Virus record (IMG/VR): IMGVR_UViG_3300033153_004579
Location: 1-39,344 of that record
Direction: 5' to 3' (one strand)
Length of the DNA: 39,344 bases
From: a virus
Both the position numbers and the translations under genes were made by a program. A model generated the notes under the pieces. It did not search any database. It was not told the DNA's origin and saw nothing but the letters and a program-made list of their open reading frames with translations. This document shows positions 1 through 39,344 of the stretch, in pieces (within the stretch, counting starts at the first letter, position 1; every line of letters begins with the position of its first letter).

Positions 1-114
1 AATACATCTACGGCTCACTCAGGCGGCGGAGATTGGGAATACTTGGTGGTCGTCCGACAGATAGATTCTAGTGCCACAAGGCTGAGAGTTTGCGTCGGTG
101 TTCCAAGCACGGAA
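1..114. repeat. Left copy of the 114-bp terminal direct repeat
   Basis: Bases 1-114 are identical to 39231-39344. The join keeps one long reading frame open across the boundary, so this is the overlap of a circular or circularly permuted assembly rather than an internal repeat. A real short terminal repeat is less likely, because the repeat lies inside a tail gene and shows no cos- or pac-like feature. Confidence 0.95.
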
Positions 115-1671
115 GACGCTTCTCTACACACTTATTATATAGACGACGTTGGCTTGGGCACGTTCAACACTATAACCGACATGGCTACCTTCAACAACGA
201 CTTTTATGTTGCCAATGGTGGTATGCTAATCAAGATAGACAACGACACGGGCAACGCCAGTCTAGCTGCTGTCCTGCCCACCGACATAACCGCATTGGTA
301 GCCACCGTCAACTCTACCATGCTGATTTACCAAGGCGACGAAAAACCGTATCTTTATCTGGATACCGATGGAGTCCTCCACAAGACTGACTCAGCCAACG
401 CCACGCTTGGAGTTATTTGGGATAGTAAGGCTTGGAAGTTTGATTCCACCACGAACAAAATCTACTACTCGGTTACACCCAACGCCAGTTCTCCATCGTG
501 GACAGAAAACGGAACTCTAGACGAAGTATCCGCAGGAAAGGTCAACAGCCTTTATACCGATTCCGATGCTGACGGCAACGACATCATCTACGCCGCCACT
601 GCCGTAGGGCTGTATGCCCATGATACAACCAATGCCCAGTTCGTTCGACCAAAGCTCAAGACTCCAGACCACCCGAACGGTGGCAAAGGGGCTTGCGTTT
701 GGAAGGAAGCCGCTTACATATCGGCTGGACTGGACGTATGGAGATACATTCCTGATGGGAGTCCTGCTGTTATTGAATCGGCTGGACTGTCTAGGGACGG
801 CGGAATACCATCTGAATACAACGGCGAGATAGTCAAGCTAATCGCTGGCTATAACTATCTGTTTGCTCTAGTAGATTCCACCCAAACGTCTGGCACATCT
901 ACTTCAACCATAATGTCATATAGTGGAACAGGCTGGCAGGTGTTTTGGGCAGCAGGTTCCACGGGCGGCAGTATGCACACTGGTGCAGTCAGTTCTGCCT
1001 ACGACTACAGGCTGTGGTTTGACCACGACGACACGCTTTACTACATACAGCTAGAACGTAGCATCTTGAACCCGCTGAAGCTGACGAGCCACAACTATGC
1101 GTCGAGTGCCTTCCACATAACGCCTTGGTTCGACGGCAATTGGCAGGTGGGCAACAAAAGGGCACTTGCCCTCACGTTAAATTGTAGTGGAATGTCTGAA
1201 AATGAGACTGTCGTGGTCAAGTACAGAACCGACCACTCCTATACCAACTTGGGTTCTGGGTGGACGACTTTGGGCACGATAACATCTAACGGCGAGACCA
1301 CCTATGAGTTTCCAAACAGTTCCACTCCAACGGGCGTAACTATTCGGTCAATTCAGTTCAGGTTCGACCTAGCCCGTGGCTCAACGACCACGAATACGCC
1401 AGACATACAGTACGCCGTGTTCGAGTATCAGAAGCTACTGCCCAGAACATGGAACTACTCGTTTACCGTTGACTGCTCAAGAAGTTTCGACGGCAAAAGT
1501 CCAAAACAGTTACTAGCTGCCCTTAAAACCACAGCCGAGAAGGAGTCCCTTGTCACGTTTACCTACAACGACACAACGCACTACGTGGAGGTGCTAGATG
1601 CCCAAGGTGATGTCCAGTCTGGGGAAAACCGAGAGGGCAAATATCGAGTGGCGGTAAGAGTACCACAGTAA
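1..1671 (+). CDS. Probable beta-propeller tail protein, C-terminal 556 residues (continues from 38637)
   Basis: This is the 3' part of a gene that begins at 38637; joined, the protein is 754 residues. The sequence is rich in beta strands with repeated short blades containing W or Y (for example around 200-1100 nt), no long helices and no membrane segment. Together with its place after the connector genes and at the end of the late block, this fits a beta-propeller tail-hub or nozzle protein of a short-tailed phage, the role that T7 gp12-like or P22 gp10-like proteins play. The C-terminal 120 residues look like a separate small beta domain. I recognise no enzymatic motif. A receptor-binding role is possible but not shown. 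Confidence 0.7.
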   Translation, partial: NTSTAHSGGGDWEYLVVVRQIDSSATRLRVCVGVPSTEDASLHTYYIDDVGLGTFNTITDMATFNNDFYVANGGMLIKIDNDTGNASLAAVLPTDITALVATVNSTMLIYQGDEKPYLYLDTDGVLHKTDSANATLGVIWDSKAWKFDSTTNKIYYSVTPNASSPSWTENGTLDEVSAGKVNSLYTDSDADGNDIIYAATAVGLYAHDTTNAQFVRPKLKTPDHPNGGKGACVWKEAAYISAGLDVWRYIPDGSPAVIESAGLSRDGGIPSEYNGEIVKLIAGYNYLFALVDSTQTSGTSTSTIMSYSGTGWQVFWAAGSTGGSMHTGAVSSAYDYRLWFDHDDTLYYIQLERSILNPLKLTSHNYASSAFHITPWFDGNWQVGNKRALALTLNCSGMSENETVVVKYRTDHSYTNLGSGWTTLGTITSNGETTYEFPNSSTPTGVTIRSIQFRFDLARGSTTTNTPDIQYAVFEYQKLLPRTWNYSFTVDCSRSFDGKSPKQLLAALKTTAEKESLVTFTYNDTTHYVEVLDAQGDVQSGENREGKYRVAVRVPQ

Positions 1672-1681
1672 GGAGTAGTCG

Positions 1682-1876
1682 ATGACAAACCATGAAATAC
1701 CGCAAAAACCCAAAGCCATGAAAAACCAGATTTCTATGCTGTGGGACGCAGTCTATAACCATATTCCCACGCAACTCAGTTCACAGCGGTTGCAGATGAA
1801 CTTCATCATGGGCATTCTTGGTTTGATTATGGCGTTGAACGGTGCCCTGATAGCTTTGGTTCTTCGAGCGATATAG
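1682..1876 (+). CDS. Small single-pass membrane protein, holin- or XhlA-like
   Basis: Sixty-four residues, ATG at 1682 after AAGGAGTAGTCG. The first 40 residues are polar; residues about 41-61 form one hydrophobic segment ending in LRAI. This layout (soluble N-terminus, C-terminal membrane anchor) is that of XhlA-type hemolysin/holin accessory proteins, but the sequence alone does not prove the family. It is the last gene before the terminator. A second small membrane protein, at 25407, is a better holin candidate, so this one may be an accessory or an unrelated membrane peptide. Confidence 0.55.
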   Translation: MTNHEIPQKPKAMKNQISMLWDAVYNHIPTQLSSQRLQMNFIMGILGLIMALNGALIALVLRAI

Positions 1877-1892
1877 ATTTGACAGACATAAG

Positions 1893-1940
1893 AAAGCCCC
1901 AATCAAGCGGCATTTTGCTTGACTGGGGCTTTTGTTTTTA
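1893..1940 (+). terminator. Rho-independent terminator at the convergence of both operons
   Basis: Arms AAAGCCCCAATCAAG (1893-1907) and CTTGACTGGGGCTTTT (1918-1933) pair over 15 positions with one mismatch around the loop CGGCATTTTG, followed by TGTTTTTA. It ends the rightward late operon. The left arm is preceded by an A-rich stretch, so it may also stop leftward transcripts from 1944. Confidence 0.9.
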
Positions 1941-1943
1941 TGA

Positions 1944-2249
1944 CTAGAGCTCGACTACCAGATGACCCTCATGCTGTCGTTGGGCAGCCAACCGATGTGG
2001 CTCACAAAAGTACAACCCGCAGGAACATTGGTATTTAGCCTTCTCGTGGCAATGATAAACACTACAAATACGCCCGACTACTTGAATGTATCGCTGCCTC
2101 CGCCCGCACAACTCGGTGTCCATGCAGACATACTCGTCGTCAATCTTAACCAGCGGTCTTCCTGCCTGCCCGCAACGGCTACAAGTTATGTATCTGTAGG
2201 TGGGGTTTTTCCTAGGAGTGCTTGGGCTTCCTGTGTGCCTTTTTCCCAC
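1944..2249 (-). CDS. Small zinc-finger protein
   Basis: 101 residues from a GTG at 2249. It contains several cysteine and histidine knuckles: CSRCG near residue 23, C..C around 42-49, and a C-terminal C-H-C-C-C-H array (CSVYHCHEKAKYQCSC, then FCEPH) resembling a B-box or AN1-like double-zinc module. It overlaps the upstream gene by 64 bp and offers no later start, so either the long overlap is real or the GTG is wrong. It is the last gene of the leftward block, next to the terminator. Function unknown; zinc binding is inferred from the ligand pattern. Confidence 0.7.
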   Translation of the reverse strand: MGKRHTGSPSTPRKNPTYRYITCSRCGQAGRPLVKIDDEYVCMDTELCGRRQRYIQVVGRICSVYHCHEKAKYQCSCGLYFCEPHRLAAQRQHEGHLVVEL

Positions 2250-2629
2250 TTCTTCAATTCCCTTTCCTTAATTAGCTTCAATGTTACAAACTTCCTTCCA
2301 AGCTCTGCTGGAACGTCAAGCTCAGGCAACTTATATTCAACAGCAAGTGTTGTGTATTCCACTGGAAACCGCCGTCTCAACCACTTGGGCAGCCACCGTT
2401 CCTTAAATGCCTGCCACCAGTTTGACGGATACTTCACCTCATCGATAATTTCCTCTTTTGTCGCTATGTCCAGCAAAGCCCTGATAAGTAGATTGCCCTC
2501 GACCTCAGCTATTTGCCACCGAATTCTGTCTGGGTCAATGAGTAGCGACCTATCTACGAAAGCTTGGACAACCAGCCGCCGCATTTGCAAAGCAAATACA
2601 TCAGGAATAACAAACGAACCGTCAGTCAT
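2186..2629 (-). CDS. Conserved phage hypothetical protein
   Basis: 147 residues, ATG at 2629. The middle has the pattern WWQAFKERWLPKWLRRRFP followed by a Y-rich strand, a block I recall from many phage hypothetical proteins. The C-terminus is charged and probably helical. Its start lies within the last codons of the upstream gene, so translation is probably coupled. No catalytic motif seen. Confidence 0.75.
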   Translation of the reverse strand: MTDGSFVIPDVFALQMRRLVVQAFVDRSLLIDPDRIRWQIAEVEGNLLIRALLDIATKEEIIDEVKYPSNWWQAFKERWLPKWLRRRFPVEYTTLAVEYKLPELDVPAELGRKFVTLKLIKERELKKWEKGTQEAQALLGKTPPTDT

Positions 2630-2840
2630 TAGACTCTGCCCCTATTTCCTCACCCACTTCAACAGCTACCCGTTTGGTAGAGATGCCCATAACCCTACCA
2701 GTTTTGCTTCTGGTAACATCTACCAGATTGCCCGCTGGAGTCAGAAACGTTTGAACCTCTTGGCTTGTCAGCGGCAGTCTGTACCTAGCCACCAATGCCC
2801 ACTCACTGATTATGCCCTCAATTTTGCTCGTTTGTGGCAT
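2622..2840 (-). CDS. Hypothetical protein
   Basis: 72 residues, ATG at 2840 behind CAGGAGGGGCACG, a strong ribosome site. Its first 20 codons overlap the upstream gene's end. No recognisable domain; it looks like a short mixed alpha/beta fold without cysteine clusters or membrane segments. Confidence 0.7.
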   Translation of the reverse strand: MPQTSKIEGIISEWALVARYRLPLTSQEVQTFLTPAGNLVDVTRSKTGRVMGISTKRVAVEVGEEIGAESND

Positions 2841-3258
2841 CGTGCCCCTCCTGTGGTATGATAACTTCCTTTAGCTTTGCTCGCAATGCCTGCATGAAGG
2901 CTTCCCTAGCTGCCCCCTTCAATCGATTAAACTCGGGCGGGACATTCATTGGAACACCGCTTGTTGCTTCTCCGACACGAGCGTGATAATCGGCGTGATG
3001 ACTCAATTCACTCTCAAAAAACTTATCTATTCTGTCTATAAAATCATCAACTTCCTCTTTTGTGTATCGAGTTCCACTAATATCAGGCAGCCTCTTGTTG
3101 GCGGTTCCTGCCTCTATTGCTTGGAACCAGTCTTCCATGACATCAATAACCTGCGCCACTGGCTCTGGCACAAACTCAGTCGTGTCACGGGCGGTACAAA
3201 TTCTTGTCGGGTATCCCGACCATGTTCGTGGCATCCATATATATTCCGAAGCTGCCAT
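2818..3258 (-). CDS. Hypothetical protein
   Basis: 146 residues, ATG at 3258 with GGAGATGACAG upstream. Mostly helical by composition, with acidic patches around VMEDWF and EEVDDFIDRIDKFFESEL. Not recognised. It sits in the tail of the leftward operon among other unknowns. Confidence 0.7.
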   Translation of the reverse strand: MAASEYIWMPRTWSGYPTRICTARDTTEFVPEPVAQVIDVMEDWFQAIEAGTANKRLPDISGTRYTKEEVDDFIDRIDKFFESELSHHADYHARVGEATSGVPMNVPPEFNRLKGAAREAFMQALRAKLKEVIIPQEGHDATNEQN

Positions 3259-3286
3259 CTGTCATCTCCCTACTTCCCGAACTACA

Positions 3287-3760
3287 TCACCCTTCTGCCC
3301 CGGGCAGAGTCTCTCTGGGTTCAGTCTCCGTATCGGGTCGATTTTCGGTTCCGTCGGTTCTGCTGGCTTCGGTGGTGTCTTCGGTTTTGTCTTCGGTTCC
3401 GTCTTTGGTTGTGTCTTCGTCTCTGGACTCACTGTCCTGTTCCTCCTTATCTGGGGCTAATGGGGGCAGCCCCAGTTCCTCCTGCAAATCCAACGACTTT
3501 GCCTCCAAGAGCAAGTCGTATATCTTCAAAATGACATCAAGTCCTGTTGTTCCTCCAACTGACGCAGATGGGTCTAGTCTGTCCCGAAGCCACCAAAGGA
3601 ACTGAACTGGAAGACCCAGTTCCATAGGCTTCTTGGAAACAAGTATGCGACCAATCTGGATAAGAAACCACCGTTGGTCGTCCAGCCCCTCTCCCTTTAA
3701 TGCCGCCTCGATAAGTTGAGCCTCTTGTACTGAGAGGCGGAGGAACATTATCCTTGTCAT
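3287..3760 (-). CDS. Hypothetical protein with a repetitive acidic C-terminal tail
   Basis: 157 residues, ATG at 3760. The first 100 residues form a plausible helical globular domain (LSVQEAQLIEAAL near the start). The last 50 are low complexity, rich in T, E, D, K and G, with reiterated T-E-D-K/T units encoded by a degenerate 12-bp DNA repeat. Such tails are usually disordered and variable in length. A 12-bp perfect hairpin lies in its leader (3791-3834). Function unknown. Confidence 0.7.
   Translation of the reverse strand: MTRIMFLRLSVQEAQLIEAALKGEGLDDQRWFLIQIGRILVSKKPMELGLPVQFLWWLRDRLDPSASVGGTTGLDVILKIYDLLLEAKSLDLQEELGLPPLAPDKEEQDSESRDEDTTKDGTEDKTEDTTEASRTDGTENRPDTETEPRETLPGAEG
3345..3425. 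repeat. Degenerate 12-bp tandem repeat inside a coding region
   Basis: On the + strand, units close to GTCTTCGGTTCC recur four to five times with drift. They encode the T/E/D/K-rich tail of the gene at 3287-3760, read from the other strand. Slippage-type expansion is the simplest origin. Confidence 0.7.
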
Positions 3761-3790
3761 TGAATTTCCTGCCTATAGTTTTTCTGCCCA

Positions 3791-3834
3791 CCCCAAGGAA
3801 GCATAAGACTAAGCGTCTCAAGGCTTCCTTGGGG
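3791..3834 (-). other. Perfect 12-bp stem-loop in the leader of gene 3287-3760
   Basis: CCCCAAGGAAGC (3791-3802) pairs exactly with GCTTCCTTGGGG (3823-3834) around a 20-nt loop that can itself form AGAC/GTCT. No U-run follows on either strand, so it is not a standard terminator. An RNA-processing site, an mRNA-stabilising hairpin or a translational control element between two genes of one transcript is more likely. Confidence 0.75.
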
Positions 3835-3842
3835 CAAAATCA

Positions 3843-4196
3843 CTAACCTTCAAAGATTACAGGAACCCTGTCTCCACAGGGCAGTTCTACTTCGTACGGT
3901 TTGTCTTCCTTTGCCTCGACTTCAGGGCAGACACCAACCGATACGTAACGCCCACATATTGGGCAGATAGTGTCAATCCCCTCACCAAGAGTGTAAACGA
4001 CTGGGGGCACCTTCCGCTTCTTGGCTTTGGCGGGTTCCTCTTTTGTCGGTGCTGGCAGTTCAATGTTTGACTCTGGTTCAAAAGACACATCCTCAATAGT
4101 TGTCTGCCCTTCTTCCAGACTCATTTCGATGACACGCTTTAACGTTTCCATCAAACTTCGTTTGCTGTTCGCTGACAATGTTATTCTAACAAGCAT
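3843..4196 (-). CDS. Hypothetical protein with a C-terminal zinc knuckle
   Basis: 117 residues from ATG at 4196. That ATG sits just after the stop of the upstream gene and behind GGAAGAAGG; the longer frame would overlap that gene by 80 bp and is less likely. The N-terminal half is helical and followed by a K/A/P linker. The C-terminal part has CPICGRYVSVGVC and one more cysteine in LPCGD, a likely zinc site. Not recognised further. Confidence 0.7.
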   Translation of the reverse strand: MLVRITLSANSKRSLMETLKRVIEMSLEEGQTTIEDVSFEPESNIELPAPTKEEPAKAKKRKVPPVVYTLGEGIDTICPICGRYVSVGVCPEVEAKEDKPYEVELPCGDRVPVIFEG

Positions 4197-4200
4197 CTTC

Positions 4201-4524
4201 TTAGCCTTCTTCCTTTTGGCACGCATACGCCAAATCAATGTAATTATGCAAGTCCTGAATCGTATCCAGTACGCTTTCATTCTCAGGTAGTGTTCCCTTC
4301 CGTCGTAGATTACACCATCGGTCGATTTTCAGAAGGGCGAGGAAAAGAGCACAATCAGCCGCACTATTCGATGGCTGTACGCCCAAAACGTCGCACATTA
4401 GAGACATTCTCTTGAAGTTGGCTAGAGCATCTTCATTGGCATAGTCGGAAGCCTTTCGTGCCATCAAAGCTACTCTTGCCTCCGCCATGTCTATAATCAT
4501 TTGGACAACTTCGTTAGGATTCAC
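4201..4524 (-). CDS. DUF1599 / nucleotide-modification-associated (Nmad1-like) protein
   Basis: 107 residues from GTG at 4524, five bases after GGAGG; the upstream TTG lacks a site. The order KASDYANEDALANF, then LALLKIDRW, then NESVLDTIQDLHNY matches what I recall of DUF1599, a MazG-like helical family often encoded near phage nucleotide-modification genes. Charged residues in the D-x-x-x-D-x-x-N-Y helix would bind metal and nucleotide in such folds. It overlaps the upstream deoxyribosyltransferase-like gene by 11 bp. It may act on a (modified) nucleotide pool, but the activity is inferred. Confidence 0.6.
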   Translation of the reverse strand: MNPNEVVQMIIDMAEARVALMARKASDYANEDALANFKRMSLMCDVLGVQPSNSAADCALFLALLKIDRWCNLRRKGTLPENESVLDTIQDLHNYIDLAYACQKEEG

Positions 4525-4900
4525 CTTTACCTCCGTCAACAATCTCGAAGACTTCCATTAGACTGCCCACCTTCCTGACCAGTGGGTGATGAACATAGAT
4601 GTTCTTGTCGGCACAACTACCAATAATGAAGACAGGCTTTCCTAGTGCAATGGCAGCACCCAATTCGGTGTACGCCCCACGAAACTGGAACTCTTGGTCA
4701 GCAAGGAAAACAAAAGCATCGCATCGACGAACGCCATCTAGGTCATTTAGAGCACACTCTTGCAGCTCAACAAAGGACTTGTCGGGCACGTCTTTAATCG
4801 TCCAGTCGTGAGTTACCTCATGCCCATGTTCCCTTACAGCATAAATCAACTCACGAACTCGATTCCTGTCCGACCACCTACCAGCAATGAAAAACTTCAC
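4514..4900 (-). CDS. Nucleoside 2-deoxyribosyltransferase-like protein
   Basis: 128 residues from GTG at 4900, which overlaps the upstream stop as GTGA and lies 10 bases after GGAGAGG. The Rossmann-like start KFFIAGRWSDRNRVREL, the D in RRCDAFVFLAD and the signature GAYTELGAAIALGKPV match the nucleoside 2-deoxyribosyltransferase superfamily. In true enzymes the Glu of G-x-x-x-E-x-G is the nucleophile in base exchange on deoxynucleosides; it is present here. With its DUF1599-like and DUF6899-like neighbours it suggests salvage or remodelling of nucleotides. Some members of this fold only bind nucleotides, so the reaction is not certain. Confidence 0.7.
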   Translation of the reverse strand: MKFFIAGRWSDRNRVRELIYAVREHGHEVTHDWTIKDVPDKSFVELQECALNDLDGVRRCDAFVFLADQEFQFRGAYTELGAAIALGKPVFIIGSCADKNIYVHHPLVRKVGSLMEVFEIVDGGKGES

Positions 4901-5172
4901 CCGTGAAATACCTCTCCATTTTCGTTGCGTTTCTCGTCCTCGTATGGGGCTACAACACGCCTGTAAAGTTCCTGTTTCACGCATTCAAGAACACCAATGG
5001 CGGCATTCAACTCGCTGTATGTTCGACCGTAGAGGCTGAACACCAACGAGCTTATTGCAAAGTTTACCAGTCCATCTTTATGCCCATCTTCGGCGCAACA
5101 AACGATGCCATCAACCAGTTCTTGAACCGTTGGTTCGAGTATTCTTCTCTTTTCCTGAGAAATGTAGGGCAT
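4897..5172 (-). CDS. DUF6899-like phage protein
   Basis: 91 residues, ATG at 5172. It starts MPYISQEKR and ends with the block IGVLECVKQELYRRVVAPYEDEK then NGEV, which I recognise as a small conserved phage/metagenome family (DUF6899 as I recall it). Function unknown. It is coupled to the downstream gene by a GTGA overlap and follows the DEDD exonuclease, so a role near DNA or nucleotide metabolism is plausible. Confidence 0.7.
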   Translation of the reverse strand: MPYISQEKRRILEPTVQELVDGIVCCAEDGHKDGLVNFAISSLVFSLYGRTYSELNAAIGVLECVKQELYRRVVAPYEDEKRNENGEVFHG

Positions 5173-5181
5173 CTTTACCTC

Positions 5182-5967
5182 CTATAATCGTGGTATTGAC
5201 CGCAAGTACGGGAATGAAATCGCAGCTAGCCGTTCCAGCACTATAACATCTTGAACGTTATGCTCTACGATTTTGTCAATAGCTACAGTAGAACCATTCA
5301 GGGCAGCATCCATCCACAAGCCACCTTCGACTTCAGTTTTCACCCCAAGCTCAAAGTAACGGGACAACGCCTTGAGGCGGCGGCTTGACACCATGAAGCT
5401 GGACTTTGCTATCTGGTACGTATCAATACCAAACATCGGGGGCAGCAGACTTAAACCATGCTTTACCATCTTCGCCCGCAGGTAACACATATCGAATCTT
5501 TTTCCATAGTGGGTGATAACAATGGCGTGCTTAGCCAGTTCCTCGGCTACATCTTTACAAATGGCTCTGTCGTTGGTGCGGTCATCATGGAACTCTTGAT
5601 AGGCATCCGCCCGAAATATTTTTGTTGGCTGCCCGTACGGTTTTATGCAGGCGGTTAGCATTATTGAAAAGTCCGCCTTCAGGTTGCTGGTTTCAATATC
5701 GAAGCTAACAAAGTCCAGATGAACTTTGGGCGGTATTCTGAGTATTTCAAGGGCAGTATCATTGCCGATTTCCAGTTCACTCGTACATTCTTTGTGCTCT
5801 GTTGAGTGCGCTTTGGGTACATTACTGTCGCTACGCCAGTGTCTCCCAGTGTCGTAGGTTATTCCATATTCCTCACATAAGGCTCGCTTGCCTTCATGGT
5901 CGGCGGTATCCCAACGGCGAGACCATTCCTCAAGTTCCTCGCCTTTTGGCTTCCTTCTCGCTACCAT
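5182..5967 (-). CDS. RNase H-fold DEDD 3'-5' exonuclease
   Basis: 261 residues, ATG at 5967 after GGAGGTTTAC. Residues 1-60 are basic and helix-turn-helix-like (CEEYGITYDT). The rest has the DEDD exonuclease order: FVSFDIET (D90, E92), HYGKRFD (D159) and HNVQD (H236, D240), resembling the YprB-type ribonuclease H-like family. All four metal-binding acids plus the DEDDh histidine are visible, so it should be active on DNA or RNA ends. It follows the polymerase by 19 bp. Since the polymerase has its own exonuclease domain, this is probably a second, separate nuclease for repair or host-DNA turnover. Confidence 0.8.
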   Translation of the reverse strand: MVARRKPKGEELEEWSRRWDTADHEGKRALCEEYGITYDTGRHWRSDSNVPKAHSTEHKECTSELEIGNDTALEILRIPPKVHLDFVSFDIETSNLKADFSIMLTACIKPYGQPTKIFRADAYQEFHDDRTNDRAICKDVAEELAKHAIVITHYGKRFDMCYLRAKMVKHGLSLLPPMFGIDTYQIAKSSFMVSSRRLKALSRYFELGVKTEVEGGLWMDAALNGSTVAIDKIVEHNVQDVIVLERLAAISFPYLRSIPRL

Positions 5968-5986
5968 GTAAACCTCCTTTTAACTG

Positions 5987-8206
5987 TCAACCCTTCAACT
6001 TATTCTTCATCGATTCTGCCCAAGTCCTGCCCACTCCAACCTCAACAGGAAACCGCACACCGTTGATTTCTGTTATCGTTGGTATGTAATCATTCAACCA
6101 GTGGGCATATTCCATAGCTTCATTCTCAGGAACTTCAAACAGAATTTCGTCGTGAACCTGAAGAATCATTGGGGCAGAATGATTGTAGTGCAGGTCAATC
6201 ATAGCCAGCTTAACTATTTCAGCGGCGGTGCCCTGTATCGGCGTGTTAATCGCCTCACGGATACCGTCCTCACGAACTTTCCACTTGTCGGAGAACATAG
6301 CATCAAGCCGCCGAACCCGCCCGAAAAGATTTGACACCTTCCGTTCGTTCTCCGCTTGTTCTCGAATACGTCGGTGATACGCCTTGATACCGGGATAGTT
6401 TCGATAGTAACTGCCCATCAACGCCTTGGCTCTGTCAATCGGGATATGAAATTCTCGACTTATCGCCCAAGCTGTGCCGCCGTAGAGCATCAGGAAATTG
6501 ACCGTCTTGGCATCGTCGTAGCTCACTCCAATGGCATCTGCCGTTTCCTGATGAATACTTCTGCCCTCGGCTAGAGCCTTTAGCATAGCTTCCTCGGCGG
6601 TAAGAGCGGCAAAGACACGAAGTTCCAACTGGCTAAAGTCTACTCGAACCAGCAAGAATCCGTCCTCGGCAACAAACAGCATACGAAGCTCTGAGGACTG
6701 GTCTTCTTTGTCCTTGGTAACATTCTGAAGGTTTGGTCTAGCTGAGCTGAGCCTGCTCGTTGTCGTTGACGTTTGCTTGAACTCACAGTGAATCCTATGG
6801 TTCAAGTCCATTTTGGTCTCATAGGAACTAACATAGGTGTTCCGCTCGTGTTGAATTTCTTTGTACTCAAGGATTTTCCTCACGATTGGGTCGTTGATAG
6901 TCTCAAGGATTTCCTTCTCCGTGGACGGCTGCCCAGTCTTAGTAAACTTCGTCGGTTCAATTCCAAGAGTGTTATAAACGTAATCAGCAATCTGCCGTGG
7001 GGCAAATGGGTTCAGTGGCAGGTCAATGTTCTTCAGCCGCTCGTCTAAAGCCTCTGCGTATTTCCGCAGAAAGTCGGGGTCAACCTTGATGCCACGGTCT
7101 TCCATCGCCATGCAGACATTTAGCATCGGCATATCTATTCGCCAAAAATGGTCGGGCAGCTTGGGCTTCCACTTTTCCCAAAGTAGATACGTAGATACAG
7201 AATCAGCGGCATTATATTCTTTGATTTCTTCCAAGCTGCTGTCTTTGACCTGCTGCCAGCTTTTCATTTCCATGCCAAGATGACGGCGAGCAAGATATTT
7301 CAGCCCAAGACCACCAACCATCTGGTCTCCCGCTCGACCAGTATCCTTGATATCTTGTCTGCCCAACCCAAGGCAGTAGGCGGCTATCATCGTATCCACT
7401 ACATTCTTAGGACGCTTCATGCCGTTAGCGTCGAGCACCCGCAAGTCCCACTTGGCGTTGTGCATCACAACGGTATCGGGCAATGCTACCTTGTCCTGTA
7501 CTCCATTAAAGCTCTGAACACAAAGCTGGTTGGACGCATCACGAAAAGCCATCGACCACACGCCCAACGAGCCATCGGGATTGTTTTCAGTATCAAGTGC
7601 ACCTTCGGCTGGAACTCGTTTCATTTCATTGACCACGATGTAGCTCGAATCTACCTTTTCGGGCATATTCTCCCAGTCATCAAGCATTACTGCCCAAAGC
7701 CTCGGTTGGTGAAGGGCAGCCGCAGGGTGGTACTGGGGGATAACAGTTACCTCATAGACCTCTCCGTCGAGGTCTAGGGTTGTCTTGAATTGAGTACCGT
7801 GGAGGGACTTAATCCCGTCGCTGGTAAACAGGGAAAGGGGCAGGGCACCAAGGGTAATAATAACCTTCGGCTTGACGAGCTTGAGTTCCTCTTTAAGCCA
7901 CGGGTAGCAACTAATCCTCTCAGACTTTCGTGGAGTTCGATTGGCTGGCGGGCGACATCGGCACACGTTTGACAGGAAGCAATCGTTGATGTCAATTCTG
8001 GCAAGGGATAGCAGTCTATCTAAACGCTTGCCCGCAAGACCAACAAACGGCATACCAGCTTCGTCTTCATTCCTGCCGGGGGCTTCCCCGATGATGAAAT
8101 ATTTTACCCCTATCTGCCCACTTCCCGGGACTGGAGCGGTAGCGTTAGCCCGCAGTGGACACCGAGAGCACAAGGCAAGTTGTTCATATAGTTCTTTAAG
8201 AGTCAC
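5987..8206 (-). CDS. Uracil-DNA glycosylase / 3'-5' exonuclease / family A DNA polymerase fusion
   Basis: 739 residues from GTG at 8206 (11-bp overlap with the gene before). Residues 1-185 are a family-4-type uracil-DNA glycosylase: Cys13, 16, 84 or 82, and 100 for a 4Fe-4S cluster, GEAPGRNEDEAGMPFVG (40-56), and the HPAA motif (160-163). Residues 200-345 are the proofreading exonuclease (D205, E207, D254, Y331/D335). Residues 360-739 are the polymerase: TTTSRLSSARPNLQN, motif A DFSQLELR (D523), motif B with K567 and YG at 575, motif C QVHDE (685-687). The arginine four residues before K567 (R754 in E. coli Pol I) is Tyr563. No 5'-nuclease domain is present. This is the replicative polymerase, with uracil removal built into the same chain. 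Confidence 0.95.
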   Translation of the reverse strand: MTLKELYEQLALCSRCPLRANATAPVPGSGQIGVKYFIIGEAPGRNEDEAGMPFVGLAGKRLDRLLSLARIDINDCFLSNVCRCRPPANRTPRKSERISCYPWLKEELKLVKPKVIITLGALPLSLFTSDGIKSLHGTQFKTTLDLDGEVYEVTVIPQYHPAAALHQPRLWAVMLDDWENMPEKVDSSYIVVNEMKRVPAEGALDTENNPDGSLGVWSMAFRDASNQLCVQSFNGVQDKVALPDTVVMHNAKWDLRVLDANGMKRPKNVVDTMIAAYCLGLGRQDIKDTGRAGDQMVGGLGLKYLARRHLGMEMKSWQQVKDSSLEEIKEYNAADSVSTYLLWEKWKPKLPDHFWRIDMPMLNVCMAMEDRGIKVDPDFLRKYAEALDERLKNIDLPLNPFAPRQIADYVYNTLGIEPTKFTKTGQPSTEKEILETINDPIVRKILEYKEIQHERNTYVSSYETKMDLNHRIHCEFKQTSTTTSRLSSARPNLQNVTKDKEDQSSELRMLFVAEDGFLLVRVDFSQLELRVFAALTAEEAMLKALAEGRSIHQETADAIGVSYDDAKTVNFLMLYGGTAWAISREFHIPIDRAKALMGSYYRNYPGIKAYHRRIREQAENERKVSNLFGRVRRLDAMFSDKWKVREDGIREAINTPIQGTAAEIVKLAMIDLHYNHSAPMILQVHDEILFEVPENEAMEYAHWLNDYIPTITEINGVRFPVEVGVGRTWAESMKNKLKG

Positions 8207-8846
8207 CTTTATACGTCTTCCCCTTCTGCGTAAGATATTTTACAAACCGTTTTTTAGGTGGCTTGGCTATCGTCTGTAGACGGCTTCCATAGATTTCCTT
8301 CAGCCTCGAAATAGACTGAGTGCCATGGCAGTCGTAGAGGGTTCTTGGAGCGACTAACTTATCATCGATGAATATTAAAGGATGACCGTCCTTAACAGTA
8401 AAGCCGTCAAAGTCCCAGTTAGCAGCTCTATATACAGCTCCACTGTGTCCTGCAAACGGGTCGGCATACGTGACAATAATGTCATACTGACCCAACTTCT
8501 TCAGCTCTGCAACACAGGCTTTCATCAATGACGACATAGCCCAAACGTGATTGGGGCAGCCTACCATTCTTGCCAGCTCGATAGGCACTATCCCTTTGGT
8601 CTTGAATCGGGACTCTAGTAGCCGAGAACGGCAGTTGGTAAACACGCAACATCCCTCTTCATGCCCCCATGCGTGCACAATACCTCTTACAGAACCAAGA
8701 TAGTGCCACCGCTCAAGTAGCCTATTGGCTTCCCTAGCCGACAGCTTTCTTACCCGAAGCGTCTTTTGGAGCGGCAAGGTCGGATTCGAACCGCCACCTG
8801 TCGTCTGGTCTGACGACCGTTCTTGCCTTAAACTATTGCCGCACAT
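8196..8846 (-). CDS. Mom-like DNA-modification protein (GNAT fold)
   Basis: 216 residues if the ATG at 8846 is used; it overlaps the upstream stop as TAATG behind GGGAGAAGGG. Residues from about 80 on match the Mu Mom type: PIELARMV, SSLMKACVAEL, then VTYADPFAGHSGAVYRAANW and a following YDG-like strand. Mom converts adenine in DNA to N6-(methylcarbamoyl)adenine and protects phage DNA from restriction; a related acetyltransferase-like role is the alternative. The first 25 codons coincide with a tRNA-like sequence (8767-8842), so the true N-terminus may lie further in, although no good ATG/GTG exists there. Its place between recombination genes and the polymerase fits a genome-protection job. 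Confidence 0.7.
   Translation of the reverse strand: MCGNSLRQERSSDQTTGGGSNPTLPLQKTLRVRKLSAREANRLLERWHYLGSVRGIVHAWGHEEGCCVFTNCRSRLLESRFKTKGIVPIELARMVGCPNHVWAMSSLMKACVAELKKLGQYDIIVTYADPFAGHSGAVYRAANWDFDGFTVKDGHPLIFIDDKLVAPRTLYDCHGTQSISRLKEIYGSRLQTIAKPPKKRFVKYLTQKGKTYKGDS
8767..8842 (-). tRNA. tRNA-like sequence with encoded CCA, degenerate, identity not assignable
   Basis: Read on the - strand: acceptor stem GCGGCAA/TTGCCGC (7 perfect pairs), then T and CCA; D-stem GTTT/GAAC with loop AAGGCAA (contains GG); anticodon stem GTCGT/ACGAC; variable loop AGGT; T-arm GGCGG, loop TTCGAAT, 3' side CCGACC. Defects are an 8-nt anticodon loop (CAGACCAG) without U33 and one bulged A in the T-stem. It could be a decayed phage tRNA, a tRNA mimic, or the remains of an attachment-type recombination. 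It lies within the first codons of the Mom-like gene. Confidence 0.55.
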
Positions 8847-9103
8847 TACCCTTCTCCCTTTTCCTCGGTCTTTGCCCGAAGTATCTCCTCCGCCTCTCGA
8901 ACCGCCTTCGGTATGAATCTGCTTCTAGCCTCCGATGCTGCATCAATAAATTGGGAAAACGTATCTACGTTTTTGAAGACCATTGAGATTCCTACTTGGG
9001 GGAAAAGTGCCAGCACGAATACCTCTCCACTTGGAGACCAAGCAAAGCGATACGGGGCAGGTTCTCCAATGTTATTCCCGTTGTCAAACAAATCTATAGC
9101 CAT
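8846..9103 (-). CDS. Hypothetical protein
   Basis: 85 residues, ATG at 9103 after TAGGAGGTGGCACG. The N-terminal half is beta-rich (FVLALFPQVGISMVF) and the C-terminal half helical and charged, ending KTEEKGEG. The stop overlaps the start of the Mom-like gene as TAATG, so both are probably translated together. Not recognised. Confidence 0.75.
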   Translation of the reverse strand: MAIDLFDNGNNIGEPAPYRFAWSPSGEVFVLALFPQVGISMVFKNVDTFSQFIDAASEARSRFIPKAVREAEEILRAKTEEKGEG

Positions 9104-9114
9104 CGTGCCACCTC

Positions 9115-9816
9115 CTAAAACCCAAGCAGGGCGATGATGTCGTCATACGTACAACTTTCAAGCTCAAACCCGTTGAGCGTGTAGTCGTAGCCACACTTAT
9201 CCAGCGTAGCCACGATTTTATTCTCCGCCTTGGAACCAATCCGTCTGGTCTCGCAACGAATGCGGATAACTAAATCCACCAGCCCCTCTGCCCGCCTGAA
9301 GCCATCCATTTCCAGTTCGCCAGTATTCTTATCGTCGATGTACTTTTCCCGCAGGTGGTGTGTCCAGACAACGTTTATTCCAAGAACTCGTGCCTTCAGG
9401 ATAAGGGCAGACAGACGAGTGTAAACCTCTCCGTAAAGCTGTGGCAGAAGATTCTTGATTCCAAGTTCCTCTGCGTAGGCATGGCGAGCAAGCTCATAGA
9501 GTGCCGTGCCTGTATCAACAACGATGGTTTTGTACACCTTTGACTCTGTTGCCTGCTGGTAGTCAGAGGTAAATTCCTTCCAGAACTTTTGGGCATAGGG
9601 GCGTGGGTGCAACGTGTCTTGAATGGGAATATCGTAGGTCTTGACCTCAATTTCCTGCCCCTGAAACTTGGGCAGAACACGCTCTATGCCAATGTCCAAG
9701 GAGAAGATGCACAAAGGCTTCGGGAATGTCAACGCAAGGTGGGTCTTACCACTCTTGGGCATACCATTTATGCTAACGATGATGTTGGGGATAACCTTAT
9801 TTTGTGAACCACTCAT
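9115..9816 (-). CDS. Sak4-like RecA-fold ATPase (single-strand annealing/recombination)
   Basis: 233 residues from ATG at 9816, nine bases after AGGAG. Walker A GMPKSGKT (18-25), Walker B TIVVDTG (D101), and WTHHLREKY later in the fold match the phage RecA-core family (AAA_24, Sak4). Such proteins anneal or exchange single strands and usually sit beside an SSB and a RecB-like nuclease, as here (9867-11238). It lacks the RecA N-terminal helix domain. Expected to act in recombination-dependent replication and repair of phage DNA. Confidence 0.8.
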   Translation of the reverse strand: MSGSQNKVIPNIIVSINGMPKSGKTHLALTFPKPLCIFSLDIGIERVLPKFQGQEIEVKTYDIPIQDTLHPRPYAQKFWKEFTSDYQQATESKVYKTIVVDTGTALYELARHAYAEELGIKNLLPQLYGEVYTRLSALILKARVLGINVVWTHHLREKYIDDKNTGELEMDGFRRAEGLVDLVIRIRCETRRIGSKAENKIVATLDKCGYDYTLNGFELESCTYDDIIALLGF

Positions 9817-9865
9817 ACAAAACAACTCCTGCTGCCATAGTCAAAAGCAAAAAGATTATTGTCAT
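9797..9865 (-). CDS. Possible 22-residue membrane micropeptide
   Basis: ATG at 9865 follows the stop of the nuclease gene directly, with GAGG 11-12 bases upstream. The peptide begins MTIIFLLLTMAAGV, a hydrophobic stretch long enough to enter a membrane, and ends EWFTK. It overlaps the start of the Sak4-like gene by 20 bp. It could be a translational coupler rather than a functional peptide. Confidence 0.3.
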   Translation of the reverse strand: MTIIFLLLTMAAGVVLYEWFTK

Positions 9866-9866
9866 A

Positions 9867-10547
9867 TTAGCTGAATTCCTCTCTATATGGACATCTGTCG
9901 CACTCAAACTCCATGCCAGAAGCCAACGCCTGCGCCTTTGGGAGTAAAATTCCAGTTTCTAAAATCTGGTTGTATTGTATTCTTCTATTTTTCATCCATC
10001 GCCAGTTTGCATCTAGTTCTTCCTGAGTGAATTCTATTCTAAAGACACTCAGCGTAGGCTTCTGGTTTTCAGGCAGGGCTTTTTCTTCCTTTTTCCCGAA
10101 TATTGACTTCCAGTTGCCCATCACTTCTAGCCTACTAAGGTAGGCAACCTTTGTGCCGATAACATAGCATTGAGCCATCATCTGACGCAACCAGTGGATA
10201 GATTCTTCGATGGGCTTGTTCGATGATTGGAAGGTGCATTTCAATTCCCAAACCGCTTTGCCCCGCCCTTCTATGACTACAGCGTCCGCAGTTACAATTA
10301 TTCCATCAACTTCAATTTCTGGCTCGTCCTCGTCCTGCCCCGTCAGCCAACGCTGAGTTGACCAGCCAAGGCTATACAGCAAAAGGTCATTATCGTTAAT
10401 AGGTTTGGGCTTCAACCGCCTCAAAGCCTGCTTGTTCAGGCAGTAGATTAGGTCTGAGCTATGCACTCCTGTACGTTCCTTGAATTCACGTTTGGCGATT
10501 CGTTCCAGAAGCTGTTTTCTAAATTCGGGGCAGGGGTCAATCTTCAT
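9867..10547 (-). CDS. PD-(D/E)XK nuclease, Cas4/RecB-like
   Basis: 226 residues from ATG at 10547 behind CAGGAGGCGTAAC; the longer frame would run deep into the upstream gene. Motifs: HSSDLIYC near residue 30, D88 in TADAV, E101-x-K103 in WELKC, and the Q-x-x-x-Y-type helix LRQMMAQCYVIG. Cys36 with Cys216 and Cys219 (CDRC) recall the Fe-S cysteines of Cas4/AddB-type nucleases, but only three are found, so cluster binding is uncertain. It probably resects DNA ends for the Sak4-like partner. No CRISPR array or other Cas gene is present, so it is not a Cas component here. Confidence 0.75.
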   Translation of the reverse strand: MKIDPCPEFRKQLLERIAKREFKERTGVHSSDLIYCLNKQALRRLKPKPINDNDLLLYSLGWSTQRWLTGQDEDEPEIEVDGIIVTADAVVIEGRGKAVWELKCTFQSSNKPIEESIHWLRQMMAQCYVIGTKVAYLSRLEVMGNWKSIFGKKEEKALPENQKPTLSVFRIEFTQEELDANWRWMKNRRIQYNQILETGILLPKAQALASGMEFECDRCPYREEFS

Positions 10548-10548
10548 G

Positions 10549-11238
10549 TTACGCCTCCTGATAGATTCCGTCTTCCGATTCCACCAAACCGAGCATCTCG
10601 CAAATCCGACCAGTGTCGATGGCTTCCTTATACTCTGGATACCTACGAGCACGACCGTCCATCAGGACTGCCCTCTTAGCGGCGGCGGGGGTTTTGCCCA
10701 CAACAAGGTTCTTTATATGGTCGGTGATGGGGGCGACATCGGCATCACCATCTGGGCAGTAAACAAAACCACTGCCCTGCGCTTCTTCCTTGACTGGCTT
10801 GCCGTCGTCGTCAAAGACAATGTTGCCGTCCTCGTCTTTTTTATCGACCTTGAAGCCAAGCGGGAAACGGGCAAACTTGAGGATTATCCTCTCGCCAACC
10901 TTGTCGTCCACGGTAGTGCCAGCGTCCTCAAAGCTCTTAACGAAGCCACGGATGAAGCTGTTGTTCTTGTGTGGCTTTGGCTTGCCCTTAGGGGCATAGT
11001 TGTACCAAGTGCGAAACGTGTTGTCATTAAGGTCGGGCATTTCCTCTCCGGGGAGAACTTCCAAGACAACAGCGTCGCTGAGTTTAATCTCAACTTGGTC
11101 GTAAACCTTGCCCGCAAAGGGATTCTCTCTGGTGCCGTCGACACGCCTCAGCGGTTCGAGGACACCTTCCACTTTGACAATGCTCTGGTATCCCCCTACG
11201 GCGGCATCTTTACTGGACGTAACAATTCCTTCGCTCAT
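10549..11238 (-). CDS. Hypothetical protein, possible single-strand DNA-binding or recombination accessory protein
   Basis: 229 residues, ATG at 11238 after GGAGGAACCAAAAAT. The first 120 residues are beta-rich (QSIVKVEGVLEPL, QVEIKLSDAVVLEVL); the middle has a charged D/E/K loop (KKDEDGNIVFDDDGK); the end is helical. In phages with a Sak4-like ATPase and RecB-like nuclease the third gene is often an SSB or annealing partner; that is the only basis for the suggested role. The long + strand frame across it is a codon-bias shadow. Confidence 0.6.
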   Translation of the reverse strand: MSEGIVTSSKDAAVGGYQSIVKVEGVLEPLRRVDGTRENPFAGKVYDQVEIKLSDAVVLEVLPGEEMPDLNDNTFRTWYNYAPKGKPKPHKNNSFIRGFVKSFEDAGTTVDDKVGERIILKFARFPLGFKVDKKDEDGNIVFDDDGKPVKEEAQGSGFVYCPDGDADVAPITDHIKNLVVGKTPAAAKRAVLMDGRARRYPEYKEAIDTGRICEMLGLVESEDGIYQEA

Positions 11239-11253
11239 ATTTTTGGTTCCTCC

Positions 11254-11463
11254 TTAATCCATTTCTGTAAAACATCGGTATGTTTCGATGTACGGGCTGA
11301 CCACTTCCATGATGTTATCAACAACTTCATCAAGCGTCGGGGCGGGAGGCTCTCGAACAACTATGGAATACGTGCTGTCCTCGCTGCTTGTTTCCTCGTA
11401 ATAAAACGGAAGCAGTCGAGCCACTTGTTTACGAATTTCGGCTCTAACATTTTTGTGTATCAT
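11254..11463 (-). CDS. Small hypothetical protein, first gene of the recombination-replication transcript
   Basis: 69 residues from ATG at 11463. The promoter's -10 box (11484-11489) would leave an upstream ATG at 11475 without a leader, while this ATG has GGAAGG nine bases before it. Helical, with a basic start (HKNVRAEIRKQVARLL) and acidic middle. Not recognised. Confidence 0.65.
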   Translation of the reverse strand: MIHKNVRAEIRKQVARLLPFYYEETSSEDSTYSIVVREPPAPTLDEVVDNIMEVVSPYIETYRCFTEMD

Positions 11464-11483
11464 CACGACACCCATCCTTCCTC

Positions 11484-11514
11484 ATTATACCACCACGTAC
11501 GTACACCTAGTCAA
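11484..11514 (-). promoter_or_regulatory. Sigma70-like promoter for genes 11463 downwards
   Basis: On the - strand TTGACT (11514-11509), a 19-bp spacer ending TGG, then TATAAT (11489-11484). The TG before the -10 box gives an extended -10. It is placed a few bases ahead of the ribosome site of the gene starting at 11463. The 116 bp between it and the end of the ATPase gene (11515-11630) hold no other feature I can support. Confidence 0.75.
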
Positions 11515-11630
11515 GTCTGCTTAAAGTCGCTGGAACAGGTTTGTGGCAGTTGATGTACGTTGTGCTGACCAACATACACGCTTTTCTTAGTTTTCTGCCT
11601 GAATACATTGGTGCTTAGTCAACCACTGTG

Positions 11631-12629
11631 TTACTTTGTGGTGAACAAGTATCCACCACGACCAACCTTTGTGATTATGTCTTCCTCAACCAGTTCCTTG
11701 AGTGCTTTGGCGATACTGGCGTGCTTGCCAATGCCAGCTTCTTCAAGAACCTTCGGGCTGACCTCTACGCCCGCACTATCTCTCAGGAACTCCAAAACAC
11801 CTCCTTTCACAGTATCTTGAGAATCAACGGGCACAAACTCAAAGTCTTGGAGTTCTGCCTCTATCGGCTCAGGGGGCAGTTCAGCATGACGGAGGTCTTT
11901 CGGGGTCAGCCGAATCCGCAGTGGTTCTCCATTCTTGGAGACCCGCCGCATTTCAACGAAGCTGTCAACCCACGCTTGAAGGGCATTTGACCCACGCCCG
12001 CCTTTGCTGAGGTCTTTCCCCGCATGATGAATCAAAACCACCGAGCAGGAAAACCACTCAATCAGGTCGTCAAGAAAGCTGGTTACTGCCCTCATGTCTT
12101 TGGCTTCGTTTTCATCGCCGTCCATCATTGTGTAAAGTGGGTCAAGTATAACCACCGACGGCAGGACTGCCTCCATCGCTCTAGTGAGAATGCCCTGCCC
12201 CGCTTTGGTGTCCAACTTCATAGAAAAAGTAGTGCCAACATACACCCCACTGTAGGTTTTGCCAGTTGCCCGAAACCTAGACTGAAGCACTTCCGCCCCA
12301 AGTTCAGATTGCACGTAGAGCACCCTGCCTGCGTTGGTAGGTATGCCCAAAAAGGACTCGCCCTCCCCGATTGCTCTTGCCAACTGCATACAAAGGTAGC
12401 TCTTGCCCACCTTGGGTTGCCCGTAGATTTCAAGTCTGCCCTGCTTGGGCAGCCAGTCCTTCAAGTAATATGGAACTTTGGGCAGTGGCAGATGAACGAA
12501 GGCACCTGCCTCGTAGCAAAAGCCACCAATGGGTCGGAGGATTTTTGGCAGAACCTCTGGGTCAATGTCGTCGTAGGCGATGAACTCCTCCTCGCCCCGC
12601 TCGTTGACCACGTAGATGCCATCACGCAT
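11631..12629 (-). CDS. RepA/AAA_25-type replicative ATPase (probable helicase)
   Basis: 332 residues, ATG at 12629 overlapping the upstream stop as TGATG. RecA-fold core: Walker A GQPKVGKS (70-77), Walker B SVVILDP (158-164), then VVLIHHAGKD and a GGRGSNALQAW loop typical of the RSF1010 RepA-like AAA_25 family. The last 60 residues look like a winged helix (SPKVLEEAGIGKHASIAKALKEL). I see no DnaB-type helicase or primase elsewhere in the window, so this is the likely replication motor or helicase loader. Confidence 0.8.
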   Translation of the reverse strand: MRDGIYVVNERGEEEFIAYDDIDPEVLPKILRPIGGFCYEAGAFVHLPLPKVPYYLKDWLPKQGRLEIYGQPKVGKSYLCMQLARAIGEGESFLGIPTNAGRVLYVQSELGAEVLQSRFRATGKTYSGVYVGTTFSMKLDTKAGQGILTRAMEAVLPSVVILDPLYTMMDGDENEAKDMRAVTSFLDDLIEWFSCSVVLIHHAGKDLSKGGRGSNALQAWVDSFVEMRRVSKNGEPLRIRLTPKDLRHAELPPEPIEAELQDFEFVPVDSQDTVKGGVLEFLRDSAGVEVSPKVLEEAGIGKHASIAKALKELVEEDIITKVGRGGYLFTTK

Positions 12630-12964
12630 CAGCCGAGCACCTTTCCAGCCTTGTTTTCATCACGTGGAACCCACAAGAACCGAACCTTGAGTCCTTTGCA
12701 GAGGTTCCATATTTCTTGGGCACGTTCCCGCAGGTTCGGGGCACGAATAGCATATCGACCAGAAAGCTGGTTGACCGCAAGTTCACTGTCGGAAATTATT
12801 TCAACTTCCCCGTCGTCTTGGTCGAGGGCATATTCTACTGCCCGTTGAATTGCCTCATATTCCGCCTCGTTGACCGTGCCAGTGAAGGGAATTATTGAGG
12901 GGTAGCCTCCGTCTGGATAAATGCACGTTGCGGTTGTACTTCCGTCGGTATAGATTCTAATCAT
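12629..12964 (-). CDS. RNase HI-like protein
   Basis: 111 residues from ATG at 12964 after GGGGGTCGAAG; the longer frame is not needed. RNase H signatures: YTDGS (D7), NEAEYEA (E35), ISDSELAV (D59), then WVPRDEN near 99. In active enzymes the last block continues N-x-x-AD; here the acid is replaced (ENKAGK), so the fourth metal ligand may be missing or supplied elsewhere. Expected role is removing RNA primers beside the ATPase and polymerase. Confidence 0.8.
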   Translation of the reverse strand: MIRIYTDGSTTATCIYPDGGYPSIIPFTGTVNEAEYEAIQRAVEYALDQDDGEVEIISDSELAVNQLSGRYAIRAPNLRERAQEIWNLCKGLKVRFLWVPRDENKAGKVLG

Positions 12965-12974
12965 CTTCGACCCC

Positions 12975-13178
12975 CTAACAGTTCCAATTGGCGAGTTTCT
13001 CCATAGCTTTATCCAAGCTGTCCATTGCCTCACAAACCTTATAATGAGAGCAGACTATACAATCTGGTGTTAAATCCCCTCCGCAGTGTTCGTAGCTTTG
13101 CCAGTAGGCTCGGCGGGCTATTGTGCTCAAGCTCTTGACAGCTTCGAATAATTCATGCTCATAGCCATTACTTTCCAT
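12975..13178 (-). CDS. Small cysteine-containing hypothetical protein
   Basis: 67 residues, ATG at 13178 with GAGG ten bases upstream. Helical at both ends with CGGDLTPDCIVCSHYKVC in the middle, four cysteines that could hold a metal. The 119 bp upstream (13179-13297) are AT-rich and contain no supported gene. Confidence 0.65.
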   Translation of the reverse strand: MESNGYEHELFEAVKSLSTIARRAYWQSYEHCGGDLTPDCIVCSHYKVCEAMDSLDKAMEKLANWNC

Positions 13179-13297
13179 GATTTCTACCTCAGTAACCTTT
13201 CATGCTATGATAATTGCCTTAGACATGACTTTCATTACACAAGATGTTGTTAAATAATTTGCTCATTTTGTTGAACTTGTGCTAACAATTTGTGATT

Positions 13298-13507
13298 TCA
13301 TGCCTCCTTATCAGGGATGAATACTAACCAGCCAGTCTGCCTAGGGAGAACATTGATGCTGAGAGTTGGTGCTTTACCATCAGTATGTTTACCAAGATTC
13401 TTTAACGCTTCTAGCATATCGTTAGCACCAGCCTCGTATATCTGTTCTACTGACCAGTCTGGTAGGTCTTGTCTATCTGGCGGACTCCAGTTAGCAGGTC
13501 TCCACAT
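13298..13507 (-). CDS. Hypothetical protein
   Basis: 69 residues, ATG at 13507 after AAAGGAGGGATAG. A P/W-rich start (WRPANWSPPD) precedes a helix and a short strand pair. Its ATG lies two bases after the stop of the upstream gene. Not recognised. Confidence 0.65.
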   Translation of the reverse strand: MWRPANWSPPDRQDLPDWSVEQIYEAGANDMLEALKNLGKHTDGKAPTLSINVLPRQTGWLVFIPDKEA

Positions 13508-13508
13508 T

Positions 13509-13688
13509 CTATCCCTCCTTTGGCTTTCGAGTCTTGAGCTTACTTATCGCCCTGTCCAGAATCAACAATGCTTCCAAGGTTAGCTTTACATCGTGCCAGT
13601 GGGCAGAAGTGTGGTAGCCCCTGTCCTTCCGTATTTGATTATCAACCATCGTTACCGTAGTAACCAGTTCATTTGATATTCTAGCCAT
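13509..13688 (-). CDS. Hypothetical protein
   Basis: 59 residues, ATG at 13688, AAGG directly upstream and GAGG further back. Probably all helical (MARISNELVTTVTMVDN...), ending in a basic tail KTRKPKEG. It fits tightly between its neighbours (8-bp overlap before, 1-bp gap after), which is the main support for it being a gene. Confidence 0.6.
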   Translation of the reverse strand: MARISNELVTTVTMVDNQIRKDRGYHTSAHWHDVKLTLEALLILDRAISKLKTRKPKEG

Positions 13689-13818
13689 CCTTGTCCTCGT
13701 CGGTATGTCTGCCTAGGGCATCTTCGTATATCCTGATATGCTTCACCTTTCCTTGGCTGGTTTTGAAATATGGATTATCCGTCAGCCTACACTTCTCAAT
13801 GAGTTCATCTTGGTTCAA
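13681..13818 (-). CDS. Hypothetical protein starting MNQDELIE
   Basis: 45 residues from TTG at 13818; AAAGGAG lies seven bases before TTG but only two before the ATG at 13824. The first eight residues repeat the start of the upstream protein (13805-14107), and the DNA is similar there too, suggesting a small duplication of the 5' end. Rest not recognised. Confidence 0.55.
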   Translation of the reverse strand: MNQDELIEKCRLTDNPYFKTSQGKVKHIRIYEDALGRHTDEDKDG

Positions 13819-14107
13819 AATCATTCTCCTTTATCCAGCGATTAGCAAGACGAATTAGTGCCTCTTTAGCCAAGTCAAGCTCATCTGCTAAATACTGCTC
13901 ATGATATAAAGCAAACAAGTCTTGTGACCAGATGCCAGTTATATCTTCTTCAATCACGTGCCCATGCCAAGGGTCTTGCCATCTCCAGCGTAGATAAAGA
14001 GTGTAATTCTTACCTTTCCATCTAACCGACAGAAAGCATTGTGACGGGCACCAAGCAAGGTCATCATCCCACTCCCCTACCACTTCAATTAATTCATCTT
14101 GGTTCAT
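13805..14107 (-). CDS. Hypothetical protein
   Basis: 100 residues, ATG at 14107 after CGGAGGAACA. Rich in W and Y (YLRWRWQDPWHGH), mixed alpha/beta, no motif I know. Shares its N-terminal MNQDELIE with the following gene. Confidence 0.65.
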   Translation of the reverse strand: MNQDELIEVVGEWDDDLAWCPSQCFLSVRWKGKNYTLYLRWRWQDPWHGHVIEEDITGIWSQDLFALYHEQYLADELDLAKEALIRLANRWIKENDFEPR

Positions 14108-14131
14108 TGTTCCTCCGTTGGTAGGCTTGCT

Positions 14132-14347
14132 CTACTTTCCTTCTAATTTGTCCCTTAATCTTCTCCATTCAGCATAACAACTTGGGCACCACCCAACGCC
14201 TAGCATTGGTTGTCCACAAGCACCACACTCTCCGCAATCGTCTGGCAGGTAGCCGCTTCTGTCGTAGCCGCCCGCTGGCGACATTTGTAGTTGCATATAC
14301 CTTGCTCTTTCTTCCTTCGTCAGATTATCCCAACGTAGTTTGTTCAT
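14132..14347 (-). CDS. Zinc-ribbon mini-protein
   Basis: 71 residues, ATG at 14347 overlapping the upstream stop (ATGA) behind GGTGGAG. CGECGACG and CPSC provide two CxxC knuckles for one zinc; the rest is a helical flank (EWRRLRDKLEGK). Possibly nucleic-acid or protein binding. Confidence 0.7.
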   Translation of the reverse strand: MNKLRWDNLTKEERARYMQLQMSPAGGYDRSGYLPDDCGECGACGQPMLGVGWCPSCYAEWRRLRDKLEGK

Positions 14348-14658
14348 AGCTCCACCTTTCTGAAACCTGCTTTGAGCATAGCTTCCTTACCTTCAATATG
14401 ACCAGTAGCATATCCTGACCACCACTCACTTTGGGCTAGAGGCTTATCAGGCAACTCGTAACTGGGCAGGCTTTGGTCGTCTGCCAGCTTGACGTATCCC
14501 TCCTCTTTGATGAAGGCAAGGATTTGGTCGGCAGCTTTATCAGTATTCACGCTAGAATCAATTATGGCAATCGGAGCGTCAGCATCACCTACGGAGTAAG
14601 AATGCTCCTCAATGGAATCAGTTATTGCTTTAACTATGTTTGCTCTCAACTTATCCAT
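14344..14658 (-). CDS. Hypothetical protein
   Basis: 104 residues from ATG at 14658, six bases after GGAGG; a GTG one codon earlier is possible but too close. The N-terminal half (RANIVKAITDSIEEHS) and the block ADQILAFIKEEGYVKL are helical; the end, WWSGYATGHIEGKEAMLKAGF, resembles small phage proteins of unknown role. Coupled to its neighbours on both sides. Confidence 0.65.
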   Translation of the reverse strand: MDKLRANIVKAITDSIEEHSYSVGDADAPIAIIDSSVNTDKAADQILAFIKEEGYVKLADDQSLPSYELPDKPLAQSEWWSGYATGHIEGKEAMLKAGFRKVEL

Positions 14659-14818
14659 CACTTACCTCCTTCCTGTAGCCCGCTTCAATTATCGCCTCAC
14701 TGAGAATATCGGTAATATAAGCTCGCTCGCTTATGTTGGCTGTAACTTCATCCCCTTTCAGCGTGGCGTAAATCAGGTCTGCCAGTTCCTCTATCTGGCT
14801 CTGAATATCCTTTTTCAA
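14651..14818 (-). CDS. Short hypothetical protein with TTG start
   Basis: 55 residues from TTG at 14818 behind AGGAGGGAGGCAACC, one of the best ribosome sites in the region. Helical (LKKDIQSQIEELADLIYATL). The IIEAGYRKEV end is like the end of the next protein (AMLKAGFRKVEL). Just upstream lies an 11-bp RNA helix (14837-14903) that could mask or expose this start. Confidence 0.55.
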   Translation of the reverse strand: MKKDIQSQIEELADLIYATLKGDEVTANISERAYITDILSEAIIEAGYRKEVSDG

Positions 14819-14836
14819 GGTTGCCTCCCTCCTTTT

Positions 14837-14903
14837 GCCCTACGGGGCTAGTCCCGACTTTAACGGCTTAGTTACCCTGCACTTTTTACAGACCCCGCAG
14901 GGC
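14837..14903 (-). ncRNA. Structured leader: 11-bp helix in front of gene 14651-14818
   Basis: On the - strand GCCCTGCGGGG (14903-14893) pairs with CCCCGTAGGGC (14847-14837) in 11 consecutive pairs including one G-U. The 3' strand ends about 10 bases before the AGGAGG of the next gene. Its 5' strand is part of a 15-mer also present in the large structured region (15551-15565). A cis-regulatory leader is the simplest reading; a separate small RNA is possible. Confidence 0.5.
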
Positions 14904-14923
14904 TTGTCTGCGTTTAACCTCTC

Positions 14924-15106
14924 CTATACGCTAGGTGTGGGGTATTTTCGTTCTAACTCCTCATTTGCTTTATCAACGAAGAAAACGCTCCCGCCTCTAG
15001 GCAGTCTGAATGTCCACTTGCCCCAGATGTCCCAGATTGGTCTAACATTCTCCTGAAAATTCATCTTTATGGATTTGACTACTTCTTCTGCTATTGGTAA
15101 TTCCAT
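14924..15106 (-). CDS. Hypothetical protein
   Basis: 60 residues from ATG at 15106, seven bases after GAAGGAGC; the longer frame is a weaker choice. Contains a central W-rich strand set (VRPIWDIWGKWTFRLPRGG). Not recognised. Confidence 0.6.
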   Translation of the reverse strand: MELPIAEEVVKSIKMNFQENVRPIWDIWGKWTFRLPRGGSVFFVDKANEELERKYPTPSV

Positions 15107-15147
15107 GATAGGCTCCTTCACGTATAACGGCTGCCCTGTGTTAGCTA

Positions 15148-15363
15148 TTAATATGGGCATAAGGGCACCAATATCGGCTTCTCGACACCCATTGCCCTGC
15201 ACTCAACTGGAAAGCAGTCTTTACAAAACTGCCTAGTGTTGCCGTTTCTATCCTCGGAGATTACGGTTGTAGTCTGCCCGCAATTACACTTCGAGCATTC
15301 AAACAATACAAAGCCACGCTTCAAGGTGTTCCAGTTTTGTTGTGCTTCTTCATGCTTGTTCAT
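15148..15363 (-). CDS. Zinc-ribbon mini-protein
   Basis: 71 residues from ATG at 15363. ECSKCNCGQ and FCKDCFP give a CxxC...CxxC zinc ribbon flanked by short strands (TTTVISEDRNGNTRQF). It is the first gene after the 537-nt structured region. Confidence 0.65.
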   Translation of the reverse strand: MNKHEEAQQNWNTLKRGFVLFECSKCNCGQTTTVISEDRNGNTRQFCKDCFPVECRAMGVEKPILVPLCPY

Positions 15364-15900
15364 CATTAGCCTCATCAGCCTAGTTTCCTCTGGGACTGGG
15401 GCTACTCTCTAGCCCAATTACCGATAGTGCGCACTAACTAACTGCCTCAAGCTATTTTCACCCCAGTCCCTTGAGACCTGCGAGGCTGGTGATGCTTCGG
15501 GTATCTCACCACTCAAGACTATTACCCGTTGCCCTAGTCGGTAGCCTTTCACCCCGCAGGGCTTGCCTGAGCCTACACCCGCCTAAACGCTTGATAGCAC
15601 TCCCCATTCTACTATCTAATCCTACCTCGGCTCAGGCTTGCCCGCCAGCTAGTAGCACGTCGTCTGCCTAAGCTCTTCATTACAGCAGACTAGTCAACTA
15701 CAGTTGTCCCCGAAGCTGACACGCTCCACTCCCTCTCGAGTAATGGTAGCTGGCAAGTGTTTCCCGCCAGCCGAGCTTCCCTACGGAAGTCCTTTCAAGC
15801 CCAAAGGCTGTAGCTGGCAGGCTTGCTGGCTGTCATTTCTCGCCTTGACATTTAACCTGCTCTGGCGGTCTAGTTTTAGCAGACACCAGCAAGCGGGGCA
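15364..15900 (-). ncRNA. Candidate large structured RNA (537 nt, no gene)
   Basis: No convincing frame on either strand. Perfect complementary segments are dense: 15886-15894 with 15821-15829 (9 bp), 15629-15637 with 15565-15573 (9 bp), 15461-15470 with 15392-15401 (10 bp), GGGCTA/TAGCCC at 15399-15415, a 12-bp palindrome at 15425-15436, and 6-bp hairpins GCTGGC/GCCAGC, GTCTGC/GCAGAC, CTTGAG/CTCAAG, TGGTGA/TCACCA and GACTA/TAGTC. Phages are known to encode ornate RNAs of this size (GOLLD, ROOL), but I cannot match it to either. The strand is inferred from the neighbouring leftward genes and the promoter at 16114-16144; the opposite strand would fold as well. Confidence 0.6.
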
Positions 15901-16074
15901 TTATTCTGTTTCAATAATTTCCTCAACAGCAACTACTAGAGCATCTTCAGCTTCTGGGGCAGGAGAATCAATCCGATAGTAGCACCGAGGACACTCGGTG
16001 GTAGCATAGTCGCAAAGAATGTTGGCAAACCGCTCGTGGAGAGCATCTTTTTGCGCCTTGGTTAGTTTGAACAT
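15901..16074 (-). CDS. Short cysteine-containing protein
   Basis: 57 residues, ATG at 16074 after GGAAGGAAGATGCC. Starts MFKLTKAQKDALHERF, then CDYATTECPRCYYRID (possible zinc site), and an acidic tail ending EEIIETE. First gene behind the promoter at 16114-16144 and directly before the structured region. Confidence 0.65.
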   Translation of the reverse strand: MFKLTKAQKDALHERFANILCDYATTECPRCYYRIDSPAPEAEDALVVAVEEIIETE

Positions 16075-16113
16075 GGCATCTTCCTTCCAATTGATTTTTG
16101 GGCATCTGGTTCC

Positions 16114-16144
16114 ATTGTACCACTGCCCAGTCGTAGGCTGTCAA
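16114..16144 (-). promoter_or_regulatory. Sigma70-like promoter ahead of gene 16074 and the structured region
   Basis: TTGACA (16144-16139), 19-bp spacer ending TGG, TACAAT (16119-16114) on the - strand. Same geometry as the promoter at 11484-11514 and the rightward one at 20691. It overlaps the stop codon of the gene before it. Confidence 0.7.
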
Positions 16145-16332
16145 GTCCTGACGATAACTCCCGACTTGGTTTGGTATTCCTTGGTGTTTTTGGGCAGCTC
16201 TATATCTTCCCTTTTCCGTGGACTGCATGCTCGGCAGTACAGCTTAGCGTTGCGCCCGTTGCCTATAACGTCGAACAGACTTGCGGACTGCCCACACTTA
16301 CAGCATACCAGCTTGCTTGTTTTCCTTTTCAT
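16141..16332 (-). CDS. Zinc-ribbon mini-protein
   Basis: 63 residues from ATG at 16332, five bases after AAGGG. The frame stays open to 16482 through a large inverted repeat, but those upstream codons look non-coding. CCKCGQSASLF and YCRACSPRKRE form a CxxC...CxxC ribbon; the flanks are basic, as in nucleic-acid-binding ribbons. Confidence 0.65.
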   Translation of the reverse strand: MKRKTSKLVCCKCGQSASLFDVIGNGRNAKLYCRACSPRKREDIELPKNTKEYQTKSGVIVRT

Positions 16333-16351
16333 GTTGCCCTTCATTGTTGGC

Positions 16352-16460
16352 GGGTCGGGCTTCTGTCTGTTGTTTTGTCTGGGGTTGTCTGTTTGTATGC
16401 TACCCCACCCCTTATTATATAAGGGGGGGTGATAGACATACAAACAAACAGAAGCGACCC
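16352..16460. repeat. Long nested inverted repeat between two early genes
   Basis: Outer arms GGGTCGGGCTTCTGT (16352-16366) and ACAGAAGCGACCC (16448-16460) pair with a two-base bulge; middle arms TGTTTGTATG (16390-16399) and CATACAAACA (16437-16446) pair exactly; inner arms CCCCTTAT (16408-16415) and ATAAGGGG (16419-16426) pair exactly. No U-run follows. It could be a cruciform, a protein-binding operator or an RNA hairpin. The window 16333-16508 holds no other supported gene. Confidence 0.7.
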
Positions 16461-16508
16461 GTGCCTGAGCAGATTTTGCCATTGTCTACTGCCCTCAGGC
16501 GTGATTGT

Positions 16509-16766
16509 CTATTCGGTTTTGGGCAGGTGGGGCAGCAGGTCGTCCCACCGCTTAGCCTTTTCCACGGTCTCGATTAGTTCCGTAAGGTTGCCGTCGAATA
16601 TTTTGTCTCCATAGCCAGTGCTACCTTCTCGGCGTTCGTAAATTTGTATCCAGATGTACGGCTCTTTGACTTCATTGTCGTCGGTTGGAGTAAGGCAGGT
16701 AAATTCCAAAGCCCCCTTTTCTGAATTAACCAGCCGTCCGCCTGCTGACGTATATCCTCTATTCAT
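16509..16766 (-). CDS. Hypothetical protein
   Basis: 85 residues from ATG at 16766 after CGGAGGAGATTACG; the longer frame overlaps the upstream gene. Beta-rich middle (EPYIWIQIYERREG) and a C-terminal helix (TELIETVEKAKRW). Not recognised. Confidence 0.65.
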   Translation of the reverse strand: MNRGYTSAGGRLVNSEKGALEFTCLTPTDDNEVKEPYIWIQIYERREGSTGYGDKIFDGNLTELIETVEKAKRWDDLLPHLPKTE

Positions 16767-17004
16767 CGTAATCTCCTCCGTATGTTGGTTGTATTGTCCG
16801 CCCGCACTGAATTGGGTCGGGTTCCTGTGGCACCCACTTGGGCAGGGGTTTAGACCTAGGGGTAGTAGCAATGGCGTGCTCTACCCGTATCCAAAATTCT
16901 GTGTATAGCTTCTTGGCGACGATTTCCCGATTTTGTTTAGCCCTTTCGGGGTCTGAACACATCAACGCCCACCGCCTATTGTCTGTCCAGTTACCCTTCG
17001 TCAC
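16759..17004 (-). CDS. Hypothetical protein, related to 18486-18719
   Basis: 81 residues from a GTG at 17004, 12 bases after GGAG; a TTG at 17022 is the alternative and lacks a ribosome site. The block MCSDPERAKQNREIV aligns with LCPNLDAARRNRDRV of the gene at 18486-18719, followed in both by a helix, so the two look like diverged paralogues. Function unknown. Confidence 0.6.
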   Translation of the reverse strand: MTKGNWTDNRRWALMCSDPERAKQNREIVAKKLYTEFWIRVEHAIATTPRSKPLPKWVPQEPDPIQCGRTIQPTYGGDYDE

Positions 17005-17278
17005 TGGCAGCCAGTTCTCCAAACTTGGCGAATAGGTCTGGTTTCGTCGCCAAAAAGTACCCCCCTAGGAAGGCTGCTTCAGCAACGGTATTTACTAAGC
17101 GAATATAACTGGTTGCATTATGTGGTGGGTTGTTTACCAATACACGGGTTAATAGATAGGGGATAAGCTGCCTGCTATCCTTGTGGACTTTGTTTAGTTC
17201 CTCCTCTCTTGAGTTCATTTCCTCATAGAGTTCGTGGCTGAGTTCTACCAAGGTGTCGTACGCTTTGTCAGATATCAT
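16991..17278 (-). CDS. Hypothetical protein
   Basis: 95 residues, ATG at 17278 after AAGGAGGAACAAA. Helical throughout, with an E/N-rich coiled-coil-like stretch (ELYEEMNSREEELNKV) and a small-residue region EAAFLGGYFLA that may pack or touch a membrane. First gene behind the motif at 17311-17329. Confidence 0.65.
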   Translation of the reverse strand: MISDKAYDTLVELSHELYEEMNSREEELNKVHKDSRQLIPYLLTRVLVNNPPHNATSYIRLVNTVAEAAFLGGYFLATKPDLFAKFGELAASDEG

Positions 17279-17310
17279 TTTGTTCCTCCTTGTTTTTGTT
17301 GCCCATTAGT

Positions 17311-17329
17311 ATTGTACCATGTCTGTCAA
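17311..17329 (-). promoter_or_regulatory. Short-spacer promoter-like motif, copy A
   Basis: CTTGACA-GACATGG-TACAATA on the - strand, 26 bp before the ribosome site of gene 17278. The TTGACA and TACAAT boxes are only 7 bp apart, too close for one sigma70 holoenzyme. The TGG before the -10 could make an extended -10 promoter, with the TTGACA-like part serving as something else. Matches copies at 18381 and 18740. Confidence 0.6.
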
Positions 17330-17381
17330 GTTTTGCTAGGGTTGCATAGCCTAATTGTCTCCTAGACTGGGCAGAACTGCT

Positions 17382-17606
17382 TTATGCATTGTTGCCACTC
17401 TTTCCTTCGTAATACTTCATGCCTTCTTCAGTAAGACAGACATTTTCTATTGTCTTGGAGCATCTGTCACAGCTTGGGTAGGCATCCCATTCGGAGTCGG
17501 CAAAAATTGGGCAAAACTCCTCCTTTTCTGTCTTCGTTACACAGTCTAGGCAAACACAGTAACCGCTTTCTGTATTTGTATAGCCTACAACATCGTAGCT
17601 TTTCAT
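17382..17606 (-). CDS. Zinc-binding mini-protein
   Basis: 74 residues, ATG at 17606 six bases after GGAG. GYCVCLDCV, a spaced FCPIF...SEWDAYPSCDRCSKTIEN and a further Cys form a CxxC/CxxC rubredoxin-like arrangement. I recall this pattern (pIFxxSEWD...CDxC) in small phage and bacterial proteins of unknown function. Confidence 0.7.
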   Translation of the reverse strand: MKSYDVVGYTNTESGYCVCLDCVTKTEKEEFCPIFADSEWDAYPSCDRCSKTIENVCLTEEGMKYYEGKSGNNA

Positions 17607-17618
17607 TCATTCTCCTCT

Positions 17619-17882
17619 CTAGTCGATAACGAAGGTGTACCCATCGTCGGCTAGTTGCTTGATTTTTTCGAATACTTCAGGTCTTACCGATTGTCGCAGC
17701 GCATTTACCTGTTCCTGTTCGTCTGGGTCTGGGTCGTCGAAGTCGTAGGCAATAGACCTTTCGAATAGGGGCATAACATCACTGTGCTGGAATACAGCAC
17801 TAACCTCGTTGGTGGTTAAGCCCATTACCTTGTGCACCTCGATACGATACAGCCCGAATTTTGGTACTTGTTGCTCTTCCAT
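17619..17882 (-). CDS. Hypothetical acidic protein
   Basis: 87 residues, ATG at 17882 after GGAAGGTAAA. Ends with a helix-strand pair (FEKIKQLADDGYTFVID) and has a strongly acidic loop DFDDPDPDEQEQ. Not recognised. Confidence 0.65.
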   Translation of the reverse strand: MEEQQVPKFGLYRIEVHKVMGLTTNEVSAVFQHSDVMPLFERSIAYDFDDPDPDEQEQVNALRQSVRPEVFEKIKQLADDGYTFVID

Positions 17883-17941
17883 TTTACCTTCCTTTCTGGG
17901 CTACTGCCCGATTTGATTTGATTTTGCGGTCTATAACAGTT

Positions 17942-18301
17942 TTAGCTCCATTCTATTTCTTCGATGCTTGTGAGTTGATAGACATCTCGCCAGCTTGCCT
18001 TACCAGTTTCGACAACTCTTTGTCTTAACCAGCTTTCCAGTTCATCCCTAGGAATACCATCCTGTACTTCAGAGTCGGTGTAGCTGAAGATAAAGGCTAG
18101 TGTTGCCATATATGCCTGATACTCGCCTTCATGGATAGAATTTGTTGCAGTTTCTAAAGCCCTACTGTCTAGGTCTAAAGATTGTAGGTCTGGTATCAGG
18201 TTTTTAAGCCTTCTGGCTACACTTTCTAGTTCACCAGTAAGTCGAGCAACCTTGCGAGCCGTCGGGGACATAGTTCTTAACGTTTTCTTTTTATATGCCA
18301 T
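17942..18301 (-). CDS. Hypothetical helical protein
   Basis: 119 residues, ATG at 18301 after AAAGGAGACCGTTT. Basic N-terminus (MAYKKKTLRTMSPTARKVARLTGELESVARRLKNL) with heptad-like spacing suggests a coiled coil, possibly DNA-binding; the rest is helical. No family recognised. Confidence 0.65.
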   Translation of the reverse strand: MAYKKKTLRTMSPTARKVARLTGELESVARRLKNLIPDLQSLDLDSRALETATNSIHEGEYQAYMATLAFIFSYTDSEVQDGIPRDELESWLRQRVVETGKASWRDVYQLTSIEEIEWS

Positions 18302-18349
18302 AAACGGTCTCCTTTCCGCCTGCCCAGTATTCGGTTGTTAAGGTACTGT

Positions 18350-18493
18350 CTAACTCTGGTTCTCACCAGTCTCTACTTCTATTATACCATGCTTGTCAAG
18401 TTTCTGCTCAGCCCATTGGTCTAGGTAGGGCTGAATATCGTCCCAGAATGGAGGCTGTCCATATCGTTCGATTAGTTCCTCTCTTTCAGTCAT
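18350..18493 (-). CDS. Short hypothetical protein
   Basis: 47 residues from ATG at 18493 behind GGGGGACAACAACT, overlapping the upstream gene by 8 bp. Starts MTEREELIERYGQPPFWDDI. The promoter-like motif B lies inside its last 17 codons. Confidence 0.6.
   Translation of the reverse strand: MTEREELIERYGQPPFWDDIQPYLDQWAEQKLDKHGIIEVETGENQS
18381..18399 (-). promoter_or_regulatory. Short-spacer promoter-like motif, copy B
   Basis: CTTGACA-AGCATGG-TATAATA on the - strand, placed inside the end of gene 18350-18493 and ahead of gene 18301. Same 7-bp spacing and CATGG core as copies A and C. Confidence 0.55.
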
Positions 18494-18719
18494 AGTTGTT
18501 GTCCCCCATGAACGGCTTTGATATTGGGTGCTTGGACAGGGTATTCGGGCAGGGCAATTCTCCCAGTACCAAGCCGACTGGTGGTCTCTCGCCCAATTTC
18601 CACTGAGCAAGCAGCCTTTCCTGCTGGCGGTAGAAGTCCTCTCCTACCTTGGTCTTAACACGGTCTCGATTTCTTCTAGCTGCGTCGAGGTTGGGGCATA
18701 GTAATTGACTGCGCTTCAT
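18486..18719 (-). CDS. Hypothetical protein, related to 16759-17004
   Basis: 77 residues, ATG at 18719 behind GAGGAGGAAAAACAA. Residues 5-35 (LLCPNLDAARRNRDRVKTKV...) resemble the gene at 16759. The C-terminal half is proline-rich and probably extended. First gene behind motif C. Confidence 0.6.
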   Translation of the reverse strand: MKRSQLLCPNLDAARRNRDRVKTKVGEDFYRQQERLLAQWKLGERPPVGLVLGELPCPNTLSKHPISKPFMGDNNYD

Positions 18720-18739
18720 TTGTTTTTCCTCCTCATTTT

Positions 18740-18758
18740 ATTATACCATGGCTGTCAA
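18740..18758 (-). promoter_or_regulatory. Short-spacer promoter-like motif, copy C
   Basis: CTTGACA-GCCATGG-TATAATA on the - strand in the 40-bp gap between the metallopeptidase gene and gene 18719. Same layout as copies A and B. Confidence 0.6.
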
Positions 18759-18759
18759 G

Positions 18760-19263
18760 CTATAGTACGGCTAGGATAGATTTCAGCATCGGTTCGGGCG
18801 TTGCTGCCGGGGTATGCTCGACGTAAAATCGCCTAGCCTTAATGCGCTTGAACAGACTTGTTCCTGTTAGGCGTAGGGCATTGTCGACAAACTCCCAACT
18901 GTTAATACACGGCAAAGCCCCTTGAGACAGGGCGAACATATTTGCTGCGATTTCACGTCTGGTTAGTTCCTCCTGTGAGCAGAATGGACTTTGGGGGGGA
19001 TTTTTCCTGTGGTCTGCCCAATGTCCCAGTTCATGGCATAGGGCAAAGTAATCAACGTCATAGTTGCCAGTCAGGTCTAGTTCTATGTATGGAGTGTAGG
19101 TATTTCTCGTATTCCAATAGAATGCAGATAAATTTACATTGTATTCTCCCTGCCTGTGATGTCTACTAGTTAGGAAGACTTTGATTTCTGGTATATTTGC
19201 CCCTGCGCATATCTTGTTTGCCAAATCCTGCCAGTGTTGTTCATTTTTTGGCGACGTGTTCAT
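18760..19263 (-). CDS. ImmA/IrrE-like zinc metallopeptidase
   Basis: 167 residues, ATG at 19263 after GGAGGTACAATA, overlapping the upstream stop by one base. CHELGHWADH gives the HExxH zinc site (H77, E78, H81), with E104 in TRREIAANMFA as the likely third ligand, the layout of the ImmA/IrrE (DUF955) family. Family members cleave phage or plasmid repressors or act in stress control. No repressor gene is visible next to it, so the target may be a host protein. Confidence 0.75.
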   Translation of the reverse strand: MNTSPKNEQHWQDLANKICAGANIPEIKVFLTSRHHRQGEYNVNLSAFYWNTRNTYTPYIELDLTGNYDVDYFALCHELGHWADHRKNPPQSPFCSQEELTRREIAANMFALSQGALPCINSWEFVDNALRLTGTSLFKRIKARRFYVEHTPAATPEPMLKSILAVL

Positions 19264-19526
19264 TATTGTACCTCCAAGGTGTCAGCTTGAATCCTCAGCA
19301 CTAGTACTGATTCCTGATTGCCGAGTCGCTTAATGGTTTTTGCTAGTTGTGCTACCTTGTCATCTTCCGGCTTAGGCGTGTAGATTTCGATGACCATGCT
19401 GGTTTCAGATTGTTTTTTCCAGTACCCTACGGTGTTCATGACTGTAAATCCGTCGAACAGCTCACTTGTTGCGTCGAGTACCTTCGGTGTCCAATTTCCC
19501 CGCTCGGTGTAAATTCTGTACAGCAT
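19263..19526 (-). CDS. Conserved small phage/plasmid hypothetical protein
   Basis: 87 residues, ATG at 19526 after GGAGGTATAAA. The pattern MLYRIYTERGN...FDGFTVMNTVGYWKKQSETSMVIEI is one I recall from small mobile-element proteins of unknown role. Beta-alpha-beta in appearance. Confidence 0.65.
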   Translation of the reverse strand: MLYRIYTERGNWTPKVLDATSELFDGFTVMNTVGYWKKQSETSMVIEIYTPKPEDDKVAQLAKTIKRLGNQESVLVLRIQADTLEVQ

Positions 19527-19527
19527 T

Positions 19528-19674
19528 TTATACCTCCATTAATTTGAACTTTGGGTTGTGGTCGGATTGCCGTCGGTAGCCACACTTTGGGCAGGTCGGC
19601 TTGTGTGCCAGTGAGTCCTGAGTGAACCATGTGTGGCACTTTGGGCATATTAACGTACCACTATTCCTACTCAT
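19528..19674 (-). CDS. Zinc-ribbon mini-protein
   Basis: 48 residues, ATG at 19674 after GGGAGGTTAAGC. CPKCHTWF and CPKCGYRR form a classical CxxC...CxxC zinc ribbon; the tail is basic. Very short but with a strong ribosome site and tight spacing to both neighbours. Confidence 0.7.
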   Translation of the reverse strand: MSRNSGTLICPKCHTWFTQDSLAHKPTCPKCGYRRQSDHNPKFKLMEV

Positions 19675-19680
19675 GCTTAA

Positions 19681-19725
19681 CCTCCCTTCTATAATAATCG
19701 CTTGCCCTCCCTTCTATAATAATCG
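19681..19725. repeat. Direct repeat, 20-bp units 25 bp apart
   Basis: CCTCCCTTCTATAATAATCG occurs at 19681-19700 and again exactly at 19706-19725. The second copy covers the stop codon and last codons of the gene at 19714; the first is intergenic. Probably a recent tandem duplication, which also duplicates a GGAGG site. Confidence 0.85.
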
Positions 19726-20220
19726 TAGCTGGCATAAGTGGTCAGCGTAGTTGTCGGATTTTCTTCGAATCTCACACCATAGTTCAGCTTGACGTTGGGC
19801 AGGAGTCAGTCCTTTACTGGCAGCATCTTCACGTATGGCGGATTCGATTAAGTCATATTGATGCTTTGTTGGTACCTTTTTGGGTATTCGGAAGTACCGA
19901 AGTATCCATATATCAACGGGAACATAGTCGTCATGCCCGATTAAAGCATGGTACAAGGCTTGGCATTTTCTGCCATTTGGCTCTCCGTTGGCAATGACGT
20001 TTAGCAAGCTTTTGTAGTGTGCATTAATGAATGAGCTGCGCTTTACGGTACCCGTGGCTTTGATTTGGTTGTATGCTTTGATGGCAAGGCGAGTGTTGAG
20101 GCGTACGGAATTGTTCGGGGAGGTGGCAGCAGCTATGGCACAAAACAACCGCCAGTCATCGCCAAAGGTACGTTTAATGGCTTGCCTAGACTCGATGTAC
20201 CAATTTTTTGGCTGTCTCAT
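19714..20220 (-). CDS. Possible HhH-GPD DNA-glycosylase-like protein (DUF7178-like)
   Basis: 168 residues from ATG at 20220 with GGAGG six bases before it. The upstream ATG at 20250 overlaps the promoter's -10 box and cannot be in the transcript. Fold hints: ATSPNNSVRLNTRLAIKAYNQ, a central helical region, then VPVDIWILRYF, which resembles the catalytic-Asp strand-helix (VD-x-x-x-x-R) of helix-hairpin-helix glycosylases. I recall a phage family (DUF7178) of this kind; assignment is tentative. First gene of the leftward block, so an early function such as DNA repair or anti-defence is plausible. Confidence 0.55.
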   Translation of the reverse strand: MRQPKNWYIESRQAIKRTFGDDWRLFCAIAAATSPNNSVRLNTRLAIKAYNQIKATGTVKRSSFINAHYKSLLNVIANGEPNGRKCQALYHALIGHDDYVPVDIWILRYFRIPKKVPTKHQYDLIESAIREDAASKGLTPAQRQAELWCEIRRKSDNYADHLCQLRLL

Positions 20221-20248
20221 GTCAGCCTCCAATAGTTGTACTGTGTTC

Positions 20249-20276
20249 ATTATAGCATAATTTTTGCGTTTGTCAA
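20249..20276 (-). promoter_or_regulatory. Main leftward early promoter
   Basis: TTGACA (20276-20271), 16-bp spacer, TATAAT (20254-20249) on the - strand: both boxes match the sigma70 consensus exactly. Transcription should start near 20242, which fixes the first gene's start at 20220. Confidence 0.9.
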
Positions 20277-20365
20277 TACCTTGGGGGACTATTTTTGAGA
20301 AATTTGTATAAATTCACCAATCCGTCGGCTGCAAAAAATCCATGTATATAATGTAGCTTGACGGT

Positions 20366-20534
20366 ACCGCCAAACGTCTAGCTGGCGCCGAGGCGGTTGG
20401 GCAGACCCCAAGGAAATCGGCTGCCCACCAAATCGGAAAGCCGTCGAGTGGCGGGGCAAGCCACTATGGGCAGGTTGAAGCCAACTATAAATAGGAAGGC
20501 TCGGCGAGGCACCCCCCCGAACCCCACGGCGGGG
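20366..20534 (+). other. Run of six short hairpins in the divergent intergenic region
   Basis: Successive pairs: ACCGCC/GGCGGT (20366, 20392), TTGGG/CCCAA (20397, 20407), CGGCT/AGCCG (20418, 20439), AGTGGC/GCCACT (20447, 20460), GGTTG/CCAAC (20473, 20481), CCCC/GGGG (20522, 20531). The direct repeat AAATCGG also occurs twice. A TATAAT box lies at 20347-20352 without a clear -35. It could encode a small structured RNA or mark a replication origin. The rest of 20277-20898 holds promoters and A/T-rich leader but no gene. Confidence 0.45.
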
Positions 20535-20690
20535 TATGTGTAGCGGTTAAGGGTGTGTCTCTGTTTTTAATTTTACAAAAAAGTCACGAAATCGTTAGAA
20601 TCCGTGCAAATTAGTTTGATTTTGCCCCCGTCCGTTCTGTTTTCTGCCCTGCCCATCGCTCTATTTGCCGCTCTTTGGCGGAAAATCCAC

Positions 20691-20726
20691 TTGACAACGC
20701 CCCCAACCGTCGTGGTAGAATATAAT
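20691..20726 (+). promoter_or_regulatory. Main rightward late promoter
   Basis: TTGACA at 20691-20696, 19-bp spacer ending TGG, TAGAAT at 20716-20721 with an overlapping TATAAT at 20721-20726. It has the same geometry as the leftward promoters at 11484 and 16114 and precedes the FmdB-like gene by about 170 nt of leader. Confidence 0.7.
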
Positions 20727-20898
20727 AGGGAAGGTCTAGCTGCCACCAGATGTTGCTACCTGCCCAAGACGTTTATTTTCTGCCCACAAAATTCCCGTTT
20801 AGCTAGGCAATCGTGCCTGAAAATTTTTGTTAATTTTCGGTTAATTTTAGGTGTCAGGGCGACCCACGATACCCAAAGTCAAGTAATTCGGAGGAATT

Positions 20899-21096
20899 AT
20901 GCCCACATACATTTATAACTGCCCAAAATGTGGACAGGAAACTGAAGCAATACATGGCATGAACGAAAACCCCCAAGTTGTTTGCCAGCAGTGTGGTGCT
21001 TCGTGTGTTCGTAAGAGCATCTACACGTTCAGCTTCACTGGATTCCCCAAGGTTCCCCCGAACCACCTGCCCAAAGAGCTTGGAGGCTATTGGTAA
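20899..21096 (+). CDS. FmdB-like zinc-ribbon protein
   Basis: 65 residues, ATG at 20899 after CGGAGGAATT. MPTYIYNCPKCG, VVCQQCG (Cys8, 11, 29, 32) and the later FTGFPKV match the FmdB/CxxC putative regulatory family, a small zinc ribbon common in bacteria and phages. It opens the late operon; a transcriptional role is possible but unproven. Its stop overlaps the next start as TAATG. Confidence 0.8.
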   Translation: MPTYIYNCPKCGQETEAIHGMNENPQVVCQQCGASCVRKSIYTFSFTGFPKVPPNHLPKELGGYW

Positions 21097-21659
21097 TGCC
21101 ACGACCAAAGGGGTTCAAATACGACCCCACGAAGCACAAGAAGCCGGGAAGAAAGCCGGGGGCAACTAAAATAGCTCGTCGCATGAACGACGATAAGATT
21201 TTAGACAGCAAAGTTCGACTGTTAGAGCTTATGTCATCTGGTGAATGTCGAACGCTGTCGAGTGCCGCCGAAAAGTTGGGGCTGAATCCTACCAGAGTTC
21301 ACTGGTGGGCACAAGATGACCCAGAATTTAAGGAAATGGTCAAGCTCGCCCGTGAGGTAGCCGCCGATAAGATAGAGGAAGAATTCCAAGAGCATAAGAA
21401 TTTCATACCCAAGATGATGCTTTTGAAGGGCTACCGACCGATGTTCCGTGACAGCTACAGGACGGAGACGACTGATTCTAGGCTTTATGAACTTTTGCAG
21501 GAGTTACGTGAGCTTGGCAGGCGTTCTTCGACGAGGGCATTACCAAGCCCAGACAAATCGCAGGTGATAGATGTCTCGCCTGTCGAAGTAGAAAACAAAA
21601 CTAGCAAAGGAGAGTGTGTTAATGAGTTACTTCAGACCAGCAACATCGGTAATGATTGA
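21096..21659 (+). CDS. Probable small terminase subunit
   Basis: 187 residues from ATG at 21096 (TAATG overlap; GGAGG upstream). A basic start (MPRPKGFKYDPTKHKKPGRKPG) is followed by a helix-turn-helix (RTLSSAAEKLGLNPTRVHWWAQDDPEF), a helical middle (VKLAREVAADKIEEEFQEH) and an acidic tail. This is the layout of TerS-like DNA-recognition subunits, but TerL lies 4 kb downstream, so another DNA-binding role cannot be excluded. Confidence 0.6.
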   Translation: MPRPKGFKYDPTKHKKPGRKPGATKIARRMNDDKILDSKVRLLELMSSGECRTLSSAAEKLGLNPTRVHWWAQDDPEFKEMVKLAREVAADKIEEEFQEHKNFIPKMMLLKGYRPMFRDSYRTETTDSRLYELLQELRELGRRSSTRALPSPDKSQVIDVSPVEVENKTSKGECVNELLQTSNIGND

Positions 21660-21945
21660 CATTTCTGATGACGATGACCTCAGCACCGAAGGCGACCTAG
21701 GCGACCTGTGTGACGAGGTAGCTATTGTCATTCCTTCGTTGGATAGCTGCAACGTTAGTCTTCAGGTGAAAGACCCAGACATGGGCAACACCTACCAAGA
21801 CCTTGGCAACAACCAGACCACAATGACTACAACTGGCGGCTACACAACTACGTTTAAGCTCGGCGGCTGGCGGTACGTCAAGGTCAAAACATCGGCTGGT
21901 CAGTCTGCCGATAGAACATTCTACCTTCGGGGCATAAGATATTAA
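21622..21945 (+). CDS. Small beta-rich structural protein
   Basis: 107 residues from ATG at 21622 after AAGGAGAGTGTGTTA, overlapping the gene before by 38 bp. Contains EVAIVIPSLDSCNVSLQV and GGWRYVKVKTSAG, typical of small jelly-roll or Ig-like virion proteins (decoration or fibre-associated). First of five consecutive beta-rich genes. Confidence 0.6.
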   Translation: MSYFRPATSVMIDISDDDDLSTEGDLGDLCDEVAIVIPSLDSCNVSLQVKDPDMGNTYQDLGNNQTTMTTTGGYTTTFKLGGWRYVKVKTSAGQSADRTFYLRGIRY

Positions 21946-21957
21946 GGATGGTGCACA

Positions 21958-22521
21958 ATGGCGTTGGATATTTTTGGTAGTTGCGGTCTTGAAATTTTTG
22001 ACTGCCCAAGGACAAAGACTACTTCCTTGGTTGTGCCAGCAGATTCTCTGGGCAAGAATCCAACCAATCCTCCAGCCGTAGATGTCTATGGCATCTGCCA
22101 AGCCCTTGAATTTACAGTGGGTACAGACAAGGCATACTACAAAATTCACGTGCCTAGTAATTGGGTAAGTGGAACTGACATATTGATGTATATTCACTGG
22201 ACACGCAGTACGACTGGCAGCGACGAGTCTGGCAAAAAAGTAAAGTGGCAGGTGAAGTATCTACCAGTAGATGGAATAAGCGAAAACGTCAACTCTGGTG
22301 AGTCCACCCTTGCCGTCGAGGATACCTACGACTCTGCGAATACTAGCCAGCAGATTGCTTATCGTACTGATGCAATAACGATACCTGCGGCAGCTATTCA
22401 GGCTGGTGATTGTATCACCCTTGAGTTGATGGCAGTTACTCCTACTGGCACCGCATTGGACGAGCCAGCCTGTGTAGGCTTCAGCATAGTACAGACAGTG
22501 TACCAGCTAGTAAATAGCTAA
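21958..22521 (+). CDS. Beta-sandwich virion protein
   Basis: 187 residues, ATG at 21958 after AGGATGGTGCACA. Strand-rich (YYKIHVPSNWVSGTDILMYIHW, DCITLELMAVTP), no signal peptide or membrane segment. Resembles the beta-sandwich fibre or appendage proteins of phages; precise role unknown. Confidence 0.6.
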   Translation: MALDIFGSCGLEIFDCPRTKTTSLVVPADSLGKNPTNPPAVDVYGICQALEFTVGTDKAYYKIHVPSNWVSGTDILMYIHWTRSTTGSDESGKKVKWQVKYLPVDGISENVNSGESTLAVEDTYDSANTSQQIAYRTDAITIPAAAIQAGDCITLELMAVTPTGTALDEPACVGFSIVQTVYQLVNS

Positions 22522-22532
22522 GGAGAAGATAA

Positions 22533-22844
22533 ATGGATAATGTCACTTATAAACAGGTTGAGAGCGAGACGATAACCGTTAGTGACACGGCTGTGGGATT
22601 TACATCCGATAAGCTGACATCTGCTACTCTGTTTGCCCTTTGTTATGTTGAGGGGGCAGACATAATGATTGACTGCGCCAATACGCCGACTTCTTCGACA
22701 GGCATCCCAATAAAGAACGGGCAGTGGTTCAAAATTTGGATGGCTGATATACCAAATTTCAAAGCTATTCGCAAGGATTCCACAGATGCTACCCTGTATG
22801 TGCTTTACTACGAATTAGACAAGCAGTGGTCGGTGAACTTATGA
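22533..22844 (+). CDS. Small beta-rich structural protein
   Basis: 103 residues, ATG at 22533 after AGGAGAAGATAA. Reads like a compact beta fold (ESETITVSDTAVGFT, LFALCYVEGADIMIDC). It ends in ATGA with the next gene, so they are translationally coupled. Confidence 0.6.
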   Translation: MDNVTYKQVESETITVSDTAVGFTSDKLTSATLFALCYVEGADIMIDCANTPTSSTGIPIKNGQWFKIWMADIPNFKAIRKDSTDATLYVLYYELDKQWSVNL

Positions 22845-23404
22845 CAAATCCAATTGTAGTAACAAAGCATCCTCTAGAAGTGCTGGAAAGCTACCAGACT
22901 GGTGGCAGAATCGGCAAGTCACTCCTTGAGTGGACTTCGGACAAGCTACTGTTGGGTGCTGGCTCTGGTTCAGACCCGACGGAAATCGACGGAGACAACG
23001 CCTTCTACGGAAAGGTTTTGGTCGATACAGCCGCAAACCGCCCCGATGCAGGCACAGAGGGCAGGTGGTTTATCGCCTCAGACACTCTTGCCATTTCGTA
23101 TGACAACGGGTCGTCATGGGTTACTGTGGGCACCTTTGGCGGACAGGACGTGTCAGACTACTCCAGCCACAAGTCCGACTATTCCAACCATAAGTCAAAT
23201 GCTTCTGCCCACCACGCCAAGACCGGTAATTATGAAGTATATGCCAATACCGAAGAAGTAACCTCCGACCCCTCTGCCGACGCTGACCACTTGGGCAGAA
23301 TCATAAGGGTGCGGTCTGGCGCAGGTAACAAGACCTACGTCAAGATATGCGTTCAAAATGATGCCGATGGTTACGAATGGATACAAATTGGGGTAAGTAC
23401 ATAA
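22841..23404 (+). CDS. Tail-fibre-like protein with histidine repeats
   Basis: 187 residues from ATG at 22841 (ATGA overlap). The middle carries tandem DYSSHKS-DYSNHKS-NASAHHAK, a pattern like the metal-binding His repeats of trimeric phage fibres, followed by a C-terminal beta domain ending YEWIQIGVS. The first half resembles a fibre head or shaft domain (RWFIASDTLAISYDNGSSW). Likely part of a host-contact appendage. Confidence 0.65.
   Translation: MTNPIVVTKHPLEVLESYQTGGRIGKSLLEWTSDKLLLGAGSGSDPTEIDGDNAFYGKVLVDTAANRPDAGTEGRWFIASDTLAISYDNGSSWVTVGTFGGQDVSDYSSHKSDYSNHKSNASAHHAKTGNYEVYANTEEVTSDPSADADHLGRIIRVRSGAGNKTYVKICVQNDADGYEWIQIGVST
23156..23197 (+). repeat. Two tandem 21-bp units encoding DYS-x-HKS
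   Basis: Units at 23156-23176 and 23177-23197 differ at a few third positions only, so the peptide repeat is maintained while the DNA drifts. Confidence 0.8.
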
Positions 23405-24957
23405 TGGACGCAGAAGTTACTTCAAAGGCGGCTACAGACCCAATACTGCTAAAATCGCTGGCAAAGCAGGGTATAGATGCCCAAGAAGTAGAATTTGTCC
23501 AAGACTATGCGCCAAGATATGACCCTGTAACTGGTGCATATCGTAAGGAACATAGTCCTTACGCCAAATTCTACAGGCATCGAAAGACTAACAAACGCTT
23601 CATGGTTGTCTCTGGTCTGCCCAAGGTCAAAGCAAAGGGCAGAAAGATTGAAGCAGGCTGGTTATGGGCGAAGAACAAGTATTATTCCAAAGCTAATCTG
23701 TTTAGTGCCGTTGTTGAAGGCAGACAAATAAAGCTAACCTGCCTTTCCGACCAACCTGATGGTACTAAGAAGAACGATTCAGTAACGTGGTTGCCGCAAC
23801 TGTTCCTTAACAATGAGGAAGTTTCACCAATTGCTGAAACGGCTGTTCTGCTTGAAACCGACCCCACTAACGAGAACTACCAGCAGAATGTACTGGAATG
23901 GGATTACGGCATCTGCAGGCGTAGAGTGAGGATTATTGAAGGAAGACTGCGGGAACGGTGGGTATTTTTCAGTAATCCTTCTGGCGATGTATTAATACGG
24001 CATAATTTTAGTGGTTCGTTGAAGCCAAAATTGGGGCAGTTTGCAATCAATGATGACGAAGAATACGTGCCTAGAGACGTTTTTGACAATCCGTCGGAGT
24101 ATGACCTCAAGTATCCTGTTGAAATTAGTGCCTCTGCTACCTATTATCCCGACGCTGACCCAGAGACCACCAGCGTAGACGGTCGTGCTGCTTTTAAAGA
24201 TGATGATGGGGAATCATGGGCTACTGCTGAAGGGCACGCAGGAAGTGATGCAGAGGACGATGTAAGTTCCCAGTTTGCTGCGGGATTTCGTGCCGATGGC
24301 AATACCGATGAATGGGACAGGCTTTTTAGGGGAATATACCTCTTTGATACTTCTGGCTTGGATGACTCTTACACATTAACAGCAGTAACCTTTAGTGTAG
24401 CTGGTGGCGGCAAGTATGATGAAGGTAGTAACTCTCCTGAGGTAAACGTCTATTCATCGGCTCCTGCCAGTAATACAGCATTGGCTGCTGGTGATTACGA
24501 CTCTTTAGGCACAACTGCCTATTGTGATTCGGCTATCGCTTATGCTGACTGGACAACAGATGGTAGTTATAATGATTTCTCGTTTAACGCTACTGGCATA
24601 GCGGCAGTTTCCAAGACGGGGATAACCAAGCTAGGTCTGAGGGAAGCAAAATTTGATGTTGGTGCTGCAACCCCAACATGGGGGGCTGGAGAGAACGTTG
24701 GCTTTACAGGCTACTTCTCCGAGCAAGGAACAGGTTATCAACCGAAGCTAGTAGTTACTTATACGATACCAGAGACAACTTATGACACTATGGTTGGAAG
24801 TCCAACAAGTTGGGCATGGGAAAAATGTGACTACGACGGGGCAGAGAAGTGTCCAGTAGGCTCGGAGACAAGTTGGGCATGGGAAGCACCATCGGACGGC
24901 GGGGCAGATAAAACACCGCAGGGTTCGCCTACATCTTTTAGTTGGGGGAATGAATAA
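23404..24957 (+). CDS. Fibre-like protein with a DNRLRE-like beta domain
   Basis: 517 residues from ATG at 23404 (TAATG overlap). The N-terminal 230 residues look like a tail-attachment or shaft region. Residues about 250-470 have the pattern of DNRLRE/CBM-like adhesin domains: RGIYLFDTSGLDDSYTLTAVTF, a YNDFSFNATGI block and GTGYQPKLVVTYTI. The end has three spaced copies of GSPTSWAWE-like units. Probably a receptor-binding appendage; polysaccharide binding is inferred from the fold only. Confidence 0.7.
   Translation: MDAEVTSKAATDPILLKSLAKQGIDAQEVEFVQDYAPRYDPVTGAYRKEHSPYAKFYRHRKTNKRFMVVSGLPKVKAKGRKIEAGWLWAKNKYYSKANLFSAVVEGRQIKLTCLSDQPDGTKKNDSVTWLPQLFLNNEEVSPIAETAVLLETDPTNENYQQNVLEWDYGICRRRVRIIEGRLRERWVFFSNPSGDVLIRHNFSGSLKPKLGQFAINDDEEYVPRDVFDNPSEYDLKYPVEISASATYYPDADPETTSVDGRAAFKDDDGESWATAEGHAGSDAEDDVSSQFAAGFRADGNTDEWDRLFRGIYLFDTSGLDDSYTLTAVTFSVAGGGKYDEGSNSPEVNVYSSAPASNTALAAGDYDSLGTTAYCDSAIAYADWTTDGSYNDFSFNATGIAAVSKTGITKLGLREAKFDVGAATPTWGAGENVGFTGYFSEQGTGYQPKLVVTYTIPETTYDTMVGSPTSWAWEKCDYDGAEKCPVGSETSWAWEAPSDGGADKTPQGSPTSFSWGNE
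24787..24954 (+). repeat. Three degenerate repeats encoding (G/S)-S-P/E-T-S-W/F-x-W
   Basis: AAGTTGGGCATGGGA occurs at about 24809 and 24871, with a diverged third copy near 24938. They close the fibre-like protein, and the variable number suggests a tip that can expand or shrink. Confidence 0.65.
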
Positions 24958-24963
24958 GGACTA

Positions 24964-25392
24964 ATGAGCAAATTCTTCATAAGGGCAGAACATCTACCAA
25001 GCATAACCGAGCTTGAAACCACTGCTAACGAGCTAAATCGCTTGGTTCAACCTCTGGGCTTGCATGAACTATGCCTCTGGGACAGTCGGTACTTTTACTG
25101 TTCGCACGAGGACTGGGGCAAAGTATTCCACAAAGTGCTGCTGGATATGCCCAAATACACCAGAGAGAAGTTCGACTGTGAAAACTATGCCATGCTAACT
25201 GCGGCAAGAACATCTGAACTGTTCAAGCTCAACACCTGTGGGATTGCTGTTGGGCAGTCGCCGTTTGGCTACCACGGGTTCAACATTTTCGTGAGTGATG
25301 CTGGCTTGTTCTACCTTGAGCCGCAAACTGGGGACATCTTCAGCGTCACTGAAAATTCTGGGTACAAAGCTGAAATAGTTATCTTTGGCTAA
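24964..25392 (+). CDS. Papain/transglutaminase-like fold protein, possible endolysin
   Basis: 142 residues, ATG at 24964 after AAGGACTA. KFDCENYAML (Cys72 at a helix start), GYHGFNIFV (His104, Asn107) and LFYLEPQTGDIF give the Cys-His-acid order of papain/transglutaminase-like enzymes. It sits directly before a two-span membrane protein, the usual endolysin-holin order, and no other lysin is recognised. It may therefore cut peptidoglycan peptides, but non-lytic phage proteins of this fold also exist. Confidence 0.55.
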   Translation: MSKFFIRAEHLPSITELETTANELNRLVQPLGLHELCLWDSRYFYCSHEDWGKVFHKVLLDMPKYTREKFDCENYAMLTAARTSELFKLNTCGIAVGQSPFGYHGFNIFVSDAGLFYLEPQTGDIFSVTENSGYKAEIVIFG

Positions 25393-25406
25393 GAAAGAGG
25401 ACTTGC

Positions 25407-25613
25407 ATGAATAATGAACTTTTCAAGCTAATCACCAGACGTTATCTGGCATGGGGGTTTATCCTTATTGCCACCTTGGTAATCAGTTTCGTTGCTGTTT
25501 ACGGCGTGCTTGTCGACAGAACTGAACTGGTCACTATGGCAACTGGCGGGTTGCTCGCTGAAGTTGGGGCAGTTCTTGGTTACTACTACTCGAAGAAGAC
25601 TGCCGAGGAATAG
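25407..25613 (+). CDS. Holin-like protein with two membrane segments
   Basis: 68 residues, ATG at 25407 after AGAGGACTTGC. Hydrophobic stretches at about 15-35 and 41-61 separated by VDRTEL, with charged ends (…YYSKKTAEE). This is class II holin architecture and its place after the probable lysin supports the assignment. Confidence 0.65.
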   Translation: MNNELFKLITRRYLAWGFILIATLVISFVAVYGVLVDRTELVTMATGGLLAEVGAVLGYYYSKKTAEE

Positions 25614-25615
25614 TC

Positions 25616-26953
25616 TTGTCCACAAAAGAACAGCGTGACATAGTATTCAAGAAAATAGGATACAATCCGTCGCCAGAGCAGGACGAAATCCATAACTGCC
25701 CGTCTAGGATTCGCCTTGTAGCTGGAGGCGAGCGGGCAGGGAAATCAAAACTGTCTGCGATGGAGTCCATCGGTCGTTTCTGGGAAACCCCGCTACTTTG
25801 GCTTGTTGCGGCGGACTATAACAGAACCCGTGCAGAATTTACCTATATCTGTACTGCTCTTGGTGCTTTGGGCGTACGCTTTGAGGCATCAAAAAATGTT
25901 GACCCCGGATACATAGAGGTTGACGGCGGGGCGTTCCGAGTGGTGACAAAATCAGCCAAAGACCCCCGTACACTGGCTATGGAAGCCCCAGACGGGATAA
26001 TCGTCTGTGAAGCAAGCCAAATAAGCTACGAGGATTTCCTTCGGCTTCGGGGCAGGTTAGCCGAGAAGCGTGGCTGGATGCTACTGAGTGGAACGTTTGA
26101 AAGCTCACTTGGGTGGTATCCTGAGTTATTCCAGCTTGGACAAACCCAGAACGACATTGACCTGACTTCATTCAGCCTGCCCACGTGGACGAATCGTGCC
26201 GTTTTCCCCGGTGGTCGAGACGACCCAGAAATAAAGATGCTTGAATCGACAATGAGCCAAGAATGGTTCATGGAACGATTCGGTGGAGTGCCCTGCCCAC
26301 CAAAGGGCATAGTATTTACTGAGTTCAGCAATCGAATTCACGTCGGAAGCGGCAAAGAATACGAGTTCGACCCAACCAAAGAAGTGTTCCTGATGATTGA
26401 CCCCGGCTTTGCTACTGCCTATGCTGTTTTAGCTGCCCAAAAGCGCAACGATGAGCTTTACATAGTCGATGAAATCTACGAGCGTGGGCTGGTTACATCA
26501 GATATAATTAAGGTCTGCAAGCAACGACCTTGGTGGGACAACGTAACAGGTGGGGCTATCGACATAGCCGCCCGTCAGCATCAAGGAATGCCAGCACCAA
26601 TTGAAGTTTGGGCTAGCGAAGGCAAGAAACATCTGAGAAGCCAAAAGATTAGCGTCCGTGACAGCATTGAGGTTGTCAAGCGGTTTCTACTTGTTAATCC
26701 AGTCACGAACAAACCACTGCTGCATATTAACGCAAGATGCCAAGGGCTGATTTCTGAGATGGGAGGCTGCCCAAATCCTATTGATGGGCAGACTAAGGTC
26801 TATAAGTGGAAGACCGACAACGATGGAAACATCACCAACGAAAGTCCAGAAGATAAGAACAACCACTCATGTAAAGCACTTGCGTACGGCATAGTCAGCC
26901 TGTTTGGTTTTACTACTATTGAAAAGAGAAGACCAAAAATACGGTTCTTCTAA
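25616..26953 (+). CDS. terL: Terminase large subunit
   Basis: 445 residues from TTG at 25616; GAGGAA lies before it and no nearer ATG exists. ATPase: Walker A GGERAGKS (37-44), Walker B GIIVCEA (127-133, Glu132), coupling motif LLSGTFESSLGW (157-167). RNase H-like nuclease: FLMIDPGF (Asp262), VDEIYE (Asp285) and AIDIAAR (Asp316). It pumps DNA into the prohead through the portal and cuts it. It lies downstream of the lysis cassette and not beside the probable TerS, which is unusual. Confidence 0.93.
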   Translation: MSTKEQRDIVFKKIGYNPSPEQDEIHNCPSRIRLVAGGERAGKSKLSAMESIGRFWETPLLWLVAADYNRTRAEFTYICTALGALGVRFEASKNVDPGYIEVDGGAFRVVTKSAKDPRTLAMEAPDGIIVCEASQISYEDFLRLRGRLAEKRGWMLLSGTFESSLGWYPELFQLGQTQNDIDLTSFSLPTWTNRAVFPGGRDDPEIKMLESTMSQEWFMERFGGVPCPPKGIVFTEFSNRIHVGSGKEYEFDPTKEVFLMIDPGFATAYAVLAAQKRNDELYIVDEIYERGLVTSDIIKVCKQRPWWDNVTGGAIDIAARQHQGMPAPIEVWASEGKKHLRSQKISVRDSIEVVKRFLLVNPVTNKPLLHINARCQGLISEMGGCPNPIDGQTKVYKWKTDNDGNITNESPEDKNNHSCKALAYGIVSLFGFTTIEKRRPKIRFF

Positions 26954-26965
26954 GGAGGATTTACT

Positions 26966-27247
26966 TTGAAAACTATGTCCAAGTCTGATTTTTGCAGGCT
27001 CAGCATAAAGGAGATTAGAGACCTGATACCGTTTGAGCTAACTGCCGATGGGCACCAACTCGCAATAGTTTGCAAGCCTGAAGACGTTATAGTAGTCAGC
27101 GATTTGCATATCAGAATGAGAAACAAACTGAAGGCGCAGGAAAAGCGTGCTCGAATGGGTATGCCAAGCCCTGAAAGGGTGTCAGCAGACGAAGTTAGGA
27201 GTGAAGAGCAAAGTGGCAGTATTCACACAACCGTCTCAGATAGTTAG
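26966..27247 (+). CDS. Hypothetical protein between TerL and portal
   Basis: 93 residues from TTG at 26966, seven bases after AAGGAGG. It has a short beta-alpha core (HQLAIVCKPEDVIVVSDLHI) and a charged helix with RMRNKLKAQEKRARMG. Overlaps the portal gene start. Role unknown; small genes here often encode head-assembly accessories. Confidence 0.65.
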   Translation: MKTMSKSDFCRLSIKEIRDLIPFELTADGHQLAIVCKPEDVIVVSDLHIRMRNKLKAQEKRARMGMPSPERVSADEVRSEEQSGSIHTTVSDS

Positions 27248-28973
27248 TGCATCTAAAAAGTTTTGGTCTAACATGACTGCGGTTAGACTGCGGGAACGGT
27301 GGAATCGGGATTTTGACCTGTATCGGCTGAAAGAATATGACCCCGGAAGTGGCTACTACAGTTATACGCATAACTACCCAAGAGTTTTCGCCGATAAAGC
27401 AATCTCCATTGTTTCGCAATCTAAGCTGATAGTGAGAATACCAATTGACCTTGAAACCGAGGAAGAACGTCGGATTAGTTCCAATATCGAAAGGTTTCTT
27501 TATGGCTCATTTACATTGAACGATGAGCGGATGACGCTAATGGGGATGCCAACTTTGAAGAACCAGATGGCTTGGCTTGCTTGTCTTCGGGGTAGGTTCT
27601 TCGTTCTTGTTTACGTCCATAAGAATGAGCGAGGCGAAACCGTACCATTGGTGAATGCTTGGGACGCATACAATGTTGCCTATGGGATGGGCAGAAACGG
27701 AATAAAGTGGGCGTGCAGGGTTCGCAAAGCCACAAAAGAAGAAATCAAAGATTTGTATGACATAACGGTCGCTAAGGAAACCGACGTTTACGACTACTGG
27801 GACGAGGAAGTCAACGCAGTGGTCGTTGGCAACCAGTGGGGCAAGAAACCAGAAAAGCACGGACTGGATTACTGCCCAGTATATCTTGTTATTGCTGGAG
27901 AAATGCCGTCAACGCATCATCAGTCCTACGAGTTTACCGAAATCCATCGTGGGGAATCAATTTTCCACGGGCTGCGGAATATTGTTCCCGCTATAAACAA
28001 AACAACGTCAGACCTGCTGACAATAGTTCGGCGTGGGGTAAAGCCACCCCTAGGCTACTGGTCTGCTGGCGGGGAGAAGATGCTAGAACAAGACATCTAT
28101 CAGGTGGAAAAGGCGGGAGTAATCCCACTGGATTCTACTACAAATGAGACCATCAAACCGATAATAACGCCAGCCATGCCGCAGGACATGAGCCAACTGC
28201 TCAAGTTTATGACTGGCGACGAACAGCGTGCTGGCTTTCCATACACTGTGTTTGGAGAACTCAACTTCCGACTGTCTGGATTCGCAATAAACACACTTCA
28301 GACATCGATAAGCACAGTTGTAGCCCCATACTTGGAGGCGGTTGAAAACGCTTACAGAATTGCCTCTATTGAACTGCCCAAACAATATTCTGCTGGTGGG
28401 TTCGAGCCGATAAAGGTTCGTGGCAGAACCAGCCGAAACGAGGTTTTTGGTCTGCCCAAACCGATGCTGATTCGACCATCAGATATTGCTGGCGACTGGC
28501 ACCCCGAAGTCCGCCTTGAGGCGATACTGCCCAAGGACGATGCCCAAAGATACCTGCTGGCTAAGGCGGCACGAGAGGGTGAAATACCTCTGCTGTCCGA
28601 CCAGACAATTAGAGACCAAATCCTTGGGGTGGAAGACCCAGACCTTGAGAGCGACAGGGTTGCTAGAGAGTGGGCAGACAACCTGCTCATCAACAGGCTG
28701 TACAAAGCGTTCCTTGCCGCCTTGGATGACGGAAGGACAGACTTGGCTAGGAACTTGCTGACTGAGCTTCGGCGGTTGCTTGGGCAGGGTCAGGTAGCAC
28801 AGCCGAGAAGACTTCAGTCACAGTCGATGGGTGCGCTGGAACAGTTCACTGCTGAGAACAGTGGAATGGGCATGCCACCAGAAAGTATGGAAGGAATGCC
28901 CCCAGAGGTTCTGCCCCCAGAGTCAATGGGCGGTGCCCCCGGTGGTGCACTCGGTAGTAGTGGAGGCGTTTAA
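27213..28973 (+). CDS. Portal protein
   Basis: 586 residues from GTG at 27213, 11 bases after AGGAG; earlier starts at 27147 or 27201 have no suitable site. The order matches phage portals: N-terminal helices (FWSNMTAVRLRERWNRDFDLY), the clip/stem region (INKTTSDLLTIVRRGVKPPLGYW), then long helices (LSGFAINTLQTSISTVVAPYLEAVENAY). The last 60 residues are rich in M, P, G and E, probably disordered. It forms the dodecameric ring at the head vertex. Confidence 0.85.
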   Translation: MAVFTQPSQIVSASKKFWSNMTAVRLRERWNRDFDLYRLKEYDPGSGYYSYTHNYPRVFADKAISIVSQSKLIVRIPIDLETEEERRISSNIERFLYGSFTLNDERMTLMGMPTLKNQMAWLACLRGRFFVLVYVHKNERGETVPLVNAWDAYNVAYGMGRNGIKWACRVRKATKEEIKDLYDITVAKETDVYDYWDEEVNAVVVGNQWGKKPEKHGLDYCPVYLVIAGEMPSTHHQSYEFTEIHRGESIFHGLRNIVPAINKTTSDLLTIVRRGVKPPLGYWSAGGEKMLEQDIYQVEKAGVIPLDSTTNETIKPIITPAMPQDMSQLLKFMTGDEQRAGFPYTVFGELNFRLSGFAINTLQTSISTVVAPYLEAVENAYRIASIELPKQYSAGGFEPIKVRGRTSRNEVFGLPKPMLIRPSDIAGDWHPEVRLEAILPKDDAQRYLLAKAAREGEIPLLSDQTIRDQILGVEDPDLESDRVAREWADNLLINRLYKAFLAALDDGRTDLARNLLTELRRLLGQGQVAQPRRLQSQSMGALEQFTAENSGMGMPPESMEGMPPEVLPPESMGGAPGGALGSSGGV

Positions 28974-30274
28974 TGCCTGACGGTGCAACAACTAAAGATT
29001 TTTGGAAATGGGTTGAAGATACCTACGGATATGGTACTGCTATTAGGCTGAAGCAGGAAATGGGGTCGTCATACCTGATGACTCCGTTCTTCTCAGGCGT
29101 TGACCGAAACCACCCGATTTACCGCTTCTGGTATGAGAACGTTCTACGTAGAGGTGGGCAGCCAACGGCTGGCTTTACGATGCCGCCTTCATATGGGATG
29201 CCAATTACTACGTACGAAGAATACTTGTCTACCTTGCGAGATTGGTTGGTTCGTCTGGTAATGGACGCAGGGGTTTCGTCGGACACCGCCGAGGCGATTC
29301 GAGACAACGTTAAAAACTGGATTACCCGTGGTGTACCAGTAAACCAACTGCCGTTCTATGAGGTCTTTACATCACCAGATGAACAGACACGGGACTACGA
29401 ACTGTACAAGGTAAAGACTCGGCAGAAAGACTGGACTAACTACGTCAACAAACTTACCAAAGATTGGCAGAGATATAGGGCAGAATACAAGCAGTACGCC
29501 GAGGAAACCTTGCCCGCATGGGTAAAAGAGCAAGCAGATATAGCCAAGCGTCGTGAGCTTGTAGACTGGCAGACTCTAGAACTTGGTCGTTGGGCAGACC
29601 AGCAACGACAGAAAGAATACGCCAGAGAGAAGGCAGAGCGTGGCTTCCTTAGTGCCTTGGAAGACCAAGAGAGACTTCGAGCAGCCGAGGCAAGGGAACA
29701 AGCAGAGCTTGAAGCCGCCAGACAAGCTAGGCGGGAACCAATGCCCGAACCAGAGGAAGCATATTCCTCGTTCGTTGAGGCTATTGTGTCTCCTGCCCAA
29801 CGTCAGTATTTCCAGAGAAGGCTGTCTGACATCTATGGCAAGTTTGAGCGTGAGAACGAGGGGCTGCGCCAACAGTGGTGGAATACGCTTCAAACGTTTA
29901 CGATGGGTACTGCCCAACCCACGCCGTATGCCCCAATGAGTTCCGACATTGCTGCTGCTGAACGATACGTCGGTCGTGGCGAAGATGCCCTTCAAAGCTA
30001 CCTGAACACAGCGTATCGATACCGCCAGAATCCAGCATCGGAGGAATTCAGAGGGCTGCCTAGGGAAGCACGTGAGGCGTTAGGTTCAACAGCGGCAGGC
30101 ATCGGGTCTTGGGAGGCTAGTGTTGCAGATTGGAGTAGGCAAGCCAAACGTCGTGACCCTTGGGAGGAATATCTGGAAAAATATCCAGCCAGAGAGGAAT
30201 GGTTGTCACTTCCTCCGTGGCAGCGTGGCTTCTATACTTCTAGATTTGCGCCCAAAGCTAGGTGGAGAACATAA
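28973..30274 (+). CDS. Coiled-coil structural protein, possibly internal or ejection protein
   Basis: 433 residues, ATG at 28973 (TAATG overlap with portal). An N-terminal W/Y-rich domain is followed by a long charged coiled coil (about residues 150-310) full of A, E, R, K and Q, then a proline/tyrosine-rich end. Its place between portal and the polyvalent protein suggests a head-internal or ejected protein, or a scaffold-like head component. No catalytic motif visible. Confidence 0.65.
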   Translation: MPDGATTKDFWKWVEDTYGYGTAIRLKQEMGSSYLMTPFFSGVDRNHPIYRFWYENVLRRGGQPTAGFTMPPSYGMPITTYEEYLSTLRDWLVRLVMDAGVSSDTAEAIRDNVKNWITRGVPVNQLPFYEVFTSPDEQTRDYELYKVKTRQKDWTNYVNKLTKDWQRYRAEYKQYAEETLPAWVKEQADIAKRRELVDWQTLELGRWADQQRQKEYAREKAERGFLSALEDQERLRAAEAREQAELEAARQARREPMPEPEEAYSSFVEAIVSPAQRQYFQRRLSDIYGKFERENEGLRQQWWNTLQTFTMGTAQPTPYAPMSSDIAAAERYVGRGEDALQSYLNTAYRYRQNPASEEFRGLPREAREALGSTAAGIGSWEASVADWSRQAKRRDPWEEYLEKYPAREEWLSLPPWQRGFYTSRFAPKARWRT

Positions 30275-33200
30275 TGCCCGACAACAAGGATTCGTTTATA
30301 AATGAAATAATGCCTGTTCCTGAGAAGATTAGGCTGGAAAAGAAAATCCTTGAAGCAAGAAAGCGTCTCGGACAAGCCCCTTGGTGGGACGAGGCGTGGG
30401 ACGACCCAGAGCTAATCAGACTTGCGACGACGGAGTTGTACCCCGGTGAGCCTACAAAGAAGCCATCTTGGTGGCAAAAAGCCCTTAGAGGCTTTGGAGA
30501 AGCTGCCGAGGAAATTTCAACTCCAATGGGCATGGCACTAACTATGCCTTGGTGGGCAGGAAAGTGGGAACCGCCGCCAGCCCCTCCGGGCTATGATTTT
30601 GGTGTTTCTGCTAAGGTCACGCCAGAGAAGCCTATGGTGCCCAGAGAGTTTCTACAGGAACTCTACAAAGAGTACGAGCAAGAACTTGGTAAATCCATGC
30701 GTCGTGCGTACGAAAAGGCTGAGTACCCCGGAGTTGATATAACTCCGCCGTTTAGATTCCCGTGGACTCCCGAAGAAGTAAGGGAGAAGCCTTGGCGTTT
30801 GGATGTAAGGGGACTTGCTGAGGAAACTACCTATCTGCCGCTGTATCTTGTAGGTGTTGGGGCAGGAAAAGAGGTTGGGGGCAACTTGGTCAGACAGGGG
30901 CTTAGCAAAGTTCGGTCAGCCTTTAGCAAGTCTAGGGCTGGCAAGTTGATGACCGATGCCGAGTCTAGGGCATTACTAGCATTTCAGGAAGCCACCAACT
31001 ATGGCAAGAGCAAACTGAACGAGGAAACATTCTTAAAAGCCCTGTACGGGTCTCCGAAGGTAACTGCCCTACCTACGAGACCGTATCCGACCTATGGGCA
31101 GGCGGCAAAGGCTGTTGCGGCTGCATCAAAAAACCTTTGGGTTAAAGCAGCTACCGAACCAGACAACTCTGACAGAACGCTACTGGTTCAGTTTTCTTCG
31201 AAACTTCTCGGAAAGGGGGAAGAACCAGCAGCTAGAAAATACTTTGACAAACTTTACAGGTCACGGGCAGGATATGCCAGAGCGGACGATTTTTGGGAAA
31301 TACCAACTTGGATAGGTTCCGCAGCTAAAAACTTTCCAAAGTCAGACGTTTACATCGTAAGAAATGTTGACGAGGCGGCAAAATTCCTCAACAACGCTGG
31401 ATACAAAAATGTAATGTTCAGCGCAATGGACGTAAACGTTGACTTCATCAAGCAACTAGCCAAAAAATATAAAGGCAAGATAATCGTCGGCGGATATGTG
31501 AAGAAGGAAGCCTTCAAAGACATGCCCAACGTTCGATTTTATTCCAGCATCCAGAATGCTGCCAAAGCACTTGGAGAGAAGCCCAAGCAGGGGGTTTCTT
31601 TCCATCACTTCAGGGGTTCAACCACAATCCCCCGACTTTGTATGTCGAAGGGGTGTGCACATGACTGTGTAATGTGTGATGTTACCCGTGGAGTTACAAC
31701 CATTTCCAAGAGAACCATAGACCAGCAGGTAGAGGCGATAAAAGAACTTAAACCTCGTCTAGTCTATCTAGATGACAAAACGTTTGGGCAGGCACCAAAC
31801 TATAAATACCTGCCCGAGGTGTACGCTAGACTAAAGGCAGACAATCCAGAGTTTGATGGGTTTATTGTCCAGACTACTGCCCCCCAATTTTTGAAGATTG
31901 ACCCAAAGTTTCTGAAGCAGTCTGGCATTCGATACGTTGAGCTTGGTGTGGAAAGCTACAACGATGATATTTTAAAGCGGCTTCGGAAGCCGTCAACAAC
32001 AAAAACCATTGACCAAGCATTAGATAAAGCTAGGAAGAACAACATCCCAGTAGTTCCAAATGTCATTATTGGACTGCCTTGGGAGACTAAAGAAAGCTAC
32101 CAGCGGACTTTGAACTTCTTGAGGGCAAACTCAGACATCATATCTCACACCAATGTCTATAATCTTGCCCTTTACGAAGATACTGATATAGCAAAGCTAC
32201 TTGGCAGGAAAATTGCCGAAGATGTAAATGAAAACGTAATCAGGAAGTCCTTTCATAAGAATCCGAAACTTCACCAGTGGTTTGCCGACGAGGTGTATAA
32301 GCTTTCTGGAAAGATGTTAGACCTACCAGTTGGTGTTGGGTTAGAGGGGCGTGGGTCGCCAACGGTTCAAAAGGCTGTCAATCTTATCCGTCAAGCTAAG
32401 CCAACAAAAGAGATGCAACATATGCTGCTGGAACAGCGTAGAGCAACCCACCAGAAGAAGGTGGCTAAATACCGTGCTTTGATTTCCAAGGCGACCACTA
32501 CTGAACAGCGAATTAGAGCTAAAGCTGCCCTTGCTGGTGAGGAACCTGCCTACGACCTAATCCCATTAAGTAAGCTAGGCTTCACAAAAGAAGAAGTTGA
32601 CGAATTGACACGAGCCATCAGCGACTCAACAAAACTTCTAGAATACCAAAAGGTAAACGCAATCGATGCTTTGGTGGGCAAAGAGGGGAAAGGTGGCTTG
32701 ATTTATGCTGGAAAGATACCTACTTGGTACGAACTGGGGCTTCTGGAACGTGTCTTTGGGCTTGAATTCACCAAGCCATTTGCTGAGATGCGTCCATGGA
32801 GTGCCAGAGCAATCAGCACGACAATAGATATACTTAATGCACCACGAACATTACTCGCATCAATGGACTTATCGGCGACACTTCGTCAAGGTGCCGTGCT
32901 TGCCCCTAGCCATCCAAAGGAATTCGTAGACGCTTTTAAGATGCAACTCAAGGCTTTAACCAGTGAAAAGAATGCAATAAAACTTAACGAAATGCACTTG
33001 GGCAGGACAGGGGAAGCTGGCATAGATGCTGAAGCCTTGAAAAGAATTGAGTATGGTTTGTTTATTCACGACCTGTCGCCGGGGGTATTTTCCACGTTGG
33101 CTGAGCGTGAGGAAGCATTTATGTCCAAATGGCTTTCCAAACTTCTTCCAATAAGAGCGTCAGAACGTAGTTACGCCACAATGCTTAATACACTACGAGT

Positions 33201-34422
33201 AAATGTTTACGATGCTATCGTAGATGGTTGGAGGCAGTCGGGAAAACACTTCACGGAGAACGACCTTCGAGAGTTGACTCGATTTATTAACTACGCTACG
33301 GGCAGGGGTGCACTATCCACAGGTGAGTACGCTGCCCAACGGACACCTACTTCTGGGGTTCTAAAGGCTGGCTTGAACGTACTGTTCTTCTCGCCTAGGT
33401 TTCAGACATCGAGGATTTTGCTTCCTTGGTGCTTGGCAAGCAGTTCTGAAGCAGTAAGGAAAATTGCCGCCAGAGACCTTGCGGCGTATGCTTCAACTAC
33501 AGCGATGATTATGTATCTAGCCTATCTTGGTGGGGCAGAGGTGGAACCGAATCCACTGTCCACAGACTTTGGAAAGATTAAGGTAGGCAAAACACGATAC
33601 GATATGCTGGCTGGCTTCGGCTCATACATAAGGGCACTCTGGCAGACTTCTCCAGCTTTAGTACACCCCGGTGAGGGGTTGAAGAAGCGTCAGACTGGTC
33701 GAACTTACGAAATAAATGCGTTGTGGAATCTTGTTCAAGCTGGAAGGATGAAGTTAAGCCCAATTCCAGCTATATTGGCTGACCAACTTAGTGGGGCTAG
33801 TGTAATTGGTGAGGAAATTACCTACGAAAAAGAAGACGTTATTGACCAGCTTGTAAACGGGCTTATGTCCATGTACCCGCAGACAATTATTGAAGCACAA
33901 GAGGAATATGGCTTGACTGGTGCTTTAATAAGAACTCTCCCAGAAGCATTTGGAATCAACACTACTACCTATGACTCTACATTGATGGTCGCCAACGATG
34001 TGCGGTCAATAATCTCCAAGTTAGAATCAGACCAAGAGAAATTCAGGAAATACATTGAGGAAAAGGAGTACGGCAAGGCTCAGGAGTTTGCCCGCAAGAA
34101 CCCGAAGCTAAGCATGGGTTATGACCCTAGGTATGGGAACTACTATTCGGAACCCCTGCGACGACTCAGGGCAGCAGACAGGGAGATAACCAGTCTTGAG
34201 AAGATGATTGACGCTGTTGACGCTGATAAAACTAAGCTGCCCGAACAGAAGGAACAAATCATCGCAGACCTTCAGCGGAGAATAATAAACATAGCTCAAA
34301 CCGCTATACTTAGTTACGATGGGGCACCTGAAGATATACTGATGCAAGGTGGGCAAGAACAGCCCCAACAGCGGTTTGACGTAAATAAATTCGACGAATA
34401 CCTACCATCATTCAAGAAATAA
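30274..34422 (+). CDS. Polyvalent protein: Rossmann-like plus radical SAM domain, LPD38-like C-terminus
   Basis: 1382 residues from ATG at 30274 (TAATG overlap). Residues 1-350: P/W-rich head-like region. About 357-440: Rossmann-like segment (DVYIVRNVDEAAKFL, KIIVGGYVKKEAF) as precedes radical SAM domains in B12-type enzymes, without a DxHxxG cobalamin motif. About 445-640: radical SAM core with Cys461, 465 and 468 (CAHDCVMC), LDDKTFG, YVELGVES and IGLPWETKES. From about 818: a region matching my memory of LPD38, a domain of phage and plasmid polyvalent proteins (LLASMDLSATLRQGAV, RSYATMLNTLRVNVYD), with one hydrophobic helix near 1075-1090. These proteins are proposed to enter the cell with the DNA. 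The enzyme's substrate is unknown. Confidence 0.85.
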   Translation: MPDNKDSFINEIMPVPEKIRLEKKILEARKRLGQAPWWDEAWDDPELIRLATTELYPGEPTKKPSWWQKALRGFGEAAEEISTPMGMALTMPWWAGKWEPPPAPPGYDFGVSAKVTPEKPMVPREFLQELYKEYEQELGKSMRRAYEKAEYPGVDITPPFRFPWTPEEVREKPWRLDVRGLAEETTYLPLYLVGVGAGKEVGGNLVRQGLSKVRSAFSKSRAGKLMTDAESRALLAFQEATNYGKSKLNEETFLKALYGSPKVTALPTRPYPTYGQAAKAVAAASKNLWVKAATEPDNSDRTLLVQFSSKLLGKGEEPAARKYFDKLYRSRAGYARADDFWEIPTWIGSAAKNFPKSDVYIVRNVDEAAKFLNNAGYKNVMFSAMDVNVDFIKQLAKKYKGKIIVGGYVKKEAFKDMPNVRFYSSIQNAAKALGEKPKQGVSFHHFRGSTTIPRLCMSKGCAHDCVMCDVTRGVTTISKRTIDQQVEAIKELKPRLVYLDDKTFGQAPNYKYLPEVYARLKADNPEFDGFIVQTTAPQFLKIDPKFLKQSGIRYVELGVESYNDDILKRLRKPSTTKTIDQALDKARKNNIPVVPNVIIGLPWETKESYQRTLNFLRANSDIISHTNVYNLALYEDTDIAKLLGRKIAEDVNENVIRKSFHKNPKLHQWFADEVYKLSGKMLDLPVGVGLEGRGSPTVQKAVNLIRQAKPTKEMQHMLLEQRRATHQKKVAKYRALISKATTTEQRIRAKAALAGEEPAYDLIPLSKLGFTKEEVDELTRAISDSTKLLEYQKVNAIDALVGKEGKGGLIYAGKIPTWYELGLLERVFGLEFTKPFAEMRPWSARAISTTIDILNAPRTLLASMDLSATLRQGAVLAPSHPKEFVDAFKMQLKALTSEKNAIKLNEMHLGRTGEAGIDAEALKRIEYGLFIHDLSPGVFSTLAEREEAFMSKWLSKLLPIRASERSYATMLNTLRVNVYDAIVDGWRQSGKHFTENDLRELTRFINYATGRGALSTGEYAAQRTPTSGVLKAGLNVLFFSPRFQTSRILLPWCLASSSEAVRKIAARDLAAYASTTAMIMYLAYLGGAEVEPNPLSTDFGKIKVGKTRYDMLAGFGSYIRALWQTSPALVHPGEGLKKRQTGRTYEINALWNLVQAGRMKLSPIPAILADQLSGASVIGEEITYEKEDVIDQLVNGLMSMYPQTIIEAQEEYGLTGALIRTLPEAFGINTTTYDSTLMVANDVRSIISKLESDQEKFRKYIEEKEYGKAQEFARKNPKLSMGYDPRYGNYYSEPLRRLRAADREITSLEKMIDAVDADKTKLPEQKEQIIADLQRRIINIAQTAILSYDGAPEDILMQGGQEQPQQRFDVNKFDEYLPSFKK

Positions 34423-34435
34423 GGAGGTTTAACTA

Positions 34436-35161
34436 ATGGCAGACGAGCTTTTCCAGACTACAACCGAAGGTGATGAGGCAGGACAACCTCAGGCAAACGA
34501 GGCGACCGCCCCAGAACCAGAGGCGCAGGAAGGAAGCAACGACCAGCCAACAAATGAATTGGAGGAAGGTGGAGGTGAGGCTCCCGAACCAGAGTTAGTT
34601 CCAAAGATGGAACTGGAGGAACGGATTAAGTCCGTAAAGGGTGGATATGAAGGCACTATCAAGAAGCTCAAGGCAGACCTTCAGCAAGCACAATCTGAGT
34701 ACCAGAGAATGATTGAAGAACGAGAAAGGCAGGAAATACAGTCCTTTCTCCATCAGGTTGAAGAAGCTGGCGGCGACGTTGATATTGCCAAGCAGGTAGC
34801 CACCATGAAGCTCGAACAAGCTCGCCGTGCACGAGAACTCGCTGCGAGGGAACAAGAGATTGCTGCCGAACGTGAGCGATTGGAAGCGGCTGCAAGGGTT
34901 GTCCTTGCCAATGAGCTTATCGACCAGTACGGACTTGGCAAAGAAGCAAAAGCAGAACTGCTTAAGTGTTCCTCGGCGACTGAGTTGCGGGAGAAGGCTC
35001 TGCTCATTGCTCTTGAGAAGACCAAGGCTGCCCAAAAACCAGCCACCAAGGTTGATTCTGGACGTGATGCTGGCAATTCAGGCATCGACATCATGTCAAT
35101 GCCACCTTCAGAAGCCTTGGGCACTCTCATAGAAATGGAGGAGCGACGCAAATCTGGATAA
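34436..35161 (+). CDS. Scaffolding protein
   Basis: 241 residues, ATG at 34436 after AAGGAGGTTTAACTA. An acidic, low-complexity start (E, P, Q, A) precedes one long coiled coil (about 55-165, EERIKSVKGGYEGTIKKLKADL... then AREQEIAAERERLEAA) and a short tail, the standard composition of a phage head scaffold. It sits directly before the major capsid gene, 19 bp apart. No protease gene is recognisable nearby. Confidence 0.85.
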   Translation: MADELFQTTTEGDEAGQPQANEATAPEPEAQEGSNDQPTNELEEGGGEAPEPELVPKMELEERIKSVKGGYEGTIKKLKADLQQAQSEYQRMIEERERQEIQSFLHQVEEAGGDVDIAKQVATMKLEQARRARELAAREQEIAAERERLEAAARVVLANELIDQYGLGKEAKAELLKCSSATELREKALLIALEKTKAAQKPATKVDSGRDAGNSGIDIMSMPPSEALGTLIEMEERRKSG

Positions 35162-35180
35162 AATTCAATAAGGAGGAAAA

Positions 35181-36116
35181 ATGGCTCTTACTTTAACCGA
35201 GGGCAATAAATATTCCACGACTACCCTCAAGGGTTACGTAATTGACCGACTTGGCAAGGAAGACCCAATAGTGGAAGTCCTGCCCTTTGAGGAACTACTG
35301 GGCAACAGTCTTACCTACAATACCGTTACTACTCGGTCTGGTGCGACGTTTTACAGCGTAGGCGATACGTGGGTGGAAAGCACGCCGTCCCTGACTCAAG
35401 CGACTGTTACCTTGAAGATTCTCGGTGGGGATGCTGACATAGACAACTTCCTGCTGAGGACACGCTCAAACGTAATCGACCTGAAGGGTACTATTGTCGA
35501 CGACAAGATAAAGGCTGTCCGAGAAAAATTCCTAGACACCTTTTACTACGGGGATAGCTCGTCAAATTCCAAGGAGTTTGATGGTCTTCACAAGCTGATG
35601 ACCAGCACCACCTACAACACCGTCCATGCTGGTACTTCAACTGGTACTGCCCTGTCGATGACCAAGCTGCAACAGGCAATCGACCTCATTACTGGTTGGA
35701 AGCCGACCCACTTGGTTATGTCCAAAACGATGCGGCGGTACATCAACGTTTACTTGGACTCAATCGGCGACAAATTCACCGAGACTAGGGACAACTACGG
35801 TCGGATGATTGAGTGGTTCCGTGGTCTGCGAATTGTAACGTCTGACCACATCGTCAACACCGAAACCGCTTCATCTGGTGCTTACAGCGCAAAAACTGGC
35901 GGCGGCAATACAACCATCTTCATCCTGACGTTTGCGCCCAAGGCTTGTTGCGGAGTTCAAGCTAGTGAAGGTGTTGAGGTCGAAGACCTAGGCAACCTTG
36001 AAACCAAGGACGCTCGAAGGTTCCGCATCAAGTGGTACTGCGGTCTGAAGCTGGAAGACCTACGTTCCTGTGCCAAGGTCGATGGTATAGATGCCGATGG
36101 CACGGTAACTGCGTAA
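35181..36116 (+). CDS. Major capsid protein (HK97-like fold)
   Basis: 311 residues, ATG at 35181 after ATAAGGAGGAAAA. Fits a phage capsid: an N-terminal arm (MALTLTEGNKYS), a helix with VDDKIKAVREKFLDTFYYGDSS, the spine-like THLVMSKTMRRYINVYLDS and P-loop/A-domain strands (TTIFILTFAPKACCGVQ, RRFRIKWYCGL). Preceded by the scaffold and followed by decoration proteins. It shares a leader, AAAATTCAA-(T)AAGGAGGAAA, with the next gene, probably for strong translation. Confidence 0.88.
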   Translation: MALTLTEGNKYSTTTLKGYVIDRLGKEDPIVEVLPFEELLGNSLTYNTVTTRSGATFYSVGDTWVESTPSLTQATVTLKILGGDADIDNFLLRTRSNVIDLKGTIVDDKIKAVREKFLDTFYYGDSSSNSKEFDGLHKLMTSTTYNTVHAGTSTGTALSMTKLQQAIDLITGWKPTHLVMSKTMRRYINVYLDSIGDKFTETRDNYGRMIEWFRGLRIVTSDHIVNTETASSGAYSAKTGGGNTTIFILTFAPKACCGVQASEGVEVEDLGNLETKDARRFRIKWYCGLKLEDLRSCAKVDGIDADGTVTA

Positions 36117-36161
36117 CACCAGTCCCATAGACTGTTATAAAATTCAAAAGGAGGAAACTAA

Positions 36162-36881
36162 ATGGCTTTCACTGATGACACCACTGGTGGAAGAATCATC
36201 AAAGAAGGTGTCGGTGCCATAAAAATTACTCTCAGCGGCTCGGTTTCCGTCGGCGACCTCATCGGCTATAGCTCTGGCTGGAAGGCTGCTGATGGCAACG
36301 CCAGTGTCTATGCTGAGTTTGTTGCTGGTCAATCAGGGGCAAGCGGCGATGTAATCACCGCTTACCGTGCTGCCAGAATCGGTAATTTAACCACTGGCAC
36401 GGCGGGCAACCCTGTGTACCTGAGCGACACCGCTGGAGGGTATTCGGCTTCGGCAGGCACCGTGGTTCAAGTTGTTGGGCATGAGCTTGGAGGCGGAGAG
36501 ATTTGGGTCGAACCGAAGAAGGTTCCAATGGAAATGCTTTTCCGAGTCGTGACCAAAACCGCCGACTATACCGTGACCCACGCCGATTCAGGTTGCATCT
36601 TCAACAACCAAGGGGCTTCTGGGGCAGTTGAGTTTACTCTGCCCACCAAGAAGTCTGGTCTGTTTTATATCTTCTCCAACGTTGAAGACCAAGACCTGAC
36701 CGTAACCGCCGATGCAGCCGACACAATGGTCGTGTTCAACGACGTAGCAGCCGATAGCATTGCCTTTTCAACTTCGAGCGAGAAAATCGGCGGTGGCTTC
36801 CTTGTGTACTGCGATGGTACTAACTGGGTTGTCCATGAACTAATCCACGATGCCCAGACAGCGACCATTGCTACTGACTAA
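36162..36881 (+). CDS. Capsid decoration protein (DUF2190-like) with extra C-terminal domain
   Basis: 239 residues, ATG at 36162 behind AAAAGGAGGAAACTAA. The first 120 residues (SVGDLIGYSSGWKAAD, GASGDVITAYRAARIG, NPVYLSDTAGGYSA) match the small beta-barrel decoration type. The second half adds another beta domain (TVTHADSGCIFNNQG, GGGFLVYCDGTNWVVH), as in proteins exposed on capsids. The following gene carries the same first domain alone. Confidence 0.75.
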   Translation: MAFTDDTTGGRIIKEGVGAIKITLSGSVSVGDLIGYSSGWKAADGNASVYAEFVAGQSGASGDVITAYRAARIGNLTTGTAGNPVYLSDTAGGYSASAGTVVQVVGHELGGGEIWVEPKKVPMEMLFRVVTKTADYTVTHADSGCIFNNQGASGAVEFTLPTKKSGLFYIFSNVEDQDLTVTADAADTMVVFNDVAADSIAFSTSSEKIGGGFLVYCDGTNWVVHELIHDAQTATIATD

Positions 36882-36895
36882 CCCAACAAGGCTTT

Positions 36896-36919
36896 GGGGG
36901 TGAGCCTTTAATCACCCCC
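36896..36919 (+). other. Eight-bp hairpin before gene 36928
   Basis: GGGGGTGA (36896-36903) and TCACCCCC (36912-36919) close an eight-base loop. No U-run follows, so it is not a terminator. The next ATG lies nine bases beyond and lacks a usual ribosome site, so this hairpin may set its translation level. Confidence 0.65.
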
Positions 36920-36927
36920 GTAATCAA

Positions 36928-37383
36928 ATGGCACTTATAGACATGCAAGACAACGCTGTAATTTACCACGGGGAGAGTCCTGCTCAAGTTTTACTGGCTG
37001 ATGATGTAAAGGCTGGCGATGCTCTAGGATACAACGTCGGGTGGAGACGTGCCACAGCAACAGCGGGCAGTATAGTTCAGATTCGTTGTGTGGCTGGAGA
37101 AGATGGCGTTTCTGGGCAGACAATAACCGCCTACTTCGGAACCTGCGTCATAGGAGGCAACCGATTCTCAAATGCCCTGCCCAATGGTTCCATCTATGTG
37201 GCAGAGGAAGATGGGCAGTACATCCAAACAGAACCAACTACGCTCGGTGCCGCCAATACCGTTGTGGGCGTTGCTATTACATCAACATTGGTCGTAATCA
37301 ACCCCGCTCATAACTGCGACAGCGTTGTACGAGGAAAAGAAAATGGCAAAGCTGACATACAAACAAAGGAAAAGACTGCCTGA
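36928..37383 (+). CDS. Second decoration protein (DUF2190-like)
   Basis: 151 residues, ATG at 36928. It aligns with the first domain of the preceding protein (GDALGYNVGWRRAT, GVSGQTITAYFGTCVIG, GSIYVAEEDGQYIQ), so the two arose by duplication. Only a hairpin and CGTAATCAA precede its start, so expression is probably lower than that of its neighbour. The last 30 residues overlap the next gene. Confidence 0.7.
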   Translation: MALIDMQDNAVIYHGESPAQVLLADDVKAGDALGYNVGWRRATATAGSIVQIRCVAGEDGVSGQTITAYFGTCVIGGNRFSNALPNGSIYVAEEDGQYIQTEPTTLGAANTVVGVAITSTLVVINPAHNCDSVVRGKENGKADIQTKEKTA

Positions 37384-37573
37384 TTCTGCATTTGCTATTC
37401 CAAGCAAACGTAAATATCCCATACAAGATGAGGCACACGCCAGAAACGCATTGGCTAGGGTGGCGCAACACGGAACGGTAGCTGAAATAAGAGCCGTCAT
37501 CGCCGCAGTTCGTGAGAAATTCCCACAGATAGACATTAGCGGCGATTTAGTCAGACGAGCAAGGAGGGGATAA
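37343..37573 (+). CDS. DUF6582-like small basic protein
   Basis: 76 residues from ATG at 37343 after GAGGAAAAGAAA, overlapping the preceding gene by 41 bp. KLTYKQRKRLPDSAFAIPSKRKYPIQDEAHARNAL and VAQHGT are the hallmark of a phage family I recall as DUF6582, often located near capsid or portal genes. Basic; function unknown. Confidence 0.8.
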   Translation: MAKLTYKQRKRLPDSAFAIPSKRKYPIQDEAHARNALARVAQHGTVAEIRAVIAAVREKFPQIDISGDLVRRARRG

Positions 37574-37731
37574 TGCCAATACCAGTACCTAAAAGTCCAG
37601 ACGACTTGGGGGAATGCATTCGCTTCTTGCGGCGAGAGGGCTACACGGATAGCGACCAGAGGGTTGCCATCTGCCTTGACCTCTACCGTAAGGCACATGG
37701 TACTGCCCAACCAAAGGAAAAGGAGAAGTAA
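37573..37731 (+). CDS. Short hypothetical protein
   Basis: 52 residues, ATG at 37573 (TAATG overlap) behind AAGGAGGGG. MPIPVPKSPDDLGECIRFL then REGYTDSDQRVAICLDLYRK form two or three helices with a basic end. It fills the space between two head-region genes with no slack, which supports it. Confidence 0.7.
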   Translation: MPIPVPKSPDDLGECIRFLRREGYTDSDQRVAICLDLYRKAHGTAQPKEKEK

Positions 37732-37734
37732 ATA

Positions 37735-38637
37735 ATGGCTGTATTTTCTAACAGTCTTGATGCTCTTATAGAATTAGTCATGAAGGTTCCACTGACTGCC
37801 GCAGGCAAGAACTGGTGGGAGGGCACCTGCACGGGCGGTACTACTACCACCGTTGTGGACACCAGCCGCTATGAGGCGGACGACTATTTCCAAGAGCTTT
37901 CTCCTTTGGTACAGGTTAAGATTCGCACCACTACCGATGAGGCTGCCCCCCAAGGCGAGGTCAGGTACATAGCTGATTGGGTTCAGTCAATGGGGACTGC
38001 TACCGTTCATTCTGCGTTTAGTGCTGCTGTTGAGGCTGGAGATACCTACGCTATCCTCTACGACTATACTTGGGACGAGGTAAAGTCAGCCATCAACATG
38101 GCGATTGATGCCGCTGTTCAAAAACAGATTCTCCTGTTTGGAACCGACGAGACTACAGAGCTTGTTGCCGACACATACGAATACAACGTACCGAGCGGCT
38201 TTATCCGTATATATCGAGTCTCGATGGAGGACGACGACGGGAACTATCCAAATCCTATACCGCCCGACCAGTGGAAGATTATCCATGGAGACACACCTAA
38301 GCTACACCTGTACCGCTTTCCATTGACTGGTCAGTCCAGTGGGCACTACTATGGTAATCTTTGGGCAGATAGTAGCATCGTTGCTGGAAGACACCTGCGG
38401 ATTGAGGGGCTAAAACGACAGGCAAGGTTAAGCAGCGACACCGACACCTGCGAGATAGACCCGAACTATGTCGCCTATCAAGCGGCTGCCTTTCTCCACG
38501 CTTCCCGAATTCGTCAGTCGGTCAACGACCCAGACGACCATCGTGCCCAATTCGAAATCTGCCAAGGCATGGCAGACCGATTTGCCAAGGCAGCTAGAGT
38601 ACAGCTACCGCCAGATTGTAAGAGGGTTTACGAGTAA
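37735..38637 (+). CDS. Head-to-tail connector (adaptor/neck) protein
   Basis: 300 residues, ATG at 37735 after AGGAGAAGTAAATA. A mixed beta-helix fold with WDEVKSAINMAIDAAVQKQILLF (the recurring S-x-x-N-x-A-I helix of adaptor-type proteins), VPSGFIRIYRVSMEDDDG and a C-terminal helical region (YVAYQAAAFLHASR). Position after the decoration genes and before the tail protein fits an adaptor that joins portal and tail nozzle. Assignment rests on location and pattern. Confidence 0.6.
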   Translation: MAVFSNSLDALIELVMKVPLTAAGKNWWEGTCTGGTTTTVVDTSRYEADDYFQELSPLVQVKIRTTTDEAAPQGEVRYIADWVQSMGTATVHSAFSAAVEAGDTYAILYDYTWDEVKSAINMAIDAAVQKQILLFGTDETTELVADTYEYNVPSGFIRIYRVSMEDDDGNYPNPIPPDQWKIIHGDTPKLHLYRFPLTGQSSGHYYGNLWADSSIVAGRHLRIEGLKRQARLSSDTDTCEIDPNYVAYQAAAFLHASRIRQSVNDPDDHRAQFEICQGMADRFAKAARVQLPPDCKRVYE

Positions 38638-39344
38638 TGACCAAGGTAATTGCTAGAAACGAAGTGGAACTGGACGGCACAAGATACCCGCTTGTGGGCA
38701 GGGTTGAATCTGGGCTGGCTTCGAACTTCCCCCAGAAAATCGTCATTGGAGACTACACCAAGGCGAGCAACCCGCTTGTGGATAGTTGGGTCATTGATGA
38801 CCAGCGGGGTGGCATCGGTGTGGAGGAAATGGACGAAACCAAGCACGCTAACCGATGCTGGTTCTCGACCTGCGACCTCAGTTTTGATGGGCATATTATC
38901 CTGCCAAGGCTGGCTACATCGGTTTCGATGCCAGTAACGGGCATGACCCTTGCCAACGCTGGACTGAACGACTGGTCTGGCGGAACTCCAGACAATTGGA
39001 ATGTCAGCGGGCATCTCTACACCATTTCTCAGGAGACCTCCACCAAGAAGGAAGGAACCAGTGCTGTAAAGTTCGTTATTGACAGCTCTGTTGAAGAAAA
39101 TGACTACGGCTACATATACCAAAACGCTTCGGGCAACATTGCCGAATATAAAGGTAAATATGTTGCTGTAGGCGTATGGGTCAAATCTTCAACAAGTCTT
39201 GTTCAGCTATGGGTAGATGATGGAGTAGGTAATACATCTACGGCTCACTCAGGCGGCGGAGATTGGGAATACTTGGTGGTCGTCCGACAGATAGATTCTA
39301 GTGCCACAAGGCTGAGAGTTTGCGTCGGTGTTCCAAGCACGGAA
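38637..39344 (+). CDS. Probable beta-propeller tail protein, N-terminal 236 residues (continues at position 1)
   Basis: ATG at 38637 overlaps the preceding stop as TAATG. The window edge cuts the gene; the frame continues through the 114-bp overlap to 1671, giving 754 residues. The first 75 residues (VELDGTRYPLVGRVESGLASNFPQKIV) look like a tail-hub entry domain; about 100-190 is a carbohydrate-binding-like beta module (GLNDWSGGTPDNWNVSG, YIYQNASGNIAEYKGKYVAVGVWV), also seen in fibres. It is probably the tail nozzle or hub with an inserted lectin-like domain. Confidence 0.7.
   Translation, partial: MTKVIARNEVELDGTRYPLVGRVESGLASNFPQKIVIGDYTKASNPLVDSWVIDDQRGGIGVEEMDETKHANRCWFSTCDLSFDGHIILPRLATSVSMPVTGMTLANAGLNDWSGGTPDNWNVSGHLYTISQETSTKKEGTSAVKFVIDSSVEENDYGYIYQNASGNIAEYKGKYVAVGVWVKSSTSLVQLWVDDGVGNTSTAHSGGGDWEYLVVVRQIDSSATRLRVCVGVPSTE
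39231..39344. repeat. Right copy of the 114-bp terminal direct repeat
   Basis: Identical to bases 1-114. Removing one copy gives a closed molecule of 39,230 bp in which the tail gene starting at 38637 is uninterrupted. Confidence 0.95.

Follow-up and report, generated by a model that had tools for sequence, protein, structure and literature searches.

Does a stretch of more than 500 nucleotides without a gene, lying in the early region of a phage genome, encode a large structured RNA, and if so, is that RNA related to those already known? Few families of large structured RNA have been described from phages; their functions are unsettled, and some of them form RNA cages. The original prediction had pointed to a gene-free segment of 537 nt (15364-15900) with dense perfect stems and had compared it with the GOLLD and ROOL RNAs. 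The window analysed here is the whole of virus record IMGVR_UViG_3300033153_004579, 39,344 bases in length. Its ends carry an exact repeat of 114 nt (1-114 is identical to 39231-39344), so the record represents a phage genome that is closed into a circle and probably complete, and a relative (L003) that is about 95% identical spans the joint of the circle. The host is likely a member of the Chloroflexota, since terminase relatives with 44% identity are found in Chloroflexota/Dehalococcoidia MAGs.

The genome is divided into two oppositely oriented parts. The plus strand carries the terminase and the structural genes from about 21000 on, and between about 20250 and 2186 most genes lie on the minus strand, including an AAA ATPase, an RNase H and a DNA polymerase A whose N-terminal part, as we read the sequence, appears uracil-DNA-glycosylase-like. 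The gene-free segment sits among small genes of the minus strand, and all of its neighbours are on the same strand. The upstream gene (15901-16077, minus) encodes 58 amino acids with an acidic C-terminus and belongs to no family. The downstream gene (15148-15375, minus) encodes a Cys-rich protein of 75 amino acids (CSKCNCG...CKDC) with a weak, below cut-off match to DUF7685, and its possible starts are at 15375, 15366 or 15363. Although a codon-based gene caller scores this ORF too low, its cysteines resemble those of a zinc ribbon, which suggests a real gene. A promoter-like site of suboptimal spacing (TTGACA-N19-TACAAT, 16114-16144, minus) is located upstream of both the 58-aa gene and the segment. 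Elsewhere on the minus strand a 24-nt repeat reading CTTGACA...TATAATA occurs in three copies (18759-18736, 18400-18377 and 17330-17307), and these look like repeated early promoters of the sigma-70 type.

The gene-free segment is real, and its exact limits are 15376-15900, i.e. 525 nt rather than 537, because the downstream ORF can start at 15375 and not only at 15363/15364 as had been assumed; the other limit is set by the end of the 58-aa gene at 15901. All six frames of the segment contain 7-16 stops each, the codon score is negative in every one of them, and a Pfam search with the stop-free pieces gave no match. On these grounds we reject a frameshifted protein gene, which the original prediction had named as one of the findings that would speak against it. 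The segment thus lacks coding potential, as structured non-coding RNAs generally do.

The three perfect stems of 9-10 bp that had been described are all present exactly: GGGACTGGGG/CCCCAGTCCC (15392-15401/15461-15470), GCCTGAGCC/GGCTCAGGC (15565-15573/15629-15637) and GCTTGCTGG/CCAGCAAGC (15821-15829/15886-15894), as is the 12-nt palindrome TAGTGCGCACTA (15425-15436). We counted perfect stems that are 9 bp or longer and have a spacing of up to 100 nt. Neither the 200 dinucleotide shuffles (mean 0.22, maximum 2) nor the 73 consecutive genome windows of 537 nt (maximum 2) include a case with three or more. The folding energy has to be read with more caution. The minus strand of the segment reaches a minimum free energy of -209.0 kcal/mol, compared to -192.5 kcal/mol for the lowest of 74 sampled genome windows of equal size, but this is in part due to its higher G+C content (55%, versus 49% in the genome). 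The z-score of the whole segment is about -2.9 on the minus strand (1 of 100 shuffles was as low) and -3.9 on the plus strand, and values below -2.9 occur in 5 of the 74 sampled windows, for which the z-scores were derived from only 10 shuffles each. Stability and stem richness are thus above expectation, even though the whole-segment z-score is not unique in the genome and is only moderately unusual. Given the G+C excess and these five windows, folding energy carries little weight by itself, and the stem count and the domain structure are the better evidence.

The predicted fold of the minus strand consists of four or five separate domains. Domain 1 (15821-15894) is a hairpin formed by GCTTGCTGG/CCAGCAAGC (9 bp, p 0.92) that is extended by TGTC/GACA and has a z-score of -2.4. 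Domain 2 (15644-15818) is multibranched and closed by GCCAGCTA/TAGCTGGC (8 bp, p 0.94), with the inner stems CTTCC/GGAAG, GGCTGGCGGG/CTTGCCAGCT, GTCAGCT/AGTTGAC and GTCTGCT/GGCAGAC; it holds five or six hairpins, one of which, CTC-GAGA-GGG, has a GAGA (GNRA) loop. Its z-score is -3.6 (0 of 200 shuffles), and -2.3 for its plus strand. Domain 3 (15565-15637) is built on the 9-bp stem GCCTGAGCC/GGCTCAGGC with a loop of 55 nt (z -3.4, computed on 15563-15640) and is followed by a less certain hairpin region (15562-15498). Domain 5 (15361-15494) contains the helix GGGACTGGGGT/GCCCCAGTCCC (11 bp, p 1.00) and has the most extreme of these values (z -4.1, 0 of 200 shuffles); its outer closing helix (15494-15478/15378-15361) covers the start codons of the 75-aa gene. 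All these domain z-scores are inflated because the domain limits were taken from the fold itself. Two alternative states had also been proposed for this part of the segment. The pairing of GGGCTA (15399) with TAGCCC (15410) does overlap the first of the three stems and is sterically possible, but forcing this hairpin costs 7.8 kcal/mol relative to the main fold, so that a switch between two states is plausible during transcription at best.

A repeated sequence motif, which was not part of the original prediction, offers the best hint of function. The 41-nt motif AGCGTTTAGGCGGGTGTAGGCTCAGGCAAGCCCTGCGGGGT (15551-15591, minus) recurs at 14892-14932, and the two copies (15591-15551 and 14932-14892) are identical at 32 of 41 positions, with an exact core of 15 nt. 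No shuffle out of 2000 attains their local alignment score of 23 (maximum 18), and no other 118-nt piece of this genome scores as high. A 55-aa gene starts 75 nt downstream of the second copy, which is situated in about 105 nt of non-coding sequence. This copy forms part of a second, small segment that appears structured (14819-14935, minus, z -1.9 to -2.4), directly upstream of the strong ribosome-binding site AAAAGGAGGGAGG of this TTG-start gene. Since the pairing around the motif differs between the two copies, what the copies have in common seems to be the sequence itself, as a target of recognition, and not a conserved helix.

It is instructive to compare the segment to known RNA families. 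The Infernal scan against Rfam that had been suggested was run on the window at the gathering cut-off and on 15200-16500 up to an E-value of 10, and relatives were scanned as well; no family was found for the segment. At the relaxed threshold the segment and its surroundings gave only chance-level matches to families of eukaryotic microRNAs and lncRNAs, and the sole family that touches the segment is PVT1_6 (15329-15437, plus, 14.6 bits as compared to a cut-off of 45). A resemblance to RNase P RNA noted by eye (GGGGTGAAAGG...GGTAATAGTC) was dropped, as the order of the elements is wrong and the model does not match. ROOL (RF03087), an RNA that forms homo-oligomeric cages, is similar to the segment in size class, multidomain predicted fold, phage location and separation from protein genes. 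However, the segment has no match to the ROOL covariance model at E up to 10, and whereas ROOL is often encoded near tRNA islands in phages (PMC12286853), there is no such island alongside the segment, only one tRNA-like gene 6.5 kb away. This is the degenerate tRNA noticed earlier: it lies at 8767-8842 (minus), has an irregular anticodon loop and scores 30.7 bits at a cut-off of 29. The ORF of a Mom-like DNA modification gene shares its first codons with it, and the true start of this gene probably lies downstream of the tRNA-like gene. GOLLD (RF01998) is likewise a large phage RNA with an elaborate fold, but the segment shows no Rfam match to it and no recognisable conserved 3' region, and it is shorter than most GOLLD RNAs, many of which exceed 800 nt (PMC12286853). 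The proposed kinship to GOLLD or ROOL is thus unsupported, and what likeness remains would lie in how large the segment is, where it sits and how densely it folds (PMC12286853). Group I and group II introns and CP group II ribozymes are also several hundred nt long and multidomain, but no Rfam intron family matches at E up to 10 and the segment lies between genes, not within one.

The search for relatives of the segment was extended to several collections. A blastn search against 50,697 phage records and 72,556 plasmids found nothing similar. The exact 15-nt core has 71 matches in 2.9 million viral contigs, about the number estimated for chance, and none has related flanks. Single-sequence covariance models of domains 2 and 5 do recover the window, which is their only match among the terminase relatives, and they found nothing in 400 Chloroflexota genomes. 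As baits, the neighbouring proteins (the helicase at 11631-12629, the DUF7178 protein at 19714-20250 and the 75-aa protein) yielded no relatives; the DNA polymerase and the terminase did, and no contig of a close relative reaches the region of the segment. The absence of relatives is therefore weak evidence, because the relatives at hand are fragments. The large gaps in the terminase relatives turned out to be mostly divergent promoter regions or, where they could be read through, missed genes, and none is like the segment by sequence. In one marine terminase relative (L226), the first 6 kb contain about 60 perfect hairpins with 6 bp or more; over 20 kb there are 97, as compared to 28.5 in shuffles. 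Many of them are within an intact GP88 ORF (PF17338, E 5e-32), i.e. this region is palindrome-packed coding sequence.

Taken as a candidate, the segment is probably a new structured RNA outside the families of Rfam 15, known from one sequence. Of the original prediction, the large structured RNA itself stands as the best reading, because the segment is non-coding, its stem density is exceptional, its folding energy is low and its subdomains reach z-scores of -3.4 to -4.1; the part that found no support is the kinship to GOLLD and ROOL. We give a probability of about 0.45 to the reading that it is a multidomain RNA of about 500-540 nt, encoded on the minus strand in the early/replication operon and acting in trans as a scaffold or sponge via its motif. 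This reading is further suggested by the base composition, which on the minus strand follows the order G>A>C>U (G 33%, A 25%, C 22%, U 20%; the surrounding early region has G 26% and A 30% on this strand) at a G+C content above that of the genome, by the shared orientation of the neighbours together with the promoter-like site upstream, and by the recurrence of the motif in a second non-coding segment. The lack of a homologue in anything searched counts against it. The strand of the RNA is inferred from context, since the plus strand, too, folds better than its shuffles. What the sequence directly shows is the absence of coding potential, the excess of stems and the repeat of the motif. We envisage that the RNA would be transcribed along with the 58-aa message from the promoter near 16144, might then be processed, and would persist thanks to its fold; binding of a phage or host protein may follow, with the shared 41-nt motif as the likely contact site.

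Three other explanations have to be weighed against this one. The segment may be a cis-acting leader, i.e. a long 5' UTR of the 75-aa gene in which the last domain controls translation, with 14819-14935 as a second such leader (of the 55-aa gene) and both recognised via the shared motif. We regard this as rather unlikely, though the closing helix of domain 5 takes in all three possible starts, with a mean unpaired probability of 0.36 for the codon at 15375 and 0.10 for that at 15363, and the second motif copy stands 75 nt before a gene with a strong ribosome-binding site. However, the AGAGGAA preceding 15375 is as accessible (0.61) as the corresponding sites of other genes, 525 nt is well beyond the length that a leader requires, domains 1-3 are away from the start, and the pairing around the motif is not kept between the copies. 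A trans-acting RNA is slightly preferred to a long leader.

The loss of flanking pairing around an exact 15-nt core would also fit an element that works as duplex DNA, such as a replication origin, a recombination site or a protein-binding region, in which the inverted repeats and the motif are sites on the double strand; the palindrome and the inverted repeats are present on both strands, and both strands fold better than shuffles. RNA-primed replication regions of such size are known in mycobacterial prophages, where Alma and LadyBird have a non-coding transcribed region of about 400-600 bp (PMC7157519). The segment resembles these as a non-coding phage region of similar size, but no parABS genes, and more generally no partition or initiator gene, are recognised beside it, and there is no DNA-sequence kinship in the phage collection. 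Moreover, the cumulative GC skew has its minimum at about 18-20 kb, near the divergent region and not at the segment, which has no iterons and no A+T-rich unwinding stretch and is G+C-richer than the genome; a DNA-level role thus seems improbable to us. We judge it equally improbable that the segment is a decayed gene or neutral spacer in which the stems are a chance cluster. That no homologue was found and that the whole-segment z-score does not stand out from those of other genome windows would agree with a spacer, but neither shuffles nor any other window match the stem count, the motif is shared with the second segment, the six frames bear no trace of a protein family, and compact phage genomes seldom keep 525 nt of spacer.

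If the preferred reading of a trans-acting RNA is true, the segment adds a further, unrelated large RNA from a lineage without a cultured phage, which would point to a repeated origin of such RNAs, and it provides a fresh case, resting on one sequence, for asking what phages use large RNAs for. We also speculate, with considerable doubt, that it represents a large ornate phage RNA of a new class, with no sequence relationship to GOLLD, ROOL and OLE, in a lineage probably infecting Chloroflexota, and that a protein- or ligand-binding motif of this RNA is reused in a second, shorter leader.

Two further features of this genome deserve mention. A long, nearly perfect intergenic inverted repeat lies at 16351-16480; on both strands, its folding z-score of about -6 is the most extreme between 12 and 20.6 kb, and it is possibly a terminator, a processing site or a small mobile element. 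A protein of 1386 amino acids (30262-34422, plus) contains a Radical_SAM domain (residues 461-620, E 9.5e-19), an unusual placement for such an enzyme, as it is encoded amid the structural genes.
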